Shown here: positions 1 through 64,000 of the stretch, in pieces | Layout of the letters: every line of letters begins with the position of its first letter | Numbering within the stretch: the first letter of the stretch is position 1 | Assembly: GCA_017427945.1 (NCBI GenBank) | Contig: JAFRRT010000038.1 | Coordinates: 17,785-81,784, forward strand | Direction of reading: 5' to 3' | DNA: 64,000 nucleotides | Source: Muribaculaceae bacterium | GTDB taxonomy: Bacteria; Bacteroidota; Bacteroidia; Bacteroidales; Muribaculaceae | Notes under the pieces: model-generated | Seen by the model: only the letters and a program-made list of their open reading frames with translations | Told to the model about the DNA's origin: nothing | Databases searched by the model: none | Program-made: the position numbers and the translations under genes

Positions 1-1
1 G

Positions 2-1207
2 CCCATTCTGGCGGTGCTGGGCCTGCGCGAACTCTTCAAAGAGCCCGACGGATGGCGTAAACATAAAGTGGCTCTGATTGTGAGCTTCGGTCTGTGTGCT
101 GTCATCTGTCTGCTGACGGCGTTGGCTCCCGGCATCTTTGGCCACTTCTCGGCCCAGGAGCATGAGCAATTGGTTGCCTCGGGACAAATTCAGCAATATC
201 CCAGTGTTGATGCCGCCATTGCCGCTGTGCGTGGCGCAATGGTGAGCGGTGATGCTTGGCGCAGCCTGATTGTGCTGCTTATCGGTTTTGCCGTAATCTT
301 CGTTTATCTGAAAGGCAAACTCAACGAGTTGACCACTGTCCTCATCGTTGCGGGTATTGTGCTGGTCGATATGTATGCTGTAAACAAGCGTTATATCGAC
401 AGCGATTCATTCACCTCTCATTATGACCTGCCTGAGGAATCGTTCACTCCGCGTCCTGCCGACACGCAGATTCTTCAGGACAAGGATATGAATTACCGCG
501 TGATGGATGTGCAACACTTTGGTGAGGCTATGCCCAGCTATTTCCACAAGACCGTGGGCGGTTATCACGCTGCCAAGCTGTCGCGTTACAATGACCTGAT
601 CAATGTCCAGATTGCCAAGAACAACATCCAGGTGCTGAATATGCTCAACACCCGCTACGTCATCATCAACGAGACGACTGTACAGCGCAATCCCGATGCA
701 CTGGGCAATGCGTGGTTTGTTGACTCGCTTACCTATGTCGATAACGCTGACCAGGAAATGGCGTTCCTGGATAACTTCAATCCTGCCGTGAGTGCCGTTG
801 CCGATGCCAAGTTCCGTGAGCAGTTGGGTGAGGCAAAAGCCGCTCAGCCCGGTGATACCATCTACGAGACTGCCTATGCCCCCAACCACTTGACCTACAA
901 GAGCCATAGTGCCGCTGGCGGTCTGGCAGTCTTCAGCGAGGTGTATTTCCCGTGGGGCTGGAACGTGACCATCGACGGCAAGCCTGTGGAGATGGGTCGC
1001 GTGAACTATGTGCTGCGTGCCCTGCAAGTACCTGCCGGCGATCATGAAATCGACTTCAAGTTTGCTCCCAGCGAGGTGAACAAGACGCAGACGTGGGCCA
1101 CCGTGTCGGTGATCATCATCTATCTGTTGTTGCTCTTGGCGTTGAACTATGTCCTGTTCGGTGACAAGTTCCGCAAGAAAAATGCAGAGCAACAGTTAGA
1201 AGAGTAG
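2..1207 (+). CDS. YfhO-family membrane protein, C-terminal part (gene cut by window edge)
   Basis: The reading frame is open from the first bases, so the gene begins upstream and only about 400 C-terminal residues are seen. Four hydrophobic segments are visible: two near the start (around VALIVSFGLC and SLIVLLIGFA), one at LTTVLIVAGI, and one close to the C-terminus at WATVSVIIIY. Between the third and fourth lies a long soluble region that includes an FSEVYFPWGW stretch, which is typical of the YfhO family. These large integral membrane proteins are implicated in glycosylation of surface polymers in Gram-positives; the role in Bacteroidota is not established. A short basic and acidic tail follows the last helix. 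The next gene starts within 25 bases on the same strand. Confidence 0.8.
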   Translation, partial: PILAVLGLRELFKEPDGWRKHKVALIVSFGLCAVICLLTALAPGIFGHFSAQEHEQLVASGQIQQYPSVDAAIAAVRGAMVSGDAWRSLIVLLIGFAVIFVYLKGKLNELTTVLIVAGIVLVDMYAVNKRYIDSDSFTSHYDLPEESFTPRPADTQILQDKDMNYRVMDVQHFGEAMPSYFHKTVGGYHAAKLSRYNDLINVQIAKNNIQVLNMLNTRYVIINETTVQRNPDALGNAWFVDSLTYVDNADQEMAFLDNFNPAVSAVADAKFREQLGEAKAAQPGDTIYETAYAPNHLTYKSHSAAGGLAVFSEVYFPWGWNVTIDGKPVEMGRVNYVLRALQVPAGDHEIDFKFAPSEVNKTQTWATVSVIIIYLLLLLALNYVLFGDKFRKKNAEQQLEE

Positions 1208-1230
1208 AACTGATAGTATACTTCGGTTGA

Positions 1231-1923
1231 TTGAAACGTTGGAAGAGATATATGAGTGCTTGGAGCCGCCACCACCGCAGTGGCGGCTTCGGCATACATT
1301 CACCCTATGCATACAGGTTTGTGAGAACGGTGCTTCGTGAACGCAAGCATTACTATGCCTATCAGGGCATGGGTGAACTGATTTCAACCGTCAAGCAAAA
1401 CACCACTTCCGGCCAGCGCCGCGAGATGGACCTCCTCAGCCAGCGTGAGGCGCGGCTGCTGTTCAGGGTGACTAATTTCTTTAATCCTCAGCATATCCTG
1501 CAAATAGGTGCCGCCACAGGCATTGAAAGTGTCGCTATGCTCGAGGTGAATAGCGAAAGCCGCTTGTGGCTATATGACCCAAACATCGAGCACAATGCCC
1601 TTGCCGTGCGTGTGCTGCAAAGACAAATGAATAGGGTAGCGTGCTATGATGATGCACAAGTGGCAGCCGAGGAGTTTCTGCAGGCCGCAGGGGAACGTAT
1701 GGCACTGGTCAACGTTACCGTCGAGGAAGCCGTGTTGAAACGTCTGCTGGATGCTGGTGCGGTTGTTATATTGCGCAATATGCATCGTGATGAGGCGATG
1801 TGGACGCTGTTTGAGGCCTGTTGTGATTACATGCCGATGGGACAGACCTATACCAACGGAAAAACCGCCATCCTTAACCCGAATCCCAAACTGCAACGCG
1901 AGGATTTTCTCCTTTGGTTATAG
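1231..1923 (+). CDS. SAM-methyltransferase-like protein of Bacteroidota, function unknown
   Basis: The protein has 230 residues. It carries a GFGIHSPYAYRF signature near the N-terminus, common in a Bacteroidota family of class I methyltransferase-like proteins. A degenerate SAM-binding loop lies near residue 90 (ILQIGAATGIES), followed by an acidic strand end (LWLYDPN). The expected catalytic features beyond the Rossmann core are not obvious, so activity is uncertain. The start given is TTG at 1231, which yields MKRWKRYMSAW. An ATG at 1252 in the same frame would remove seven residues and is equally possible. The gene lies just downstream of the YfhO-like gene and is probably co-transcribed. 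It ends 40 bases from the convergent CotH gene. Confidence 0.6.
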   Translation: MKRWKRYMSAWSRHHRSGGFGIHSPYAYRFVRTVLRERKHYYAYQGMGELISTVKQNTTSGQRREMDLLSQREARLLFRVTNFFNPQHILQIGAATGIESVAMLEVNSESRLWLYDPNIEHNALAVRVLQRQMNRVACYDDAQVAAEEFLQAAGERMALVNVTVEEAVLKRLLDAGAVVILRNMHRDEAMWTLFEACCDYMPMGQTYTNGKTAILNPNPKLQREDFLLWL

Positions 1924-1963
1924 TAAAGGAGAATTACATCAAAGAACCAATCCTCTAATAGCG

Positions 1964-3841
1964 TTAATTACCCAAGAGGAAGTCGATGATTGAAGTCAAA
2001 TCACTGATACTGATTTTGCCGTCTTCGTTGAAGTCGGCCCCTATATTAATGTCATCGATACTGCCAAGCATGTAATCAATCAGAGTGGTGACATCGATGA
2101 TGGAAACGATGCCGTCACCGTTTGCGTCACCCAGTATAACATCGCCGGGATATTCCAGCTTGTTGTCCATCCATTCAAAGCGCTCCCTGATGAAGCGGCG
2201 CACATTCTCGACTTCGGCACTGTAGCTGCCCCAGACTACGGGATTTTGTTGCACTGCCTGATTCATGATTGTCCATCGCTTGAAATTCAATGTCTGGGCT
2301 TGGTCCAGCAATATTTCGAGCGAGTCAAGATAGGCTATCATGGCATCGGCATTAAAACCGTGGCGGCGTGCATGGCACCAGATGCTTTTTAGCTGTTGTT
2401 GCACTTCGGGGTCATCGACTATGAGCTCATCGACAAAGTTGCGCATATTGCCGCAATAGCTGCCTGTGGTGCGGTAGATGTAGTCGTCATTATCGTTGAT
2501 GGGATAGGTGCGTACATCATTTTCGAAAGCCAGGTCAAAGTCCCACACGGGGCCGGTATAGATGGTGTCGTTATTACGCTGTTTATACATGTAAGTGCAC
2601 CAGAATGTATCGGTGTTGCCTGATAGCTCGCCCACGATGAAATAGCGCAAGAAGGTGTTCATGTCAAGATACTCTTTCTTGTTAGCCTCCATCTGGTTGA
2701 AGTGGTTTCTGATGTACTCAGATTGTTCAGGTGTTATCTCATCATCGTCGGGTGATTTGATGGTAACATAATTGTTGTCTTGAGATATGAACCAAGAGGT
2801 TTCCCCATAGGCATAAGCGTCAATTTCAAATAGATAACCGCCTGTAAGGGCGATACCGCTGATGTCTGCTGGCGTCATTTCGGTGATGTTCACACGGTTT
2901 TTGTTTACCTCCACTTGGTCGCACAGTTGGTAGCAGCCCTTGTATTCGCCGTTGAGTATCACATCAACTGGAGTGCAATAGGGGGTGTAAGGCATATTCA
3001 ACAAGCGGCTGAGCTCAAAGGCGAGCATGTTTCGCATCAGTGTTTTGTCGCCATAGTTGGGAATCAATGTCCATTTTTTTGCTTTGGCAGGAGCACCAAG
3101 CACTTGTTGCTTGGAGTCAAACTTGATGCGGTAAGGACGTTTGGGAAAAGAGAGAGAACCGTTACCGCGTTCACGTATGTTGCCAGGACCCGTCAGCAGT
3201 GCAACGTGTCCGTTGTCGCCCAGGATGGTCAACTCTGCTACGATTGGCGTTATTTTGTCGTGAGGGATTTCTCCGTTCAGTGTGTGGATGGTCACCACGG
3301 GCAAATTAGTCATGCGGTAGAATTTTGTATTGGTGCCTGTACCTGCGCGACCATAGAATTCCAGTTCGGCAATGTTACAATGCGCATTGCTGGGGCCCAC
3401 ATAGCGCACATAACGGAAGCCTTTGCTGCATCGCACATTGGCATGAGACATCTTCAACGCGCCGCCTGTAGAGGTAATCATATACAAGGGGACAGCATCC
3501 ATGAAGTCTTCTCTGTTAGCTCCCTCAAAGATACCCAGCACAACATTTTGGGGTCCTGAAGCGTTATTGCGCGGCATCCAGCCCACAATAGTGATGATGT
3601 GGGGAGAACCCAGGTCAAGCCCTGCCCAAGTATAACTGCTTTCATAACCGGCGAAGAACGTGTTGGGGTCACCGTCGAACGCATCAGCTATAGTGTTGAC
3701 GGTAGTAGAACTGCTGTTTGTGCTGTAATTATAGGACAACTCGGTCCCAATAATGGTCCCTGTAAGTTTCTCGTCGGCCAGGATGCTCGAGGTGCTTAAG
3801 ATGCCCAAGAGTAAAAACAATATGATTCTATTGATTTTCAT
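1964..3841 (-). CDS. Secreted CotH-family protein with N-terminal discoidin-like and C-terminal dockerin-like domains
   Basis: The start is placed at ATG 3841, which gives a clean signal peptide (MKINRIILFLLLGILSTSS); the frame extends 24 codons further up without one. The 625-residue protein has three parts. Residues about 25-165 look like an F5/8 type C carbohydrate-binding domain. Residues about 170-560 are a CotH kinase-like domain with the acidic motif VWDFDLAFEND. The last 60 residues are two EF-hand-like dockerin repeats (GDANGDGIVSIIDV and ADFNEDGKISISDL). CotH proteins of spore formers are atypical protein kinases; substrates in Bacteroidota are unknown. Two paralogues at 20.6-24.2 kb carry the dockerin pair at the other end. 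Confidence 0.85.
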   Translation of the reverse strand: MKINRIILFLLLGILSTSSILADEKLTGTIIGTELSYNYSTNSSSTTVNTIADAFDGDPNTFFAGYESSYTWAGLDLGSPHIITIVGWMPRNNASGPQNVVLGIFEGANREDFMDAVPLYMITSTGGALKMSHANVRCSKGFRYVRYVGPSNAHCNIAELEFYGRAGTGTNTKFYRMTNLPVVTIHTLNGEIPHDKITPIVAELTILGDNGHVALLTGPGNIRERGNGSLSFPKRPYRIKFDSKQQVLGAPAKAKKWTLIPNYGDKTLMRNMLAFELSRLLNMPYTPYCTPVDVILNGEYKGCYQLCDQVEVNKNRVNITEMTPADISGIALTGGYLFEIDAYAYGETSWFISQDNNYVTIKSPDDDEITPEQSEYIRNHFNQMEANKKEYLDMNTFLRYFIVGELSGNTDTFWCTYMYKQRNNDTIYTGPVWDFDLAFENDVRTYPINDNDDYIYRTTGSYCGNMRNFVDELIVDDPEVQQQLKSIWCHARRHGFNADAMIAYLDSLEILLDQAQTLNFKRWTIMNQAVQQNPVVWGSYSAEVENVRRFIRERFEWMDNKLEYPGDVILGDANGDGIVSIIDVTTLIDYMLGSIDDINIGADFNEDGKISISDLTSIIDFLLGN

Positions 3842-3933
3842 ATACAACGATAAGCAATATGGCGGGTATTCATGCCATTTGCACAAGGGGTGACAATAGG
3901 GTGATACACGCAACTAGGGTTAAATGAATGTTG

Positions 3934-3964
3934 CAAAGGTATTAAATATTAATCAAATACAAAA
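3934..3964 (-). promoter_or_regulatory. Probable promoter of the CotH gene
   Basis: On the minus strand the -7 box TACCTTTG lies at 3934-3941. A TTTTG -33 box at 3960-3964 sits 18 bases upstream, slightly short of the usual 19-21. The inferred leader is about 85 nt. Confidence 0.5.
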
Positions 3965-4040
3965 CAGTAGGTATAATGAATTTTTCTATAGGGCCGTTAT
4001 GAATATGTTGATGTGCCATTGGATAAAGGAACAAAAACAA

Positions 4041-4072
4041 AACCGCCTTAGCCTTGATTGGCTCGGGCGGTT
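4041..4072 (-). terminator. Terminator of the FKBP gene run
   Basis: AACCGCC at 4041-4047 pairs with GGCGGTT at 4066-4072, with inner AGCC/GGCT pairs. On the minus strand the hairpin is followed by a T-rich run (TTTTGTTTTTG), as expected of an intrinsic terminator downstream of the gene ending at 4099. Confidence 0.75.
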
Positions 4073-4098
4073 CATGTCATTTGTTATGTCTCATTTGA

Positions 4099-4995
4099 TT
4101 ACTTAACGGGACGCGGGGGACGGGGTGCGCCGGGGCGGGGAGCACCGGGACGGGGACCTGCGGGCTTGGCATCGTCAACACCGAGGGTCTCAATGTCGAA
4201 AATCAGGGTCTCGTTGGGCTCAATGCCGCGGTTGCCCTGAGGACCGTAAGCGAGTTCACCGGGGATAACCACGGTAACCTTGCTGCCGGGCTTCATGAGC
4301 TGAATCATCTCGGCGAAGCCGGGGATGACTTGCTTGAGGTTGAAGGGCACGGGCTGCTCACCACTCTTGTCAAATACGCTATCGTTGAGGTGACGGCCTA
4401 CGTAGTTCACTTTTACTACGTCACTGTCGCTGAAGTTCTTACCCTCGCCCTCGGTAATCACCTTATAGGCGATACCGCTCTTGGTAAAGGTGTAGCTCTT
4501 GTCATTTTTCAGCTTAGCCATGTACTCCTCGCCAGCCTTCTTGTTGGCGATGGCCTTGGGTGACTGTTCCATAGCCTTGTTGAGCAGGGGCTCAATCTTG
4601 CTCTGGAGAGCCATCAAGTCTTCCTGACCCACGGGAGTGGTCTTCAACAGACCTTCACGCAGGTGCTTCATGAACAGGCTCTTGTTGATAGGCATACCAC
4701 ACTGCTGCTCGATGCCGGCATAAAGCTGGGCAATCTGCATACCCATCTGGAGACCCTGCATGAAAGCCTTGCTGGTGTCGGCGTTAGCGATGTACTCCAT
4801 ACCCTTGAGGGCCTGTTCCATGTTGATGGTGGAGTCCATAGCGCGCATCTGCTGACCCATACCAGCGCCATAGAGGTCACCGAAAGCGATGCTCAGCGAG
4901 TCCATAGCCTCACTGCTGCCAACTGACTTGCTGTTGCAGCCTGCAAAACCAGCCAAAAGGAGACCGGCTACTGCAAATGCTAAAATCTTCTTCAT
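4099..4995 (-). CDS. FKBP-type peptidyl-prolyl isomerase lipoprotein with Pro/Arg-rich tail
   Basis: The 298-residue protein starts with a lipoprotein signal peptide ending in the lipobox LAGFAGC, so it is probably membrane-anchored and faces the periplasm. Residues about 30-170 form the helical dimerisation region seen in FkpA/Mip proteins. The FKBP domain follows at about 175-275, with VKVNYVGRHLNDSVFDKSG and IPGELAYGPQG. It should catalyse cis-trans isomerisation of prolyl bonds in exported proteins. A low-complexity tail of repeated PRPGA units ends the protein, and the corresponding DNA is a G-rich repeat. It is the last of three consecutive FKBP genes read leftward, 54 bases after the previous one. 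Confidence 0.9.
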   Translation of the reverse strand: MKKILAFAVAGLLLAGFAGCNSKSVGSSEAMDSLSIAFGDLYGAGMGQQMRAMDSTINMEQALKGMEYIANADTSKAFMQGLQMGMQIAQLYAGIEQQCGMPINKSLFMKHLREGLLKTTPVGQEDLMALQSKIEPLLNKAMEQSPKAIANKKAGEEYMAKLKNDKSYTFTKSGIAYKVITEGEGKNFSDSDVVKVNYVGRHLNDSVFDKSGEQPVPFNLKQVIPGFAEMIQLMKPGSKVTVVIPGELAYGPQGNRGIEPNETLIFDIETLGVDDAKPAGPRPGAPRPGAPRPPRPVK

Positions 4996-5049
4996 AATAA
5001 TAAAACTTGTTTTAAAAAATGAATTGAATGTTGATATATAAAATGTTTG

Positions 5050-5571
5050 TTAGTTATTCTTCTCTACCTTGAGCAACTGCACGTCAAAGATGAGGGTGGA
5101 GTTGGGCAGAATCTGGTCGCCAGCGCCCTTGGAACCATAGGCCAGCTCGCTGGGGATGAAAAGCCTGTACTCCGAGCCTTCGCTCATGAGCTGCAGACCC
5201 TCGGTCCAACCGGGGATGACTTTGTCCAGGGGGAAGGTTGCGGGCTCACCACGCTCGACGCTGCTGTCAAACACGGTGCCGTCAAGCAGTCGGCCGGTGT
5301 AGTGTACGGTCACCATGTCGGTGGGACCGGGCTTGGCACCGGTGCCTTCTTTCAATACCATGTATTGCAGGCCGCTCTTGGTTTGAACGACGCTGTCGTT
5401 CTTGGCGTTCTGCTCTAGGAACTCACGGCCCAGCTCTTTATTGTCCTTGATCTGCTGGCCATAATCAGGGGTAGCCTGCTCGGTTGTTTCCTCGTTAGAT
5501 GTGTTGTTGCTGCAGCTTGCCATGCCCATGAAGAACAGGGCAGCCATTGCAATCACAAATACCTTTTTCAT
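5050..5571 (-). CDS. FKBP-type peptidyl-prolyl isomerase, lipoprotein
   Basis: This 173-residue protein has a lipoprotein signal (MKKVFVIAMAALFFMGMASC) and one FKBP domain over roughly residues 65-170. The family landmarks VTVHYTGRLLDGTVFDSS, IPGWTEGLQLM and IPSELAYG are present. A short linker of about 45 residues replaces the long helical N-terminus of the neighbouring FkpA-like protein. It is expected to act as a prolyl isomerase or chaperone in the periplasm. The C-terminal part is nearly the same as in the upstream gene (both end LIFDVQLLKVEK), which suggests local duplication. It lies 26 bases after the cytoplasmic FKBP gene. Confidence 0.9.
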   Translation of the reverse strand: MKKVFVIAMAALFFMGMASCSNNTSNEETTEQATPDYGQQIKDNKELGREFLEQNAKNDSVVQTKSGLQYMVLKEGTGAKPGPTDMVTVHYTGRLLDGTVFDSSVERGEPATFPLDKVIPGWTEGLQLMSEGSEYRLFIPSELAYGSKGAGDQILPNSTLIFDVQLLKVEKNN

Positions 5572-5597
5572 TGTATGAATTATTGAATAGTTGTAGT

Positions 5598-6188
5598 TTA
5601 GTTCTTCTTTTCCACCTTGAGCAACTGCACGTCAAAGATAAGGGTGGAGTTGGGTTGGATGGGGCCAGTGCCGTGAGGACCGTAGGCGAGGTTGGAGGGG
5701 ATGAACAGCCTGTAGGCAGCGCCCTCGCGCATCAGTTGCAGACCTTCTACCCAGCCGGGAATCACCTGACCAACGGCGAAAGTGGCGGGCTCGCCACGCT
5801 CTACGCTGCTGTCAAATACGGTGCCGTCAATCAGCTTGCCGGTATAGTGTACAGTAACCACGTCGTTGGGGCCGGGCTGGAGGCCGTCGCCCTCTTTCAC
5901 AACCTGGTACTGCAGACCGCTGGCGGTAACCTTCACGCCCTCGACGTCCTTGTTCTTCTCGAGGTATTCGCGACCCAGACGCTCGTTCTGCTCAGCGCCT
6001 TGTTTCTCCAAATTGGTGAAATACTCAGTGACAATCTGCTTTGCCTCGTCAAAGGTCATCTTCTGCTCTGCGCCTTCAAATACGGCACGCAAGCCATCGG
6101 CAAAGTCGTTGATATTCAGTTCTCTGATGCCTGAGCCAATGAAGTTTCCTCCCATGCTCAAGCCCAATGCGTAACTCAATTTATCCAT
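5598..6188 (-). CDS. FKBP-type peptidyl-prolyl isomerase without signal peptide
   Basis: The protein has 196 residues and starts MDKLSYALGLSMG, the dimerisation segment typical of Mip/FkpA proteins, but with no export signal, so it is probably cytoplasmic. The FKBP domain covers residues about 95-195 with VTVHYTGKLIDGTVFDSS, IPGWVEGLQLM and IPSNLAYGPHG, which contain the usual active-site aromatic and Asp residues. It is the first gene of the leftward FKBP run and lies behind a TATCTTTG promoter box shared back to back with the sirtuin gene region. Confidence 0.9.
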   Translation of the reverse strand: MDKLSYALGLSMGGNFIGSGIRELNINDFADGLRAVFEGAEQKMTFDEAKQIVTEYFTNLEKQGAEQNERLGREYLEKNKDVEGVKVTASGLQYQVVKEGDGLQPGPNDVVTVHYTGKLIDGTVFDSSVERGEPATFAVGQVIPGWVEGLQLMREGAAYRLFIPSNLAYGPHGTGPIQPNSTLIFDVQLLKVEKKN

Positions 6189-6220
6189 TGAAAAATCATT
6201 CTTTTTTGTAAAAAACGGTG

Positions 6221-6228
6221 CAAAGATA
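6221..6228 (-). promoter_or_regulatory. -7 promoter box of the FKBP gene run
   Basis: TATCTTTG on the minus strand, 32 bases before the ATG at 6188. No convincing -33 TTTG is seen at the right distance. Confidence 0.5.
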
Positions 6229-6327
6229 GTGATTTATGTGATTGGGGTGTGCGTTTTTGGAAAAATTTTACTATTTTTGCTATCACATTATACTATTACA
6301 CCTTTTCGTCAACCCAAAAAGTGCTCA

Positions 6328-7041
6328 ATGACTATGAATAAGAAAAAATTAGTGATTTCGTCAGGTGCCGGCATCAGCGCCGAGAGTGGCATCAAGACCT
6401 TTCGTGATGCCGATGGACTGTGGGAGAATTATCCCGTGATGGAAGTGGCGAGCCACGAGGGCTTCCTGCGCAACCCTGCGCTCATACACAAGTTCTATAA
6501 CGAGAGGCGTGAGCAGTTGATCAACGCCCAGCCCAATGCCGCCCATCTGGGACTGGTGGAACTGGAAAAGGACTTTGACGTGCGTGTCATCACTCAAAAC
6601 GTTGATGACCTGCACGAGCGCGCCGGCAGCACCAACGTGCTGCACTTGCATGGCGAGTTGATGAAGGTGCGTTCACTCAGGCACGAGGAGCGTGAGTATG
6701 TCCTGCCGTGTGACCAGTTGACCGACAAGGGGTTAGTGACCAGCGTGGATACGCGCGACCCCTACGATGACCCTGTAAGACCACACATCGTGTTCTTTGG
6801 CGAAGCCGTACCTAATATGGAGGCCGCCGCCCAGCTGGCGCATGACGCCGACATCTTTGTTGTCATCGGCACCTCGCTGGTGGTGTATCCTGCAGCGGCC
6901 CTCATCCAGTATGTGAAACGCGGTGTGCCCATCTACTACATTGATCCCAAGCCCGCCTCTGTACCCGACTGGGTACACGTTATCCAGAAGCCCGCAACCC
7001 AAGGTGTTGCCGACCTCATCGACATCCTGCGCAAGGGCTGA
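6328..7041 (+). CDS. cobB: NAD-dependent protein deacylase (sirtuin, CobB/SIRT5 type) lacking the zinc cysteines
   Basis: The start is placed at ATG 6328 (MTMNKKKLVISSGAG), because the upstream extension of the frame is non-conserved and overlaps the promoter area. The 237-residue enzyme shows the NAD-binding GAGIS and GIKTFRD motifs, TQNVDDLHERAG, the catalytic His in HLHGE, and a GTSLVVYPAA C-terminal motif. It removes acyl groups from lysines using NAD. FYNERREQL carries the Tyr-x-x-Arg pair that CobB and SIRT5 use for succinyl or malonyl groups. The zinc-ribbon region has only one Cys (LPCDQL) where four are usual. It is divergent from the FKBP run and followed by a strong terminator. Confidence 0.9.
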   Translation: MTMNKKKLVISSGAGISAESGIKTFRDADGLWENYPVMEVASHEGFLRNPALIHKFYNERREQLINAQPNAAHLGLVELEKDFDVRVITQNVDDLHERAGSTNVLHLHGELMKVRSLRHEEREYVLPCDQLTDKGLVTSVDTRDPYDDPVRPHIVFFGEAVPNMEAAAQLAHDADIFVVIGTSLVVYPAAALIQYVKRGVPIYYIDPKPASVPDWVHVIQKPATQGVADLIDILRKG

Positions 7042-7068
7042 AAACGAAGCCCTTCATGTTAAATGCTT

Positions 7069-7115
7069 AAACCACGAGTTGCGCCAACAAACAATTGGTG
7101 CAACTCGTGGTTTTT
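7069..7115 (+). terminator. Strong intrinsic terminator (19-bp stem), possibly bidirectional
   Basis: AAACCACGAGTTGCGCCAA at 7069-7087 pairs with 7095-7113 with a single G-T wobble and a 7-base loop, followed by T residues. It lies between the convergent sirtuin and LytTR genes. Confidence 0.85.
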
Positions 7116-7163
7116 AAATACTTTGCTTTTTGCCTAAATCACTGCAATGAGTATCTCAAGGGC

Positions 7164-8093
7164 TTAGACGCCCTTGATGGCTTCCTTGACTTGGGCCATA
7201 TTGCTGCGCGAGACGGGGATAGCGTCGTGACAGTGTTTCATGAGCAACTGCATGGTGCCCGATTTGGAGATGATTTCCTCCACTTGTCCCAAGTTGACCA
7301 GGAATGCGCGGTGACAGCGCACAATCATAGGATAGTCGCTCAGGTCACTCTCCATCTGCTTGGAGGTGGCGCGCAGCATGTCGTTGTGCACTTGCCCATC
7401 ACACATCTGATAGACCTTCACATAGTTACCCACCGCCTCGATATACAGCAGGTCGGAAATCCGCACCGTTACGGTTTCGCTGGTCGTGCCCGTCAGCGTG
7501 ATGGTTGACGGGGCTGGTGCTTCATCAGTTGGCATGTGCTCTATCGTAGTTCCCTCATTTTCCAAGGCCGTTTCGGCAATCTGTACGCGACGCTCGGTTT
7601 TCTCTTGCAGTTGCTGCAACCGTTCGTTCAACAGGCGGGTTTCTTCGAGTTCGGCTGCCAGGTAGCGGCTACGGAACTTGAAGCGCCAGTAAAGTCCGAT
7701 GGCGAAGGAGCAGAAGGCAATGATAAGCAGCGTTTCAAAGAAGTTGCTCCAACTGAGCACGTTACCTTCTACCAAGTCACTCATCACGAAATGGCGGTAC
7801 AGGCATATTGCCAGTGAAACCAGCGGGGTGTTGATGAGTTGGAACCACAGGTTGCGTTTGATGATGTAATTGACACCATGATCATAGGACCTGGGTTTCT
7901 TGACAATATACTTCAAGATGCCTTCAGTTACGATACAACAGCCAAAACCCAACGCACCGATAGCCAACAGGTGGACGTAGGCCATCCACTGCCATGCCTC
8001 CAGCCCGAAAGGCTTGAAAATCGCAATCGCCAGCACCGTGAAAACGGTGCTGATGACGCGTGTCCTGATAGTATCTTTTTGTCCTTGACTCAT
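7164..8093 (-). CDS. LytTR-type DNA-binding regulator with N-terminal membrane domain
   Basis: The 309-residue protein starts with four predicted membrane segments (around VISTVFTVLAIAIF, HLLAIGALGFGCC, LINTPLVSLAICLY and FFETLLIIAFCSF). A basic linker and a coiled coil of about 35 residues (ETRLLNERLQQLQEK) follow, then a C-terminal LytTR domain (about 205-305: ITLTGTTSETVTVRISDLLY, MLRATSKQME, IVRCHRAFLVNL). This layout suggests a membrane-tethered one-component regulator. The promoter lies almost on the start codon, so the mRNA may be leaderless. Upstream are two tandem copies of an 80-bp sequence and then the divergent LiaF-like gene, a plausible target. Confidence 0.85.
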   Translation of the reverse strand: MSQGQKDTIRTRVISTVFTVLAIAIFKPFGLEAWQWMAYVHLLAIGALGFGCCIVTEGILKYIVKKPRSYDHGVNYIIKRNLWFQLINTPLVSLAICLYRHFVMSDLVEGNVLSWSNFFETLLIIAFCSFAIGLYWRFKFRSRYLAAELEETRLLNERLQQLQEKTERRVQIAETALENEGTTIEHMPTDEAPAPSTITLTGTTSETVTVRISDLLYIEAVGNYVKVYQMCDGQVHNDMLRATSKQMESDLSDYPMIVRCHRAFLVNLGQVEEIISKSGTMQLLMKHCHDAIPVSRSNMAQVKEAIKGV

Positions 8094-8101
8094 ACGGCCG
8101 A

Positions 8102-8133
8102 CAAAGGTAGTGAAAGCCGAGCACAGAACAAAA
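8102..8133 (-). promoter_or_regulatory. Promoter of the LytTR gene
   Basis: On the minus strand a TTTTG -33 box (8129-8133) and a TACCTTTG -7 box (8102-8109) are separated by 19 bases, a full Bacteroidota match. Only 8 bases lie between the -7 box and the ATG at 8093. Confidence 0.8.
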
Positions 8134-8265
8134 GAATTTATTCTTTTTTATGTCGAGGCGCCTCCTACCTTAGCCAGTAGGCATCGGTAGTGAAAGCCGA
8201 GCACAGAACAAAAGAATTTATTCTTTTTTATGTCGAGGCGCCTCCTACTTTAGCCGGTAGGTATG
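8106..8265. repeat. Tandem 80-bp duplication (two copies, about 95% identical)
   Basis: Copy one is 8106-8185 and copy two is 8186-8265. They match over nearly the whole 80 bases and differ only near the 3' end. Each holds CCGAGCACAGAAC, a small AAAGAAT/ATTCTTT palindrome and TCGAGGCGCC. Both carry the TTTTG -33 box of the LytTR promoter, but only the gene-proximal copy keeps an intact -7 box; the distal one reads TACCGATG. Confidence 0.95.
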
Positions 8266-8369
8266 ATTACTTGTTTTTGGTAACAGCCTCAAAACATTCG
8301 TCACATTTTTTCCGATTATCCCAAATTGCCCTCCATTCATCACAAAACCCTGCTGAATATCCCAGAAAC

Positions 8370-8400
8370 TTGTGGGAATGGGCCTTTGGCGGGAACTTTG
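8370..8400 (+). promoter_or_regulatory. Possible promoter of the LiaF-like gene
   Basis: TTG at 8370-8372 and GAACTTTG at 8393-8400 are spaced by 20 bases. The -7 box deviates from the consensus in its first base. Confidence 0.4.
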
Positions 8401-8454
8401 CAGTCGAAAAATAAACCACGCGGCCTTGATGTGCCGCACTAAGAAATAAACGTT

Positions 8455-9012
8455 ATGACAAGAAGAACAATCATCGGTTTTATTTTCATCGTGGCAGCCT
8501 TGTTGAAATTGGCTGACATGTGGGGAATACTTCATTTGAATCTTGAGCGTCCCTGGACCGAGTATTTTGGTCCTCTCCTCCTGCTCTATGTAGGTATCGA
8601 ACTCGTAATATACGGCTTCAATCACAACCCGTCACAGTGGCTCAAGCGTCCCGTTCCGGTGGGCGAGCAGGGCAAACGCATTTGTTGCACTGCACGCTTC
8701 GGTGCCGATGCTTATACTTATCGTGGCGAACCTTTCCACGGTGCCCGTCTCGATGCTTTCTTCGGTGGCATACGTCTGGACTTGCGCGAGGCTGTCATCT
8801 GTGAGGACGAGGAGATAGATGTCCGTACGTTTGTTGGAGGTGTTGAATTGTATGTCCCCGACAATGTCAACGTCATCGTCAAGAGCCACAGTTTTATAGG
8901 CGGCGTTGGCAACGAGACATCGAACAGCCCCGACAAGAATGCTCGCAAACTCTACATCACAGCGAGCAACTTTTTTGGCGGCGTAAGCGTCAAACAGGCA
9001 GATAAGCTTTAG
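8455..9012 (+). CDS. LiaF-like / cell-wall-active antibiotic response protein
   Basis: The 185-residue protein has two N-terminal membrane helices (TIIGFIFIVAALLKLADM and YFGPLLLLYVGIELVIYG). A soluble domain of about 110 residues follows, made of short beta repeats (HGARLDAFFGGIRLDLREA, VRTFVGGVELYVPDNVNV). This fits the LiaF C-terminal domain family, whose members sense or report envelope stress. It probably works with the divergently encoded LytTR regulator, which is an inference from position. The barrel protein gene starts 43 bases downstream on the same strand. Confidence 0.75.
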   Translation: MTRRTIIGFIFIVAALLKLADMWGILHLNLERPWTEYFGPLLLLYVGIELVIYGFNHNPSQWLKRPVPVGEQGKRICCTARFGADAYTYRGEPFHGARLDAFFGGIRLDLREAVICEDEEIDVRTFVGGVELYVPDNVNVIVKSHSFIGGVGNETSNSPDKNARKLYITASNFFGGVSVKQADKL

Positions 9013-9055
9013 GTTTATAGTTGGCAATCAAGAATGATTTTAAAAGTATAATGAT

Positions 9056-11416
9056 ATGAAAAAGATGAATTACAGGTGGACAGCCTTGATGGCTGCAGTA
9101 TTGATGGCCGTGACGGCTTTTGCTAAAGCACCGGATTTGACCGGTACAGTACTTGACGAGAATGGCGAGCCTATGCCCTTTGTGAACGTGGTGCTGCTCT
9201 CGCTGCCCGACTCATCGTTTGTGCAGGGCGCAATGACCGATGAGCAGGGACACTTCCAGATTGTTACCCTCAAGAATGACGGCCTGTTGAAGGTGTCGAG
9301 CATCGGCTATGAGACGCAATATCTCAATCCCATCGATGGGTTGATTGTCAAGATGAATGAGGCGTCAATGATGCTCGGCGAGGTGGTTATTAAGAGCCAG
9401 TTGCCCAAGACCCGCGTCAAGGGCGAGGCCATGCGCACCACTGTCGAGGGTACCATCCTCGAAAAGGCAGGCACGGTTGCCGACGCATTGTCCAAGGTGC
9501 CATCGCTCGAGGCAGAGCGTGACGGCGCCGTGAAGGTGCTGGGACGCGGTGAAGCCGAGGTATATATCAATGGCCGCAAGGTGCAGGACGTCAGTGAGTT
9601 GTCCCGTCTGCGTTCCGACCAAATCCAGCATATCGACGTTATCCAGAACCCTGGTGCCCGTTATGCCGCCTCGACCAAGGCTGTGGTGCGCATCCAGTTG
9701 AAGAAGGCCCAGGGTGACGGCTTCAGTTTCCAGGATAACCTGACGGGCATTTACCAGTTTGGGCATACCATCACCAATAATCTTGACGTGAACTACCGCA
9801 CGGGCGGCCTTGATATTACCGCATCGTTTTGGTGTGGCCGCTATGGCCACACTAAGATGTTGCAGGAGAACCATCTGTCCTACTATGTCGGCCCTGACCA
9901 TATCACGAGCCTGATTACACAGGATGGTAGGAGCATCTGGAAGGGATGGTCACCCCAATTACAGGTGAACTACATGGTGAACGAGAACCATAGTTTCGGT
10001 GCCTTCTACAAGTATGACCGCCACCCCAGCACCGATTTTGCGGACCAGTTCATCACCGACGGCTATGAGAACGGCATTCTTACCGAGCACTCGGTGAGTG
10101 ACGTCATCCAGAACGACCGTTTCCACAAGCACATCTTCAATGCCTATTATAATGGTAAGGTGGGTTCCTTGGGTATTGACCTGAATGTGGACGGACTGTT
10201 TGACAACACCGAGACTCCTGGAAGTACAAAGGAGGTGACCACTATCGAGGACATTACCATCAACCGCTCCATCGAGAGCAATACCAGCAGCCGCAACAAC
10301 TTCTGGGCCTCGAAACTTATCCTGAGTTACCCGGTATGGCAGGGCAACCTGTCGGTGGGCGGTGAATACTCCCACAACCACCGCACCGACGCCTATACGT
10401 TCTCGTCAACGGAAAGTGTTGCGGTCAAGGCCACCGACACCGAGATTAACGAGTCCTCAACTTCAGCATTCGTGGAGTTCGGCCGTCGCTTCGGCTTAGT
10501 CTTCGCACAGGTAGGTCTGCGTTACGAGCACCTGACCAACGACTACTTCAACTTCGGTGAGCGCGAGGACGATATGTGCCGCGACTACGGCGACTGGTTC
10601 CCCACCGCTGTCATCACGGCCCCCGTTGGCAAAGTGCAGCTGTCGCTCTCGTACCGTCGTGACATCCAGCGTCCCGCCTACAGCTACCTGACGAGTTCAA
10701 CGGTATATATCAACCGATTTACCTATCAGAGCGGCAACCCTTACCTGAAGCCCACCTACACCCATAGCCTGGTGATGAATGCTGCCTACAAGTGGATGAA
10801 CCTGATGGTGAACTATGCACGCATCAAGGACTCCGAGACGATGTCCACCGAGCCCTTCCCTGGCAGTGAAGATCCGATGGTCAGCCTGGTGCGTCCCATC
10901 AACAGCAAGGAAGACTATAACCAGTTGAATATCGTGACTTCGTTGAGCCCTGCGTTCGGTTGCTGGCATCCCACGTGGCGAGCCTATGGCACCTTCCAGA
11001 ACTACAAAACGCCCTGTGCCGACGGTTCTACGCTTACACTCAACCGCCCGATGTTCCTGCTGTCATGGCTGAATGACATCGAGTTGCCAAAGGACTTCCG
11101 CTTGAGCCTTAACGTTGAGTGGGTGTCTAAAGGTGACTATAACAACTTCCGCCTCACAAAGACGCGGTTCTATTCCGGCATTGGTGTACAGAAGGATCTC
11201 AACCTGCGGAGTCTCGGTTCCTTGACCGTGGACCTGCGTTGTATGGATGTCTTCAACACCAACAAGACTAGTGCCACCATCTTCGGCCTGCGCGAACTGA
11301 CCACCAGCAATCCTGCTCGCCGCACCTTCGTCCTTGACCTCACCTGGAGGTTCAACAAGGCCAGTAGCAAGTACCGCGGCACCGGCGCCGGCGAGAAGCA
11401 GAAAGCGAGAATGTAA
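9056..11416 (+). CDS. TonB-dependent-receptor-like outer membrane beta-barrel protein with CarboxypepD_reg domain
   Basis: The protein has 786 residues. A signal peptide (cut near TAFAKAP) is followed by a carboxypeptidase-regulatory-like beta-sandwich at about 25-105 (LTGTVLDENGEPMPFVNVVL), a plug-like region (about 110-225: VYINGRKVQDVSELSRLR, IDVIQNPGARY) and a long C-terminal barrel rich in alternating aromatic strands. This is the usual layout of the outer membrane beta-barrel family related to TonB receptors in Bacteroidota. The ligand cannot be read from sequence. A paralogue lacking the N-terminal beta-sandwich lies at 13.1 kb; both end in a similar basic tail (SSKYRGTGAGEKQ here, RSKYKGTGAGKD there). 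Confidence 0.85.
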   Translation: MKKMNYRWTALMAAVLMAVTAFAKAPDLTGTVLDENGEPMPFVNVVLLSLPDSSFVQGAMTDEQGHFQIVTLKNDGLLKVSSIGYETQYLNPIDGLIVKMNEASMMLGEVVIKSQLPKTRVKGEAMRTTVEGTILEKAGTVADALSKVPSLEAERDGAVKVLGRGEAEVYINGRKVQDVSELSRLRSDQIQHIDVIQNPGARYAASTKAVVRIQLKKAQGDGFSFQDNLTGIYQFGHTITNNLDVNYRTGGLDITASFWCGRYGHTKMLQENHLSYYVGPDHITSLITQDGRSIWKGWSPQLQVNYMVNENHSFGAFYKYDRHPSTDFADQFITDGYENGILTEHSVSDVIQNDRFHKHIFNAYYNGKVGSLGIDLNVDGLFDNTETPGSTKEVTTIEDITINRSIESNTSSRNNFWASKLILSYPVWQGNLSVGGEYSHNHRTDAYTFSSTESVAVKATDTEINESSTSAFVEFGRRFGLVFAQVGLRYEHLTNDYFNFGEREDDMCRDYGDWFPTAVITAPVGKVQLSLSYRRDIQRPAYSYLTSSTVYINRFTYQSGNPYLKPTYTHSLVMNAAYKWMNLMVNYARIKDSETMSTEPFPGSEDPMVSLVRPINSKEDYNQLNIVTSLSPAFGCWHPTWRAYGTFQNYKTPCADGSTLTLNRPMFLLSWLNDIELPKDFRLSLNVEWVSKGDYNNFRLTKTRFYSGIGVQKDLNLRSLGSLTVDLRCMDVFNTNKTSATIFGLRELTTSNPARRTFVLDLTWRFNKASSKYRGTGAGEKQKARM

Positions 11417-11462
11417 TTAGATAAAGGTTTCAAGCATTTAAAACGTTGGAATCAAAGAAACG

Positions 11463-12086
11463 ATGAAAACTGAGATTAGTCCAAAGGACAGTAATCGCGA
11501 GGAAGCTTTCAATCTCTGGATGTCCTCACCTATGCCCATGGTGACTCTTGTAAAAACGATGGACGTGACAAGGCTTGTGAGGTATAGCAAAAAGCACGAC
11601 TTGAGCTTCAATATGTTGCTCTGCTGGTGTATCGGTAAAGCAGCAACCACGATAGAGGAGTTCTATGTGTTGCCCGATCATGGCAAGCTATATAGATATG
11701 ACCGCTTGGCTATCAATGTGATTGTTAGCAACAATGAAGGCGGTATCAACTCTTGCGATATTCCATACACTGACGATTTGGACCATTTCAACAGCGATTA
11801 CATGCGCTTGACGCAATCGGCGAGCCAAAACTGTGAGAGCAGTTTCCTGGAGGATGCGATGGTGATAGGTACTTCGGCGATGACAGTCACAGAACTTGAC
11901 TGCATCGTCAACCAGTACACCGATCAGTTCTGCAACCCGATGGTCATGTGGGGAAAGTATCGCAAAGGGTGGTTCAAAACCACTCTGCCCATCAGTTTCC
12001 AGTTTCATCACGTGCAGATGGACGGTGGACACGCAGCAAGGTTCCTGGAACAGTTACAAGCCATCATCAAAACCGAATTGCGATGA
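11463..12086 (+). CDS. CatA-like O-acetyltransferase
   Basis: This 207-residue protein matches the chloramphenicol acetyltransferase fold in length and motifs. FHHVQMDGGHAARFL near the C-terminus holds the catalytic HHxxxDG motif, and LNMLLCW-like and IVNQYTDQF segments follow the family pattern. Members use acetyl-CoA to acetylate a hydroxyl group. Some inactivate chloramphenicol, but CatA-like proteins of Bacteroidota chromosomes are of unproven substrate, so resistance should not be assumed. It lies 46 bases after the barrel gene and before a GNAT gene. Confidence 0.75.
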   Translation: MKTEISPKDSNREEAFNLWMSSPMPMVTLVKTMDVTRLVRYSKKHDLSFNMLLCWCIGKAATTIEEFYVLPDHGKLYRYDRLAINVIVSNNEGGINSCDIPYTDDLDHFNSDYMRLTQSASQNCESSFLEDAMVIGTSAMTVTELDCIVNQYTDQFCNPMVMWGKYRKGWFKTTLPISFQFHHVQMDGGHAARFLEQLQAIIKTELR

Positions 12087-12199
12087 AAATAAAACGATAG
12101 GTGAGAATATAGACCATCTCTTAACATACCTGCTCTTGCTTATATCAAATTATTTGCCGTATTTTGCAACACTATTCCAGTTGTAGAACATCAAGCATC

Positions 12200-13081
12200 A
12201 TGAATATCAGATTAGAACAACCCAGTGATTACCGTGAGGTGGAGAACCTCACGCGAGAGGCCTTTTGGAACGTCTATCGTCCCGGCTGTACCGAGCATTT
12301 TGTGCTTAACCAGTTCCGTATTAATCCTGACTTCATCCCCGAACTCGATCTGGTGTTGGAAGAGGACGGCAGAATCATCGGTCATGTGATGTTCTCCAAG
12401 GCGGAACTGCACCTTGACGATGGCACGATACGCCCGTCGTGGACCTTTGGGCCCATCAGCATCCATCCTGATTACAAGCACAAGGGCTACGGCTTGAAAC
12501 TGCTGAATCATGCGCTCGAGAAAGCCCGCGAAATGGGCATAGGCTTCCTGTGCATGGAGGGCAACATCGACTTTTACCGTAATGCCGGTTTTGACCTTGC
12601 CAGCAAACTGGGTATCCATTATCATGCCGAGCCGCGAGAGGCCGAGGTTCCTTATTTCCTCGCCCAGGAACTTATTCCCGGCTGGCTCGGTGGCATCGAA
12701 GCGACCTACTGCCCTCCACGTGGCTACTTTGTGGCCGATGAGCGTCCTGAGGACTTCGCGGCCTACGAGGCTACCTTCCCCGCCAAGGAAAAGACGCTGC
12801 AGCCAGGCCAACTGCCCCAGTTCTGTCAAAGCTGCGGTATGCCGCTGACGCGTAACGAGGACTGCGGCACCGATGCCGACGGCAGCATCAACTTCGACTA
12901 CTGCCAGTACTGCTACAAGGACTGCCAGTTCCTGCAGGACTGCACGATGGAAGAAATGATTGAGCATTGCGCGCAGTTCCTCGACGAGGTCAACAAGAAT
13001 ATGCCCAAACCCATGACAAGGGATGAATACATCCAAATGATGCAGGGCTTCTTCCCCATGCTCAAGAGGTGGAGAAAATGA
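12200..13081 (+). CDS. GNAT N-acetyltransferase fused to a C-terminal zinc-ribbon domain
   Basis: The start is ATG 12200 (MNIRLEQPSDYREV); the frame extends 12 codons further but is not conserved-looking. Residues about 1-150 form a GNAT domain with the acetyl-CoA loop HPDYKHKGYGLKLL. Residues about 205-290 carry a zinc ribbon, with Cys pairs in FCQSCGMPL and YCQYCYKDCQF separated by GTDADGS, plus the ending TMEEMIEHC. Such ribbons also occur as stand-alone proteins in Bacteroidota. Substrate is unknown. Its stop codon overlaps the start of the next gene (ATGA), implying translational coupling. Confidence 0.8.
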   Translation: MNIRLEQPSDYREVENLTREAFWNVYRPGCTEHFVLNQFRINPDFIPELDLVLEEDGRIIGHVMFSKAELHLDDGTIRPSWTFGPISIHPDYKHKGYGLKLLNHALEKAREMGIGFLCMEGNIDFYRNAGFDLASKLGIHYHAEPREAEVPYFLAQELIPGWLGGIEATYCPPRGYFVADERPEDFAAYEATFPAKEKTLQPGQLPQFCQSCGMPLTRNEDCGTDADGSINFDYCQYCYKDCQFLQDCTMEEMIEHCAQFLDEVNKNMPKPMTRDEYIQMMQGFFPMLKRWRK

Positions 13082-15216
13082 AACGTCGTTTGTTCATCGG
13101 TATAGTGGCTTGTGTGGCCTGCTTAACGGCATGGGCACAGGACGTTGACACGCTCCAGACCACCGATATGATGGTCGAGTTAAGGGAACTCGTCGTCAAG
13201 GGCGGCCTTCCCAATACCCGACTCAAGGGGAACGCCATGATAACCCGCATCGAGGGCACGCCGCTGGAACAATCTGGATCGCTCGGTGAGATGTTGCTCA
13301 AGGTACCCGGAATGACGGGAACTGAGGATGCCCCTGAGGTGCTGGGCAAGGGCATTCCTCTCATTTACATCAACGGACGCCTGCTACGCGATGACAGCGA
13401 ACTGAAACGCCTGCGCAGCGAGGACATCCGCGATGTGGAGGTTATCAACAATCCAGGCGCACAGTACGACGCGACTGTCAAGGCGGTGGTGCGCATCCGC
13501 ACCAAGCGGCAGCAGGGCGACGGTCTCAGCCTCGACCTCACTGCGACCACCGAGCAGGATCTGCGTTACGACTTTAACCGCCCTTCGGGCAAACTCGGCA
13601 TGAACTACCGTACGGGAGGGGTAGATGTCTTTGGTTCCATCTATTATTTCCATCAGGATTACCGTCAGTACAGTTGGCTGGAAGAGACGACTAACACGAC
13701 CAAACTGTTCCATCAGGTCGGCCCTTACACCATGACATGGAAGAATGACTATCTGACCTATACCGCTGGTACTAACTGGCAAATCAGTGACAACCAGTCG
13801 GTGGGACTTCGTGCTGATTTGACGCAGTACCTCGGCGGTACCAACATGGTCATCTATGACGAGGATGTGTTTGAAAACGATGTGAGAATTGACCACCTCT
13901 ACTCCGAGCAGACGAGCAAGGAGACCAAGCCGTTGGGCATCCTCACCAATGCCTATTACAATGGAACAGTAGGTAAGCTGGGCATTGACTTCAACTTCGA
14001 TTTTCTGTCAACCGAGATCAATACAACCCGCGAGAACGTGGAGCAGAGTTTGGTGCAGGACGACTTCGTGCGTAGCGGGTCGGGTGCCGAGAGCCGCCTC
14101 TATGCCACCAAACTGGTACTCGCTTATCCCATTTGGAAGGGCACGCTGGAGGCTGGCACCGAGATGACCTTTGCCCGCCGCCACAATACTTACTGGATTG
14201 ACAAGCAGTCCATTGCCGATACTGATGCCGACATTACCGAGGACAATATTGCCCTCTTTGCCGAGTATGGCTGTAACTTTGACCGATGGGGCAGGGCAAG
14301 CATCGGGTTGCGCTACGAGCATACGCTCTACGATTATGACGACGCTAAGAATAGCGACTATCTGCACCGCAGCATGGACGAGTTTTTCCCGACAGCGGCC
14401 TATTCGGTCCGCTTGGGTAGTGTGCAGACGGCGCTGTCCTACAGCCTCAAGACCAACCGCCCCAGCTTCTTCGCGATGAACGATGCCGTTACCTACATCA
14501 GCCGCTATTCGATGCAGGCAGGCAACTCGCAGTTGCTCAACGAGCGCTTGCACGACCTCACACTGTCTGCTTCATGGCAGTGGCTGACGCTGACGGCCTC
14601 TTACGGGCGTTGCAAACACGTCATTACGCAATGGTCGTTTGTAAGTGACGATGATGCGGCGCTTATCAAGCACATCAACCTCGACAGGCCAGTCAATACA
14701 CTGGGTGCTTATATCGCCTTTACACCGCGTGTCGGCATCTGGTCACTCAATGCAACGGCAGGTGTAGAGAAGCAGGACCTTTATCTCGACCTTGAGGATC
14801 CTCATGTGCAGGGTGGCGTGCGTCGTGCTTACTTCGACAAACCCGTCTATACGCTCAATGCCTTTAATACTTTCAGCCTGAAACATGACTGGAAGTTCGA
14901 TATTAACCTGATGTTCCGTTCACATGGACATCAGCTGAACTTCTATGATGACTACGACAACGTGCGTCTTAATCTTGTGGCACAAAAGAGCTTCCTGAAA
15001 GATAAGGCCCTCACCCTGCGTGTCGCGCTGCTCGACGCCTTGCAGCGCAACCACATGAACGAGTATGGCGATATGGGTTACTACAAGATTCAGCAGAACA
15101 ACCGCTACTCAACCCACAAACTGCAGTTCACTGTCATCTATCGTCTGAACGCCACCCGCAGCAAGTACAAGGGCACAGGAGCAGGCAAAGACGCTCAGCA
15201 GCGCATGAAGAATTAG
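13078..15216 (+). CDS. Outer membrane beta-barrel protein, paralogue of the 9.1-kb gene without the N-terminal beta-sandwich
   Basis: ATG 13078 overlaps the stop of the GNAT gene and gives a good signal peptide (MKRRLFIGIVACVACLTAWA). The 712-residue protein begins directly with the plug-like part (LRELVVKGGLPNTRLKGNAM, LIYINGRLLRDDSELKRLR, VEVINNPGAQY), followed by a barrel. It shares the same order of motifs as the 786-residue paralogue but lacks the roughly 80-residue carboxypeptidase-regulatory domain. It is probably an outer-membrane channel or receptor. Coupling to an acetyltransferase suggests a shared condition of expression rather than a shared reaction. Confidence 0.8.
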   Translation: MKRRLFIGIVACVACLTAWAQDVDTLQTTDMMVELRELVVKGGLPNTRLKGNAMITRIEGTPLEQSGSLGEMLLKVPGMTGTEDAPEVLGKGIPLIYINGRLLRDDSELKRLRSEDIRDVEVINNPGAQYDATVKAVVRIRTKRQQGDGLSLDLTATTEQDLRYDFNRPSGKLGMNYRTGGVDVFGSIYYFHQDYRQYSWLEETTNTTKLFHQVGPYTMTWKNDYLTYTAGTNWQISDNQSVGLRADLTQYLGGTNMVIYDEDVFENDVRIDHLYSEQTSKETKPLGILTNAYYNGTVGKLGIDFNFDFLSTEINTTRENVEQSLVQDDFVRSGSGAESRLYATKLVLAYPIWKGTLEAGTEMTFARRHNTYWIDKQSIADTDADITEDNIALFAEYGCNFDRWGRASIGLRYEHTLYDYDDAKNSDYLHRSMDEFFPTAAYSVRLGSVQTALSYSLKTNRPSFFAMNDAVTYISRYSMQAGNSQLLNERLHDLTLSASWQWLTLTASYGRCKHVITQWSFVSDDDAALIKHINLDRPVNTLGAYIAFTPRVGIWSLNATAGVEKQDLYLDLEDPHVQGGVRRAYFDKPVYTLNAFNTFSLKHDWKFDINLMFRSHGHQLNFYDDYDNVRLNLVAQKSFLKDKALTLRVALLDALQRNHMNEYGDMGYYKIQQNNRYSTHKLQFTVIYRLNATRSKYKGTGAGKDAQQRMKN

Positions 15217-15253
15217 ACAACTGTTAAACTTGTGTTAAATCCATTGTTGGCTC

Positions 15254-15286
15254 TTGACTCGTCCCTTAGGGCATACAATACTTTTG
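15254..15286 (+). promoter_or_regulatory. Probable promoter of the MerR-family gene
   Basis: TACTTTTG -7 box at 15279-15286, with TTG at 15254-15256, 22 bases upstream. The wide spacing is reminiscent of MerR-regulated promoters, so autoregulation is conceivable. Confidence 0.5.
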
Positions 15287-15311
15287 CAGTCGCTTAGCAA
15301 AACGTCGTACG

Positions 15312-16139
15312 ATGATGAGTAAGAAAACAAAATTAAAAATCGGAGAGTTCTCACGGTTGATGCAGGTTACCGTAAAGACTTTGCGTCATTATGAGAAAAA
15401 GGGACTGCTGCTGCCTGATGAGGTGGATGAGTGGACAGGATACCGCTACTACAGCATAGACCAGATGCAACGTCTGAACACCATCCGCGATCTGCAACGG
15501 CTCGGATTCACGCTTGACGAGATCAAGGAACTGTACAAAGACGATTCGCACACCCCCAGCATCTGCCAGCTTGACGCGAAAATCAAGGACACGGAAGCGC
15601 AGTTGCAACAACTCATAGCCCGTCGTGAACGACTGCTCGACTGGAGAAACTCTCGCAAAGAAATGAAGACAATGGAAAAATTCAGCATTCAGTTTTTGCC
15701 AGAAATAATTGTGGCAAGTCATCGTGAAGTCATCCCCAATTACGCCGCCCTGGGGCCCTTGTGTGTGGAGAAAATCGGCCCTGAGATGCAGCGCCTCGGC
15801 TGCAAGTGCCCGCCTCCGGGTTACTGCTTCACCATCGAGCACAACAAGGAGTACAAACCGACTGACATTGATATCGAGTATTGTGAACAGGTCGAGGAAA
15901 TGGGCACTGGCAGTGACATCATCCAATTCAAACGTCTGCCGGCAATACCCAAGGCACTGTGCATGAAGCATTATGGTCCTTATGAGCGTTTCTATGAGTC
16001 ATATACCGAGGCCTTCCGCTATATGGAAGAGCTGGGCTACAAGATTGCCAGTCATCCTCGTACCTGCTACGTTGATGGAGCTTGGAACCAGGAAGACCCC
16101 GAGAAATGGCTGTCCATCATCCAAATCCCAATAGAATGA
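15312..16139 (+). CDS. MerR-family transcriptional regulator with GyrI-like effector domain
   Basis: The 275-residue protein has an N-terminal MerR helix-turn-helix (FSRLMQVTVKTLRHYEKKGL, then TGYRYYSIDQMQRL). A coiled-coil dimerisation helix follows (about 80-115), then a C-terminal GyrI-like ligand-binding domain (about 125-275; HREVIPNY, LCMKHYGPYERFYESY). This is the BmrR/BltR type, in which the C-terminal domain binds drugs or other cationic molecules and activates nearby genes. Two ATG codons in tandem at 15312 and 15315 could both serve as start. Acetyltransferase genes on both sides are plausible targets. Confidence 0.85.
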   Translation: MMSKKTKLKIGEFSRLMQVTVKTLRHYEKKGLLLPDEVDEWTGYRYYSIDQMQRLNTIRDLQRLGFTLDEIKELYKDDSHTPSICQLDAKIKDTEAQLQQLIARRERLLDWRNSRKEMKTMEKFSIQFLPEIIVASHREVIPNYAALGPLCVEKIGPEMQRLGCKCPPPGYCFTIEHNKEYKPTDIDIEYCEQVEEMGTGSDIIQFKRLPAIPKALCMKHYGPYERFYESYTEAFRYMEELGYKIASHPRTCYVDGAWNQEDPEKWLSIIQIPIE

Positions 16140-16141
16140 TC

Positions 16142-16188
16142 ATTCTTTATTGTCTGCCCCAAGAGCAGAGGGGCAGACAATAAAGAAT
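16142..16188. terminator. Perfect 19-bp inverted repeat, likely bidirectional terminator
   Basis: ATTCTTTATTGTCTGCCCC at 16142-16160 and its exact complement at 16170-16188 enclose a 9-base loop. The AT-rich outer ends provide T-rich tails on both strands. It starts 2 bases after the MerR gene's stop codon. Confidence 0.85.
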
Positions 16189-16206
16189 CCAAACAAGAAC
16201 CGACAG

Positions 16207-16659
16207 ATGTGTGACTACAGGTATATAACTCTAAGAGAGAGGCCCGATTTAATGGATGCTGCTGCAACTTGGTTCCACGAGAAATGGGGCGTGCCTCTTG
16301 AGGCCTATCTTCAATGTATGGGGGCATACCTGCATCAGGAAACCGAATACGGATGATACCTGTGCCTTGATGACGATAGAATTGTCGGTGGCTTGGGGGT
16401 GATTGAGAATGACTTCCATGACCGGAAAGACTTGTCGCCCAATTTGTGCGCGGTTTATACTGAGGAAGAATACCGCTGCCAGGGAATCGCAGGCCAACTG
16501 TTGAATATGGCCGTTGCAGATTTGAGGTCTAAAGGAATCACCCCTGTTTATTTGCTCACTAACCACACGGGTTTCTATGAGCGTTACGGTTGGGTATTCC
16601 TGTGCATGGCTCAAGGCGACGGCGAGCCATATATGTCAAGAATGTACATTCATCGATAA
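16207..16659 (+). pseudogene. GNAT acetyltransferase gene interrupted by an in-frame TGA
   Basis: From ATG 16207 the frame reads MCDYRYITLRERPDL and stops at TGA 16354-16356. The same frame then continues without a shift (YLCLDDDRIVGGLGVIEND) to 16659. The second part holds the acetyl-CoA loop (EEEYRCQGIAGQLLNMA) and the family's C-terminal YERYGW. Joined, the product would be 150 residues, normal for the family. The TGA falls where homologues appear to have Trp (EYG-W-YLCL), so one G-to-A change would explain it. Other genes here use TGG for Trp and TGA as stop, so recoding is unlikely. A sequencing error remains possible. Confidence 0.8.
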
Positions 16660-16662
16660 ATT

Positions 16663-17196
16663 ATGCTTATGATGGAAACCGAAAGGATATTGTTGCGCCC
16701 GTGGCGCGAGAGTGATGCCGAGTCGCTTTACAAGTATGCCAGTGACCCTGACGTAGGGTTGCGTGCCGGCTGGCCACCTCACAAAAGTGTGGAGGAAAGT
16801 CTGGAGATTATCCGCACGGTGTTTGGTAATGCCACAACGTGGGCTGTTGAACTTAAAGAAACCGGTGAGGCCATCGGAGCGATAGGCTACGGTCCCTCAT
16901 GCGACTGCAAACTGCCTGCACGTGAGAATGAGCCCATTGCGGGCTACTGGATTGCCAAACCCTATTGGAATCAAGGCATCTGCACCGAAGCGCTCAGGCT
17001 GATGATTGAGCAAATCCGCGAGAAGACAGACATTCCATCGCTTATTAGCGGCCATTTCATCGACAATCCTGCTTCGGGTCATGTAATGGAGAAATGCGGT
17101 TTCGTGCCTACTGGCGAAACCTGTATCGATGAGAGCCAGTACCAGGGCGAAAATCGCCCGATTCGAGTCCTTCGCCTGGAGTTGTTGAGGGATTAG
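16663..17196 (+). CDS. GNAT-family N-acetyltransferase (RimJ/RimL-like)
   Basis: The 177-residue protein starts TERILLRPWRESDAESLYK, the standard opening of RimL-like acetyltransferases. It has the acetyl-CoA-binding region YWIAKPYWNQGICTEALRLM and the closing NPASGHVMEKCGF. It transfers an acetyl group to a primary amine of an unknown protein or small molecule. The gene starts 3 bases after the broken GNAT gene. Three ATGs lie close together (16663, 16669, 16672); the last would give METERILL. A hairpin terminator follows. Confidence 0.85.
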   Translation: MLMMETERILLRPWRESDAESLYKYASDPDVGLRAGWPPHKSVEESLEIIRTVFGNATTWAVELKETGEAIGAIGYGPSCDCKLPARENEPIAGYWIAKPYWNQGICTEALRLMIEQIREKTDIPSLISGHFIDNPASGHVMEKCGFVPTGETCIDESQYQGENRPIRVLRLELLRD

Positions 17197-17224
17197 TTAA
17201 TAACTGATAGAATCGAAACAGCAA

Positions 17225-17253
17225 AGAGGGCACTTCATTGTGAAGTGCCCTCT
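17225..17253. terminator. 13-bp hairpin terminator between convergent genes
   Basis: AGAGGGCACTTCA (17225-17237) pairs perfectly with 17241-17253 around a 3-base loop. It sits between the RimL-like gene and the convergent lipoprotein gene. Confidence 0.75.
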
Positions 17254-17276
17254 CGTGTTCTCATTTGATGGCTGTG

Positions 17277-17636
17277 TCAGTCCTTAAACTTGATGATGGT
17301 GTCTTTGCCCGCGTAAATCTCGACAATGTCTTGGTAGAGCAGCCGCTCGTTCTGCTGGCGGATCATCACCTGGCGGGTGCCTTGCTGTGCTCCGTAGCGG
17401 GTGCCTTTGACTTCACCGTCGACAATTTGGGCCGTGGAGGCAAGGAACGTCTTGTCGAGGCCTGAAATGTTGACCCAAAGGTCATCGTATTGACGTCCCG
17501 ATTCGCTCACGAAAACCAGAAAACCGAAGGTGTCGCGGGAGGCGTAATCACTGGCCAGCTTATAACTCTCACCCGAGCAGCCGCTAAGCAGCAGACACAC
17601 GAGTGCAGTCAAAGCCACGAGAAGCCGTTTCATCAT
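17277..17636 (-). CDS. Small lipoprotein of unknown function
   Basis: The 119-residue protein has a lipoprotein signal peptide ending in LLLSGC, so it is anchored to a membrane. The rest (about 100 residues) looks like a small beta-rich domain, with FGFLVFVSESGRQYDDLWV and IVEIYAGKDTIIKF. I do not recognise the family. Its ATG directly abuts the stop codon of the threonine dehydrogenase gene, so the two are surely on one transcript. A second ATG one codon in is the alternative start. Confidence 0.75.
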   Translation of the reverse strand: MMKRLLVALTALVCLLLSGCSGESYKLASDYASRDTFGFLVFVSESGRQYDDLWVNISGLDKTFLASTAQIVDGEVKGTRYGAQQGTRQVMIRQQNERLLYQDIVEIYAGKDTIIKFKD

Positions 17637-18596
17637 TTACTTTTTAAGTCCGAACTTGATGCGCAGCTTCTCAATCATGTCCACGGTCATGGCGTCGAGG
17701 TCATACTCGGGTTTCCAGTCCCACTCAACGCGTGCACATGTGTCATCCAGCTTGTTGGGCCAGCTGTCGGCAATGCCTTGACGCAGCGGGTCAACGTCAT
17801 ACTCCATCTCAAACTCGGGGATGTACTCCTTGATCTTGTGATAGATAACCTCGGGGTCAAAGCTCATTGAAGCGATGTTGAACGAGTTGCGGTGAACCAG
17901 TCTCGACGGGTCTGCCTCCATAATCTCGATGGCGGCGCGCAGGGCGTCGGGCATGTACATCATGTCCATCAGGGTGCCGGCGGCAATAGGACACATGAAT
18001 TTCTTGCCCTGTACTGCACTGTAGTAGATGTCAACGGCATAGTCGGTGGTACCACCGCCTGGAGGTGTCACGTAACTGATCAGGCCGGGGAAACGCACCG
18101 AGCGGGTGTCCACACCGAACTTCTGGGCGTAGTAGTTGCTGAGCAACTCACCGGTCACCTTGGTGACGCCGTACATCGTGCGGGGCTGCTGGATGGTATC
18201 TTGAGGGGTACCGTCCTTGGGCGCATTGGGACCAAAAGAACCAATGCTACTGGGCGTGAACACTGCACAGTGTTTCTCGCGTGAAACCTCAAGCACATTC
18301 ATCAGACCGTCGATGCCGATGTGCCATGCCAGCTGGGGTTTGTTCTCGGCAACGGCACTCAAAAGGGCTGCCAGGTTATAAATCGTGTCGATGTTGTATT
18401 TATCGACCACCTCAGCGATTTGTTGGGCGTTGGTGATGTCAACGATTTCCGAAGGGCCGCTCTCGGCGAGTTCGCCCTTAGGTTCTGCACCAGGGATGTA
18501 GCCAGCTACGACATTACCTGTGTAGATGCCTCTCAACTTCATTGTCAGCTCCGAGCCGATTTGTCCCGTTGAGCCGATAATCAGAATATTCTTCAT
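17637..18596 (-). CDS. tdh: L-threonine 3-dehydrogenase, SDR type
   Basis: The 319-residue protein is an extended short-chain dehydrogenase. The NAD-binding motif GSTGQIGSELTMKLR is at the N-terminus, and the catalytic Tyr-x-x-x-Lys sits in MYGVTKVTGELLSNYY. It also has RFPGLISYVTPPGGGTTDYA and ADSWPNKLDD, which are characteristic of the SDR-type threonine dehydrogenases of Bacteroidota. It should oxidise L-threonine to 2-amino-3-ketobutyrate with NAD. The zinc-dependent MDR-type enzyme of Escherichia coli is unrelated. A strong promoter lies upstream, back to back with dnaX. Confidence 0.85.
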   Translation of the reverse strand: MKNILIIGSTGQIGSELTMKLRGIYTGNVVAGYIPGAEPKGELAESGPSEIVDITNAQQIAEVVDKYNIDTIYNLAALLSAVAENKPQLAWHIGIDGLMNVLEVSREKHCAVFTPSSIGSFGPNAPKDGTPQDTIQQPRTMYGVTKVTGELLSNYYAQKFGVDTRSVRFPGLISYVTPPGGGTTDYAVDIYYSAVQGKKFMCPIAAGTLMDMMYMPDALRAAIEIMEADPSRLVHRNSFNIASMSFDPEVIYHKIKEYIPEFEMEYDVDPLRQGIADSWPNKLDDTCARVEWDWKPEYDLDAMTVDMIEKLRIKFGLKK

Positions 18597-18641
18597 TGCA
18601 GTAAAAGTTTATGTCTAGGTCTATGTTTTCTTAACAAGCTA

Positions 18642-18672
18642 CAAAAATACACCATTTCTGATAATTACGCAA
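18642..18672 (-). promoter_or_regulatory. Promoter of tdh
   Basis: Minus-strand TTG at 18670-18672 and TATTTTTG at 18642-18649 are separated by 20 bases. The leader to the ATG at 18596 is about 40 nt. Confidence 0.7.
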
Positions 18673-18745
18673 TACCCGCCATAATATTTTTTGATGCACA
18701 AAAAAATAGTGGGGCGGGGGTGGAGTGAGGTTGGAGAAAAAGTAT

Positions 18746-18753
18746 TATCTTTG
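18746..18753 (+). promoter_or_regulatory. -7 promoter box of dnaX
   Basis: TATCTTTG followed by CAG, 35 bases before the dnaX ATG at 18789. No clear -33 element. Confidence 0.55.
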
Positions 18754-18788
18754 CAGAGTAGACAACCGACCATCATTTTTTGAAATCC

Positions 18789-20543
18789 ATGGACGAAAAA
18801 TATATTGTTTCGGCGCGCAAATACAGGCCCTCGACGTTCCGCAGCGTGGTGGGACAGCAGTCGTTGACCCACACCCTGAAGTCGGCCATCGCCAGTGGAC
18901 GCCTGGCTCATGCTTACTTGTTCTGTGGCCCTCGCGGCGTGGGCAAAACGACCTGTGCTCGCATTTTTGCCAAGACCATCAACTGTGAGCACCCCACGCC
19001 CGAGGGCGAGGCCTGCAACGAGTGCCCGTCATGCATTGCGTTCAACGAACAGCGGTCTTACAACATCAACGAGCAGGATGCCGCATCAAACAACAGCGTG
19101 GATAATATCCGCGACTTGACCGAGCAGGTGCGCATTCCGCCGCAGACGGGCCGTTACCGTGTATTCATCATTGATGAGGTCCACATGTTGTCTCAGGCCG
19201 CGTTCAATGCTTTCCTCAAGACCCTTGAGGAGCCGCCTGAATATGCCATTTTCATCCTTGCTACGACCGAAAAGCAAAAGGTCATCCCCACTATTCTGTC
19301 CCGCTGCCAGATTTATGATTTCGCACGTATCACGGTGCCCGACATCGTACAGCAGTTGCAGTATGTTTGTGAGCAGGAGAACATCGAAGCCGAGCCCGCC
19401 GCGCTCAACGTCATTGCCCAAAAGGCCGATGGCGCCATGCGTGACGCCCTGTCAATCTTTGACCAGGTGGCTGCCTCGACCGAGGGTCATATCACCTACC
19501 AGAGTGCTCTCGAAAACCTGAATGTGCTGGATTATGACTATTACTTCAGGCTTGTGGATACGTTCCTGACTGGCGATGTGAACCAAGCGTTACTCATCTA
19601 TAAGGAAATTCGTGACAAGGGTTTTGACTCACAGTTTTTTATCAACGGCTTGGCGCAGCACTTGCGTGATTTGATGGTCGCTGCAACGCCGCAGACGCGT
19701 CGTTTGCTCGAAATGAACGATGAGGTGGCACAACGCTATGGCGAGCAGAGCGTCAGGTTGGCACCTGGCTTCTATTACCGTGCGCTCGATTTATGCAATA
19801 GTTGTGACTTGAATTACCGCAATGCCAGCAGTAAGCAACTGTTGGTGGAACTGACGCTGATAAAGCTTTGCCAGTTGGTGACTCCGCAGCCCCAACAGGC
19901 GGCTCAACCGTCTATACAAAAGATTCCGGCTGCCGCGCCGGCCCCTGCACAAGCCGCTCCACCGCGTCCTGCCCCGCAGTCGCCCGCACCGCAGGCCAAA
20001 GCCGCACCGGCACCACCACGCCCTCAGGCGCCCCAACGCCCCGTTCAGCCTTCTCCGGCATCGACCGCACAATCGGCAACAAGGAGTCTGGAGAACAGGC
20101 CGCGCGTCATGATGAATGTGGCTAAGGAAGCCGTTGCTGCCCCTCAGACTGCACCTGCTACCCCTAAACGTGACACCGCGTTCACTGTCGACCAGTTGCA
20201 GGAAGCGTGGCGCGAATACATTGAGACCCATCCGCAGGAGAAGGCTTTGCTGGCAACGATGTCTTATGCCCAGCCGCAGGCTGTCGGTGACAATCCCGAG
20301 CATTATGTGGTGACGGTTGCCAGCCCCACCGAACTCAAGAATGTTGAAGAGCACAGGAGCGGCTTGATGTCATTCCTTTGCGATGCCTTGCGCAACGACC
20401 GTCTGACTCTTGACGTGAAAGTCAGTGATGTGCCTATGGACACGCCAAAAATTCTGTCCCCTCGGGAGATCGTTGAGGAGATGAAGCAGCACAATCCCGA
20501 CTTCATCCAGTTTATAAAGGATTTCGACCTCGGGCTGGCTTGA
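18789..20543 (+). CDS. dnaX: DNA polymerase III subunit gamma/tau
   Basis: The start ATG 18789 gives MDEKYIVSARKYRPSTFRSV, the normal DnaX N-terminus; a TTG nine bases up is less likely. The 584-residue clamp-loader ATPase shows Walker A (GPRGVGKTT), the zinc-binding cysteines (CEHPTPEGEACNECPSC), Walker B (FIIDEVHML) and the SRC sensor motif. A low-complexity Pro/Ala/Gln linker occupies about residues 370-430. The tau-like C-terminal domain ends at LGLA. It assembles the replisome and loads the sliding clamp. I did not find a convincing slippery site for a shorter gamma form. Confidence 0.95.
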   Translation: MDEKYIVSARKYRPSTFRSVVGQQSLTHTLKSAIASGRLAHAYLFCGPRGVGKTTCARIFAKTINCEHPTPEGEACNECPSCIAFNEQRSYNINEQDAASNNSVDNIRDLTEQVRIPPQTGRYRVFIIDEVHMLSQAAFNAFLKTLEEPPEYAIFILATTEKQKVIPTILSRCQIYDFARITVPDIVQQLQYVCEQENIEAEPAALNVIAQKADGAMRDALSIFDQVAASTEGHITYQSALENLNVLDYDYYFRLVDTFLTGDVNQALLIYKEIRDKGFDSQFFINGLAQHLRDLMVAATPQTRRLLEMNDEVAQRYGEQSVRLAPGFYYRALDLCNSCDLNYRNASSKQLLVELTLIKLCQLVTPQPQQAAQPSIQKIPAAAPAPAQAAPPRPAPQSPAPQAKAAPAPPRPQAPQRPVQPSPASTAQSATRSLENRPRVMMNVAKEAVAAPQTAPATPKRDTAFTVDQLQEAWREYIETHPQEKALLATMSYAQPQAVGDNPEHYVVTVASPTELKNVEEHRSGLMSFLCDALRNDRLTLDVKVSDVPMDTPKILSPREIVEEMKQHNPDFIQFIKDFDLGLA

Positions 20544-20564
20544 GCCGGTTTGGGTGATGATTAA

Positions 20565-20599
20565 CAAGGGAGGGCCCATAGTGTTAGGGCCCTCCCTTG
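20565..20599. terminator. 13-bp hairpin terminator between dnaX and the convergent CotH gene
   Basis: CAAGGGAGGGCCC (20565-20577) is exactly complementary to 20587-20599, with a 9-base loop. It separates two convergent genes. Confidence 0.8.
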
Positions 20600-20627
20600 C
20601 TGTTGATCGGAAATATCTGCTGAGCCT

Positions 20628-22250
20628 TTACTGTTGCATGTTGTTGATGCTTTCGGCCTTGACGGTAAAGAAGTTGTTCTCATCGTCATTCAGCATGTTG
20701 TATTCAGGGTGGTTACTGAATGATGCAGGCTTGTCTTCGATTTCCATCTCGCGATTGGTGTCGTTGGCGATGTATGGCTCAATGAGCGAATGCCAAGCTC
20801 GGATGCGGGCTTGAGCAGACTCGCGATCAATCAGGGCGTTTCTCTCTTCAATCAATTCCAAGAGATGATTGATATAGATTTGGCGAAAATCTTCATACCT
20901 CAAAATTCTGGCAATAAGAGGATTGGTGTTGTCTCCCCATTGCAGGGGATTTTGTCGACCCGAGTCAGATAAGTGTCCCGCTTCGCTGCAAGTTCCCAAC
21001 GAACTGTCATAATCGTACGGGATAAAGAAGAATTTGTAGTCATTCAAGCCCTTGCCGTTGAAGTAGATGTAGTAGTTGTTGGCATTGTTCCAATAGTCGT
21101 CCCACATGCCCAGGACAACATTGACGGCATAGGTCTTGAGCAGCAGGTCAACATCAGTGACTTCCTGTATCCAGGTGTAGAACTTGCTTTCGCTCAGGGT
21201 GTTGAGTTTGTTCATAAAGTCAACTAACTGAGCACGTGCCGTATCAAACTCTTCGGTCTGGGTCTTAAGCGTGTAGGTGTGCATGTCATCGCTGTCATCA
21301 TCATACCAGATGTCACCGTTGGGGTTGTTCAGCCCGGCCCCACCTGAATCAAGATGGCGGCATTTCCATAGGTAGCCGTTGCTGGCTCCGAACTGTTCTT
21401 TCCTGTCCTTGAGGAAACGCTTGTCGATGGGCTCTAACAATTGATAAACGCCAAAGTATGCCTCATTGTCATCGCCCTCGACATGAAGCCACAGTCGGCA
21501 GAACTCATCACGTATTGCACTCCATACACCAGCGCGCTTAAAGAGGTCATAGCAGAATTTCTCGCGTATATAGCTGGGGTCGTTAGAGCAACACCTGAGG
21601 TGAATCTTGCGGATGCCATGAATGGTGTGTTCATCCTCATCGATATACTTGCGCAGGTTGACGCCGAAGTGAACCCGTCGCCACAGGGTCGTGTTGGTCT
21701 GGTGAGGCACAAAGTATTGTCGGCCCTCGGGGCGATGGCGGGAGGAGTTTCCCTTAAGGCGCAGTCCCACGCTATCGACCACCGTTGTGTCATTGCCCTT
21801 GATGTATGTGATGTCGGCCATGATGTATTGACGGGTATAATGGTTTTCATCATACATGGCCAGGAGCCTGTTCCACTCGCTGAGGCTTACCTCAAGGTGA
21901 ATCTCGGGAAAAGCGTCTTTGTCCCACACATAGTCGTAGCTCTCCTTGATACGTTCGGGCCAAGTTCCAAACAGCAAGTAGTCGATGAGTACCGTCACGT
22001 CTGAAATGCTGACTTTGTTGTCATAGTTCATGTCGCAACGTATGCGGGTGTCATAGTTCGCAAATTCTCCCAACAGGATGTCGATGAGGCTCGATACATC
22101 TGCAATTGAGATGTGGCCATCGCCGTTCACATCGCCTACCGTTTGGTTGAAAGTTGCTTCCTTCGAAACGATATCATCGGCCGCTGTTGCTGTCAGTGGC
22201 AGAGCAAATGCAAGTGCAAGTGCTATGAAGAATAATAAATACCTTTTCAT
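20628..22250 (-). CDS. Secreted CotH-family protein with N-terminal dockerin-like repeats
   Basis: The 540-residue protein has a signal peptide (cut near LTATAADD). Two EF-hand-like dockerin repeats follow at about 40-95 (GDVNGDGHISIADV and CDMNYDNKVSISDV), then a CotH domain from about 110 to the end (FPEIHLEVSLSEWNRLL, LRLKGNSSRHR, FIPYDYDSSLGT). The Asp-rich PYDYD motif matches the metal-binding site of CotH kinases. It is about 60% alike to the next gene by eye and probably arose by tandem duplication. Both lie on one strand only 36 bases apart. Confidence 0.85.
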   Translation of the reverse strand: MKRYLLFFIALALAFALPLTATAADDIVSKEATFNQTVGDVNGDGHISIADVSSLIDILLGEFANYDTRIRCDMNYDNKVSISDVTVLIDYLLFGTWPERIKESYDYVWDKDAFPEIHLEVSLSEWNRLLAMYDENHYTRQYIMADITYIKGNDTTVVDSVGLRLKGNSSRHRPEGRQYFVPHQTNTTLWRRVHFGVNLRKYIDEDEHTIHGIRKIHLRCCSNDPSYIREKFCYDLFKRAGVWSAIRDEFCRLWLHVEGDDNEAYFGVYQLLEPIDKRFLKDRKEQFGASNGYLWKCRHLDSGGAGLNNPNGDIWYDDDSDDMHTYTLKTQTEEFDTARAQLVDFMNKLNTLSESKFYTWIQEVTDVDLLLKTYAVNVVLGMWDDYWNNANNYYIYFNGKGLNDYKFFFIPYDYDSSLGTCSEAGHLSDSGRQNPLQWGDNTNPLIARILRYEDFRQIYINHLLELIEERNALIDRESAQARIRAWHSLIEPYIANDTNREMEIEDKPASFSNHPEYNMLNDDENNFFTVKAESINNMQQ

Positions 22251-22286
22251 TAGATTTCAAATTATTGTTGTATGAGTTATTGCGTT

Positions 22287-24221
22287 TTATTGAGAAATAG
22301 CGTTGATGCTGGCAGCTTTGGCAGTGAAGAAATTGTCACTGTTGGACTTCAGCAGGTTGTACTCGCTGTGGTTGCCCCACGAGGCGGGCTTGTCCTCGAT
22401 GACCGTATCCTCGCCTGTTTCGTTGTTAACGTAGTCAGCGATTTTGTTCTGCCATGCACGGATGCGGGCTTGGGCTATCGACCTGTCCATCATGGCGTTA
22501 CCTTCGGTAATCAGGAACTTCAGGTGATTGATGTAAATGGCTTTGAAATCGTCAAATTTCAATAGTCTGGAAATAAGCTTGTTGCCATCGGTTCCCCACA
22601 TGAGCGGGTTTTGTCGTCCTGCATCATCCTGGTTGCCGCACCTGAGGCTGGTGCCCAGCGTGTTGTCATAGTCGTAGGGGATGAAGAAGAACTTGTAGCC
22701 CTCAAGGTGCCTGTCGTTGAAGTAGATGTAGTAGTTGTTGGCATTGTTCCAATAGTCGTCCCACATGCCCACAGCAACGTTGACGGCATAGGTCTTGAGC
22801 AGCAGGTCCACATCGGTCACTTCCTGAATCCACTCGCGGAAGTCATTGTCATTAAAGCTGTTGAGCTGATTCATGAAAGCTTGGAGCTGGACTTTTGCAC
22901 TGTCAAACTCTTCGGTCTGTGTCTCGAGGGTATAGGCATGGCGGTCGTCAGTGTCATCGTCATACCAGATGTCGCCGTTGGGGTTGTTCAGCCCCGCTGC
23001 TCCATTGCGGCATTTCCACAGGTAGCCGTTGCTGCCGCCAAAACGGTTTTTGCGGTCCTTGAGATAGCGCTTGTCGATGGGCTCAAGCAGCTCATACACC
23101 CCATAATAGACCTCGTTTGCGTCACCCTCGACGTGGAGCCACAGGCGGCAGTAGTTGTCGCGAATGGCGGTCCATACCCCAGCGCGGCGGAACAACTCGT
23201 AGCAGAACATCTCGCGCACATAGGCAGGATCGTCCTTGAACCACTTGAGGTGGAGTTTGCGCACGCCCTGAATGGTGTGGGCGTCATCATCGACATATTT
23301 GCGCAGGTTGACGCCGAAGTGCACGTGATGCCAATCGGTGTTGCCGGCCTGGTGCATCTCGCCGCGCCAGTTCTCGGGCCTGCGACGTGACGTGTTGCCC
23401 TTGAGACGGATGCCAACGCTATCGACAACGGTCGTCTCGCCACCCTTGACAAAAGAAATGGTGCCCATGACATATTGCGTCGTATAGGCATTGGCGTCAT
23501 AGAGCGTCAGCAGTCTGTTCCATTCGGCAAGGCTCACGTCGAGATGTATCTCGGGCAGGGCATCGTCGTCCCACACATAGTCGTAGCCCTCCTTGACGGG
23601 CTCAGGAACCGTGCCGCCCAACAAGAGGTCGATGAGTTGAGTGACGTCGCCAATTGTCACCTCCTTGTCGCCGTTGACGTCAGCCCGCTTCAGGACATCG
23701 TAGTTTGGTGACCCACCCAGCAGGATGTCGATTAATACAGTCACATCGCCAATCGTGACTTCCCCGTCGCCGTTCACGTCCCCTTTGGGTAAGGTGTAAG
23801 GGTTGGGGACTGCAGGCTCCTGATATTCCTCGACGCCGAAGGTGAGATCCGTGAGGTTGAAGGTGAAAGTATAATCCACCCCCGTTCCCGTGAATCGGTA
23901 GGAATGGTTGTTGTTGCTCTTTTGTGTCGTGTAGGTGTTGCCCACGATGACATCTTGGCTGCCGTTGCCGTTTGGCCCGTAGCGGTAATTGGCATTGAAA
24001 TAGTTCCAGTCGTCGGTTTGCCCGTCGGCAAAGACAAACCACACCGTCCCGCTCACGTTCACGGTGAGGGTATAGACATTGTTGCCTTTATTGCTCATTT
24101 CAATGCCGCCGGCCGGATTCCAGTTGCCGAAGGGGGTGTTGCCCACCATGTAGATAGCGGCACGTGCGGGCATCAGTGCCAGCACGAGTGCCATGATGGT
24201 CAAGAGGTAATACTTCTTCAT
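22287..24221 (-). CDS. Secreted CotH-family protein with N-terminal beta domain and dockerin-like repeats
   Basis: The 644-residue protein has a signal peptide (cut near ARAAIY) and a beta-rich domain of about 110 residues (MVGNTPFGNWNPAGG, VWFVFADGQTDDWNYF) resembling starch-binding SusE/SusF-like modules. Two dockerin repeats follow (GDVNGDGEVTIGDV and ADVNGDKEVTIGDV, about 148-205), then the CotH domain (FIPYDYDNTLGT). The paralogue just downstream lacks the beta domain. It is probably exported to the cell surface or periplasm, where the beta domain could bind a glycan. Kinase activity has not been shown for such proteins. Confidence 0.85.
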   Translation of the reverse strand: MKKYYLLTIMALVLALMPARAAIYMVGNTPFGNWNPAGGIEMSNKGNNVYTLTVNVSGTVWFVFADGQTDDWNYFNANYRYGPNGNGSQDVIVGNTYTTQKSNNNHSYRFTGTGVDYTFTFNLTDLTFGVEEYQEPAVPNPYTLPKGDVNGDGEVTIGDVTVLIDILLGGSPNYDVLKRADVNGDKEVTIGDVTQLIDLLLGGTVPEPVKEGYDYVWDDDALPEIHLDVSLAEWNRLLTLYDANAYTTQYVMGTISFVKGGETTVVDSVGIRLKGNTSRRRPENWRGEMHQAGNTDWHHVHFGVNLRKYVDDDAHTIQGVRKLHLKWFKDDPAYVREMFCYELFRRAGVWTAIRDNYCRLWLHVEGDANEVYYGVYELLEPIDKRYLKDRKNRFGGSNGYLWKCRNGAAGLNNPNGDIWYDDDTDDRHAYTLETQTEEFDSAKVQLQAFMNQLNSFNDNDFREWIQEVTDVDLLLKTYAVNVAVGMWDDYWNNANNYYIYFNDRHLEGYKFFFIPYDYDNTLGTSLRCGNQDDAGRQNPLMWGTDGNKLISRLLKFDDFKAIYINHLKFLITEGNAMMDRSIAQARIRAWQNKIADYVNNETGEDTVIEDKPASWGNHSEYNLLKSNSDNFFTAKAASINAISQ

Positions 24222-24275
24222 CTTGAATTTTGGTTTTATTATATCATCTCACTATAGCACGATACTATAGCAATA

Positions 24276-24791
24276 TTACTCTTCGTACCAGGTGGAATAC
24301 ATCAGGTAGTTCTTGGCGATCTTCACGTTGATTTCGCTGGCCTGCTTGGGGTCAACCATCTTCTTGAATTTCGCGGGGCTGCCGGCCCACAGCTCGTGGG
24401 GACCCACCTTGGTGCCGCCCAGCACAACGCTGCCAGCTGCAATGATGGCACCCTCGCCAATTTCGGCGTGGTCCAGGATGATACTACCCATGCCGATGAG
24501 CGCCATGTCACCGATTTTGGCGCCGTGAACAACCACGTTGTGCCCGATGGACACGTCATTGCCGATTTCGGTGACCGATTTCTCGTAAAGAGTGTGTATC
24601 ACGCTGTTGTCCTGAATGTTGACGCGGTTGCCTATGGTAATGGTGTTCACGTCACCGCGCAACACGGCGTTGAACCAGATGCTGCAGTCGTTACCCATTG
24701 TCACATCGCCAACGACGACGGCGCTGTCGGCGAGGAAGCAGTTCTCGCCGATCTTGGGGTCAAAACCCCTTACTTTTTTGATGATAGCCAT
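24276..24791 (-). CDS. Gamma-class carbonic anhydrase-like hexapeptide-repeat protein
   Basis: The 171-residue protein is a left-handed beta-helix with regular hexapeptide repeats (VVVGDVTMGNDCSIWFNAVL, RVNIQDNSVIH, SIGHNVVVHGAKIG). It belongs to the gamma carbonic anhydrase family of trimeric proteins. The histidines expected to hold zinc are present in IGHNVVVHGAKIG and in NSVIHTLYEK. Many family members have no measured anhydrase activity, so the reaction is uncertain. It follows the X-Pro aminopeptidase gene by 38 bases on the same strand. Confidence 0.85.
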   Translation of the reverse strand: MAIIKKVRGFDPKIGENCFLADSAVVVGDVTMGNDCSIWFNAVLRGDVNTITIGNRVNIQDNSVIHTLYEKSVTEIGNDVSIGHNVVVHGAKIGDMALIGMGSIILDHAEIGEGAIIAAGSVVLGGTKVGPHELWAGSPAKFKKMVDPKQASEINVKIAKNYLMYSTWYEE

Positions 24792-24829
24792 TATTTAGTT
24801 TAGTGTTTAATGTTTAGAGTATAGAGATA

Positions 24830-26611
24830 TTAGATTTCCCTCGTCTTCTCGTTGAGCCATGCGGCGTCCTCGCCATCGAGTAGCGGCATGATGCGTTCAC
24901 GCACCATGCGGTGGTAATCGTTGATCTGTGCCACCTCCTCGGCGGTGAGCATCGAGCGGTCAACCAGGTTCAGGTCATAGGGGAAGAGCGTCAGCGGCTC
25001 AAAGGCGAGGAAATTGCCGAAGTCCTCGGTCTTCTCGGCCTCGACAACCAGCAGCAGATTCTCGGTGCGAATGCCGTACTCACCGGTCTTGTACAGGCCG
25101 GGCTCATTGCTCATCACCATGCCGGGCATCAGCTTGACATCGACCAGGTTGGTGCGGATGCTTTGCGGGCCCTCATGGCAACCCAGGAAATGTCCCACGC
25201 CGTGGCCCGTGCCGTGGCCATAGGTCATCGCCTCTTGCCACAGCGGCAGGCGTGCCAGCACGTCGAGTTGGCAACCGGTGGTCCCCACAGGGAACTTGGC
25301 GCGCTGCAGGGCCAGGTGTCCCTTGAGCACGAGGGTGAAGTCGTGCTTCTCCTGTGCGGTGGGATTGCCCAGGGTGACGGTGCGGGTGATGTCGGTGGTT
25401 CCGTCAAGGAATTGTGCACCGCTGTCCACGAGCAGGATGCCCTCACCGTGCAGGGTCGAGGCACTCTCGTCGGTCGCCTCATAGTGGACGATGGCGCCGT
25501 GCTCCTTGTAGCCGCAAATCATGGCGAAGCTGTCCTCGCGGTAAAGGTCTTGCTGGGCGCGGTATTCCATGCCCTTCTTCCACACGTCCACCTCGTTGAT
25601 GGTGTCTGTGGGAGCCATCTGCTCAATCCAGCGGAACAGGCGCACCAGTGCAGCGCCGTCACGTTCCATGGCATGGCGGAAGCCTTCAATCTGCACCTCG
25701 TTCTTGACACTCTTGAGGTCGGTAATGGGCGAGCGGAAATATACTTTCTGGCACGGCATGGCGTTGGCCAGCGTGTCGCTCACGCGGTTGGGATCGACGA
25801 GGACTACCTCATGCTCGCCCACGCGCTCCAGGAAGTAAACGACGTCATCATAGTCACGCACTCTCACATCGCAAGCCTTGAGATGCTGGCGCACCTCGTC
25901 GGTAACCTTGTTGTCGTCGATGAAGAGCACCCTGGTGTTGCGTGAGATGTAGGCAAAGGCAATGGCCACCGGCGTGAAGGCCACGTCATTGCCACGCAGG
26001 TTCAGCAGCCAGGCGATATCATCGAGGGCGGTCACCAGCATGGCGGTAGCGTCATTATCCTCGAGCACTTTGAGCAGGCGATCAATCTTGTCGATGGCTT
26101 CCTCACCTGCATATTGCACATCGTGGACAAAGGCCGGCTCACTCGGACGGGCGGGACGGTCTTCCCAGATGCGGTCGGCAGGGTAGAACTCGGTGGCGAG
26201 CATGAAACCGTTCTCACCGCAAAATCGCTCCAGCTGGTTAGCATCCTGGGCACTGTAGAGGCGTCCGTCGATGGCGATGACCGAGTCCTCTTCCAGAACT
26301 TCCAGCAGCCACTCATGGATAGTGAGGTCATTGCCCATATTCTCTTTCATCATCACGAAACCGCTGTCTTCCAGCTCAATGCCGGCCTGCAGGAAGTAAC
26401 GCGAGTCGGTCCACAGGGCGGCCTGGTCGAGCGTGACAACGGCAGTGCCGTTGCTGCCGGTGAAGCCGCTGATCCAGTCGCGGAACTTCCAGTGGTCACA
26501 GATGTATTCACTCTGGTGCGGGTCGGTGCCGGGGATGATGACGGCATCGATATTCAGGCGGCGCATTTCCTCGCGCAGCGCCTCAAGGTGAGTATATGTC
26601 TCTTTACTCAT
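24830..26611 (-). CDS. Xaa-Pro aminopeptidase (M24B), three-domain type
   Basis: The 593-residue enzyme has the three-domain layout of eukaryote-like aminopeptidase P: two creatinase-like N-terminal domains and a C-terminal pita-bread catalytic domain. The metal ligands are visible: the Asp pair in LLVDSGAQFLDGTTDITRT, His in GHGTGHGVGHFLGCHEG, Glu in SNEPGLY and Glu in RTENLLLV. It removes an N-terminal residue that precedes proline. There is no signal peptide, so it should act in the cytoplasm on imported peptides. The gene is first in a likely two-gene transcript with the hexapeptide protein. Confidence 0.9.
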   Translation of the reverse strand: MSKETYTHLEALREEMRRLNIDAVIIPGTDPHQSEYICDHWKFRDWISGFTGSNGTAVVTLDQAALWTDSRYFLQAGIELEDSGFVMMKENMGNDLTIHEWLLEVLEEDSVIAIDGRLYSAQDANQLERFCGENGFMLATEFYPADRIWEDRPARPSEPAFVHDVQYAGEEAIDKIDRLLKVLEDNDATAMLVTALDDIAWLLNLRGNDVAFTPVAIAFAYISRNTRVLFIDDNKVTDEVRQHLKACDVRVRDYDDVVYFLERVGEHEVVLVDPNRVSDTLANAMPCQKVYFRSPITDLKSVKNEVQIEGFRHAMERDGAALVRLFRWIEQMAPTDTINEVDVWKKGMEYRAQQDLYREDSFAMICGYKEHGAIVHYEATDESASTLHGEGILLVDSGAQFLDGTTDITRTVTLGNPTAQEKHDFTLVLKGHLALQRAKFPVGTTGCQLDVLARLPLWQEAMTYGHGTGHGVGHFLGCHEGPQSIRTNLVDVKLMPGMVMSNEPGLYKTGEYGIRTENLLLVVEAEKTEDFGNFLAFEPLTLFPYDLNLVDRSMLTAEEVAQINDYHRMVRERIMPLLDGEDAAWLNEKTREI

Positions 26612-26742
26612 GATTGATTTGGTTTGATTTCTTGATATTACCCTGCAAATTTACATCATTTTTGCCAAGCCGCAAAATTTTGTGGAAAGCACGGTTTTTT
26701 CCTCGACAAAACACATTAATTCTAAAAAAAGTGGTGAAAATG

Positions 26743-26775
26743 TTTTGTGGGGTTCAAAAAATGTGTCTATCTTTG
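26743..26775 (+). promoter_or_regulatory. Promoter of the rpmB-rpmG-DUF4295 transcript
   Basis: TTTTG at 26743-26747, 20 bases, then TATCTTTG at 26768-26775, a consensus Bacteroidota promoter. Transcription should start near 26782, leaving a leader of about 340 nt before rpmB. Confidence 0.85.
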
Positions 26776-26781
26776 CAGCCG

Positions 26782-27124
26782 ATTTCGCGGCACATGTCTT
26801 GCTGGCGTTGATGCTCATGCGTTAGTCAAGTCAAGAGTGTGACACTTGATCGTTGAAACTTCGATGTCAAGGCTATGATGCTAAGTGCCTGACAGTCAAG
26901 CGTAGGACGATATTTAAACGAGCGCGACACCCAATAGTTGTTCAACCCTGTGATGCCGGTGGGCTTCTCACGCCGGTGGGGGAGAGCGGCCTCTTTATGA
27001 TTGGATGTCCACACCCGGTATATTGTGCTGCGCCTGTGTTTTTCTGTGCACAGGCAGACATGTATCGCGAGTCATTATTGAGAGAATGTAAAACAAGAAC
27101 AATAACTAAACAAAACGAGAAACT
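26782..27124 (+). promoter_or_regulatory. Long structured 5' leader of rpmB, candidate autoregulatory RNA
   Basis: About 340 nt separate the promoter from the rpmB ATG, with no credible gene between. Visible structure includes a hairpin near 26830-26848 (AGTG/CACT plus TCA/TGA), two direct copies of GCCGGTGGG near 26957 and 26975, and a GCCTGTG/CACAGGC stem at 27032-27055. At 26897-26910 it holds CAAGCGTAGGACGA, an exact copy of rpmB coding bases 27187-27200. Ribosomal protein leaders often bind their own product; that function here is inference. Confidence 0.5.
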
Positions 27125-27382
27125 ATGTCTAAAGTTTGTCAAATCACTGGTAAGAAGGCGATCACCGGTAACAACGTGTCGCACTCCAAGCGTAGGACGA
27201 AACGTCGTTTCAACGTTAACGTCTTCAATCGCAAGTTCTATTGGCCCGAGCAGGGTCAGTGGGTACGCCTCACCGTATCGGCTGCAGGTTTGCGCAACAT
27301 CAACAAGATGGGTCTTGACGCCGCTTTGAAGAAAGCTGCCGCTGATGGCCACTTGACTGAAATCATGGTTATTAACAAGTAA
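27125..27382 (+). CDS. rpmB: 50S ribosomal protein L28
   Basis: The 85-residue protein begins [20 protein letters not shown], the standard L28 N-terminus. It continues with the basic [18 protein letters not shown] segment and the [16 protein letters not shown] core. It binds 23S rRNA in the large ribosomal subunit. It is the first gene of a three-gene set with rpmG and a DUF4295 gene, an order common in Bacteroidota. The codons for SKRRT contain the 14 bases repeated in the leader. Confidence 0.97.
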
Positions 27383-27400
27383 GAAAGGAGCAACTGTATT

Positions 27401-27589
27401 ATGGCAAAGAAAGCAAAAGGCGATCGCGTGCAAGTCATTCTCGAGTGCACCGAGCAAAAGGGTACTGGCGTTCCCGGCATCAGCCGTTACATCACGACCA
27501 AGAACCGCAAGAACACCACCGAGCGTTTGGAGCTCAAGAAATACAACCCTTATCTGAAACGCATGACCGTTCACAAGGAGATCAAGTAA
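27401..27589 (+). CDS. rpmG: 50S ribosomal protein L33
   Basis: The 62-residue protein starts [20 protein letters not shown] and contains [20 protein letters not shown], as in L33. Only one cysteine is present (ILECTE), so it is the zinc-free form of L33. It is part of the large ribosomal subunit. It starts 18 bases after rpmB and ends 30 bases before the DUF4295 gene. Confidence 0.97.
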
Positions 27590-27619
27590 TAACAACCATT
27601 TAACGACATATATTAAGTT

Positions 27620-27769
27620 ATGGCAAAGAAAGTAGTTGCAACCCTTCAGACTGGTGAAGGACGCTCATGGAGCAAGGTCATCAAGATGGTTCGCTCCGAG
27701 AAGACTGGCGCTTACGTGTTTGAGGAGCGCATGGTCCCCAACGACAAGGTACAGGACTGGCTGAAGTAA
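27620..27769 (+). CDS. DUF4295 family small protein
   Basis: A short frame of 49 codons from ATG 27620 to TAA 27769 encodes MAKKVVATLQTGEGRSWSKV, then IKMVRSEKTGAYVFEERMVP and NDKVQDWLK. This matches the small DUF4295 proteins that follow rpmG in Bacteroidota. They are very conserved and basic at the N-terminus, which suggests a ribosome-associated role, but none is proven. It is followed directly by a terminator that closes the transcript. Confidence 0.9.
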   Translation: MAKKVVATLQTGEGRSWSKVIKMVRSEKTGAYVFEERMVPNDKVQDWLK

Positions 27770-27795
27770 TATTGAGCCAACCAACGATACAATCG

Positions 27796-27835
27796 CCTGC
27801 CCGCTTGCTGATATCAGCCTGCGGGCAGGTTTTTT
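27796..27835 (+). terminator. Intrinsic terminator of the rpmB transcript
   Basis: CCTGCCCGC (27796-27804) pairs with GCGGGCAGG (27821-27829), followed by six T. Confidence 0.9.
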
Positions 27836-27871
27836 ATGTGCAAGGCACAATGAAACTATAGCTTTTTTAGT

Positions 27872-27879
27872 TACCTTTG
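27872..27879 (+). promoter_or_regulatory. -7 promoter box of the thioesterase-dprA pair
   Basis: TACCTTTG 23 bases before the ATG at 27903. No -33 box is seen at the usual distance. Confidence 0.5.
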
Positions 27880-27902
27880 TAACCTGAAAAACTGAAACCG
27901 TC

Positions 27903-28310
27903 ATGAATCAAGACAAATACATATTCACGCTGGAGGTAGGGGTGCGGGACTATGAACTCGACAGCGAGGGCATCGTCAACAACGCCAACTACCTTCACTA
28001 TCTTGAGCACACCCGCCATGCCTTTGTCAAGCAGGAGGGTATCCCCTTCGGCAGCTTGACCCGCGAGGGCCTGGTGCCTGTGGTCAGGCGCATGGAAATC
28101 GACTACCACACGCCGCTGCGCAGCGGTGACGTGATGCTGAGCCGCTTGTGGATTGAACGCGCAGGGGCACGGTTCATTTTCCATCAGGATATCTTCAAGA
28201 AAGAGGGTGGTGACCCAGTCGTGAGCGCCGTAGTCACCATCGTGTGCATGGAGAACGGACGAATCAACCGCGGCGATGACCTCGCTGAGCGCATTGCCAA
28301 ATACCTTTGA
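27903..28310 (+). CDS. Acyl-CoA thioesterase, hotdog fold (YbgC/FadM-like)
   Basis: The 135-residue protein has the hotdog-fold pattern of the 4-hydroxybenzoyl-CoA thioesterase family. VRDYELDSEGIVNNANYLHY holds the active-site Asp/Glu region, followed by the long helix YLEHTRHAFVKQEG and the strand MEIDYHTPLRSGD. It probably hydrolyses short or aromatic acyl-CoA in the cytoplasm; the natural substrate is unknown. Its stop codon is only 5 bases before the dprA ATG at 28316, so the two are co-transcribed. Confidence 0.85.
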   Translation: MNQDKYIFTLEVGVRDYELDSEGIVNNANYLHYLEHTRHAFVKQEGIPFGSLTREGLVPVVRRMEIDYHTPLRSGDVMLSRLWIERAGARFIFHQDIFKKEGGDPVVSAVVTIVCMENGRINRGDDLAERIAKYL

Positions 28311-28315
28311 CCATC

Positions 28316-29434
28316 ATGACGGGCACCGATGGATACACACCATTGACTTACCGCATCGCTTTTGCCAGCATGCAGGGCATGAGCGTGGACCTGGCACGCA
28401 AGCTGCTTGACGTGGTGGGCAGTGAGGAGCAGTTCTTTGCCATGGGCGAGAAAGAGTTGCGTGACCTCACGCGCGGGCGCAGTAAGATTTATGGTGACAA
28501 CTACCGCCGCGAGTGCCTGCAGCGTGCCTTGAAAGAAGAGGCCTTTGTGCGGGACAACGGCATTGCTGTCACCTATTTCACCGAGAACAACTATCCTCAC
28601 CGCTTGATAGAAGCTCCCGATGCACCGGCCATGTTCTACAGCCTTGGAAAATGTGACTTGGAGGCACCCCACATCATCAGTGTGGTGGGTACACGTCATG
28701 CGACGCAATACGGTATCCGTTTTTGTGATACGCTCATCGGTGAACTGGCCCAGCGCCTGCCCGACTTGGTAGTGGTGAGCGGTCTGGCCTACGGCATCGA
28801 CATCGCTGCCCACCGTGCCGCCCTCAAGCATGGGGTACCTACGGTGGCTGTGCTGCCTCGTGGCCTGAACCGCATCTATCCAGCCATGCACCGCAACGAT
28901 GCCGTCGCCATCGTAAAGAGCGGCGGCCTGTTGTTGACCGACTATACCAGCCAGGACACGGTACAGAAGAGCAATTTCCTTGCCCGTAACCGCATTGTGG
29001 CGGCCCTGAGCGACTGCACGGTGATTGTCGAGTCGGCAGGTTCGGGCGGAGCCCTTGTCACGGCGTCGCTCGCCATGAGTTACAACCGTGACGTGATGGC
29101 GGTGCCCGGCCGTTGTGGAGATGAGTTCTCGACTGGCTGCAACAAGCTGATTGCCACCAACAAGGCTGCCCTCATCACGAGTGCCGACGACCTGATGGCC
29201 GCCATGCGCTGGGAGTCGGTGCAGCAGGAGCCTCAACAGCTCAGCCTCTTCCCTGAACTGACCAAGGAAGAGCAGGCCGTGGTTGACGTGATTCGCAACC
29301 ATGGCGAAATCCACATCAACAGCCTTGCTGATACCTTGAAATTTCCGGTTTATAAACTGATGAGTATCTTGGTCGAACTCGACTGCAAGAACGTCATCGC
29401 CACCCTGCCTGGGTGCCGTTACTCGATGCGGTAA
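28316..29434 (+). CDS. dprA: DNA-processing protein DprA
   Basis: ATG 28316 gives MTGTDGYTPLTYRIAFASMQ; a TTG at 28307 overlaps the previous stop and is less likely. The 372-residue protein has a SAM/HhH-like N-terminal part and a Rossmann-like core (SVVGTRHATQYG, VVSGLAYGIDIAAHRAAL, VLPRGLNRIYP, NFLARNRIVAALSD, VIVESAGSGGALVTA). A C-terminal winged-helix domain follows (about 305-372). DprA loads RecA on incoming single-stranded DNA in transformable bacteria. It is also kept in many species not known to be competent. Confidence 0.95.
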   Translation: MTGTDGYTPLTYRIAFASMQGMSVDLARKLLDVVGSEEQFFAMGEKELRDLTRGRSKIYGDNYRRECLQRALKEEAFVRDNGIAVTYFTENNYPHRLIEAPDAPAMFYSLGKCDLEAPHIISVVGTRHATQYGIRFCDTLIGELAQRLPDLVVVSGLAYGIDIAAHRAALKHGVPTVAVLPRGLNRIYPAMHRNDAVAIVKSGGLLLTDYTSQDTVQKSNFLARNRIVAALSDCTVIVESAGSGGALVTASLAMSYNRDVMAVPGRCGDEFSTGCNKLIATNKAALITSADDLMAAMRWESVQQEPQQLSLFPELTKEEQAVVDVIRNHGEIHINSLADTLKFPVYKLMSILVELDCKNVIATLPGCRYSMR

Positions 29435-29461
29435 AAAGGGTTTCCCCTCGAAATAAGATGA

Positions 29462-31240
29462 TTATTCCAGCGGAAGAATCGTTTTGAAGTTCTTCCAGTT
29501 TTTTGCGCTGCGATAGGCAGAAATTGACGTGCCAGGAACGCGGAGTACCACCTTGTTGTTGCTCATGCCGTCGAGTTTGGGCGGCAGTACGGCATGGCAG
29601 TCGATGCGCGTCAACGACTTGCATTTCTCGGTCACTTTCTTGCCCACTTCCTTGATGCCCTCGGGCAGGACAAGGATGGTGATTGCCGTTTCGCGCAGAG
29701 CATTTTCGCCGATGCTGGTGATTCCGCTGCCCAGGTCAATCGATGCCAACGAAGAACACTCCCTGAAGGCTTCCTTGCCCACCATGTTGCAGGCGTCGGG
29801 CACAACCACATGCGTCAGCCCTTTGCAGTTCTTGAAGGCTCGTTCGCCCAGGGTGACCAGAGTCTGCGGCAGATCGATGGCTTGTAGGGCACAGCCCTCA
29901 AATGCCTCCTTGCCGATGCCTGTCAGCATTGCAGGGAAAGAGACCTCCACAAGGTTCTTGCAGTGTTTGAATGCCCTGGGGAGCAGGACACTCACACCCT
30001 CGGGCAGGTCAATGTTGCGCAGGCTGGAGCAGTTTTCAAAAGCTGATTCCCCAAGTATCGTCAACCCGTCGGGGAACTCGATGCTCAGCAGTTGGTCGCA
30101 GTCAGCGAAGGCTCCTTTGGGAACTGCTTTCAAACCATCGGGCAGAACAACGTCGGTCAGGTGCGACCTATAAAAAGCATATTCGCCCAGATTAACCAGC
30201 GCCGCTGGCAGGCTGATGCCACTGAGGGCGCTGCCTGAGAAAGCGCTGCGGGCGATTTCGGTCACATCATCGGGAATCACAAATGTGCCTCGGCGGGCCA
30301 TGGGGCAGAACAGCAGGACTTTTCCCGTGCGGTCATAGAGCACGCCGTCTTCATAGGTGTAGTAGCGGCTGCCGTTCTCGACCGTGATTTCCTCCAGCTT
30401 TTTCATCGTGCCCAGGTCATCATTGATGATGCGGGCCGACGCGGGGATTTCAAGTTCTATGAGCAGCGTGCCTTCAAAGGCTTTCGCACCTAAGGTCATC
30501 AGGTCGGGGGGTAAAACGATGCGTTTCAACCCGGTTCCCTTGAAGGCCTTGTCGCCTATTTCGGTCACGCTGCGGGGAATGGTGATGTTCTTAAGTTCTG
30601 AACAGTCATAGAAACACTCGTTGCCGATGCTCAGCAAACCTTCGGGCAGCGAGATATATTCCAGCCGTGAGCAGCCGCTGAAGGCGCCATTGCCCAGCGA
30701 GCGCACGCCCGGCGGCATGATGACCTCCTCGAGATAACTGCAACCGCGCAGGGCATCGTTGTCGATGCGCTTCAGGTGCTCGGGCAGCAGTACCGAACGC
30801 AGATGGGAGGCATAGGACAATGCGTCGCCCAACACGTCACGCTCGCCATGGCCGCCCAGTAGGCCGCCATTGTCTGAACTCATGATGCGTGCATGCTCCA
30901 GCTCCAGGTCGATGTAGTTGTCCACTCGCTTGTCACGGCTGTCCACACAGCGTGAGCGCTCGCACAATCGCTTGATATACTTGAAGTCCTTGTAATCCAT
31001 GGGGCCCTCGACATGCAGCAGGCGCACGCGGTCCACCATTTCTTTTGGCATCTTCTCTTCAAGAGTGCCTGGATTGCTTAGGCGTACCTCCACCACATCA
31101 CCGTAGGAGTTGGCACGGCCGTAACGCTCCACTACAGCGCGGCTCTTACCTTTGCCATATTGTGCCGAGGCCGGCATCACGGTCACTGTCACGAGCAGCA
31201 ACGCTGCCAAACATCTGATTAATCTTTGGTTGGTCATCAT
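29462..31240 (-). CDS. Secreted BspA-like leucine-rich repeat protein
   Basis: ATG 31240 gives a signal peptide (MMTNQRLIRCLAALLLVTVT, cut near PASAQYG); the upstream extension of the frame overlaps the promoter. The 592-residue protein consists mainly of LRR_5-type repeats of about 23 residues (for example LPEGLLSIGNECFYDCSELK and IPRSVTEIGDKAFKGTGLKR). The series is interrupted near residue 280 by an island (NGSRYYTYEDGVLYD), a known feature of BspA-like surface proteins. These proteins often bind host or bacterial surfaces; a ligand cannot be assigned. No type IX or other sorting tail is evident. Confidence 0.9.
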   Translation of the reverse strand: MMTNQRLIRCLAALLLVTVTVMPASAQYGKGKSRAVVERYGRANSYGDVVEVRLSNPGTLEEKMPKEMVDRVRLLHVEGPMDYKDFKYIKRLCERSRCVDSRDKRVDNYIDLELEHARIMSSDNGGLLGGHGERDVLGDALSYASHLRSVLLPEHLKRIDNDALRGCSYLEEVIMPPGVRSLGNGAFSGCSRLEYISLPEGLLSIGNECFYDCSELKNITIPRSVTEIGDKAFKGTGLKRIVLPPDLMTLGAKAFEGTLLIELEIPASARIINDDLGTMKKLEEITVENGSRYYTYEDGVLYDRTGKVLLFCPMARRGTFVIPDDVTEIARSAFSGSALSGISLPAALVNLGEYAFYRSHLTDVVLPDGLKAVPKGAFADCDQLLSIEFPDGLTILGESAFENCSSLRNIDLPEGVSVLLPRAFKHCKNLVEVSFPAMLTGIGKEAFEGCALQAIDLPQTLVTLGERAFKNCKGLTHVVVPDACNMVGKEAFRECSSLASIDLGSGITSIGENALRETAITILVLPEGIKEVGKKVTEKCKSLTRIDCHAVLPPKLDGMSNNKVVLRVPGTSISAYRSAKNWKNFKTILPLE

Positions 31241-31266
31241 TTTTAGTGTTTTCTTGTTTCTCTCCG

Positions 31267-31297
31267 CAAAATTAGACAATCTCGATGACTGCAGCAA
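31267..31297 (-). promoter_or_regulatory. Promoter of the LRR gene
   Basis: Minus-strand TTG (31295-31297), 20 bases, TAATTTTG (31267-31274). Leader about 25 nt. Confidence 0.7.
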
Positions 31298-31327
31298 TAC
31301 TTCTCCCGTTTTTCTCGCAATGACAAA

Positions 31328-31352
31328 CCCCGCTGCAAGTGCTGCAGCGGGG
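31328..31352 (-). terminator. Terminator of the beta-flower gene
   Basis: CCCCGCTGCA (31328-31337) pairs perfectly with 31343-31352 around a 5-base loop. It lies downstream of the leftward gene ending at 31381. Confidence 0.75.
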
Positions 31353-31380
31353 GTTGTTATGGTTCAATATGTCACGACCC

Positions 31381-31818
31381 TCAAAAGAAGTTGAAGAAAA
31401 AATAGAGGGCGGCATATTGCATAGGAACACCCTTTGCGTAGCCAATGGTGCTGTTACTGCTGTTCCTGGCAGTTCCGTCGTTATCGATTTTGCCTATGTA
31501 GGAGTTACTGCGGTTGCGCACTGTCCCGTCGCTGTAGATTCTGCCGATATATGAGTTATTGCTGTCACGCACTTCACCATTGCTGTCAATTCTCCCAAGC
31601 AAACGGTTGCTGCTGTCGCGGATGTCGCCGTCGCTCTCGATTTTACCAATATAGGAGTTGCTGCTGTTCCTCACGGTGCCGTCATTCTCTATTTTGGCTA
31701 TCATTGAATAGTTCTTGTCTCGTATCGTCTGGGCATGCCCCACTTGGGTCCCGCTCAGCACCAGGAACAGAATCATGGCGGCAATCCACTTCGCTGTATT
31801 TATCATTGAACTTTTCAT
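31381..31818 (-). CDS. Secreted 5-fold beta-flower repeat protein
   Basis: ATG 31818 gives MKSSMINTAKW and a signal peptide cut near VGHAQT; ATG 31806 is an alternative. The mature part of the 145-residue protein is five copies of a unit of about 18 residues of the type NDGTVRNSSNSYIGKIE (variants DGDIRDSSNRLLGRID, NGEVRDSNNSYIGRIY and others). This matches the family named 5-fold beta-flower proteins in Bacteroidota, in which five strands build a small closed ring. Their function is unknown to me. The tail YAALYFFFNFF is unusually aromatic. Confidence 0.8.
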   Translation of the reverse strand: MKSSMINTAKWIAAMILFLVLSGTQVGHAQTIRDKNYSMIAKIENDGTVRNSSNSYIGKIESDGDIRDSSNRLLGRIDSNGEVRDSNNSYIGRIYSDGTVRNRSNSYIGKIDNDGTARNSSNSTIGYAKGVPMQYAALYFFFNFF

Positions 31819-31850
31819 TCTTCCTGCTGTTGGATTTTGTTTGATTATCG

Positions 31851-31858
31851 CAAATGTA
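31851..31858 (-). promoter_or_regulatory. -7 promoter box of the beta-flower gene
   Basis: TACATTTG on the minus strand, 32 bases before the ATG at 31818. The -33 position is weak. Confidence 0.45.
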
Positions 31859-32061
31859 AACACTTTTTTTGATGTGATGAAATTGCGAGTAAGAAATCCG
31901 GGACAATTGCGCTGAAAATCGCCAATTAGTTGACTTCTGCGACTATTTGAGGACAATACGGTTGGAGTTGGCTGGGTGGGCTATTCTCATTGAGGAAGGG
32001 TAAAATAGTGGTAAAATGAATAAAAACTATGGATTATGGTGCTTTTTTGAAAGATAATGGT

Positions 32062-32069
32062 TATATTTG
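32062..32069 (+). promoter_or_regulatory. -7 promoter box of the porin gene
   Basis: TATATTTG, 43 bases before the ATG at 32113. No -33 consensus at 19-21 bases. Confidence 0.45.
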
Positions 32070-32112
32070 TTGCCGATTTGTTATTATTAACCTCCAAGCA
32101 ACGAATTCTTTT

Positions 32113-33234
32113 ATGAAGAAACGACTTCTTTTATCAGTATTCCTGACTATGATGATATTGCCGCTGATGGCGGCCGAGGGAGAGGGTAAGCAATTATTCA
32201 CAAAGCCCAAGTTCAGCGGTTTTGCCATGGCATCTTATCAGGCCACGTTCCAGGGCGGCAACAATAGCAACTCGTTTGACCTGAGGCTTGTCAGGGCCTC
32301 TATCGAGGGCCGTATCCTGGATGATTTCTATTACAAAATCCAGGGCCAGATTAACGGCAACACCACAACGTTGGGCAGCAGCCCGCGTCTGGTAGACTAT
32401 TTCATGGAATGGCAAAAGCTGGACTACTTCCGCGTGAAACTGGGCCAGTTCAAGCGTCCCTTCACTTATGAGAACCCGATGAATCCCATTGACCAGGGCT
32501 TTATGGGCTATTCACAGCCTGTTAGCAAACTGGCGGGATTCAGCGACCGTACGGGTATGCATGCCAGCAACGGCCGTGACATCGGTCTGCAGTTCCAGGG
32601 TGATTTCCTCAAGAACAGCAGCGGCCGCAACTTGTTGCACTACCAGATTGGCGTGTTCAACGGCCAGGGCATTAATGTCAAGGATGTGGATGAGCGCAAG
32701 GACATCATCGGCGGCGCGTGGGTAATGCCCATCAGCGGCATGCGCCTTGGCGCCTTCGGCTGGGAAGGCTCCTATGCCCGCAAGGGAGGAAACGGGGTTG
32801 TTAGCCTGCGCCAACACCGCTATGCCTTGAGTGCCGAGTATAAGAAAGGCGACCTGCAGTTGCGCACCGAGTATATACACTCGACGGGACTCGGCTTCGC
32901 CACCACCTATCAGAATAGTGCTAATGCCAGTGACGTCACCATCAAGACCTATACCGACAAAGACGGCAATGTTGTTGAAAATGACAAGTCCGACGGTATC
33001 TATGCTCTTGCGATTGTACCTGTGGTCAAGGACAAACTCATGGCCAAGGCCCGCTATGACCTCTACCGTCCCACTGCCTCGTCGGTGGCAGCAAAGACTA
33101 ACTATGAGGTGGGCTTGAACTACCGCTTCTGCAAATACCTTGAGGTGCAGACCGAGTACTGCCTGACTCACGACCGTGCTCTTGCCGATCCCGACTACAG
33201 CACCGTCTTCGTGCAAGTGAGCATCAGGTATTAA
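32113..33234 (+). CDS. OprO/OprP-type outer membrane porin
   Basis: ATG 32113 gives the signal peptide (MKKRLLLSVFLTMMILPLMA). The 373-residue protein is an outer-membrane barrel of the phosphate-selective porin O/P family, with SFDLRLVRASIEGRI, YYKIQGQING, FRVKLGQFKRPFTYENPM and the closing strand VFVQVSIRY. In Bacteroidota these porins pass small anions and need not be phosphate-specific. The Dcu-type transporter gene lies 69 bases downstream, so the pair may move C4-dicarboxylates across the outer and inner membranes; this pairing is inference. Confidence 0.85.
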   Translation: MKKRLLLSVFLTMMILPLMAAEGEGKQLFTKPKFSGFAMASYQATFQGGNNSNSFDLRLVRASIEGRILDDFYYKIQGQINGNTTTLGSSPRLVDYFMEWQKLDYFRVKLGQFKRPFTYENPMNPIDQGFMGYSQPVSKLAGFSDRTGMHASNGRDIGLQFQGDFLKNSSGRNLLHYQIGVFNGQGINVKDVDERKDIIGGAWVMPISGMRLGAFGWEGSYARKGGNGVVSLRQHRYALSAEYKKGDLQLRTEYIHSTGLGFATTYQNSANASDVTIKTYTDKDGNVVENDKSDGIYALAIVPVVKDKLMAKARYDLYRPTASSVAAKTNYEVGLNYRFCKYLEVQTEYCLTHDRALADPDYSTVFVQVSIRY

Positions 33235-33303
33235 CCCAGGGCCAAGGACTTTAAAGACCTTCTAACTAAAAACTAAGAACAAAAATCTTAAATACTTAAC
33301 AAT

Positions 33304-34767
33304 ATGTCACTAATCATGATTTTACAACTCTGCATCGTGCTTGCAGCGTTGTGGCTGGGCTCCCGATACGGCAGTCTGGCCCTGGGAGCTATTTCGGGCA
33401 TTGGCCTCGCTATCCTCGTGTTTGGTTTCGGCATGAAGCCCGGCACGCCTCCCACCGATGTTATTTACATCATCATTGCAGCCGTCACCTGCGCCGGCAT
33501 CATGCAAGCCTCAGGCGGTATGGACTGGCTCATCCAGTTAGCCGAGAAGATGTTGCGCAAGCATCCCGACCGCATCACCTTCCTTGCCCCCCTCTGTACT
33601 TTCTTCCTGACGGTGCTCGTCGGCACGGGCCATGTGGTGTACACCTTGATGCCCATCATCTGCGACATCGCCCTCAAGAAGGGCATTCGTCCCGAGCGTC
33701 CTTGCGGTATCGCCAGCATCTCGTCACAGATTGGTATCACCTGTTCGCCCATCGCTGCCGCTGTGGTGGCGTTCATCACCATCTCGGGCAGCAACGGCTA
33801 CAATGTCACCATCCCGCAGGTGCTCATGGTGACCATCCCCGCCTGTCTGTTGGGTATCATGATGGCATCCATCGCTTCCTACAAGCGCGGTAAGGACCTG
33901 GACAAGGATCCCGAGTTCCAGAAGAAAATTGCTGACCCCGTGCAGCGTGAGTACATCTACGGCAACACCGCCACCACCCTCGACAAGAAGATTGCCCCCG
34001 AGAGCAAACGCGCGGTATACATCTTCTTCGGTGCCCTGTTGGTGATTGTGTTCTTCGCCATCTTCCAGGATCTGCTGCCCACCTACGACACCATCAAGGC
34101 TGTTGACGGTGACGCCACCATCGAACTCATCGGTTCGCGTGTGACCATCACCGCCGATCAGTTGGCAAAAATGGGCATTCATGTTGACGGCTTGACCAAG
34201 TTGCATCCCACGCCCCTCAAGATGAACCTCGTCATCCAGATTGTGATGATTACCGCCGCGGCGCTGATGATTATGTTCTGCAAGGCGTCGCCCAAGAAGG
34301 CCATCGCCGGTCCCGTTTGGCAGAGCGGTATGGTCGCTGTAGTTGCCATCTACGGTATCGCTTGGCTTGCTGATACCTACTTCGCCAACTACCTGCCCGA
34401 AATCCAAAATATGCTCGCAGGCATGGTTGAGAAGTATCCGTGGTCGATTGCATTTGCCTTCTTCCTGGTCTCGGTGCTCGTCAACTCACAGGGCGCTGTG
34501 GTTGTTGCCATGCTGCCGCTGGCCTATAAACTCGGCATCGACGGATGGGTACTGCTGGGTGTGTTGCCCTCGGTATATGGCTACTTCTTCATCCCCAACT
34601 ATCCCTCGGATATCGCCACGGTGAACTTCGACCGCACGGGCACGACAGTCATCGGCAAGTATCTGTTGAACCACTCGTTCATGATGCCCGGTTTGGTACA
34701 CACAGTCATTGCCTGTGTCGCCGGCTACCTCATAGCCTTCCTCTACCACTCCATGGGTTGGATCTAA
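33304..34767 (+). CDS. dcuB: Anaerobic C4-dicarboxylate transporter (DcuA/DcuB family)
   Basis: The 487-residue protein is strongly hydrophobic with about 10-12 membrane helices. It follows the DcuA/DcuB pattern in order: FGFGMKPGTPPTDVIYIIIA, ASGGMDWLIQLAEKMLRKHP, APLCTFFLTVLVGTGHV, SSQIGITCSPIAAAVVAF, NSQGAVVVAMLPLA and FDRTGTTVIGKYLLNHSF. It probably exchanges succinate for fumarate, malate or aspartate during anaerobic growth. It has an extra loop of about 50 residues in the middle (around 260-300, YDTIKAVDGDATIE) compared with Escherichia coli DcuB. A hairpin terminator follows. Confidence 0.9.
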   Translation: MSLIMILQLCIVLAALWLGSRYGSLALGAISGIGLAILVFGFGMKPGTPPTDVIYIIIAAVTCAGIMQASGGMDWLIQLAEKMLRKHPDRITFLAPLCTFFLTVLVGTGHVVYTLMPIICDIALKKGIRPERPCGIASISSQIGITCSPIAAAVVAFITISGSNGYNVTIPQVLMVTIPACLLGIMMASIASYKRGKDLDKDPEFQKKIADPVQREYIYGNTATTLDKKIAPESKRAVYIFFGALLVIVFFAIFQDLLPTYDTIKAVDGDATIELIGSRVTITADQLAKMGIHVDGLTKLHPTPLKMNLVIQIVMITAAALMIMFCKASPKKAIAGPVWQSGMVAVVAIYGIAWLADTYFANYLPEIQNMLAGMVEKYPWSIAFAFFLVSVLVNSQGAVVVAMLPLAYKLGIDGWVLLGVLPSVYGYFFIPNYPSDIATVNFDRTGTTVIGKYLLNHSFMMPGLVHTVIACVAGYLIAFLYHSMGWI

Positions 34768-34799
34768 GAAAAACAACTGAATATTCTGATAAATCTGAT

Positions 34800-34832
34800 T
34801 GCACGGGCACCTCTCCAGCCCGTGCATTTTTT
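34800..34832 (+). terminator. Terminator after the dcuB gene
   Basis: TGCACGGGC pairs with GCCCGTGCA around a 9-base loop, followed by six T. Confidence 0.9.
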
Positions 34833-34875
34833 ACAAAAGAATTAAGTGAAGTCATAGATATTCCGAGAATAGTTA

Positions 34876-34883
34876 TATCTTTG
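34876..34883 (+). promoter_or_regulatory. -7 promoter box of the small secreted protein gene
   Basis: TATCTTTG, 32 bases before the ATG at 34916. Confidence 0.5.
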
Positions 34884-34915
34884 CGGTGTTAGAAATCAAA
34901 GTACAGAATAGAATT

Positions 34916-35419
34916 ATGAAATACGTTTCATCCATTATGATGGTTGCCGTTATGGCATTTGCTTCACTGAATATGTCCGCCATGTCTTCAAACGCGGCGA
35001 GTGAGACCATCCCTTTTGAGCAACTGGTGACAATGATTGCCACAGGATCTCATTGGCATGAGAGTAATCTCACCGAGATAGGCCTTGAAAGGCTATACCG
35101 AGACAGCTATGAGGAAGAGTTTGGAGAAGCTGTTTTATTTGTTTACGGCATCAATGCTAAGGCAGAAGTGGCCGAAGATTGGGATGTTCAACTGTCCTCT
35201 GAGGGACCTCATGCTTATGCCATCGAGGTAAAACTGACGACCGATAATGGCACCGCCCTCTATTTCAAAGAAAAGGCTGATCATGATGCGTTCATGGACT
35301 GTGTGAGACAATCAAGTTATTACAGTCAAGATGAATATGACGAAATCATCGGCGAGTCTCTTATAGAACATGACGAGTACAAAAACGGCTGGTACGTCAT
35401 CACATTCCACATAGGATAG
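34916..35419 (+). CDS. Small secreted protein of unknown function
   Basis: ATG 34916 gives a signal peptide of about 28 residues (MKYVSSIMMVAVMAFASLNM). The mature part is about 140 residues, acidic, with no motif I recognise (LERLYRDSYEEEFGEAVLF, YAIEVKLTTDNGTALYFKE). It has its own promoter box and a terminator hairpin downstream, so it is a single-gene unit. The absence of a lipobox suggests a periplasmic or secreted product. Confidence 0.7.
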   Translation: MKYVSSIMMVAVMAFASLNMSAMSSNAASETIPFEQLVTMIATGSHWHESNLTEIGLERLYRDSYEEEFGEAVLFVYGINAKAEVAEDWDVQLSSEGPHAYAIEVKLTTDNGTALYFKEKADHDAFMDCVRQSSYYSQDEYDEIIGESLIEHDEYKNGWYVITFHIG

Positions 35420-35451
35420 ACACTTTGGCTTTCAAAATGCAACAGTATCAA

Positions 35452-35480
35452 GATGCGCGGACCAATTTGGCCCGCGCATC
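35452..35480 (+). terminator. Terminator of the small secreted protein gene
   Basis: GATGCGCGG (35452-35460) pairs with CCGCGCATC (35472-35480), followed by ATTTTT. Confidence 0.8.
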
Positions 35481-35528
35481 ATTTTTCGTCATGATATGTG
35501 ATGCCTTATCGTTTAATGGCGATAGCAG

Positions 35529-36287
35529 TTAGAGGTAAAGCTTACTGTTGCGATTAAACCTGACAGGCAGGGTGTACCACACAGCAACCGGTTGGCCGTT
35601 TTGGCGACCAGGAGTGAAATTGGGGAGTGACTTGACGAGTCGAATGGCTTCTTGGTCAAAAGCCGGGTCTAAACCGCGGAGGACCTTGACCTCGCCGATA
35701 CTGCCATCGGTCTTGACAACGAACTGCAAAATGACGACACCTTCGAGGTCAGAGCCCTCAGGATAATTCACATGGGACATGATGTATTTTAGCAATGCCG
35801 CTTCACCGCCGGGAAAATGCGGCATCTGTTCCACACTTCTGAAAATGATACTGTCATTCGGTGAATCCTGATTAAATGAACTGGGGACATCACTAGGTCT
35901 TTGAGCGCCAGCATTGCGACTGAATCTGACAGGCACGGTGTACCATACAGGAACCGGTTGGCCGTTTTGGCGACCAGGAGTGAATTTGGGGAGTGTCTTG
36001 ATGACTCGAATGGCTTCTTTGTCAAGCGCTTCATCTACACTGCGAATGACCTTTGCCTGGCCGATGCTGCCATCGGTCTCGACGACGAACTGCAAGATGA
36101 CGGTGGCTTGGCTGTCTGAGCTCTCAGGATAATTCACATGAGACCTGATGTATTTTAGCAATGCGGCTTCACCACCGGGGAATTGCGGCATCTGTTCCAC
36201 ACTCCTGAAAACGCCATTGGCGTCTTGTGCTAATGCCACCAACGGAAGTGTCATGGCCAGCGCGAGTATTAAGAGCAATCGTTTCAT
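35529..36287 (-). CDS. Secreted protein with two tandem TonB C-terminal domains
   Basis: The 252-residue protein has a cleavable signal peptide (MKRLLLILALAMTLPLVALA). Two copies of a TonB_C-like domain of about 100 residues follow, each opening FRSVEQMP-FPGGEAALLKYI and closing TPGRQNGQPV-VWYT-PVRF. The copies are roughly 80% identical in protein and carry long identical DNA stretches, so the duplication looks recent. Ordinary TonB proteins have an uncleaved N-terminal helix that binds ExbB/ExbD and a proline-rich spacer; both are absent here. It is therefore unlikely to be a normal energy transducer and may bind TonB-box partners in the periplasm. Confidence 0.85.
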   Translation of the reverse strand: MKRLLLILALAMTLPLVALAQDANGVFRSVEQMPQFPGGEAALLKYIRSHVNYPESSDSQATVILQFVVETDGSIGQAKVIRSVDEALDKEAIRVIKTLPKFTPGRQNGQPVPVWYTVPVRFSRNAGAQRPSDVPSSFNQDSPNDSIIFRSVEQMPHFPGGEAALLKYIMSHVNYPEGSDLEGVVILQFVVKTDGSIGEVKVLRGLDPAFDQEAIRLVKSLPNFTPGRQNGQPVAVWYTLPVRFNRNSKLYL

Positions 36288-36323
36288 TTTGTTTGAGTTG
36301 TTTTTAAAACAGTTTTACTGCGA

Positions 36324-37685
36324 TTAATGATTGTGAATCAGGTAGTACTGGTAAGGCTGCAGCGTGAGGCGTGAGCCCAGGGTAATTTCTTCTCCCCTCA
36401 TCAGGTCGATGGCGGTGCGGTTGGCCCACATGCCAGGCAGGTTGATGTTGTGGGGCGTGTCACGTACATTGACAACAACGAGCACATTGTCGTTGTTGAG
36501 CACGCGGTCAACACACAGCACGTTGTTCTCATCGTCATCATAGGGGATCGTCTTTCCGCTGGAGCGCAGTGCGGGGTGCTCATTATAGATGGTGACGAGT
36601 TTCTTGTACTCCTCGCGCATGGCAGGATTGGCATTCCAATCAACCGGCACATACTTGAAGAAGTTGATGGGCTCGGGATAGCCCACCTCTTGCGAGCCGT
36701 AGATCATCATGCCGCCATGCAGCATCGTGGTAGCCACAAATGCCGCCATCGAAGCCTTTGCGCCGCCATAGAGCTGGACGGGTGTGGACTTGGTGGATTC
36801 GTCATGATTGGTGGTGAAACGCATCTTGAATTTTCCGCGTTCCAGATCAGTGTATTCCTTCTTGTCGGTTTCGACAAGTTTACCCACTTTGGCCTTGTCC
36901 TTCATCACCTCGGCGATGGTGTGCATGAATTCCCAGGCGTAGTTCAGGTCAAAGCCTGCCTTGAAGTTCTCGGGGTTGGCACCCTCGGCAAGCATGATGA
37001 GGTGGCGCGGTTTGGCAGAGGCTCTCAAGGTGGCGATGGCTTCGGTCCAGAAGTCCACAGGCACCTGGTCGGCGACATCGCAACGGAAACCGTCAACGCC
37101 TACGCTGTCCACCCAGAACTTCATGGCGTCGATCATCGCGGCGCGCATCTCCTTGTTGTCATAGTTCAGGTCGGCGACATCTGTCCAGTCGGTGCCAGGC
37201 GGATAGACAATGTTTCCCGTCGAGTCATGGGTGTACCAGTCGGGGTGTTCCTTCACCCATACGTTGTCCCAAGCGGTGTGGTTGGCCACCCAGTCGAGAA
37301 TGACACCGATGCCGCGCTCGTGGCAGGACTCTACCAGCATGCGTAGGTCATCGACGGTGCCGAATTCGGGAGCCACGGCTTTGTAGTCACGCACCGAGTA
37401 GGGCGAGTTCTTTGTTTTTTCTTCACCGATGGGGTAGATGGGCATGATCCATATCATGTTGATGCCCAAGTCCTCAATGGAGTCGATGCGTGCCAACACT
37501 GCCTGCAGCGAGTTGGAGGGAGCGAACACGCGCGGGTTGACCTGATAGAGCACGACATCGGCTGCATCAGGTACAATGAACGAGTCTGAAACGGCAACGG
37601 CGTTATTGTTCTTGCTGAACTTGCATCCCGTGAATACAAGTGTCAGGGTTAACAATAGGAATAAGATTGTCTTTTTCATCTTCAT
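36324..37685 (-). CDS. Alpha-amylase family (GH13) lipoprotein
   Basis: The 453-residue protein starts with a lipoprotein signal ending in LVFTGC. A GH13 TIM barrel follows: INMIWIMPIYPIG, IGVILDWVANHTAWDN (region I), VDGFRCDVADQVP (region II, with the nucleophile Asp), ILMAEGANPE-like region (LIMLAEGANP, with the general acid Glu), and FTTNHDESTKSTPVQ (region IV). A short all-beta domain ends the protein. It should hydrolyse alpha-1,4-glucans at the cell surface or in the periplasm. No SusC/SusD genes are adjacent, so it is not part of an obvious polysaccharide locus here. Confidence 0.9.
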   Translation of the reverse strand: MKMKKTILFLLLTLTLVFTGCKFSKNNNAVAVSDSFIVPDAADVVLYQVNPRVFAPSNSLQAVLARIDSIEDLGINMIWIMPIYPIGEEKTKNSPYSVRDYKAVAPEFGTVDDLRMLVESCHERGIGVILDWVANHTAWDNVWVKEHPDWYTHDSTGNIVYPPGTDWTDVADLNYDNKEMRAAMIDAMKFWVDSVGVDGFRCDVADQVPVDFWTEAIATLRASAKPRHLIMLAEGANPENFKAGFDLNYAWEFMHTIAEVMKDKAKVGKLVETDKKEYTDLERGKFKMRFTTNHDESTKSTPVQLYGGAKASMAAFVATTMLHGGMMIYGSQEVGYPEPINFFKYVPVDWNANPAMREEYKKLVTIYNEHPALRSSGKTIPYDDDENNVLCVDRVLNNDNVLVVVNVRDTPHNINLPGMWANRTAIDLMRGEEITLGSRLTLQPYQYYLIHNH

Positions 37686-37709
37686 AATATTTTGATGTTA
37701 TGTTTGACG

Positions 37710-38960
37710 CTATTGTAAGATGGATTGTTTGAATAGTTCAAACTCCTCATCGCTGATTTCGGTGACTGTGAGGGTGACACGTTCCTCCTGGTCCTTGCCG
37801 ATGGTGAACACGAGCACGTGGTCATCGACGGTGTAGCCCGTCTCAACGGCTTGTGTCTCGTTGTTGAGACGCCAGGGGACCGCCATGCGGGCATTGCTGC
37901 CCTTCAGGCAGTTCTTGATGGCGAGTTTTGCCATATCAACATCATGGACGATGGTGGAGAACATGGTGCAGCTGTTGCTGCTGGCTGACGATTGGGTGAA
38001 GTCGTATTTCTCGCTGAGCCACAGCGCAACGTCATCGTAATGATATTTGCTGGCGGTTTTGGCAGCGGCCTGACGGCGTTCGGCCTTTTGGGCACGGGCT
38101 TTCTCGCGCTCGGCTTTTTCTCGTGCCAGCTCATCTTCCCGCAATTTCTTTTTCTCTTCTCTCTTCAGCCGTTCTTCTTCCTGTTTCTGCTTTTTGGCTT
38201 CAGCTTTTTTCTGTTTCTCGGCTTCTTTCAGTGCCTGCTCCTGTTCGCGTTGTTGTTCTTTCTCGCGTTGCTTGGCAAGGCGCTGTTCCCGCTTTTGGGC
38301 TGCTTGTTTTTCGCGGGCCTCCTGACGGCGTTCTTTTTCGCTTTTTGCTGCGGGCTGCACAAAGGCCTCATCGATAGGAGATGCCTCCTCAGGCGCCTCG
38401 GCATCCAGCTGGTCGACGTCTTCTTGGGTGATGGCCTTGCGGTTACGGCTGCTGCGCTTGGTGGCAGTGGTTTTTTCTTTGTTGGATGAGGCTTTGGTGC
38501 CCTTGTCCTTCTTCAAGGACTTGTAGTAACCGGCAGTCTCGGTGACGCTCACAAAGTGCGCTTTGCTGTCTTCAAGGGTTTTGCGGCCGATGCTGAAGTG
38601 GAACCTGTTTTTCTCGAATCGGAAGTCCTTCCAGTAGCTGCCCTTCTCCATGTGCCAGTCGGTCACGGCCTTGATGTCGTCATAGCTTGCCATGAGACGG
38701 TCAATGATGTTCTTGGTCTTGGTGACGTTGTACCCTGATGGTGTGTTCAGGAAATAGGTAACCTCGCCTTTCTGGCGCTGTTGCTCCATCTCGGCCTTAC
38801 TGGGGGTATAGTAGTATTCAAAGTTGTTGCGTGCCACGAACACGTCATTTACAACCTCGTCGAGATACCACTCCCATTCTTCCTGGGATGTGGTTTGTCC
38901 CGTTGACGTCAGCATGACGCATGCCAATAGGGTGAATACGATGCTCCTGATAGGTTTCAT
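37710..38960 (-). CDS. Secreted coiled-coil protein of unknown function
   Basis: The 416-residue protein begins with a signal peptide (MKPIRSIVFTLLACVMLTST). Residues about 25-150 form a globular part (EEWEWYLDEVVNDVFVARNN). Residues about 205-310 are an extremely charged coiled coil of Lys/Arg/Glu/Gln repeats (EKERRQEAREKQAAQKREQR). A C-terminal globular domain follows (about 315-416). I do not recognise the family. The long basic-acidic helix could span part of the periplasm. It is 24 bases upstream of the GH13 gene and probably shares its transcript. Confidence 0.7.
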   Translation of the reverse strand: MKPIRSIVFTLLACVMLTSTGQTTSQEEWEWYLDEVVNDVFVARNNFEYYYTPSKAEMEQQRQKGEVTYFLNTPSGYNVTKTKNIIDRLMASYDDIKAVTDWHMEKGSYWKDFRFEKNRFHFSIGRKTLEDSKAHFVSVTETAGYYKSLKKDKGTKASSNKEKTTATKRSSRNRKAITQEDVDQLDAEAPEEASPIDEAFVQPAAKSEKERRQEAREKQAAQKREQRLAKQREKEQQREQEQALKEAEKQKKAEAKKQKQEEERLKREEKKKLREDELAREKAEREKARAQKAERRQAAAKTASKYHYDDVALWLSEKYDFTQSSASSNSCTMFSTIVHDVDMAKLAIKNCLKGSNARMAVPWRLNNETQAVETGYTVDDHVLVFTIGKDQEERVTLTVTEISDEEFELFKQSILQ

Positions 38961-38988
38961 AGCCTCGGTTCAATTTGGTTACAGGTCA

Positions 38989-38996
38989 CAAATATA
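38989..38996 (-). promoter_or_regulatory. -7 promoter box of the coiled-coil protein gene
   Basis: TATATTTG on the minus strand, 28 bases before the ATG at 38960. Confidence 0.45.
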
Positions 38997-39072
38997 CATG
39001 AAAAATCGGATAATTTGATAATTTTTATCAAAAAATCAATTCAGCGGTAACAAAATGCATGGTTTGTGATAA

Positions 39073-39096
39073 CCTTGCCATGAAGTCATGGCAAGG
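39073..39096 (-). terminator. Terminator of the MATE gene
   Basis: CCTTGCCATGA (39073-39083) and TCATGGCAAGG (39086-39096) form an 11-bp perfect stem just past the MATE stop codon. The T-run is weak. Confidence 0.6.
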
Positions 39097-39106
39097 GCTG
39101 CGGTGG

Positions 39107-40450
39107 TCAAGTCTGCTTGCGGAGCGTTTTTCTGAAGAAGCTGATTATCAGCGGGATTGCAAGCAGGAACGACAGCATGTCGCACACGGCTTGGCAGATT
39201 TCCACACCGAACAGCCCGAGCAGTCGGGGCAGGATGAGAATCAAGGGAATGAAGAAGATGCCGTTGCGGGCGGCGGCAAGGATGTTGGCGGGGAGGCTCT
39301 GCCCGGTGGTCTGCAGCGTCATGTTGCACACGGTGACTACTGCCGCCATGGGCAGGGTGACGAGCTGCCACCGCAGAGCGACGGCGCCGACGGCAACCAC
39401 TTCGGGGTCATCACGCAGCAGGTCCACCAGCTGCTCGGCAAAAGCAAACGCCGGGCCGCACATCACCACCAGCACCGCCATATCGAGCAGGATGGTGAAG
39501 TAGAAGCCCTTGAGCAGCCGCTTGTATTGCCCGGCTCCATAGTTGAATCCGCAGAATGGCTGATAGCCCTGTCCCACACCGATGATGATGGCAAAAATAA
39601 TGAACGCCAGCCTCGAAACAATCGACATGCCCGCTATCGCCGCATCGCCATAGACGCCTGCCGCCACATTGAGCATGAGCGTGGCGATGCTCGCCAGCGC
39701 CTGACGTGTGAGCGAGGGCGTGCCGCCCTTGAGAATTTCCTTCTGGAAATGCCAGCGACGCGAGGCGAGTGATAGCTTGATGGGGATGTTCTCACCCCGG
39801 CGTGACATCACCCACAGCACGATAAATCCGAACAGCTGGCTCAGCACCGTGCCGATGGCGGTGCCCAGAATGCCCAGCCCAAAGGTGAACATGAACAACG
39901 GTACGAGCACCACATTGAGCACCGCACCCGAAATCATGCCATACATCGCTTGGGTGGCGTTGCCCTGGAATCGCATCTGGTTGTTGATGACCATCGAGGC
40001 CGACATGATGGGCGCACCCAGCAGGATCACGCCCATGAACTTCATGGTATAGGGCAGGATGGTGGGCGTTGAGCCCAGTGCAATCGACAGCGGCTTGAGA
40101 AACAGCAGTCCCAGCACGGCCACAACAATGCCGCAGATGATGCTGCCCACAAACGACGTTGCCGCCATCTGGCGTGCCTCGTCCAGGCGACGTGCCCCCA
40201 GGTGGCGCGACATGTAGGTGCCAGAGCCCTGACCAAACAGAAAGCCGATGGACTGGATGATGGCCATCACGGGAAATACCACACCCACGGCTGCCGTAGC
40301 CTGTGTGTTGATCAGGCCCACGAAATAGGTGTCAACAATGTTGTAGATGCTCGTGACAAGCATACTGATGACGGTAGGCACGGCCATCGCCGGTATCACG
40401 CGGCGAATGGGTGCGGCGGTCAGGAAAGTATAGTTGTCTTGCTTGCGCAT
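39107..40450 (-). CDS. MATE-family efflux transporter
   Basis: The 447-residue protein has about 12 membrane helices in two similar halves, as in MATE exporters. Family features include IRRVIPAMAVPTVISMLVTS at the N-terminus, FPVMAIIQSIGFLFGQGSGT, and the second-half counterpart GVGQGYQPFCGFNYGAGQ. It exports organic cations or drugs in exchange for sodium or protons; the substrate is unknown. It is transcribed from its own TAATTTTG box. The upstream region carries two copies of a 20-base direct repeat. Confidence 0.9.
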   Translation of the reverse strand: MRKQDNYTFLTAAPIRRVIPAMAVPTVISMLVTSIYNIVDTYFVGLINTQATAAVGVVFPVMAIIQSIGFLFGQGSGTYMSRHLGARRLDEARQMAATSFVGSIICGIVVAVLGLLFLKPLSIALGSTPTILPYTMKFMGVILLGAPIMSASMVINNQMRFQGNATQAMYGMISGAVLNVVLVPLFMFTFGLGILGTAIGTVLSQLFGFIVLWVMSRRGENIPIKLSLASRRWHFQKEILKGGTPSLTRQALASIATLMLNVAAGVYGDAAIAGMSIVSRLAFIIFAIIIGVGQGYQPFCGFNYGAGQYKRLLKGFYFTILLDMAVLVVMCGPAFAFAEQLVDLLRDDPEVVAVGAVALRWQLVTLPMAAVVTVCNMTLQTTGQSLPANILAAARNGIFFIPLILILPRLLGLFGVEICQAVCDMLSFLLAIPLIISFFRKTLRKQT

Positions 40451-40478
40451 TCGGCAGGTCTCTTCAATTTTGAGGGTG

Positions 40479-40486
40479 CAAAATTA
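40479..40486 (-). promoter_or_regulatory. -7 promoter box of the MATE gene
   Basis: TAATTTTG on the minus strand, 28 bases before the ATG at 40450. Confidence 0.5.
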
Positions 40487-40571
40487 CAAAAATTGTGCAA
40501 ACCGAGTACCATAATGCTTGAATTAATGGTCGAGGCGCCGCCAATTTTATCCAAAAATTGTGCAAACCGAG
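40487..40571. repeat. 20-bp direct repeat pair upstream of the MATE gene
   Basis: CAAAAATTGTGCAAACCGAG occurs exactly at 40487-40506 and again at 40552-40571. Between them, at 40530-40539, lies TCGAGGCGCC, also found inside the 80-bp repeats at 8.1 kb. Confidence 0.9.
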
Positions 40572-40637
40572 CGTGATAATGTTTGTTTTTGTGGAATTAA
40601 TTGATGGAAAAAGTGATTGTTGCAGGCGAAAAAGGCT

Positions 40638-41321
40638 TCAAGTGTTTTCCATCAGCCATTTGATGCCTTTAGCCACGCGCAGGGGAGGGTTCTTGAAATG
40701 ATTACCCGGATTGAGTTCGAACTTGGTTGTAATTCCGCGCCCGGCAAGCAGGTCGGCCATGGCTTGAGTGCGCTCGCCTACGGTCTGCAACACGGCATTG
40801 CGCGACGTGCTCTCCAGCTCACCCACCGAGAGGTAGGCCCCCTGCAACGGAACCGCCAATTCGTGCTCACGGGCATACTCCAGCCACCCAGGATACCACA
40901 TGGACCCCGATGCCGACAGTATGCATGTAAACAGGTCGCACTGGAACGCGGCCCACATGGCGAAAAGTCCCGCCATCGAGTAACCCGCCAGGCCTCGCCA
41001 TGCTGGTGGCGAGTCAATCATCCGCTCGACCTGCGGCACAATTTCATCGGTGAGCACGGGCAGCCACTGGCTTGCCTCACCCGTGAATTTGTCGTCTTTT
41101 GATACGACCGTTTCAACAGGCCACGGTGACAGTTCCTGATTCCAATGCAGACCGCTGATGGTCACCAGATTAAAGCCGCTGCACTCCACTTGTTTACTCG
41201 CCTCAATCAGCAATCGTCCATTCTCGTGATAGTCAATGGAGTAAATCAGTGGTGCACGGCCTTGAGTCAGCCTGTAGAGGCAGACCCTGCGGTGTCCGAA
41301 TGTCAACTCTTGCACATCCAT
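40638..41321 (-). CDS. Alpha/beta-hydrolase (esterase D-like) protein
   Basis: ATG 41321 is chosen over the GTG one codon before it. The 227-residue protein has the nucleophile elbow GYSMAGLFAMWAAFQ, with Ser in G-x-S-x-G form, and the C-terminal His in ELNPGNHFKNP. The intervening ILSASGSMWYPGW is typical of putative esterases related to enterochelin esterase (Fes) and esterase D. It has no signal peptide, so it is probably cytoplasmic, hydrolysing an ester of unknown nature. It is divergent from mutY and its promoter box almost touches its start codon. Confidence 0.75.
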   Translation of the reverse strand: MDVQELTFGHRRVCLYRLTQGRAPLIYSIDYHENGRLLIEASKQVECSGFNLVTISGLHWNQELSPWPVETVVSKDDKFTGEASQWLPVLTDEIVPQVERMIDSPPAWRGLAGYSMAGLFAMWAAFQCDLFTCILSASGSMWYPGWLEYAREHELAVPLQGAYLSVGELESTSRNAVLQTVGERTQAMADLLAGRGITTKFELNPGNHFKNPPLRVAKGIKWLMENT

Positions 41322-41326
41322 CACTG

Positions 41327-41334
41327 CAAAGTTA
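41327..41334 (-). promoter_or_regulatory. -7 promoter box of the esterase gene, nearly leaderless
   Basis: TAACTTTG on the minus strand ends 5 bases before the ATG at 41321. Confidence 0.6.
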
Positions 41335-41346
41335 GGGAAAATTCCT

Positions 41347-41354
41347 TATCTTTG
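41347..41354 (+). promoter_or_regulatory. -7 promoter box of mutY
   Basis: TATCTTTG, 25 bases before the ATG at 41380. It lies 12 bases from the divergent box of the esterase gene, so the two promoters overlap. Confidence 0.55.
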
Positions 41355-41379
41355 TGGCGATGTTCACAGTTTTTCTTTA

Positions 41380-42387
41380 ATGGAGAATTCATCATTCACA
41401 TCGGCTTTGTTAAAGTGGTTTGACGTCAATGGGCGTGAACTGCCGTGGCGCGGCATCAGTGATCCTTACGGCATTTGGGTGAGCGAGATTATCTTGCAAC
41501 AGACGCGAATCGACCAGGGTACCGATTACTGGCATCGTTTCATGGAGCGTTTTCCCACGGTGGAGGACTTGGCGGCTGCCAGTGAGGACGAGGTGTTGAA
41601 GTTGTGGCAGGGTTTGGGTTACTACAGCCGTGCCCGCAACATGCATGTCGCTGCCCGACAGATTGTCGATCAAGGCGGTTTCCCGCGCACCATCGAGGGG
41701 CTGCGTGCCCTCAAGGGGGTGGGGGATTATACCGCTGCCGCTGTGGGCTCGATGGCTTTTGGCTTACCCGCTGCCGCTGTTGACGGCAATGTCTATAGGG
41801 TGCTTGCCCGTCACTATGGCATTGATGTACCCATCAACACCACGCAAGGTAAGCGTGCCTTTACCGCGCTTGCTCAGGACCTATTGCCTAAGTATGCCGC
41901 AGGAACCTTCAATCAGGCGCTGATGGACTTTGGCGCCATTTGTTGCACCCCGGTTTCTCCGCGTTGTGATGAGTGCCCGGTTGCCTTGACATGTGAGGCC
42001 CTGCGTACGGGTCGTGTGGGCTCATTGCCCGTCAAGGAGAAGAAGCTGACTGTGAAAGAGCGCCGCCTGACGTATATCTATATCCGCCATCAGGGAATGA
42101 CGGCGCTGCATCGGCGTGCCGAGGGCGACATTTGGCAGGGCCTGTGGGAGCCTTTGCTGGTCGAGGATGCACAGCTGCCCGATTTGGGTTGTCCGCTCAA
42201 ACTCCTGGCGCATGATGTCAAGCATGTGCTTACGCACCGCATCCTGCTGGCCGACTTCTATCTGGCCGAGCCCGAGGAGCGTCCTGTCTTGCCACCCGAT
42301 TACATCTGGATAAAAGAGCGGGAGATTGGCGATTACGCCATCCCCCGCTTGGTGGAAAAACTATTTGAGTTGTTAGTTAAGCTCTAA
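41380..42387 (+). CDS. mutY: A/G-specific adenine glycosylase
   Basis: The 335-residue enzyme starts with the family's WFDVNGRELPWRG. It has the catalytic Glu in WVSEIILQQTRID and the helix-hairpin-helix LRALKGVGDYTAAAVGSMAF. The catalytic Asp is in VDGNVYRVLARHYG, and the iron-sulphur cysteines run C-x6-C-x2-C-x5-C in CCTPVSPRCDECPVALTC. A C-terminal NUDIX-like domain (about 225-335) recognises 8-oxoguanine. It removes adenine mispaired with oxidised guanine in DNA. Its stop lies 4 bases from the convergent lipoprotein gene. Confidence 0.95.
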   Translation: MENSSFTSALLKWFDVNGRELPWRGISDPYGIWVSEIILQQTRIDQGTDYWHRFMERFPTVEDLAAASEDEVLKLWQGLGYYSRARNMHVAARQIVDQGGFPRTIEGLRALKGVGDYTAAAVGSMAFGLPAAAVDGNVYRVLARHYGIDVPINTTQGKRAFTALAQDLLPKYAAGTFNQALMDFGAICCTPVSPRCDECPVALTCEALRTGRVGSLPVKEKKLTVKERRLTYIYIRHQGMTALHRRAEGDIWQGLWEPLLVEDAQLPDLGCPLKLLAHDVKHVLTHRILLADFYLAEPEERPVLPPDYIWIKEREIGDYAIPRLVEKLFELLVKL

Positions 42388-42391
42388 TTCC

Positions 42392-42832
42392 TTATTCGTC
42401 AGGATTGATTTCATACGGGTTGATGTCGTAGTTATAGGTCCTGAGCGTTTCGCTCTCCTTAACGATGCCGTTAACCTTGTGGGCTTTTACGAGGTGGAAC
42501 AGGCAGGTGAAATGCTCACTGCCGCCGTCATACATCTCGTAGTAGGTCTCATACTCCTTGTCGCAGGCTGCGATAACCGCTTCGTCAAGGCCCTTGTTGT
42601 CGGGATTGGGGTAGGTCTTCCTGATGACATCCCTCATTCGGGTAATGGGGCTGTAATAGCGGTCGGTGTGGGCAGTGGAGCCGTCAATTAAGAACTCCTC
42701 CTCGACATTCAGGTAATAGTCGATGACATTGGACTGCGGCTCATCGCTTCCACACGATGCGATGGAAATGATTACGCTGACAAGTAACAGCGAGAACAGT
42801 AGCCCCCGCCATTGTTTGAATGAACGCTTCAT
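42392..42832 (-). CDS. Lipoprotein of unknown function, paralogue of the 43.3-kb lipoprotein
   Basis: The 146-residue protein has a long N-terminal signal ending in the lipobox SIASC. The remaining part shows DYYLNVEEEFLIDGS, TRMRDVIRKTYPNPDNKG and the ending YDINPYEINPDE. These features recur in the same order in the 159-residue lipoprotein encoded at 43276-43755, so the two are paralogues. I do not recognise the family. The dockerin-like gene lies between them, and all three are leftward and close together. Confidence 0.7.
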   Translation of the reverse strand: MKRSFKQWRGLLFSLLLVSVIISIASCGSDEPQSNVIDYYLNVEEEFLIDGSTAHTDRYYSPITRMRDVIRKTYPNPDNKGLDEAVIAACDKEYETYYEMYDGGSEHFTCLFHLVKAHKVNGIVKESETLRTYNYDINPYEINPDE

Positions 42833-42835
42833 GCC

Positions 42836-43183
42836 TTATTCCTTGTTTTTTAAGTTTTGGTGAATGGCTTGGTTGACGTCGTTGATAGACGGCTCGGCCG
42901 ATTCGGTGGCAATCACCTCCTTGGCGATGGCTTCCACGTCAATGTTGCGGGCACGTACACGTTTGAGCTCTTTGGCTTGCAGCGCCTCATCGATGAGGGT
43001 GGTGACATCGGCGATGGAGATAATGCCGTCGTGATTAGCATCGAGCTCGGCTGCCATCAGTTCTGTGGGCTGCTCATTGCCGAGCAACACGTTGATGCAA
43101 CGGTCAACAAGGGGCAAATCACTCGCGTTGGAAGCAAAACTAATGGCTACCACGCAAAACAGCAGAGTAAAAATCTTCTTCAT
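42836..43183 (-). CDS. Small secreted protein with one dockerin-like module
   Basis: The 115-residue protein has a signal peptide (MKKIFTLLFCVVAISFASNA). It holds one complete EF-hand-like dockerin segment (ELDANHDGIISIADVTTLID) preceded by a helix that may be a degenerate first repeat (LVDRCINVLLGN). A charged helical tail of about 45 residues ends it. It has no other domain, so it may act as a small adaptor or a calcium-binding protein. It is 3 bases from the downstream lipoprotein gene, suggesting co-expression. Confidence 0.75.
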   Translation of the reverse strand: MKKIFTLLFCVVAISFASNASDLPLVDRCINVLLGNEQPTELMAAELDANHDGIISIADVTTLIDEALQAKELKRVRARNIDVEAIAKEVIATESAEPSINDVNQAIHQNLKNKE

Positions 43184-43275
43184 GTTATATCCTTTCTTCT
43201 AATTGTTTATCTATTAATTGTCGCAAAGGTAATGCAGGCGATTGATATCTGCAAGCAAGGGGCAGATAAAAATCA

Positions 43276-43755
43276 CTATTCGGGTGGATTAATGGTCTCA
43301 GGGATAATACCAAAGAGGTAGGTCGTCATGCACCTGCTGCTCACGATGGCCTCTCCATCCAGCCTTGTGCGGTATAACTTGACGACGCACACCGTGTTAC
43401 GCTCAAGATGGCTGTAAGCTAACTTGTAATTCCTGTAGATGCTGTCGCATGCCGCAAGCACTCCTGAGTCATTGCCCTGGTAGGTGGCAATGGGATAAGT
43501 CTCCTCGAGGGCTTTCCTCATGCGCACGATGGTTGTGGACAGCACGCTCGACGACGTAGTTGCCGAAGTACCTTGGCTCTCGTCATAGTCCGACAGGTTC
43601 AGGTTAACCTGTGACTGGATGTTCAGGTAATATCCGACGAGCAAATCGGGCTCGTCATTACCGCATGAGAAACTTGTGGCCAACATGCAGGCCATCAATG
43701 CCGCAATGAGCCATCGGTGCGGCTGCGCGATGTGTTTTATTCTTTCCTTGGCCAT
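43276..43755 (-). CDS. Lipoprotein of unknown function, paralogue of the 42.4-kb lipoprotein
   Basis: The 159-residue protein has a lipoprotein signal with a basic start (MAKERIKHIAQPHRW) and the lipobox ATSFSC. Shared features with the smaller paralogue are GYYLNIQSQVNL, VRMRKALEETYPIATYQGND and the ending IIPETINPPE. It probably faces the periplasm or cell surface. Function is unknown. It is the first gene of the triad and has a full consensus promoter. Confidence 0.7.
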   Translation of the reverse strand: MAKERIKHIAQPHRWLIAALMACMLATSFSCGNDEPDLLVGYYLNIQSQVNLNLSDYDESQGTSATTSSSVLSTTIVRMRKALEETYPIATYQGNDSGVLAACDSIYRNYKLAYSHLERNTVCVVKLYRTRLDGEAIVSSRCMTTYLFGIIPETINPPE

Positions 43756-43777
43756 AACTCTAAGTATTAAATTATGG

Positions 43778-43809
43778 CAAAGATAGTGAAAACTGCGCGA
43801 ATTGACAAA
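43778..43809 (-). promoter_or_regulatory. Promoter of the lipoprotein-dockerin-lipoprotein triad
   Basis: Minus-strand TTTG (43806-43809), 20 bases, TATCTTTG (43778-43785); full consensus. Confidence 0.8.
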
Positions 43810-43893
43810 TAATTAACGTTTTTTGTACACTTCACATGGCCAATTTTTCGTGTTGCCTATGTCAATGATAATCAGGCTCTGGGTTTTGGGACG

Positions 43894-43915
43894 TTAAGGA
43901 CTTAAATGTCCTTAA
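43894..43915. repeat. 8-bp inverted repeat between divergent genes
   Basis: TTAAGGAC and GTCCTTAA enclose 6 bases. It lies between two divergent promoters, so it is more likely an operator or RNA hairpin than a terminator. Confidence 0.55.
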
Positions 43916-43977
43916 AGGCGTTATGGGCCTGCTTGAAAAGTGGCAATCAACTACCAATGTGAGAAAATGTCGCAAAT

Positions 43978-43993
43978 GTGAGATAAATCTCAC
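43978..43993. promoter_or_regulatory. Candidate operator of nadE
   Basis: GTGAGATAAATCTCAC is a near-perfect palindrome (7-bp arms) covering the -33 position of the nadE promoter. AATGTGAGA occurs both at its left arm (43975-43983) and 19 bases upstream (43956-43964). Confidence 0.5.
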
Positions 43994-44003
43994 TTATAAT
44001 ACT

Positions 44004-44011
44004 TAACTTTG
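44004..44011 (+). promoter_or_regulatory. -7 promoter box of nadE
   Basis: TAACTTTG followed by CAG, 33 bases before the ATG at 44045. The -33 position is occupied by the palindrome. Confidence 0.6.
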
Positions 44012-44044
44012 CAGGTTAAAACAATTTTTCAAAAATCCATAGGT

Positions 44045-46033
44045 ATGGCAAAGAAGAAGAACCAGGTTGCGGCCGACTACGGCATCGTGCGAGTGGCTGC
44101 TGTTGTGCCTCAGGTCAATGTCGCCGATGTTGACGGCAATGTGAAACATATCATCGAGAATATCGACAAGGCTGTAGCCGCTGGCGTTCATGTGGTTGTG
44201 CTGCCCGAGTTGTGCGTCACGGGTTATACCTGTGCCGACCTGTTCGGCAACGAATTGCTGCTCGACGCTGCCGAGGAAGCGCTGTTGAAACTGTGTGAGC
44301 ATTACAAGGAAACGCCTGTGATGGCTGTCGTCGGCGCTCCGTTGCGCTGCAGCGGCCACCTGTTCAACTGTGCGGTGGTGATCAACCGTGGCGAGTTGTG
44401 GGTAATTCCCAAGACCTACATCCCCAATTACAAGGAGTTTTACGAGAAACGCTGGTTCACCACCAGCAATATCACCGCCATGGCCGGCAAGGAGAGCATT
44501 GTGGTGGGTGGCAGGAGGGTGCCTTTCGGCACGCACATGCTGTTCGAAGCAGGACGTGCCCGTGTGGCCATTGAGGTCTGCGAGGACTTGTGGGTTCCCG
44601 TGCCTCCAAGCAGCATCGCTGCCATCAATGGGGCTAACGTGATTGTGAACCTCTCGGCAAGCAACGAACTCATCGGCAAGCACGCCTACCTGATGGATCT
44701 CATCAAGCACCAGAGCGCACACTGTATTGCCGCCTATGTATATGCTTCGTGTGGCTATGGCGAATCATCGACCGACCTCGTCTTTGGCGGCAACGCCGTG
44801 ATTGCCGAGAACGGCAAAATCTTTGCCGAAGGTCGCCGTTTCGACACGCAGGCGCAGATGTCCATCGCCGATATCGATATCCAGGCCCTTGAGAATGAGC
44901 GCCGCATCAACGGCAGTTTTGCCGATAGCATGGTGCAGATGGGCAACCAGTATGACCACATCCCTATGGCTGTTGCTCCCGTGCTGGATTACGAAAAAGA
45001 GGAGTTGCTGCGCCCCGTGCGCCGCTTGCCCTTTGTGCCTGAAGGCGATGAGCGCTTGACGGCACGCTGCGAGGAAATCATCTCCATCCAGACTCAGGGA
45101 CTAATGCGTCGCCTGGACTTTACCGGCATCCCCACACTGGTGGTGGGCGTCTCGGGCGGCTTGGACTCCACGTTGGCTTTGCTCGTCGCCGTCAAGGCGT
45201 TTGACCGCATGGGCCGTAACCGCAAGGACATCCATGCCATCACGATGCCGGGCTTCGGCACCACCGACCGCACTTATACCAACGCCTGCAACATGGTTCG
45301 CTCGTTGGGTGTGACGCTGCATGAGATTTCTATTGCCAAAGCCGTGACTCAGCATTTCAAGGATATAGACCATGACCCGAAGGTGCATGATGTGACCTAC
45401 GAGAACAGTCAGGCACGTGAGCGCACCCAGATATTGATGGACTTCTCCAACAAGGTAAACGGCCTTGTGCTGGGAACCGGGGATTTGTCGGAGCTGGCTT
45501 TGGGCTGGGCGACCTATAACGGCGACCACATGTCGATGTACAATGTGAATGTGAGCATTCCCAAGACGCTGGTACGCCATCTGGTAAGATGGTTCGCTTC
45601 TGCACTCGACGACGGGACCAAGAAGGGCAAAGCCATCCGTGCCACATTGCTCGATGTGCTTGACACGCCCATCAGTCCCGAGTTGACTCCGGCCTCAAAG
45701 GATGGCACCATCCTGCAGGTGACCGAGGACATCGTGGGCCCCTATGAGTTGCACGACTTCTTCCTGTTCAACATGCTGCGCTATGGCTTCACGCCCGCAA
45801 AACTGTACCTGTTGGCACGCAAAGCCTTCAAGGGAGAATATGACAATGCCACGATTAAAAAGTGGCTGCGTGTATTCTGTAAGCGTTTCTTCGCCCAGCA
45901 GTTCAAGCGTTCGTGTCTGCCCGACGGTCCCAAGGTGGGTAGCGTGTCGTTGTCGCCGCGTGGCGACTGGCGCATGCCCAGCGACGCCTCGTCAAGGCTG
46001 TGGATAGCTCAATGCGACAATTTGCCCGAATAA
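44045..46033 (+). CDS. nadE: Glutamine-dependent NAD(+) synthase
   Basis: ATG 44045 gives MAKKKNQVAADYGIVRVAAV. The 662-residue enzyme has an N-terminal nitrilase-type glutaminase domain (about 10-300). It carries Glu in VVLPELCVTGYTCADLFG, Lys in IPKTYIPNYKEFYEKRWF and the nucleophile Cys in AIEVCEDLW. The C-terminal synthetase domain (about 340-640) has the ATP loop GVSGGLDSTLALL and GTGDLSELALGWATYNGD. It amidates nicotinic acid adenine dinucleotide to NAD. It stands alone behind a promoter with a palindromic site. Confidence 0.95.
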   Translation: MAKKKNQVAADYGIVRVAAVVPQVNVADVDGNVKHIIENIDKAVAAGVHVVVLPELCVTGYTCADLFGNELLLDAAEEALLKLCEHYKETPVMAVVGAPLRCSGHLFNCAVVINRGELWVIPKTYIPNYKEFYEKRWFTTSNITAMAGKESIVVGGRRVPFGTHMLFEAGRARVAIEVCEDLWVPVPPSSIAAINGANVIVNLSASNELIGKHAYLMDLIKHQSAHCIAAYVYASCGYGESSTDLVFGGNAVIAENGKIFAEGRRFDTQAQMSIADIDIQALENERRINGSFADSMVQMGNQYDHIPMAVAPVLDYEKEELLRPVRRLPFVPEGDERLTARCEEIISIQTQGLMRRLDFTGIPTLVVGVSGGLDSTLALLVAVKAFDRMGRNRKDIHAITMPGFGTTDRTYTNACNMVRSLGVTLHEISIAKAVTQHFKDIDHDPKVHDVTYENSQARERTQILMDFSNKVNGLVLGTGDLSELALGWATYNGDHMSMYNVNVSIPKTLVRHLVRWFASALDDGTKKGKAIRATLLDVLDTPISPELTPASKDGTILQVTEDIVGPYELHDFFLFNMLRYGFTPAKLYLLARKAFKGEYDNATIKKWLRVFCKRFFAQQFKRSCLPDGPKVGSVSLSPRGDWRMPSDASSRLWIAQCDNLPE

Positions 46034-46100
46034 GGTTTTTTTAACGATGGTTGGCGGATTGTGGCATTGAAATTGCACAGGTCGGTTTCTAAATGAGCAG

Positions 46101-49100
46101 ATGAACATACCAAGGGGGACATATAACGTATTGCGCAGCGTGGTGGTTACCGCGCTTGTGGCGTTTGTCGCCCTGTTCGCTTCGGCCTACCTGTTGCTCA
46201 TCTCGCCGTCCGTGCAGGAACGCCTGTGCCGTGAAGGAGAAAAGGCGTTGAGCGAGTTTCTTCATACCACAGTCGATATCGGGTCGGTGTCTGTTTCGCC
46301 GTTTAATCAGTTGGAACTCAAGGATGTGCTCATCAATGACCAGCAGGGCGATTCCCTGTTGACCATCGACAAGTTGGGAGCCGGTATCAGCCTCAAAGAT
46401 CTGATTGCCGACGGTCGCATTGTGGTCACCTATGGCGAGATTATGGGCCTCAACGGTCATGTGACCCGTCTCGACAAGGCCAGTCCCACCAACATGCAGT
46501 TCATCATTGACGCGTTCAAGCCCAAGGATGACAAGCCGCCCAAGCCATTTGACGTGCAAGTCAAAACGGTGGTGATGCGGCAGTCGGCCCTCACCTATGA
46601 TGTGCTGGACCAGCCTCGTCGGCCTGGACGTTGCGACTTCAATCACTTGTCGGTGAGCAACCTGCGAGCCGATTTGACCCTCCCGCAGCTCAAAAACAAT
46701 GACTTTGACATCCGCATCAAGCGCCTGTCCTTTGACGAGGCAAGCGGCTTGTCGCTCAAGCGGCTGTCAACAGATGTCCATATCACCGACAATGCCTTGG
46801 ATGTCACCGACTTCAGGATGCAATTGCCGAGCAGTGACATTCGCCTGGATGACATTCGTTTAGAGTACAGCTCCCTCAAGACCTTGGGCGATGAACTCGC
46901 ACGCAAGGCGATTTGTGTAAGTACCCCGGGCAGCACTATCACTCCTGCCGATTTGGCTGCGTTTGCTCCCCAACTCAAGCAGTTCCGCGAACCCATGAAG
47001 GTCGTCGCCACCGTGATTAAAGACGGTAACCGCATCGAGGCTCCTGTGCTGAACGTTCACTCCAAAGATGGCGGCTTGTCGCTTGTCGCCCGTGGCGGTG
47101 CCACCTTGCCGAACACTGGCGGTTACTCTTCGTTGGACTTCGACTACATCAACCTTGACGCGAATGCTTCCACCTTGTCGAGCCTTACCAGCGTCATCAA
47201 TACGCTGTCGCCTCAAGCCAGGGGTATTATCTCAAGATGCGGCAATGTGGCCGTTGACGGTGAACTGCACGCCACGCCGTCCATCGTGAATTTTAACGGA
47301 CATGTGGGTACCTCGTTAGGCAATGCCGACATGAACGGCAAGTTTGCCAAGCAGCAAGGTGCCAGCAGGTTCACTGGTCATATCAAGACCGACGGACTGC
47401 AGCTGGGAACACTGCTTGACAAACGTGACATGCTGGATCAGATTGCCATGGACGCGACGGTTGATGCCACACTCCAGAACAATGACGTCTCGGGCCACCT
47501 TGAAGGCAGCATCCCCTTTGTTGACTTCAAGGGGACACGTTACCACGACATCATCGCCAACGTCGATAAACGTGGCAATGATTTTGAAGGAATGGTGTCG
47601 ATGAACGACCCCAACGGCATGGTGCACATCGCAGGCACGGCCGATTTGCGAGGTCCTGACTCCAAATGTGAACTCAACGTCAACGCCCAGGGCGTGAACC
47701 TGGCGCGGTTGGGACTGCTCAAGAATTACCAGGGTCATAACTTGTCGGTGAATGCCTCGGTTGGCATCTGGGGCAACTCGTTGGAAAACATGACGGGCAA
47801 CATCCAGCTTGACGACTTAGCCTTCGTCGATAGCAAGGGTGAAGGTCTGCATGTCAACAATCTCCAGTTGAATGCCGACAATGCCGACAGGAATTTCGAG
47901 AAAATCATCAACATCGTCAGCGACCATGTGACAGGCTCGGTCATCGGCCAGTTCGATTTCAAGACGCTGGTGCCCTCGTTGAAGCACATGCTGGTACAGA
48001 CTTTCCCGTTGTATTTCGGCGATTATGCCCAGTACTCTCACGATGGCCTGCCCAATGACCTGGAATTTGAATTTGTCGTAAATCCCGACGAGGAATTCAA
48101 CAAACTCCTCAAATTGCCGTTCTCGCCGTTTATGTCCTACAAGATCAATGGCAATGTGCTGGAGAGCCAGAACACGTTCAATGTGGCCATCGATATGCCC
48201 TTTGTGCGTCAGGGCGGCAAAATCATCAGGGGTACCAACATCGACCTGACGCTTGACAGCCTGTCCAATGAAGTGACCATGGCGGTTCAGTCGGCCTTCT
48301 CGGTCAAGAACGACAAGCAAATCGATTTCAAGGTGCTCGCCAAGGGTATGGATAACCGCATCAACACTGACCTTGTGTGGGAGGTGAACGGTGACAACCC
48401 GGCACAGCCGCTGCGTACTTTCAACGGAGAGTTTAAACTGAGTGCACTGCTCGACCGTGGCGATAACGGCAAACTCAAGGCCGATGTGGATGTCCTGCCG
48501 TCGCAGATGGTGGTCAATGACACCGTCTGGAACATCGACAAGGGACAGATCGCCATTGATGACGGCGTGATAACGGTCAATAACCTTGCCGGTGGGCATG
48601 ACGAGCAGTTTATCCGCATCAACGGCACCGTTTCCAAAGATCCTCTTGAGGAGCTTTGCCTGGAACTGAACGACGTGAACCTTGATTATGTTTTCGAGAC
48701 ACTCAATATCGATAACGTGAGCTTCGGCGGCAGGGCTACGAGTAAGATTTATGCCAGTGACCTGTTGTCGGGTGCTCCGCGGCTCTATACTCCGAGCCTG
48801 TTTATCCAGAAGATATCCTACAACGGGGCTGTGATGGGTGACATCGACATCAAGGCCAACTTTGATAACGAAACCAAGGGCATCAAGATTGATGCCGACA
48901 TCTCGCAGGCCAACGGCCTCCACAGCATGATTGACGGTGGCATCTATGTCGCCGACGACTCGCTTGACCTCATCTTCAATGCTGACCATGCCAACGTGGC
49001 TTTTCTCAAGCCCTATATGGCGGCGTTCACAGGAGATGTGCAGGGAGAGATGTCGGGTGAAGCCAGGCTGTTCGGCAATTTCCACACAATCAATCTCGAG

Positions 49101-50750
49101 GCCGACTTGATGGTCGATACGTTGAGCTTCCTCATCGACTATGTGAACTGCTACTATACGGCATCGAACGTGCCGCTTCACATCATCCCCGACTATATCG
49201 CCTTTAATGATATACCGATTCATGACCGCGACGGCCATGAGGCACGGCTGGGTGGCTGGCTCAAGCATGATGCCTTCCACAAGCCTGAATTTAACTTTGC
49301 CATCACGGGGGCGAAGGATTTCCTGAGCTATGACACCAATCCGTCCATCAATCCCAGATTCTACGGCACGGTGTACGGCAATGGCGCATGTTTTGTCGAG
49401 GGTGGGCCTGGCATCGTGAACATCAGGGTGAACATGACTTCGGCGCCACGTAGCAAATTTACCTTTGTGATGACCGACAGCGAGCAGGCAGGTGACTATA
49501 ATTTCATTACTTTCCGTGACCGTGATGCGACTCCCGAACCACAGTCGCAGCAGCCGCTGACTACCAAGATGCTGCTTGAGCAGCTGCGGCAGTCCAAGCA
49601 ATTGGCCAATGAGCAGCAGGAAGAGCCTTCCGAGTCCAGTGCCTACACCATCGACCTGCAGGGTACGGTTACGCCCGATTTGGCGCTCACCGTGATCATG
49701 GATCCCAAGGGCGGCGACCACATCAATGCAACGGGCAACGGTAACCTGCGCTTTACCTACAACAATAACGATGAATATGAAGCCTACGGCCGTTACACTC
49801 TTGATAAAGGAACCTATAACTTCACGCTTCAAGACCTGATTATCAAGGACTTTACCATTCGCGACGGCAGCAGTATCAGTTTCCAGGGTGACCCCTATGC
49901 CGCAGCGCTTGACATTGAAGCCGTTTACTCGCTTAACGCCAACATCCGTGACTTGGTTGAGTCTTACGGCGAAGATTTTGACATAAAGCGTCCTAATGTG
50001 CCCGTCCATGCCTTGTTGCGCGCCAAAGGCATTATCAGCCAGCCGGACATCTCGTTCGACTTGGAATTCCCGTCGCTTGCCACCGACACTTATCAAAAGG
50101 TGAAGAGTATTATCAGCACCGATGATATGATGAACCGTCAGATCATTTACCTGTTGGCGCTCAACCGCTTCTACACGCCTGAATACTTGGGTGGCTCCAA
50201 TAACCAGAACGAATTCCTCACGTCGGTGGCTTCCTCGACCATTGCGGGCCAGTTGAGCAATATATTGGGCAAGATGGCCGATAATCTATCTATCGCGCCC
50301 AACTTCCGCGCCGACAATGGCTTCAGCGATGTGGAGGTGGATCTGGCGCTCTCCAGCCAGTTGCTCAACAACAGGCTGCTGCTCAACGGCAACTTCGGTT
50401 ATCGAGACAATACCTACGACAACACCAATACCAACTTCATCGGAGATTTTGATCTGGAGTATTTGCTCAACAGCAAGGGAACTATCCGCTTGAAGGCTTA
50501 TAACCACTTCAATGACCAGAGGTATTACCGTGATTTGAAGTCCCCCACCACCCAGGGTGTGGGTATCGTCTGGAAGCATGACTTCGACAAGCCGCAGCTC
50601 AAGGGTAAGAATGAGCAACAGGAGATTGACAGTATTCCTCGACGCGAAATACCCACCGACCAGAGACATGACACCAGCAGTGTGCGTCAGCCGGTTCCCA
50701 TGGTGACCATCCGTCCCGTTCAACCCACTAAACCAACAACCGAAGAATGA
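46101..50750 (+). CDS. tamB: TamB-like translocation/assembly protein (AsmA-like, DUF490)
   Basis: The 1549-residue protein has one N-terminal membrane helix (VVVTALVAFVALFASAYLLL). A very long repetitive beta-strand region follows, starting VDIGSVSVSPFNQLELKDVL, which is typical of AsmA-like bridge proteins. The C-terminal DUF490/TamB domain spans about 1150-1480 (LDLQGTVTPDLALTVIMDPK-like strands and GTYNFTLQDLIIKDFTIRDG). Such proteins span the periplasm and carry phospholipids or help insert outer-membrane proteins. A proline-rich tail of about 60 residues is an addition. The DUF4421 gene overlaps its stop by an ATGA, so they are coupled. Confidence 0.9.
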   Translation: MNIPRGTYNVLRSVVVTALVAFVALFASAYLLLISPSVQERLCREGEKALSEFLHTTVDIGSVSVSPFNQLELKDVLINDQQGDSLLTIDKLGAGISLKDLIADGRIVVTYGEIMGLNGHVTRLDKASPTNMQFIIDAFKPKDDKPPKPFDVQVKTVVMRQSALTYDVLDQPRRPGRCDFNHLSVSNLRADLTLPQLKNNDFDIRIKRLSFDEASGLSLKRLSTDVHITDNALDVTDFRMQLPSSDIRLDDIRLEYSSLKTLGDELARKAICVSTPGSTITPADLAAFAPQLKQFREPMKVVATVIKDGNRIEAPVLNVHSKDGGLSLVARGGATLPNTGGYSSLDFDYINLDANASTLSSLTSVINTLSPQARGIISRCGNVAVDGELHATPSIVNFNGHVGTSLGNADMNGKFAKQQGASRFTGHIKTDGLQLGTLLDKRDMLDQIAMDATVDATLQNNDVSGHLEGSIPFVDFKGTRYHDIIANVDKRGNDFEGMVSMNDPNGMVHIAGTADLRGPDSKCELNVNAQGVNLARLGLLKNYQGHNLSVNASVGIWGNSLENMTGNIQLDDLAFVDSKGEGLHVNNLQLNADNADRNFEKIINIVSDHVTGSVIGQFDFKTLVPSLKHMLVQTFPLYFGDYAQYSHDGLPNDLEFEFVVNPDEEFNKLLKLPFSPFMSYKINGNVLESQNTFNVAIDMPFVRQGGKIIRGTNIDLTLDSLSNEVTMAVQSAFSVKNDKQIDFKVLAKGMDNRINTDLVWEVNGDNPAQPLRTFNGEFKLSALLDRGDNGKLKADVDVLPSQMVVNDTVWNIDKGQIAIDDGVITVNNLAGGHDEQFIRINGTVSKDPLEELCLELNDVNLDYVFETLNIDNVSFGGRATSKIYASDLLSGAPRLYTPSLFIQKISYNGAVMGDIDIKANFDNETKGIKIDADISQANGLHSMIDGGIYVADDSLDLIFNADHANVAFLKPYMAAFTGDVQGEMSGEARLFGNFHTINLEADLMVDTLSFLIDYVNCYYTASNVPLHIIPDYIAFNDIPIHDRDGHEARLGGWLKHDAFHKPEFNFAITGAKDFLSYDTNPSINPRFYGTVYGNGACFVEGGPGIVNIRVNMTSAPRSKFTFVMTDSEQAGDYNFITFRDRDATPEPQSQQPLTTKMLLEQLRQSKQLANEQQEEPSESSAYTIDLQGTVTPDLALTVIMDPKGGDHINATGNGNLRFTYNNNDEYEAYGRYTLDKGTYNFTLQDLIIKDFTIRDGSSISFQGDPYAAALDIEAVYSLNANIRDLVESYGEDFDIKRPNVPVHALLRAKGIISQPDISFDLEFPSLATDTYQKVKSIISTDDMMNRQIIYLLALNRFYTPEYLGGSNNQNEFLTSVASSTIAGQLSNILGKMADNLSIAPNFRADNGFSDVEVDLALSSQLLNNRLLLNGNFGYRDNTYDNTNTNFIGDFDLEYLLNSKGTIRLKAYNHFNDQRYYRDLKSPTTQGVGIVWKHDFDKPQLKGKNEQQEIDSIPRREIPTDQRHDTSSVRQPVPMVTIRPVQPTKPTTEE

Positions 50751-51934
50751 TGAAGAGGGTGTTGGCATTATTGGTGTGGGCGTTGCTTGGATGCTTGGTG
50801 TCGGTCGCCGATGAGGACCCTGACCTGCCGCTCCTGCCAACCACCCCGCCATCACTTGCCGACAGTGTCGTCGTGGCGCTCGATAGCGTGGTACAAGATT
50901 TGGAAATGGAGGGTGATGCGCTCAGTAGCAACTGGAAACGACGCATCTTCCGCAAGGGTTGGAGCATCAATGACACGTCGATTGTCTATCCGCGAGCGCT
51001 GGATTTTGGCGTCAGAACTTACCGCTGGCTCAACTATGCGCTCAATTATTATGATACGGCCTATGTAGTCAATCCGGGTAAGACCAGCGGCAAGAAGTGG
51101 AAAATCATGCTCAAGAATGACAACTGGATTGACTTCTACTCGGGACACTTGAGCCAGTGGAAATCCTATGTGCAGATGAACAGCGATGTCACATCTCTCT
51201 TTGGCTTCCAGATTTGCGGCATGGGGCTCAGTTTTACCTATATGATTAATGCGCGTGACCTGTTGGCGGGTAAGTTCATCCGCAACCGCCGCCTCCAGTT
51301 CTCGTTTACCACGTCACGCATCTTTATCGAAGCCTATTACCGCAAGCATGACCAGAGTACCTTGCACCTGAATTGGCTGGGAAAGTGGCATGGTAGCGAG
51401 ATCTTTTCGGGACTCAAGCGCGAGAGTTATGGCTTTGACGCTTACTACATCTTTAACCATACTCATTACTCGCAGGCGGCGGCCTACTGCTTCTCCAAGT
51501 ATCAGAAACGCAGTTCTGGCTCCCTGCTCGCCGGCATCTATGCAAGTCATCAGGACGTGGTGATGGACATGAGCATGCTCAGCGACGAATTGAAAAAATA
51601 CCTCCCCGACGAAGTGACCGATTACCGCTTCCGTTACCGTGATATCGGCTTCCTTTTTGGCTATGGTTACAGTTGGGTGTTCCATCACGGCTGGTTGTAC
51701 AACATCACTTTTGCGCCAAGCATCGGTTACCGCCACAGCTTCCCCAACTCCATCGAAGGCAAGAAATCACTGATGTCCACCAATCTTACGGCCAAGATGG
51801 CGCTGGTGCGCACAGCGGGCAACTTCTTCTATGCCTTTAATCTTAACCATGAGGGCCACTGGTACCAGAGTCGCCAGCACAGCTTCTACAACAGTTACAG
51901 CAACTTTGACCTCACCGCCGGTTTCCGCTTCTAA
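50747..51934 (+). CDS. DUF4421 family outer-membrane-like protein
   Basis: The 395-residue protein has a signal peptide (VLALLVWALLGCLVSVADED). Its mature part starts with an acidic, serine-rich stretch. The rest is rich in aromatic alternating strands (LDFGVRTYRWLNYALNYYDT, VNPGKTSGKKWKIMLKND) and ends YSNFDLTAGFRF, a typical C-terminal outer-membrane beta strand. This matches the DUF4421 family, of unknown function. Its start overlaps the tamB stop, so it may work with TamB at the outer membrane, an inference from coupling only. Confidence 0.8.
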   Translation: MMKRVLALLVWALLGCLVSVADEDPDLPLLPTTPPSLADSVVVALDSVVQDLEMEGDALSSNWKRRIFRKGWSINDTSIVYPRALDFGVRTYRWLNYALNYYDTAYVVNPGKTSGKKWKIMLKNDNWIDFYSGHLSQWKSYVQMNSDVTSLFGFQICGMGLSFTYMINARDLLAGKFIRNRRLQFSFTTSRIFIEAYYRKHDQSTLHLNWLGKWHGSEIFSGLKRESYGFDAYYIFNHTHYSQAAAYCFSKYQKRSSGSLLAGIYASHQDVVMDMSMLSDELKKYLPDEVTDYRFRYRDIGFLFGYGYSWVFHHGWLYNITFAPSIGYRHSFPNSIEGKKSLMSTNLTAKMALVRTAGNFFYAFNLNHEGHWYQSRQHSFYNSYSNFDLTAGFRF

Positions 51935-51958
51935 GCTGTTTTAATAGGTCCAATAGGT

Positions 51959-51978
51959 CCTATAAGTCTTATAGGGCT
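51959..51978. repeat. Palindromic repeat on the left flank of the four-helix-bundle gene
   Basis: CCTATAAGTCTTATAGG (51959-51975) is a palindrome with 8-bp arms. ATAAGTCTTATAGGGCT (51962-51978) recurs in inverted orientation on the right side of the gene with 15 of 17 bases the same. It could also serve as a terminator for the tamB transcript. Confidence 0.75.
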
Positions 51979-51997
51979 TATAATTAAGAAATATTTG

Positions 51998-52011
51998 TTC
52001 TAGGTCTAGAA
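51998..52011. promoter_or_regulatory. Candidate operator of the four-helix-bundle gene
   Basis: TTCTAGGTCTAGAA is a perfect palindrome with 6-bp arms and covers the expected -33 position of the gene's promoter. Confidence 0.4.
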
Positions 52012-52028
52012 GTCTCGTCATTTTGTAT

Positions 52029-52036
52029 TAATTTTG
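52029..52036 (+). promoter_or_regulatory. -7 promoter box of the four-helix-bundle gene
   Basis: TAATTTTG followed by CAA, 48 bases before the ATG at 52085. Confidence 0.5.
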
Positions 52037-52084
52037 CAACGGCTATGGGCCATTCAGCGTGTATTAAACAACAAGTGTTTTTTT

Positions 52085-52642
52085 ATGGGTAATAATGATT
52101 TTTTGCCTCAACGAGGCAACTATCTGGGTTTGATTGCATTCCAAAAGGCGGAGTGCATTTATGATGTTACTTATTATTTTGCCCATCATTTTTTTCAGCG
52201 TGGCGACCGCACGATTGATCAGATGGTGCAGGCAGCCCGAAGTGGTAAACAGAATATCGCTGAAGGTTGCACCGACTCTACCATGTCACGGGAAATGGAG
52301 CTCAAATTGTTGAATGTGGCCGTTGGGAGTTTAAACGAATTGTTGGAAGACTATCATGATTACTTGCGTGTGCATGATTTACCTGTATGGTCGGTTGACA
52401 GCGAAAAGGGAATTCAATGCCGTCAGGTATGCATGAAGCATAACGACAGCGCCTATTATCGTGAGGCCATCAAGATAAGAGGGGATGAAGCAATCGCTAA
52501 TATTGCTATCACGCTTATTCATCAGTGCGACACCTTGCTTCGCAAGTTGATGGAGCACTGTAAGAAGGATTTTCTAATTCATGGCGGTTCACGGGAAGAA
52601 ATGTCTCGTGCTCGCTCCAATTACCGTAAGAAAAATAAATGA
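52085..52642 (+). CDS. Four-helix-bundle (S23-like) protein with suffix domain
   Basis: ATG 52085 gives MGNNDFLPQRGNYLGLIAFQ. The 185-residue protein shows the features of four-helix-bundle proteins related to the 23S rRNA intervening-sequence product: FQKAECIYDVTYYFAHHFFQ, DQMVQAARSGKQNIAEGC, and a long helix MELKLLNVAVGSLNELLEDY. An added C-terminal part ends in a basic helix (SRARSNYRKKNK) that could contact nucleic acid. The cellular role of these proteins is unknown; relatives include the accessory protein Avd of diversity-generating retroelements. The gene sits between inverted palindromic repeats. Confidence 0.8.
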   Translation: MGNNDFLPQRGNYLGLIAFQKAECIYDVTYYFAHHFFQRGDRTIDQMVQAARSGKQNIAEGCTDSTMSREMELKLLNVAVGSLNELLEDYHDYLRVHDLPVWSVDSEKGIQCRQVCMKHNDSAYYREAIKIRGDEAIANIAITLIHQCDTLLRKLMEHCKKDFLIHGGSREEMSRARSNYRKKNK

Positions 52643-52661
52643 CATTTTTATAGGCCCTATG

Positions 52662-52678
52662 AGCCCTATATAACTTAT
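52662..52678. repeat. Palindromic repeat on the right flank of the four-helix-bundle gene
   Basis: AGCCCTATATAACTTAT is the inverted counterpart (15 of 17) of 51962-51978. Related CCCTAT and TATAA words fill 52650-52683. Confidence 0.7.
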
Positions 52679-52702
52679 AAGCCTAATTTTTTAAAAAAAA
52701 CA

Positions 52703-53719
52703 ATGAGCGTAACGATATTGGGAATAGAGTCATCATGTGACGACACGTCGGCTGCGGTGTTACGTGACACCGTGTTGCTGAGCAACGTCATTGCCAGTCA
52801 GCGGGTGCATGAGGCCTATGGCGGCGTGGTGCCCGAGTTGGCGTCGCGCGCCCACCAGCAGAACATCGTACCCGTTGTCAGCGAGGCCATCCGTCAGGCG
52901 GGCATTGAGCGCAAGGACATCGATGCCATCGCTTTCACGCGTGGCCCCGGCTTGCCTGGCTCGCTCCATGTGGGTACTTCCTTTGCCAAGGGATTGGCCC
53001 TGGCGCTTGACATCCCGTTGGTGGATGTGAACCACCTGCATGGCCATGTCCTCTCACATTTCGTCAAGGAAGATGAGAATACCGAAGTGCCCGAGTTTCC
53101 CTATCTGTGCCTGCTCATCAGCGGCGGCAATTCCCAGATTATCAAAGTCAACTCACCCTGCGACATGGAGGTCCTAGGGCAGACCATTGACGACGCGGCG
53201 GGCGAAGCGTTCGACAAGTGCGCCAAGGTGATGGGCTTGCCTTATCCCGGAGGCCCCCACATCGACAAGTTGGCTGCCGAGGGCAATGCCAAGGCATTCA
53301 AGTTCGCCAAGCCCCACATTGACGGTTACAACTACAGTTTTAGCGGCTTGAAGACATCATTCCTTTATACCCTGCGTGATGCACTCAAGGAGAATCCCGA
53401 TTTCATCGAGAAGAACATGGCGGACCTGGCTGCTTCGTTGCAGCGCACTATCATCGAGATTTTGATGGACAAGTTCGGCAAGGCCATCAAGGACACGGGC
53501 ATCAAAACCATCGCCATTGGTGGCGGTGTGTCGGCCAACAGCGGTATGCGTGCCGCCGTCGAGGATTATGCCCGTCGCCACCGCCTCAAGGCCTTCATCC
53601 CCAAGCGCGTCTTCACGACCGACAATGCCGCGATGATCGCCATTGCAGGTCACTACAAGTTCCTGAACAAGGAATTTTGCGACATCACTGCGCCCCCCTT
53701 CCAACGCGTGGTGATATAA
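52703..53719 (+). CDS. tsaD: tRNA N6-adenosine threonylcarbamoyltransferase
   Basis: The 338-residue protein starts MSVTILGIESSCDDTSAAVL, the universal TsaD/Kae1 signature. It has the metal-binding His pair in VNHLHGHVLSHF, the nucleotide-binding LLISGGNSQI, and the C-terminal GGGVSANSGMRAAV and FTTDNAAMIA. With TsaB, TsaC and TsaE it adds threonylcarbamoyl to adenosine 37 of ANN-decoding tRNAs. Its length is normal for the family. A hairpin terminator lies about 185 bases downstream. Confidence 0.97.
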   Translation: MSVTILGIESSCDDTSAAVLRDTVLLSNVIASQRVHEAYGGVVPELASRAHQQNIVPVVSEAIRQAGIERKDIDAIAFTRGPGLPGSLHVGTSFAKGLALALDIPLVDVNHLHGHVLSHFVKEDENTEVPEFPYLCLLISGGNSQIIKVNSPCDMEVLGQTIDDAAGEAFDKCAKVMGLPYPGGPHIDKLAAEGNAKAFKFAKPHIDGYNYSFSGLKTSFLYTLRDALKENPDFIEKNMADLAASLQRTIIEILMDKFGKAIKDTGIKTIAIGGGVSANSGMRAAVEDYARRHRLKAFIPKRVFTTDNAAMIAIAGHYKFLNKEFCDITAPPFQRVVI

Positions 53720-53751
53720 CTACTCACTCCTAACTTCTAACTTCTCACTCC

Positions 53752-53820
53752 TGATTGCTCTGATGCATTGCGCCAGGGTGGGGTGGCTGTAGCTGTACCA
53801 CACGACCAGCGGGTGTGGCC
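53752..53820. repeat. Extra copy of the M48 protease gene 3' end (direct repeat, left copy)
   Basis: About 68 bases match 54688-54755 (the last codons of the M48 gene and its downstream sequence) with roughly 3-4 differences, in direct orientation and 936 bases apart. The outer-membrane protein gene lies between the copies. Confidence 0.9.
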
Positions 53821-53904
53821 TCCTAAGCTCGGCTTTGTCAAAAGATTATCGACAAAACACTAAAGATACTGATGCTTTTGTTTAATTGCATTCCAAATTA
53901 TTTT

Positions 53905-53935
53905 AGCAGGCCACACGTGAGTATCGCCTGCTTTT
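53905..53935 (+). terminator. Terminator downstream of tsaD
   Basis: AGCAGGC (53905-53911) pairs with GCCTGCT (53926-53932), followed by TTT. Confidence 0.6.
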
Positions 53936-53944
53936 GATAACCCC

Positions 53945-53974
53945 AAAAACAAAGGATGCACCATGGGCACATCC
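53945..53974 (-). terminator. Terminator of the small barrel protein gene
   Basis: On the minus strand GGATGTGCC and GGTGCATCC pair with two G-T wobbles around CAT (53954-53974) and are followed by TTTGTTTTT. Confidence 0.7.
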
Positions 53975-53999
53975 TCTGAACCGTAATAAATTGATATGG

Positions 54000-54569
54000 T
54001 TAGAACTTGTATCCAATCGATATCGTAAGATTCCGTGTTTTGGCTGAAACATCGTCAGCTACATCAAGAACACCAAAATCGTAACCAATGGAAACAGGCA
54101 CCTTCTGGTTGAATTCTAGACCAGCACGCAAACCTAAACCAAAATCAAAACGCTTGTATCCTACCTCGTCGCTAAAGACGTCATAGCCATCGGTCTTACC
54201 AAATAAGCCAATACCGAAATCAGGACCAAATTCACCGAACAAGGCAAGAGTCTCGTTAATGGCATATTTGTAACCAAAATGTACAGGGATGTCCAGATAA
54301 TAGGGATTGAACGTGATTCCGGATGCCTTGGTCCCTTTGAGTGAGAGAAGTGCTCCAGCGTTGCCATAGAAACCGTTGCTTACACTAGGGATACCAATGG
54401 TTGTGCGAATACCGGCATGGAAGCCGATGCGTGAACTGCAACCACTGGCATCAACGTTTGCTACATTCATACCAGCAACGATTTCCCACTTGGGAGCTTC
54501 GGCGTTTGCTGAGAAACTCATAGACAAGGCGGCAACAGCCACCATCAGAATTGAATAAAATTTTTTCAT
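54000..54569 (-). CDS. Small outer-membrane beta-barrel (porin-like) protein
   Basis: The 189-residue protein has a signal peptide (MKKFYSILMVAVAALSMSFS) and a barrel of about eight strands (WEIVAGMNVANVDAS, IGFHAGIRTTIGI, FDFGLGLRAGLEF) ending in the C-terminal aromatic strand LTISIGYKF. This is the outer membrane beta-barrel/PorT-like class common in Bacteroidota. The ligand or role is unknown. The gene and its terminator lie inside a segment bounded by 68-bp direct repeats of the neighbouring M48 gene end, which suggests insertion of this unit. Confidence 0.8.
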   Translation of the reverse strand: MKKFYSILMVAVAALSMSFSANAEAPKWEIVAGMNVANVDASGCSSRIGFHAGIRTTIGIPSVSNGFYGNAGALLSLKGTKASGITFNPYYLDIPVHFGYKYAINETLALFGEFGPDFGIGLFGKTDGYDVFSDEVGYKRFDFGLGLRAGLEFNQKVPVSIGYDFGVLDVADDVSAKTRNLTISIGYKF

Positions 54570-54670
54570 GTCTTCAAATGATAATGATTATTACTGCAAA
54601 AGTAGTATTTTATTCTCAATACCGATTCTTTTCAATTAGTATTTCTTGGGCTAATAGCAACGGCTAAAAG

Positions 54671-55909
54671 CTAATTGCTTAATTGCTTGATTGCTCTGAT
54701 GCGTTGCGCCAGGGTGGGGTGGCTGTAGCTGTACCACACGACTAGCGGGTGGGGCGTGAGGTTACTCAGGGCATGTGAAGCGAGCTTTTTGAGGCCGCTG
54801 ATAAGTGCTTCGCCATGACCGTGCTCGGTGGCGAAGGCGTCAGCGCGGTATTCGGCACGCCGCGAGATAGCACTTGTCATAGGCTCCAGCACGATGTCGA
54901 TGGGGGAGAACAGTAGCGAGAATGCCACAAGTGCCAGTATAAACGACGGGGCGGTGCCACCCAGGGCTGCGGGCAGGTCGGGATTGCTCACCAGCAGCGA
55001 GAAGATGAACAGGTTGACAGCTACCATCGCAATTGAGATAAACATGTTCTTGAAGGTGTCGCGGTGTTTATAATGACCGAACTCATGGGCGAGCACGCCG
55101 ACGATTTCCTCGGTGGTCATTTTGTCCATCAGCGTGTCGTAGAGCACGATGCGCTTCTTGGGACCGAAGCCCGTGAAATAGGCGTTAGCCTTGGTGGAGT
55201 GTTTGCTGCCGTCGATGATGTAGATGTCCTTGAACTTGGAGCCAAAGCTTTTTATTGCGGCAGTGATGGCGTCGCGCAATTCTCCCTCGGGCAAGGGCGT
55301 CTGTTTATTGAACAGGGGTACGATGAGGTTGCTGTAGAACATCGAGAAGAAAACGATGAACGCGGCAACCACCAGTGTCGCCCAAATCCAGAACTGCTGC
55401 CCGAAGGTCAGATACAGCCAATAGACTACCGCCATCAGCACTGCGCTCAGCACCGTTGAGACAGCAAACGACTTGAGTGCATCGAGCCAAAAGGTTTTGT
55501 GTGTCGTGCGGTTGAAGCCAAAACGTTCCTCGATGACAAATGTCGAGTAATAGCTGAACGGCAAGGCAATAAGCGTGTTGAACAGGTTGAAAATCACCAG
55601 GAACAGGATGACTTGCAGCACAGGAAGGCTTGTCCACGCCTTGCACTGGTTGTCCAACCAGCCGAACAGACCGAAGCCCAAGATAATCATTGTCACGGCA
55701 AACGACACGCAACGGGCAATGAGCGACACCCGCTTGTTGGTGCGCATGTACTCCTGCTGCTTGCGGTACTTCTCCTCGTCATACAGTCCCTCCAGTTCGG
55801 GCGGCACGGGGTGGCTCATCCACTTGGTGTTAAGCCACGACAGCACACTGCTGATGATAAACTCCAGCGTGACAAATGCAATAATCAGCCACAATAACGT
55901 CTGAGCCAT
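54671..55909 (-). CDS. M48-family metallopeptidase (Ste24/CAAX-protease type)
   Basis: The 412-residue membrane protein has several helices (TLLWLIIAFVTLEFIISSVL, VIFNLFNTLIALPFSYYSTF, LVVAAFIVFFSMFYSN). The zinc-binding motif HEFGHYKHRD is present, with the third ligand region RRAEYRADAFA near the C-terminus. SKHSTKANAYFTGFGPKKRI is typical of Ste24-type enzymes. It probably removes or degrades membrane proteins in quality control; CAAX prenyl processing is not expected in bacteria. Its last codons are copied at 53752-53820. Confidence 0.9.
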   Translation of the reverse strand: MAQTLLWLIIAFVTLEFIISSVLSWLNTKWMSHPVPPELEGLYDEEKYRKQQEYMRTNKRVSLIARCVSFAVTMIILGFGLFGWLDNQCKAWTSLPVLQVILFLVIFNLFNTLIALPFSYYSTFVIEERFGFNRTTHKTFWLDALKSFAVSTVLSAVLMAVVYWLYLTFGQQFWIWATLVVAAFIVFFSMFYSNLIVPLFNKQTPLPEGELRDAITAAIKSFGSKFKDIYIIDGSKHSTKANAYFTGFGPKKRIVLYDTLMDKMTTEEIVGVLAHEFGHYKHRDTFKNMFISIAMVAVNLFIFSLLVSNPDLPAALGGTAPSFILALVAFSLLFSPIDIVLEPMTSAISRRAEYRADAFATEHGHGEALISGLKKLASHALSNLTPHPLVVWYSYSHPTLAQRIRAIKQLSN

Positions 55910-56059
55910 ATCCTTTGCTAATATTTTTTCTGAACCACTAAATTACAAAAAAGTTGGTTGCACTAAGAGTATTTGCCGCTATAGCACCCTCCAGATGGGG
56001 CTTTTCTTGACTTTTTGATTTCTTGTGCGATATCACGAGTAATGATTCCGTCCGTTCAG

Positions 56060-56635
56060 TCAAGCCTCGTCGCGATTCTCTTGTTCTTCTATGGCCAGTA
56101 GCCTCTCGATCTCGATATCGCGGGAATCTCCCTTGCCATAGCGCTTGATGAGCCACCACACTCCTGAGATGATTGCAGCGATGCCGATTACAACCAGCAC
56201 AATCACATACCATGGGGTTTTGTCAATCAGCCCTAAAATGGCAGCGACCATAATGCATAGCGTCATGGTGATGAGGATGAGTTTGGAATAAACGGTATTG
56301 GCACCTGTCAAATCGAGGAAATGCTTCATCTCCCTAGCTGTCGAGGCTCGACGGATACGGTCATAGATAAGGGCATAGAAAACCATTACGATGGCCGAGA
56401 CCAGCATCAGGGCAATGAGCGGGCACAGGTAGAGCTTGCTGTCGCTCACAGCGTTCAGGTGGACAATGCCGTTGATGAGAAACAGGATACCCATAATGAT
56501 GTAAAATATGGTATTGACCCGGCAGCCCTTCTTGATGGACTGGAGCAACTGCTCTTTCTCGTCGACCTGCTCCGGGGCGGAATCCTTCTCAGTGGGGACG
56601 TAATTTTCGTCGATATGATCTTCGGGCCTCATCAT
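56060..56635 (-). CDS. Membrane protein of unknown function
   Basis: The 191-residue protein has an acidic cytoplasmic N-terminus of about 40 residues. Four membrane helices follow (TIFYIIMGILFLINGIVHL, LCPLIALMLVSAIVMVFYAL, LILITMTLCIMVAAILGLI, VIVLVVIGIAAIISGVWWLI), then a charged tail. I do not recognise the family. There is no strong promoter consensus. A TAACTTGC box about 60 bases upstream is one base off a -7 element. Confidence 0.7.
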   Translation of the reverse strand: MMRPEDHIDENYVPTEKDSAPEQVDEKEQLLQSIKKGCRVNTIFYIIMGILFLINGIVHLNAVSDSKLYLCPLIALMLVSAIVMVFYALIYDRIRRASTAREMKHFLDLTGANTVYSKLILITMTLCIMVAAILGLIDKTPWYVIVLVVIGIAAIISGVWWLIKRYGKGDSRDIEIERLLAIEEQENRDEA

Positions 56636-56817
56636 GCTTCTGTTTTAATAGGTTAATACTTCTTTTTAATCGTCTATCTGATTTTTAGAAGCGCAAGTTA
56701 GTGAAAATTCTTCACATGCGAGGTGTCTTTTCTTCATTTTTTTGCGATTCCAGTTGTGGCCTGTGATAGAAAAATGTAAAAAGGGAAGTTGATTGTTACA
56801 CGCAAATAAAAAATCAC

Positions 56818-56825
56818 TACCTTTG
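56818..56825 (+). promoter_or_regulatory. -7 promoter box of the 56.9-kb lipoprotein gene
   Basis: TACCTTTG, with TTG (56793-56795) 22 bases upstream. Confidence 0.5.
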
Positions 56826-56856
56826 TGGGTTGTATTACAATGGAATTATAAAGATT

Positions 56857-57492
56857 ATGAAGACGATGAAATTGTGGATGATGGCCGCCATCCTGTTCTG
56901 CGGCGTTGGTTGTGTGTCATCAAATTCTGGCAGTTCAAGTGATGCTAAAGATGACCAAGATAGCGTGGACCTTGTGGAGGAGATGGGAAATTATGTTTTC
57001 ATGCCTGCCGTGGACCAGTATCTGGTGGACTCGATAGGAGCGTTTTATGCTCCAGGTGAGTTGTGCATCCCTTGCGCTACGATTGTTGCATGCGACCAGT
57101 ATTCATGCGACCAGTCTACACCCGACAGCGTGTTAGTGTGGGGCGACTTCTGGGTGTTTAATTTCAATGTGGCCGGTGATACGCTGAAAACCGTTTCGGG
57201 TGGTGACCATCCTGGCTTGATGTGTCTCAAGAAGACTGAAAAGGGCGAGTTTGAGGTTCTTTCGTTTGAGCAGGTGGAAGACGGTCATGGCAACGAGGCA
57301 AGTGCTAGGCGCATATTCGGTGACATGTATGAAGCTTTCCATGGTATCAATAGCGATCAAGAGACGCGCGAAGAAGCCCGCAGCCTTGCCATTGCCAGGT
57401 ATGTGAAAACCCATAATCTGCCTGTAAAATACTATCAGGATTATGGTTGGCCCGCTAGGGAAATCCCCGCTAAGAAATTAGTGAGGCGTTAG
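56857..57492 (+). CDS. Lipoprotein of unknown function
   Basis: ATG 56857 gives MKTMKLWMMAAILFCGVGC, a lipoprotein signal with the lipobox CGVGC. The 211-residue product has a serine/aspartate-rich linker after the anchor. A compact domain of about 150 residues follows (LVWGDFWVFNFNVAGDTLKT, GGDHPGLMCLKKTEKGEFEV) with four cysteines between about residues 75 and 125. I do not recognise the family. cinA starts 48 bases downstream. Confidence 0.7.
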   Translation: MKTMKLWMMAAILFCGVGCVSSNSGSSSDAKDDQDSVDLVEEMGNYVFMPAVDQYLVDSIGAFYAPGELCIPCATIVACDQYSCDQSTPDSVLVWGDFWVFNFNVAGDTLKTVSGGDHPGLMCLKKTEKGEFEVLSFEQVEDGHGNEASARRIFGDMYEAFHGINSDQETREEARSLAIARYVKTHNLPVKYYQDYGWPAREIPAKKLVRR

Positions 57493-57540
57493 ACGACGGT
57501 AATTGTACTTAAAACTAAAAACTAAGGACTAAAAACTATA

Positions 57541-58776
57541 ATGAAATACAGCATCATTGCCATAGGTGACGAACTGCTCATCGGGCAGGTCACCGACACC
57601 AACTCGGGCTGGATCGCGCGACACATGACGCCGCGCGGCTGGGACGTGAACACCGTGCAGGTGGTGCCTGACGATGCCGAGCAAATCGAGCTCGCCATCG
57701 ACCGCGCCTTCGCTCAGACCGACGTTGTGCTGATGACAGGCGGCCTGGGCCCCACCAAGGACGATATCACCAAGGCGACACTGTGCCGCTACTTCGGTGG
57801 CGAGATGGTGCTTAACGAGGACGTGGAGCGCAATGTGCGTGAAGTCATGGAGCGTCGCCACCTCAAACTCAACGAGTACACCCGCCTGCAGGCGATGGTA
57901 CCCTCGTCGTGCCGCGTCATTCAGAACGAGGTGGGCACGGCGCCGCTGATGTGGTTTGAGCGCAACGGCAAGGTGCTGGTGAGTATGCCTGGCGTGCCCT
58001 TTGAGACACAGGGCATGATGGAACGCGCCGTCATCCCGCAGTTATTGGCGCGTTTCAACGACGGCGAGGACATCGAGTTCCGCACCTTTGTCGTCACGGG
58101 CATCATCGAGTCGGCATTGGCCATGCAGCTGGACGAGTTTGAGCGCAGCCTGCCCGCAGGTATTCATTTAGCTTATCTGCCTGAGGGCGGCATTATCCGC
58201 CTTAGGCTGACAGGCGCCTCGACCGACGCTAAGACGCTTAATGCCGACATGGAACGCCTGTCACGGCAGTTGCACGACATTTTGGGGCGCCACATTATTG
58301 CCGATGGCGACAAACGCTTGCCCGAGATATTGGGCGACCGTCTGCGCGAGCGCGGATTGACTCTCTCTACTGCCGAGAGCTGTACGGGCGGCAACATCGC
58401 TCACGAGATTACCAGTATTGCAGGCAGCAGTGACTATTTCAAGGGCGCTGTGGTAAGTTATGCCAACGAGGTGAAGATGTCGTTGCTGGGCGTGAACGAG
58501 CAGGACATCATCGACCACGGCGTGGTGAGCGAGCCGGTCGTGAGTCAGATGGTAGAGGGCGCCTGCCGTGCATTGGGCACCGATTGCGCCATTGCCACCA
58601 GTGGCATTGCTGGTCCCAGTGGCGGTACGCCCACTAAGCCTGTGGGCACCGTGTGGATGGCTGCCAAGTGCGGTGACCGTGTCGTTGCCCAAGTCAAGCA
58701 GTTGCCGGGCGACCGCAGCCGTGTCATTACCCGCGCCACTACCGAGGCCCAACTCTTGTTGCTCTCTCTCCTATAG
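57541..58776 (+). CDS. cinA: CinA-family protein (nicotinamide-nucleotide amidase domain)
   Basis: The 411-residue protein has the two-domain CinA layout. The N-terminal MoaB-like domain (about 1-170) has IAIGDELLIGQVTDTNSGWI and LMTGGLGPTKDDITK. The C-terminal amidase domain (about 255-411) has LSTAESCTGGNIAHEITSIA, YANEVKMSLLGV and GIAGPSGGTPTKPVGTVWMA. The C-terminal domain deamidates nicotinamide mononucleotide in pyridine-nucleotide recycling. The N-terminal domain acts as an ADP-ribose pyrophosphatase in some species. dprA is also in the window but 28 kb away. Confidence 0.95.
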   Translation: MKYSIIAIGDELLIGQVTDTNSGWIARHMTPRGWDVNTVQVVPDDAEQIELAIDRAFAQTDVVLMTGGLGPTKDDITKATLCRYFGGEMVLNEDVERNVREVMERRHLKLNEYTRLQAMVPSSCRVIQNEVGTAPLMWFERNGKVLVSMPGVPFETQGMMERAVIPQLLARFNDGEDIEFRTFVVTGIIESALAMQLDEFERSLPAGIHLAYLPEGGIIRLRLTGASTDAKTLNADMERLSRQLHDILGRHIIADGDKRLPEILGDRLRERGLTLSTAESCTGGNIAHEITSIAGSSDYFKGAVVSYANEVKMSLLGVNEQDIIDHGVVSEPVVSQMVEGACRALGTDCAIATSGIAGPSGGTPTKPVGTVWMAAKCGDRVVAQVKQLPGDRSRVITRATTEAQLLLLSLL

Positions 58777-58783
58777 ACCAACG

Positions 58784-58990
58784 ATGGCATCCAACTCCCA
58801 TAAAGAGGTAACTTCTAAATCCCCCTCTAAGATTAGAGGGGGAGCCGTGCAAACGGCGGGGGCGTTGAATGCTACTGAGTCAAACGATGCTTCATCCATA
58901 GGTGTTAGCTCTTGTGGTATCGACGCCCCCGCCCTAAAGGGCACCCCATCTTATCCAAGAGGGGGAGTTTCTCGCGATACCCAACATGTG
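58784..58990 (+). repeat. Highly structured GC-rich segment before the DUF559 gene
   Basis: This 207-base segment is packed with hairpins. CCCCCTCT pairs with AGAGGGGG (58821-58842). GCCGT pairs with ACGGC around a GCAA loop (58844-58857). GGCGGGGGCGT (58855-58865) pairs at long range with ACGCCCCCGCC (58923-58933). GCCCT pairs with AGGGC (58931-58942). The frame stays open through it in phase with the nuclease gene, but the encoded residues look like low complexity. Confidence 0.75.
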
Positions 58991-59365
58991 ATGAATATCC
59001 CTGAGATGAAGGTCTATAGACGTGAGCTGCGCTCTCATGGCACTTCCGCTGAAGGAACTTTGTGGAACATGCTCAAGAGAAAACAGATAGCAGGATTGCA
59101 ATTCCGTCGTCAATACAGTGTCGGAACATATGTATTGGATTTTTATTGTCCAGCATTGAAGCTTGCTATTGAATTGGATGGAGATTATCATTATCACATG
59201 GACATGCCGGATAGGGACTGGCAGCGTGATCAAGATTTGTTGGATAAGTATGGAATCAAAACTTTGCGTTTTGAGAACAAAATCGTATTTCATGACCCGG
59301 AAGCCATACGTTTTTGTATTATGCAAGAGTATGAGGCCCAGCAATCCAGTACTCCGAATCGTTGA
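58991..59365 (+). CDS. DUF559 / very-short-patch-repair-like endonuclease
   Basis: ATG 58991 gives MNIPEMKVYRRELRSHGTSA. The 124-residue protein matches DUF559 nucleases: ELRSHGTSAEGTLWNMLKRK, LQFRRQYSVGTYVLDFYCP and LAIELDGDYHY, where FYCP and ELDG hold the PD-(D/E)xK-like catalytic residues. The C-terminus has DLLDKYGIKTLRFENKIVFH. Members resemble Vsr endonucleases and are often found singly, scattered in Bacteroidota. An in-frame extension to ATG 58784 runs through the structured repeat and is considered less likely to be the true start. Confidence 0.8.
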   Translation: MNIPEMKVYRRELRSHGTSAEGTLWNMLKRKQIAGLQFRRQYSVGTYVLDFYCPALKLAIELDGDYHYHMDMPDRDWQRDQDLLDKYGIKTLRFENKIVFHDPEAIRFCIMQEYEAQQSSTPNR

Positions 59366-59381
59366 TGCTAATAGTTATTGA

Positions 59382-60197
59382 ATGATGAGAAAGTTTTTGA
59401 TATTATTGATGCTGTTTTTGGCAGCCCTAATGGGGGTGGCTGGCAATATGCCCGACGATGACGACAAAGATAAGGTGCCGGCATGGCAACAGGTGCGGCG
59501 GCTGCACCCCGAGCGTGAGCGTGCCAAGGCAATGAAGAAGCTGCAGGAACAGATGTCCCGCCGCGCCGAGGAAAAGGCCGACCCCTGGGATACCAGCGAC
59601 GATGCGTGGGGCACAGTTGATTTGCCGCCCTCCATGCGTGACAGTGCTGCTGTCGAAGGGCGCCGCCTCACATCGCCACCCGCAGCGGATGACGCGATGC
59701 AGCGGCTGGTATGGCGCGACGAGCCCGTCACCGCTACCATCGAAAAGCTGATGGCCACCATGACCGTTGTTGACGGCGAGTGGCGTTCGCGTTACGTCAC
59801 GGGCGACAGTGTGGGCAATGAGGTGTATTTCTCCTTTTATCTTGATGAGGACAGCGTGCCCGGGTCTTTGAGGCTGTCGGTGCGCTACTGCGGTGACAAT
59901 CCCGTGGATTATGACCAGATAGTCTTTACTATCGATGGCCATGACTATACATTCTATCCCGCCGAGCCTCGCCACGGCATGCAGCAAGGCGGCTTGTGGT
60001 GGGCGGCGAGCGATGATGAGTTGAATCCTGCTTACAGAGATCTCGTGTATGCTCTTGCCCATGGCAGCTGGATGATGATGAAGCTGCAGGGCATGGGCGG
60101 TGTGAGCCGTGTCAAGGTGCTTACCGATGGTCAGCGAAGTGACTTTGCCGACACGCTGGCACTGTTTCTTCTCTTGGGCGGTAATGTCAGTGACTGA
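59382..60197 (+). CDS. Secreted protein of unknown function
   Basis: The 271-residue protein has a signal peptide (MMRKFLILLMLFLAALMGVA) and a charged, low-complexity segment of about 80 residues (DDDDKDKVPAWQQVRRLHPE). A beta-rich domain follows (about 120-271) with EVYFSFYLDEDSVPGSLRLS and IVFTIDGHDYTFYPAEPRHG. I do not recognise the family. It starts 16 bases after the DUF559 gene on the same strand. A possible restart is the second ATG at 59385. Confidence 0.65.
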   Translation: MMRKFLILLMLFLAALMGVAGNMPDDDDKDKVPAWQQVRRLHPERERAKAMKKLQEQMSRRAEEKADPWDTSDDAWGTVDLPPSMRDSAAVEGRRLTSPPAADDAMQRLVWRDEPVTATIEKLMATMTVVDGEWRSRYVTGDSVGNEVYFSFYLDEDSVPGSLRLSVRYCGDNPVDYDQIVFTIDGHDYTFYPAEPRHGMQQGGLWWAASDDELNPAYRDLVYALAHGSWMMMKLQGMGGVSRVKVLTDGQRSDFADTLALFLLLGGNVSD

Positions 60198-60300
60198 TAT
60201 TGAGTGACAAAATGCTCGTTGTGCAACCGATTGCATAACCGATTTTGGGTGTTTGCATGACTTTTTGCATGTTTTTTTCGGTAGGATTAGGAAAAAGGAT

Positions 60301-60308
60301 TACCTTTG
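60301..60308 (+). promoter_or_regulatory. -7 promoter box of the DUF2582 gene
   Basis: TACCTTTG followed by CAA, 56 bases before the ATG at 60365. Confidence 0.55.
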
Positions 60309-60364
60309 CAACGATTTAAACACGAGAGTAATAAATAGATTGTTTTTTTAAAGGTTTAATTATT

Positions 60365-60571
60365 ATGATGAACGAAGAAAACATTGGAACTTGGGCAGGT
60401 CTCATCTGGAACGCCCTGAACGACGCTAAGAAGGGTCTGAATCTGAAGGACCTTCGCAAGGTGACTAAGCTCAAAGTTAACGAGATGCATCTTGCCCTCG
60501 GTTGGCTCGCCAAGGAAGGTAAGCTCAACTTCAAAGAGGTTAAGGATGACATCCAGGTAGCACTGCGCTAA
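60365..60571 (+). CDS. Small winged-helix protein (DUF2582)
   Basis: The 68-residue protein reads MMNEENIGTWAGLIWNALND and then LNLKDLRKVTKLKVNEMHLA, ending in a wing-like DDIQVALR. This matches the DUF2582 winged helix-turn-helix family of small Bacteroidota proteins. DNA binding is likely from the fold but no target is known. Its strong promoter box and following terminator suggest an abundant single-gene transcript. A second ATG lies one codon in. Confidence 0.85.
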   Translation: MMNEENIGTWAGLIWNALNDAKKGLNLKDLRKVTKLKVNEMHLALGWLAKEGKLNFKEVKDDIQVALR

Positions 60572-60617
60572 GCAATTACCTGTTCCTGGATAAAGAAGCA
60601 TATCCCTGATATAGCAG

Positions 60618-60647
60618 CGATGGCGTGGATTCGTTTCCGCGCCATCG
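60618..60647 (+). terminator. Terminator of the DUF2582 gene
   Basis: CGATGGCG (60618-60625) pairs with CGCCATCG (60640-60647), followed by a T-rich stretch with G interruptions. Confidence 0.65.
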
Positions 60648-60673
60648 TTGTGTTTGTTGGGTATGTAAATACG

Positions 60674-60799
60674 AAAAACCTGGGTAATAACCCAGGTTAT
60701 CGTTCTGTAAAACAAACCATTACTAAGCACTTAAAGTCACGCGAGACTTCCCAGCCAGCGATAAACAATATTCATTCCATAGCTCTTTAATTTGCTTGA
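60674..60799 (-). ncRNA. Candidate structured small RNA with own promoter and terminator
   Basis: On the minus strand a consensus promoter (60805-60836) is followed by about 125 bases without a gene. A classic terminator closes the unit: AACCTGGGT pairs perfectly with ACCCAGGTT around four bases at 60677-60698, then five T. The transcript can form a long end-closing stem: CTCAAGCAAATTAAAG (60785-60800) with CTTTAAGTGCTTAG (60723-60736), 13 pairs with a one-base bulge and a small internal loop. An inner hairpin AGCTA/TGGCT plus ATGAAT/GTTTAT is also possible. A rod with bulges recalls 6S RNA, but identity is unproven. Confidence 0.55.
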
Positions 60800-60804
60800 G
60801 TCCA

Positions 60805-60836
60805 CAAAGGTAAACACATTTTTTGAATTTACAAAA
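60805..60836 (-). promoter_or_regulatory. Promoter of the candidate small RNA
   Basis: Minus-strand TTTTG (60832-60836), 19 bases, TACCTTTG (60805-60812). One of the best promoter matches in the window, with no protein gene downstream of it. Confidence 0.8.
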
Positions 60837-60839
60837 CAA

Positions 60840-61335
60840 AATCAAAAAATTTTCAAAAAAAAATTATTTCTTTTCGTAAACAGAAATAGCCGTTATCGCC
60901 CATATTGCCACTACCGAAAACAGTAGTTTTTCGTCGATTTGTTGAATTTTTCATCATTTTTGTTGCATATTAAAAATATATAGGCTTATTTTGCGAGATA
61001 TTTATGGATTACTAATTAAAATGATGATGAAATGTAACTGAGATTTTTTCTGCCTGTCAGGGTATTGATGATGAATTCTGCCGGATGCAGAGTTGAATCT
61101 TTTTACATGAATCAATTATGGAAAATAAATTCGCCGAGTAACCTGTTGGATGGGGTGATCGGCTAAAAATGATTGTTGATATGAGAGCGCCACCGCCATT
61201 ATCGTACCCGTGTGCTTTGCAGAACTATGATGCTGCAAGGTGCAATGTTGTTGCAGGTTGGTGGGGCAAATCATCTCCACAATGATAAAAAAAGGACCAT
61301 GAATTAAACGGATGATGTAATTCTGGTCTAATATA
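60840..61335. other. Non-coding AT-rich stretch with nothing recognisable
   Basis: About 500 bases between the small RNA promoter and the insertion sequence. The base composition is AT-rich (poly-A and poly-T runs near 60840-60870). Only weak hairpins such as CTGC/GCAG near 61077 are seen. I find no credible gene. Confidence 0.6.
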
Positions 61336-61344
61336 TATAGGATC
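61336..61344. repeat. Target-site duplication of the IS4-family element, left copy
   Basis: ATATAGGAT here is repeated exactly at 62667-62675 at the other end of the element, a 9-bp duplication typical of IS4-family insertions. Confidence 0.85.
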
Positions 61345-62666
61345 ATTAGTGTCCCGTTAAAATTGGGACGAGTTAAATATTAATCAAAAAGCCCCGGAAT
61401 GAGGGGACCAAATCGTTCCTTGACATGATTGAATTCAGTCTTTTCGAACAACTCGCGTAGAGGTGTTTTGTCCGTCAGTGATATGCTGAGTATCTGCAAG
61501 ACCTCATAGGTTGAGCGTTCCAGCCTCATGTCATGTTGCACAATTGCAACCAGGCAATAGACCGTAATGGCTGCGCTGATCTGTATTCTGACTGCATTCT
61601 CGGTGGTGCCCCAGAATTTCTTGATTTTGAGGTGTTGCTTAAGCCATTTAAAGAAAAGCTCAATCTGCCATCTGTTTTTGTAGAGGTTGGCCACTTCCAA
61701 AGCAGAAAGGTGGAAAGCATTGGTGAGGAATGCAAACTCGCGGTCTTGCTCCTCATCATAGAACTTGACAAACCTGAGATTCTCCTTATACTTCTTTGCG
61801 GAGTTAATGTCCGTCAGTTGAATCACCGAGTCCGTCAGCACATTCTTTGGCAGACGGCGTCTCCACTTGATGCATCGGTACTGCAGATTCTTCTTAGCCC
61901 GCACGATGAAAAACGACTCGTGCAGATGAATGCGATAGAGCTCCTTGAAGGCATTGTAGGCTCGGTCGAACACGTAGTAAGACCCTGATTCATAATGAAT
62001 CACACTCATTGCCTTGGAATCGTGAACCGATGCGGTCGTTATATGGAAGAAAGCTGGCACCTGCGATTCGAGGTCGTACAGGACATGGGTTTTGATGCCC
62101 CCTTTTCTCTTGCGGAACTTAGCCCACCAGAAAACGGAAAGGCAAAGCGGTATGGTCGACGAATCAAACGCATAGACGTTCCCGTCCAGTTTGAAGATAT
62201 CCGTCACCCGTTTCTGCCTGGCCTGCTCCATCATGAAGAAAGCGAACTCCTCAAAGATGCGGTAGTCTCTATTCTGGTTAGCTGTGGCGAAAGTGGTTTT
62301 GGCGATGGTTTTGCGGCCCATGCCGAGGTGATAGCACTTTGACCGATGAGCCTCCAACGCAACGACCAAGTCCCTTAAACTCTCACGATTGCTGAGCTGA
62401 CCGAACATCAGCGCAAGAAGCTGGTTCCAACAGGTGAAGTTTTTCACATATCGGTTGCCTCCATATTTATCGACGAGATGACGGAACTTATCCTTGTCCA
62501 AAAACTCCACGAGTTGAGCGAAAACGTATTTGGCTTTGTTCATTGCAGTCAGATCTTTGACCGCAAAAATACAAATTCAAATCGTCGCACCCTTAAAAAT
62601 GGCTGTAGTAGACTGAATTTCAATTATTTCAAAGAGCACTTTGTCCACTTTAACGGGACAGTAATG
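61345..62666 (-). mobile_element. Intact IS4-family insertion sequence, 1322 bp
   Basis: The ends carry inverted repeats CATTASTGTCCCGTTAAA (17 of 18 identical; S is G on the left and C on the right), with weaker similarity inward. A 9-bp direct repeat, ATATAGGAT, flanks the element. One full-length transposase gene fills it. I do not assign an ISfinder name. Confidence 0.9.
61380..62543 (-). CDS. IS4-family transposase (DDE, with DUF4372-like N-terminus)
   Basis: The 387-residue protein has the N-terminal region typical of this subgroup (FAQLVEFLDKDKFRHLVDKY, WNQLLALMFGQLSNRESLRD) and the RNase H-like catalytic core. The first Asp is in YAFDSSTIPL, the second in YVFDRAYNAF. The Glu lies in the YREK signature (Y-x2-R-x3-E-x6-K) in LYKNRWQIELFFKWLKQH. 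No frameshift or stop interrupts it, so the element may be active. Its codons and composition do not stand out from the host. Confidence 0.9.
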   Translation of the reverse strand: MNKAKYVFAQLVEFLDKDKFRHLVDKYGGNRYVKNFTCWNQLLALMFGQLSNRESLRDLVVALEAHRSKCYHLGMGRKTIAKTTFATANQNRDYRIFEEFAFFMMEQARQKRVTDIFKLDGNVYAFDSSTIPLCLSVFWWAKFRKRKGGIKTHVLYDLESQVPAFFHITTASVHDSKAMSVIHYESGSYYVFDRAYNAFKELYRIHLHESFFIVRAKKNLQYRCIKWRRRLPKNVLTDSVIQLTDINSAKKYKENLRFVKFYDEEQDREFAFLTNAFHLSALEVANLYKNRWQIELFFKWLKQHLKIKKFWGTTENAVRIQISAAITVYCLVAIVQHDMRLERSTYEVLQILSISLTDKTPLRELFEKTEFNHVKERFGPLIPGLFD

Positions 62667-62675
62667 ATATAGGAT
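62667..62675. repeat. Target-site duplication of the IS4-family element, right copy
   Basis: ATATAGGAT, identical to 61336-61344. Confidence 0.85.
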
Positions 62676-62732
62676 ACTAATTATTTAATCTAAACAAAAT
62701 GGCAAAGTCAATTCTTATATTATTTAATGTGC

Positions 62733-62758
62733 AGGCCCGTGCGTCTTCTCGTGTGGGC
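62733..62758 (+). other. Isolated G-U-rich hairpin
   Basis: GGCCCGTGCG (62733-62742) pairs with CGTGTGGGCC (62749-62758) over 10 pairs including three G-T, around a 6-base loop. Because the complementary strand would lose the wobbles, a plus-strand RNA is more likely. Confidence 0.5.
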
Positions 62759-62870
62759 CCAGGGAAAAGTCGAGTCAATTGACGACGGTCGTTGACGCCC
62801 ATAGGCAAACAAAATTCAATACAATACATCAGGTAATAGGGTTAATATAATTTGTGTCAAGTGTAAATGA

Positions 62871-63437
62871 TTTTTTCATAAGCAAAAGTTTGGATGAATG
62901 ATGTGGGTGCGATGCACCTGAGTCGCACCCTTTTTTCCAAAATCCTTCTTTCGAGCACTGACAGTATTGAATCCTGTATTGAAGCCGCTAATATATATCA
63001 GTGGATGGGACGAGCGAGCCGGTCATGGCAACGACCATGGAGTTATGCTGCCCATTCCCGTAGCCGCGAGGTAATCTTTTTTTCATCTTTGGTTTTTTGG
63101 TTGTATGGTTGATTAATTAATTGTAAACATGGTTAGAAGAAAGGGGGTGCGCTGCACCGGCTTCACAGCGCCCCCTTTTTGATAAAACCTGAGAACCAGG
63201 GGTAAAAGGATGACGCTAAAAAACGAATACAAAAATGAGTGCTAATAATTTTTTCATATGCGGATAAAATTGATGCGGGTGCGCTGTTCCCTGCTTTGCA
63301 GCGCACCCTTGATTAATTGTGCGGCAGTGAAAGAATTGTACAATGCATATGACATATAGCTGGCAAGCTAAGAATTTTTTCATAATTGTGGTTTAGGTGC
63401 TTTGGGGGTGTGACGGGATGGATGACCGTCCGCCCCC
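62871..63437 (+). repeat. Repeated modules: TTTTTTCATA followed by a GC-rich hairpin
   Basis: TTTTTTCATA occurs at 62871, 63249 and 63375. Each is followed 28-34 bases later by a hairpin: GGGTGCGA/TCGCACCC (62905-62930), GGGTGCGCTG/CAGCGCACCC (63277-63308) and GGGGG...GACGG/CCGTC...CCCCC (63404-63437). A further hairpin of the same kind (63143-63175, GGGGG and GCGCTG-like arms) follows a related TTTTTTTCATC at 63076. The first and fourth end in T-runs. No credible gene is present; nothing else is recognised in 62676-63474. Confidence 0.7.
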
Positions 63438-63481
63438 ATTTCGTGCATCAAAAGGCCTCTCAAAAACACGATACGATATTA

Positions 63482-63514
63482 AGAGGGCTGCGGCAATTCA
63501 TGTCGCAGCCCTCT
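63482..63514 (-). terminator. Terminator of the isocitrate dehydrogenase gene
   Basis: AGAGGGCTGCG (63482-63492) pairs perfectly with CGCAGCCCTCT (63504-63514). It lies just past the leftward gene's stop codon. Confidence 0.75.
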
Positions 63515-63544
63515 GTGGGTTTCTCGGGGAAACGTCGTCAGGGA

Positions 63545-64000
63545 TTAGCCGAGGCGCTTCTCGAGGTTGGTGCGGATGGCCTTGATGAACTCGGCGCTGT
63601 TGACAGCCTTAGCCTCAACACCTTCCATCAGGTTCACGAGGTCCTTGGTAACGATACCTGCGTTGAGGGTATCGAAGCAAGCGCCCTCGAGCTGGTCACC
63701 AAAGTTGATGAGCTCCTGGATGCCGTCCTTCTCACCGCGTTTGCGCAGGGCACCACTCCAAGCGAAGATGGTTGCCATGGGGTTGGTGGAAGTCTCCTCG
63801 CCCTCGAGATACTTGTAGTAGTGGCGGGTTACGGTACCATGAGCAGCCTCATACTCGTAGTTGCCGTCGGGGCTAACGAGTACGCTGGTCATCATAGCCA
63901 GTGAACCGAAGGCGGTGCTGACCATGTCGCTCATCACGTCGCCGTCGTAGTTCTTGCAAGCCCAGATGTAACCACCCTTGCTGCGGATCACGCGAGCAAC
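63545..64000 (-). CDS. icd: NADP-dependent isocitrate dehydrogenase, C-terminal part (cut by window edge)
   Basis: The frame is open to the window end, so only the last 151 residues are seen. They contain NYDGDVMSDMVSTAFGSLAM, the NADP-binding EAAHGTVTRHYYKYLEGEET and STNPMATIFAWSGALRKRG. These mark the dimeric, eukaryote-like NADP-dependent isocitrate dehydrogenases rather than the Escherichia coli type. The enzyme decarboxylates isocitrate to 2-oxoglutarate in the citrate cycle or for glutamate synthesis. Its terminator lies 31 bases past the stop. Confidence 0.9.
   Translation of the reverse strand, partial: VARVIRSKGGYIWACKNYDGDVMSDMVSTAFGSLAMMTSVLVSPDGNYEYEAAHGTVTRHYYKYLEGEETSTNPMATIFAWSGALRKRGEKDGIQELINFGDQLEGACFDTLNAGIVTKDLVNLMEGVEAKAVNSAEFIKAIRTNLEKRLG

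Follow-up and report, generated by a model that had tools for sequence, protein, structure and literature searches.

Does the short interval between a DUF2582 gene and a transposase gene, near the end of the window (the whole stretch of 64,000 nucleotides analysed here, from a Muribaculaceae bacterium), encode a small RNA (sRNA), and if so, how might such an RNA act? A preliminary description had proposed an sRNA gene on the minus strand. This proposal is now well supported by conservation, by gene order and by covariation in the terminator, and, as judged from the sequence, the stretch is almost certainly a real sRNA gene under selection. The function of its product is discussed below with correspondingly less assurance.

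Promoter, terminator and parts of the gene

About 125 bases of the minus strand separate a -7 promoter box from a terminator. The 5' end of the transcript (near 60801-60798) is placed from promoter spacing and its 3' end from the T-run. The features are as follows.

60850 to 60863, minus strand: upstream tract T9GAAAA, UP-element-like; 35 of the 37 loci whose promoter is intact have TTTTTTTGAAAA (exceptions L016 and L017)
60832 to 60835, minus strand: -33 element TTTG; 37 of 38 loci keep it at 19 bases from the -7 box
60805 to 60812, minus strand: -7 element TACCTTTG, in 37 of 38 loci (L100 is without it)
60674 to 60801, minus strand: predicted sRNA transcript, from the promoter and terminator positions; 38 of 101 genus genomes carry a homologue
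60793 to 60801, minus strand: 5' strand ACUCAAGCA, for which 8 pairs (helix P1) are possible with 60722-60729; almost invariant, no covariation
60774 to 60782, minus strand: conserved block CUAUGGAAU, with CUAUGGAA invariant within it (alignment A2, 35 of 35 rows)
60736 to 60766, minus strand: hairpin P2, GUU..CGC..GCU-GNRA-AGC..GCG..GAC, from best local folds
60749 to 60752, minus strand: GNRA tetraloop of P2, GGGA in the window, from the loop count over 36 distinct transcripts
60722 to 60729, minus strand: 3' strand of P1, UGCUUAGU, with the same test results as the 5' strand
60710 to 60718, minus strand: GGUUUGUUU, competing partner (P1alt) of AAGCAAAUU (60789-60797) in constrained folds
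60695 to 60732, minus strand: core AAGUGCUUAGUAAUGGUUUGUUUUACAGAACGAUAACC, differing by one base in one row (L018) of 35
60674 to 60698, minus strand: intrinsic terminator with a 9-bp stem; a hairpin of at least 7 pairs is found in 38 of 38 loci
60365 to 60571, plus strand: DUF2582 winged-helix gene, the convergent neighbour (Pfam PF10771, E 2.2e-16)
61380 to 62543, minus strand: DDE transposase gene, upstream of and outside the sRNA (Pfam PF01609)

Both ends of the unit are as first described. The promoter consists of TTTG (60835-60832), a 19-base spacer and TACCTTTG (60812-60805), and the terminator of a perfect 9-bp stem, AACCTGGGT with ACCCAGGTT, around a TATT loop (60698-60677), followed by a T-run; both are conserved in relatives. 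The promoter architecture with its upstream T/A tract occurs seven times in the 2.77-Mb window genome, against none for a reversed control pattern and, given also its conservation in relatives, we consider it to be more than a chance resemblance. Among the six other sites in this genome, three serve stable RNA genes: one is followed some 250 bases on by GAGTTTGATCCTGGCTCAG, the start of the 16S gene, and two lie ahead of tRNA-Val and tRNA-Thr. The remaining three are found at a contig edge, some 320 bases ahead of an ORF resembling a secreted protein, and ahead of another short stretch, non-coding and ending in a terminator of its own. From this promoter class in the window genome we therefore infer that expression of the sRNA is likely to be strong and linked to growth.

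The exception to promoter conservation is L100 (RUG12435), where, around position 6600, about 25 bases are gone between the promoter spacer and CATGAGCTATGG. The gap removes the -7 box and the 5' strand of the sRNA, and leaves hairpin, core and terminator intact. Either the RNA is dispensable there and the promoter was naturally lost, or the assembly is in error.

The initial statement that the stretch contains no reading frame holds in substance. Only one of the listed ORFs of at least 60 aa enters the transcript, a GTG frame of 124 aa that crosses the terminator and continues antisense to DUF2582. The CUAUGG frame reads 'ME-stop' in 14 of 38 loci and differently in the others, and the core is unvarying at every codon position save for one base in one row. 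As small ORFs are not kept, except for a 7-codon frame in the core, a coding reading was rejected.

Distribution and neighbouring genes

DNA BLAST detected one copy in 18 of 297 genomes of the family, all of them in the genus of the window (one of 30 genera sampled), and, within that genus, a single match in each of 38 genomes out of 101, the window's own included. A covariance model, R1, again recovered 18 of the 297. In 30 non-carriers of the same genus and four other genomes, it found no match at E ≤1 (0 of 34, with 99 candidates scored per genome); such an empty answer would be weak alone, but the same model does detect carriers. The neighbourhoods of DUF2582 in 29 non-carrier genomes (30 loci, L054-L083), searched with filters off, gave 17 bits at best. 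At the level of the order, 393 genomes were searched with R1, with stricter filters and few candidates scored per genome, and the 392 other than the window's own gave no convincing match. Six matches of 26 to 29 bits (E 0.03 to 0.09 per genome) were rejected, because matches of this kind are expected by chance among so many genomes and because their alignments rest mainly on the terminator; two of them, L087 and L089, also have short stretches in common with the sRNA.

An exact scan for 22 bases of the core in the genome_contigs collection (84,980 species) returned 37 contigs, every one of them labelled as uncultured Bacteroidales or as a family within that order. A host appears in five of the titles (roe deer in two; sheep, goat and water buffalo in one each), in each case a ruminant; 24 are 'RUG' records, presumably rumen uncultured genomes, and eight give a sequencing run only. 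Over the stretch compared, 33 of the 37 named contigs are identical to loci already found, which brings the set to 38 different loci and 36 distinct transcripts. In a DUF2582 protein tree (68 columns, midpoint root), 26 of the 38 carrier loci fall on one side of a branch and 28 non-carriers on the other, with support 100/98; L115 and other carriers with no DUF2582 nearby are omitted from this tree, as are the non-carriers L078 (not recovered at the E cut-off) and L083 (set aside). The sRNA is thus very probably kept, as far as such comparisons tell, by a single clade within one Bacteroidales genus of the ruminant gut, and is apparently a single-copy family with one origin. An origin in a mobile element was considered and rejected: the exact core is absent from viral contigs, and no match was found in phages or plasmids.

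The neighbouring genes are less constant than the sRNA. DUF2582 is convergent with it in 23 of 34 loci. Of the 37 named loci, 23 have a convergent ORF as the nearest one of at least 100 aa downstream, 8 have a co-oriented one and 6 have none; for six of these eight, another copy of the same locus has a convergent DUF2582 directly downstream, which leaves L095 and L113. Upstream, the nearest ORF is divergent in 24 of the named loci, co-oriented in 8 (at distances of 395 to 1665 bases) and absent in 5. In L103, L104, L109, L119 and L124, a 490-aa ORF converges on the sRNA in place of DUF2582; in L103 it is a sugar transporter gene adjoining a xylose-isomerase-like gene. Gene order on the 3' side is thus changed in these five loci, with the sRNA unit intact. 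Since the sRNA is kept while neighbouring genes differ among loci, it looks like a transcription unit of its own, retained while its neighbours changed.

Two observations concern the upstream side. The DDE transposase gene of the window (61380-62543) also carries DUF4372; nothing in the flanks of the other 33 loci, which extend to 1.5 kb at most, matches it at the protein level. In L104, an ORF of 837 aa (4607-7120), encoding cohesin and dockerin domains, lies divergently upstream of the sRNA.

Conservation and predicted structure

The 3' part of the RNA hardly varies. Among the 210 pairs formed by the 21 carriers that have both an adjacent DUF2582 and a row in A2 (a set that does not include L018), columns 78-111 of A2 are identical in every pair, compared with 90% identity over columns 1-111 and 78% in the variable stretch 29-47; for the neighbouring DUF2582, the same pairs are 68% identical at 4-fold sites and 87% at the protein level. 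Over all 35 rows, the 38-nt core shows no change other than the one base in L018. Beyond the terminator, the DNA aligns poorly among loci. Because the third positions of the 7-codon frame are invariant too, this conservation points to selection acting on the RNA. A part so long that hardly varies between species makes a regulator of other genes probable, and because the invariant stretch exceeds one pairing seed, the RNA is likely to have more than one target or a protein partner as well.

The overall shape first proposed, a rod closed by a 13-pair stem, is not supported by the alignment. Uncompensated stem-breaking variation, which the preliminary description had itself named as a refutation, was looked for in the closing stem, and its inner pairs break mostly without compensation: in a set of 35 rows that includes the window, column pairs 16-77 and 18-75 are each broken in 30 rows and compensated in only 2 and 1, and pair 20-74 fails in 7. 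The outer 8 pairs vary hardly or not at all and show no double change, so that they are neither supported nor refuted. The mean pair probability of the stem is 0.93 in the window, 0.77 in L019 and 0.09 over 37 loci including the window. The closing stem is therefore largely peculiar to the window, and there is no rod-shaped consensus.

Hairpin P2 and the terminator fare better. The GCU-GNRA-AGC stem is part of the best local fold in 37 of 38 loci (the exception is L030), and its loop is a GNRA in 36 of 36 distinct transcripts (GUGA in 29, GGGA in 6, GAGA in 1). Beside the CGC/GCG pairs, a U facing an A in many rows becomes an A facing a U in L019 and L117. Against P2, it has zero counted double changes in the model-fitted alignment and its middle helix is paired in only 74% of cells there; the single-sequence probability of the tetraloop stem averages 0.55. 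In the terminator, four of the eight modelled pairs change on both sides with pairing retained. For the structure as a whole, the percentage of paired cells, the number of double-change cells and the covariation score exceed those of all 500 shuffles, the double changes lying all in the terminator. Two other counts are unexceptional: 61 of 500 shuffles reach that of double-changed pairs, and 479 of 500 that of pair types. The fold was not confirmed as more than chance: the full transcript has a z score of -1.91 (9 of 200 shuffles as good), and removal of the terminator brings it to 0.05 (102 of 200). In predicted ensembles the core is only partly unpaired.

Known families and possible modes of action

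No Rfam family matched the window at its gathering score. With a low threshold (E up to 10, positions 60500-61000), 13 matches were recorded, each scoring far below the cut-off of its family (MicX, RF01808, for instance, had 21.6 bits for a gathering score of 75), and these were discarded; 6S RNA (RF00013) and 6S-Flavo (RF01685) were not among them. A likeness to 6S RNA had been suggested from the rod shape. When searched with covariance models, neither of these two families matched in the window, nor in the genome at E ≤1, in a test of low power: of 40 Bacteroidales genomes, none has an RF00013 match above the cut-off and one has a match below it. 6S RNA is a long rod closed by end-to-end pairing, with a central bubble; the sRNA does not have this form, the inner pairs of its closing stem being broken in 30 of 35 rows and the stem reaching a mean probability of 0.09. 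It resembles the two 6S families in size range (187 and 108 model positions) and in a growth-linked expression that, for the sRNA, is only deduced; it differs from them in matching neither family, in having no rod-shaped consensus and in being found in one clade.

Characterised sRNAs of the order offer parallels, for GibS and MasB at the level of their published descriptions. GibS of Bacteroides thetaiotaomicron (145 nt) is also intergenic and similar in size, and a conserved single-stranded portion of it pairs with mRNAs, acting at translation-initiation regions; its seed is located in the 5' portion (PMC7366714), whereas the near-invariant part of our sRNA lies 3', ahead of the terminator. 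The FopS family of Bacteroides (about 65 to 70 nt, 14 paralogues in B. thetaiotaomicron) also acts at translation-initiation regions, where it blocks translation, and has canonical sigma-ABfr promoters, comparable to the Bacteroidota housekeeping type seen here; it is, however, multicopy and shorter (PMC11697453), whereas the sRNA gives a single match in each of 38 carriers. Kinship with FopS was rejected: the 35-nt seed consensus printed in that report (R1') gave a local score of 13, equalled by 585 of 1000 shuffles. Proteins of the RRM_1 class, to which the partner of FopS belongs, were found in none of five genomes tested here (three carriers and two non-carriers), the control, Bacteroides ihuae, being positive; an RbpB-like partner is therefore not expected. 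MasB of B. thetaiotaomicron (about 100 nt) is similar in size, narrowly conserved and highly expressed, and differs in being activated by Cur (PMC10994844).

In the open-licence literature, searched for the core string, for Bacteroides and Muribaculaceae sRNAs and for rumen metatranscriptomes, we found no description of the sRNA. It forms a new family within a known kind of RNA. To our knowledge, most characterised Bacteroidales sRNAs come from Bacteroides. Here we have a clean single-copy family, with a stable-RNA-type promoter and an extremely conserved core, in bacteria of the ruminant gut, and with it a testable question: which partner holds about 38 nt of RNA almost without change, when a search for the RRM-type partner known from Bacteroides found none in these genomes?

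Our main reading, to which we give a probability of about one half, is that of an independent gene for a clade-specific, trans-acting regulatory RNA of about 125 nt that works through its core. Such an RNA would be abundant in growing cells by virtue of its rRNA/tRNA-type promoter, part of the invariant stretch would be exposed and would base-pair with mRNAs, most likely near start codons, and pairing would block translation as reported for GibS and FopS in Bacteroides. This reading is favoured because the strong-type promoter, the GNRA hairpin and the near-invariant stretch ahead of the terminator all fit it. As in trans-acting intergenic sRNAs generally, the sequence has its own promoter, an intrinsic terminator and no co-transcribed gene; there is one copy per carrier, the promoter is retained in 37 and the terminator hairpin in 38 of 38 loci, and the downstream gene is mostly convergent. 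Against it stand L100, deprived of the -7 box and 5' strand, the co-oriented upstream ORF in 8 of the 37 named loci, the partial pairing of the core in predicted ensembles and the negative search for RRM_1 proteins in five genomes, as does the outcome of a target test. A target search of the core against 333 predicted start regions (461,785 bases, 17% of the genome) with 40 shuffles gave nothing significant: the mean was -11.92 for the core and -11.44 (sd 0.41) for shuffles, 4 of 40 of which were as low, and the top ten and the count at -14 or below were equalled by 5 and 4 of 40, respectively. For the 5' region the corresponding figures were 23, 17 and 39 of 40 (mean, top ten and count).

This lack of target enrichment would suit an RNA that instead uses its GNRA hairpin and core to bind RNA polymerase, a ribosomal factor or some other protein, working in the manner of 6S RNA, and whose amount follows growth rate by way of the rRNA-type promoter. 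Three further points speak in its favour: the length of the nearly invariant part (about 38 nt, more than a usual pairing seed), the rRNA/tRNA class of the promoter and the lack of a recognised 6S RNA in the window genome. However, the molecule is not rod-shaped (the closing stem averages 0.09 over 37 loci and its inner pairs are broken), a housekeeping RNA would not be expected in one clade only, and the missing 6S match means little when RF00013 passes its cut-off in none of 40 Bacteroidales genomes; we hold this explanation to be possible but unlikely. More doubtful is an RNA with two states, in which invariant AAGCAAAUU would swap between UGCUU (P1) and GGUUUGUUU (P1alt), possibly on binding a ligand, a protein or a partner RNA, and so expose alternate parts of the core. 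Both partners are invariant and, in constrained folds, the two helices are equal on average (-34.05 kcal/mol for P1 and -34.09 for P1alt, the latter better in 20 of 37). Yet the same invariance leaves no room for a covariation test, unconstrained mean probabilities are low (0.09 for P1 and 0.24 for P1alt), and the overlap may be due to chance in an A/U-rich sequence. Slightly more speculative still is a combination of these ideas into a clade-specific global regulator, whose rRNA-class promoter would read out growth rate and whose 38-nt surface and 5' strand swap would switch it between binding mRNAs and binding either RNA polymerase or a ribosome-associated protein; the lineage in question is one without recognised 6S RNA or RRM-type RNA-binding protein.

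Two further explanations seem to us highly improbable. In the window, AAAGAGCUAU is complementary to AUAGCUCUUU in the 16S leader of the same genome, in what we take to be the boxA-like region, so that the sRNA could be an antisense regulator of the rRNA leader. The complement is a perfect 10 nt (window 60779-60788, minus strand, against L130 1-276), but 8 of 200 shuffled leaders match over as great a length, the longest run in other loci is 7 to 9 nt, mostly elsewhere (against the leader of the window genome), and the bases involved are among the variable ones (GAGCUAU/GAACUAU variants). The other is a cis-acting leader or attenuator, with a short leader peptide followed by a terminator: in 37 of the 38 loci, the 7-codon frame, MVCFTER, does stop close to the start of the terminator. 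It is truncated in one row, however, and its invariance at third positions argues for selection on the RNA. Moreover, with DUF2582 convergent in 23 of 34 loci, a downstream gene that could be so controlled is conceivable only in L095 and L113 among the 37 named loci, six of which end too soon.

Returning to the promoter, the architecture is shared by a second candidate sRNA of the window genome. It has no Rfam match at gathering score and is located on the plus strand of L128 (G000:C8, 1501-1650), where about 70 bases are followed by the terminator-like GAATGGTTAATCCATTC and a T-run.
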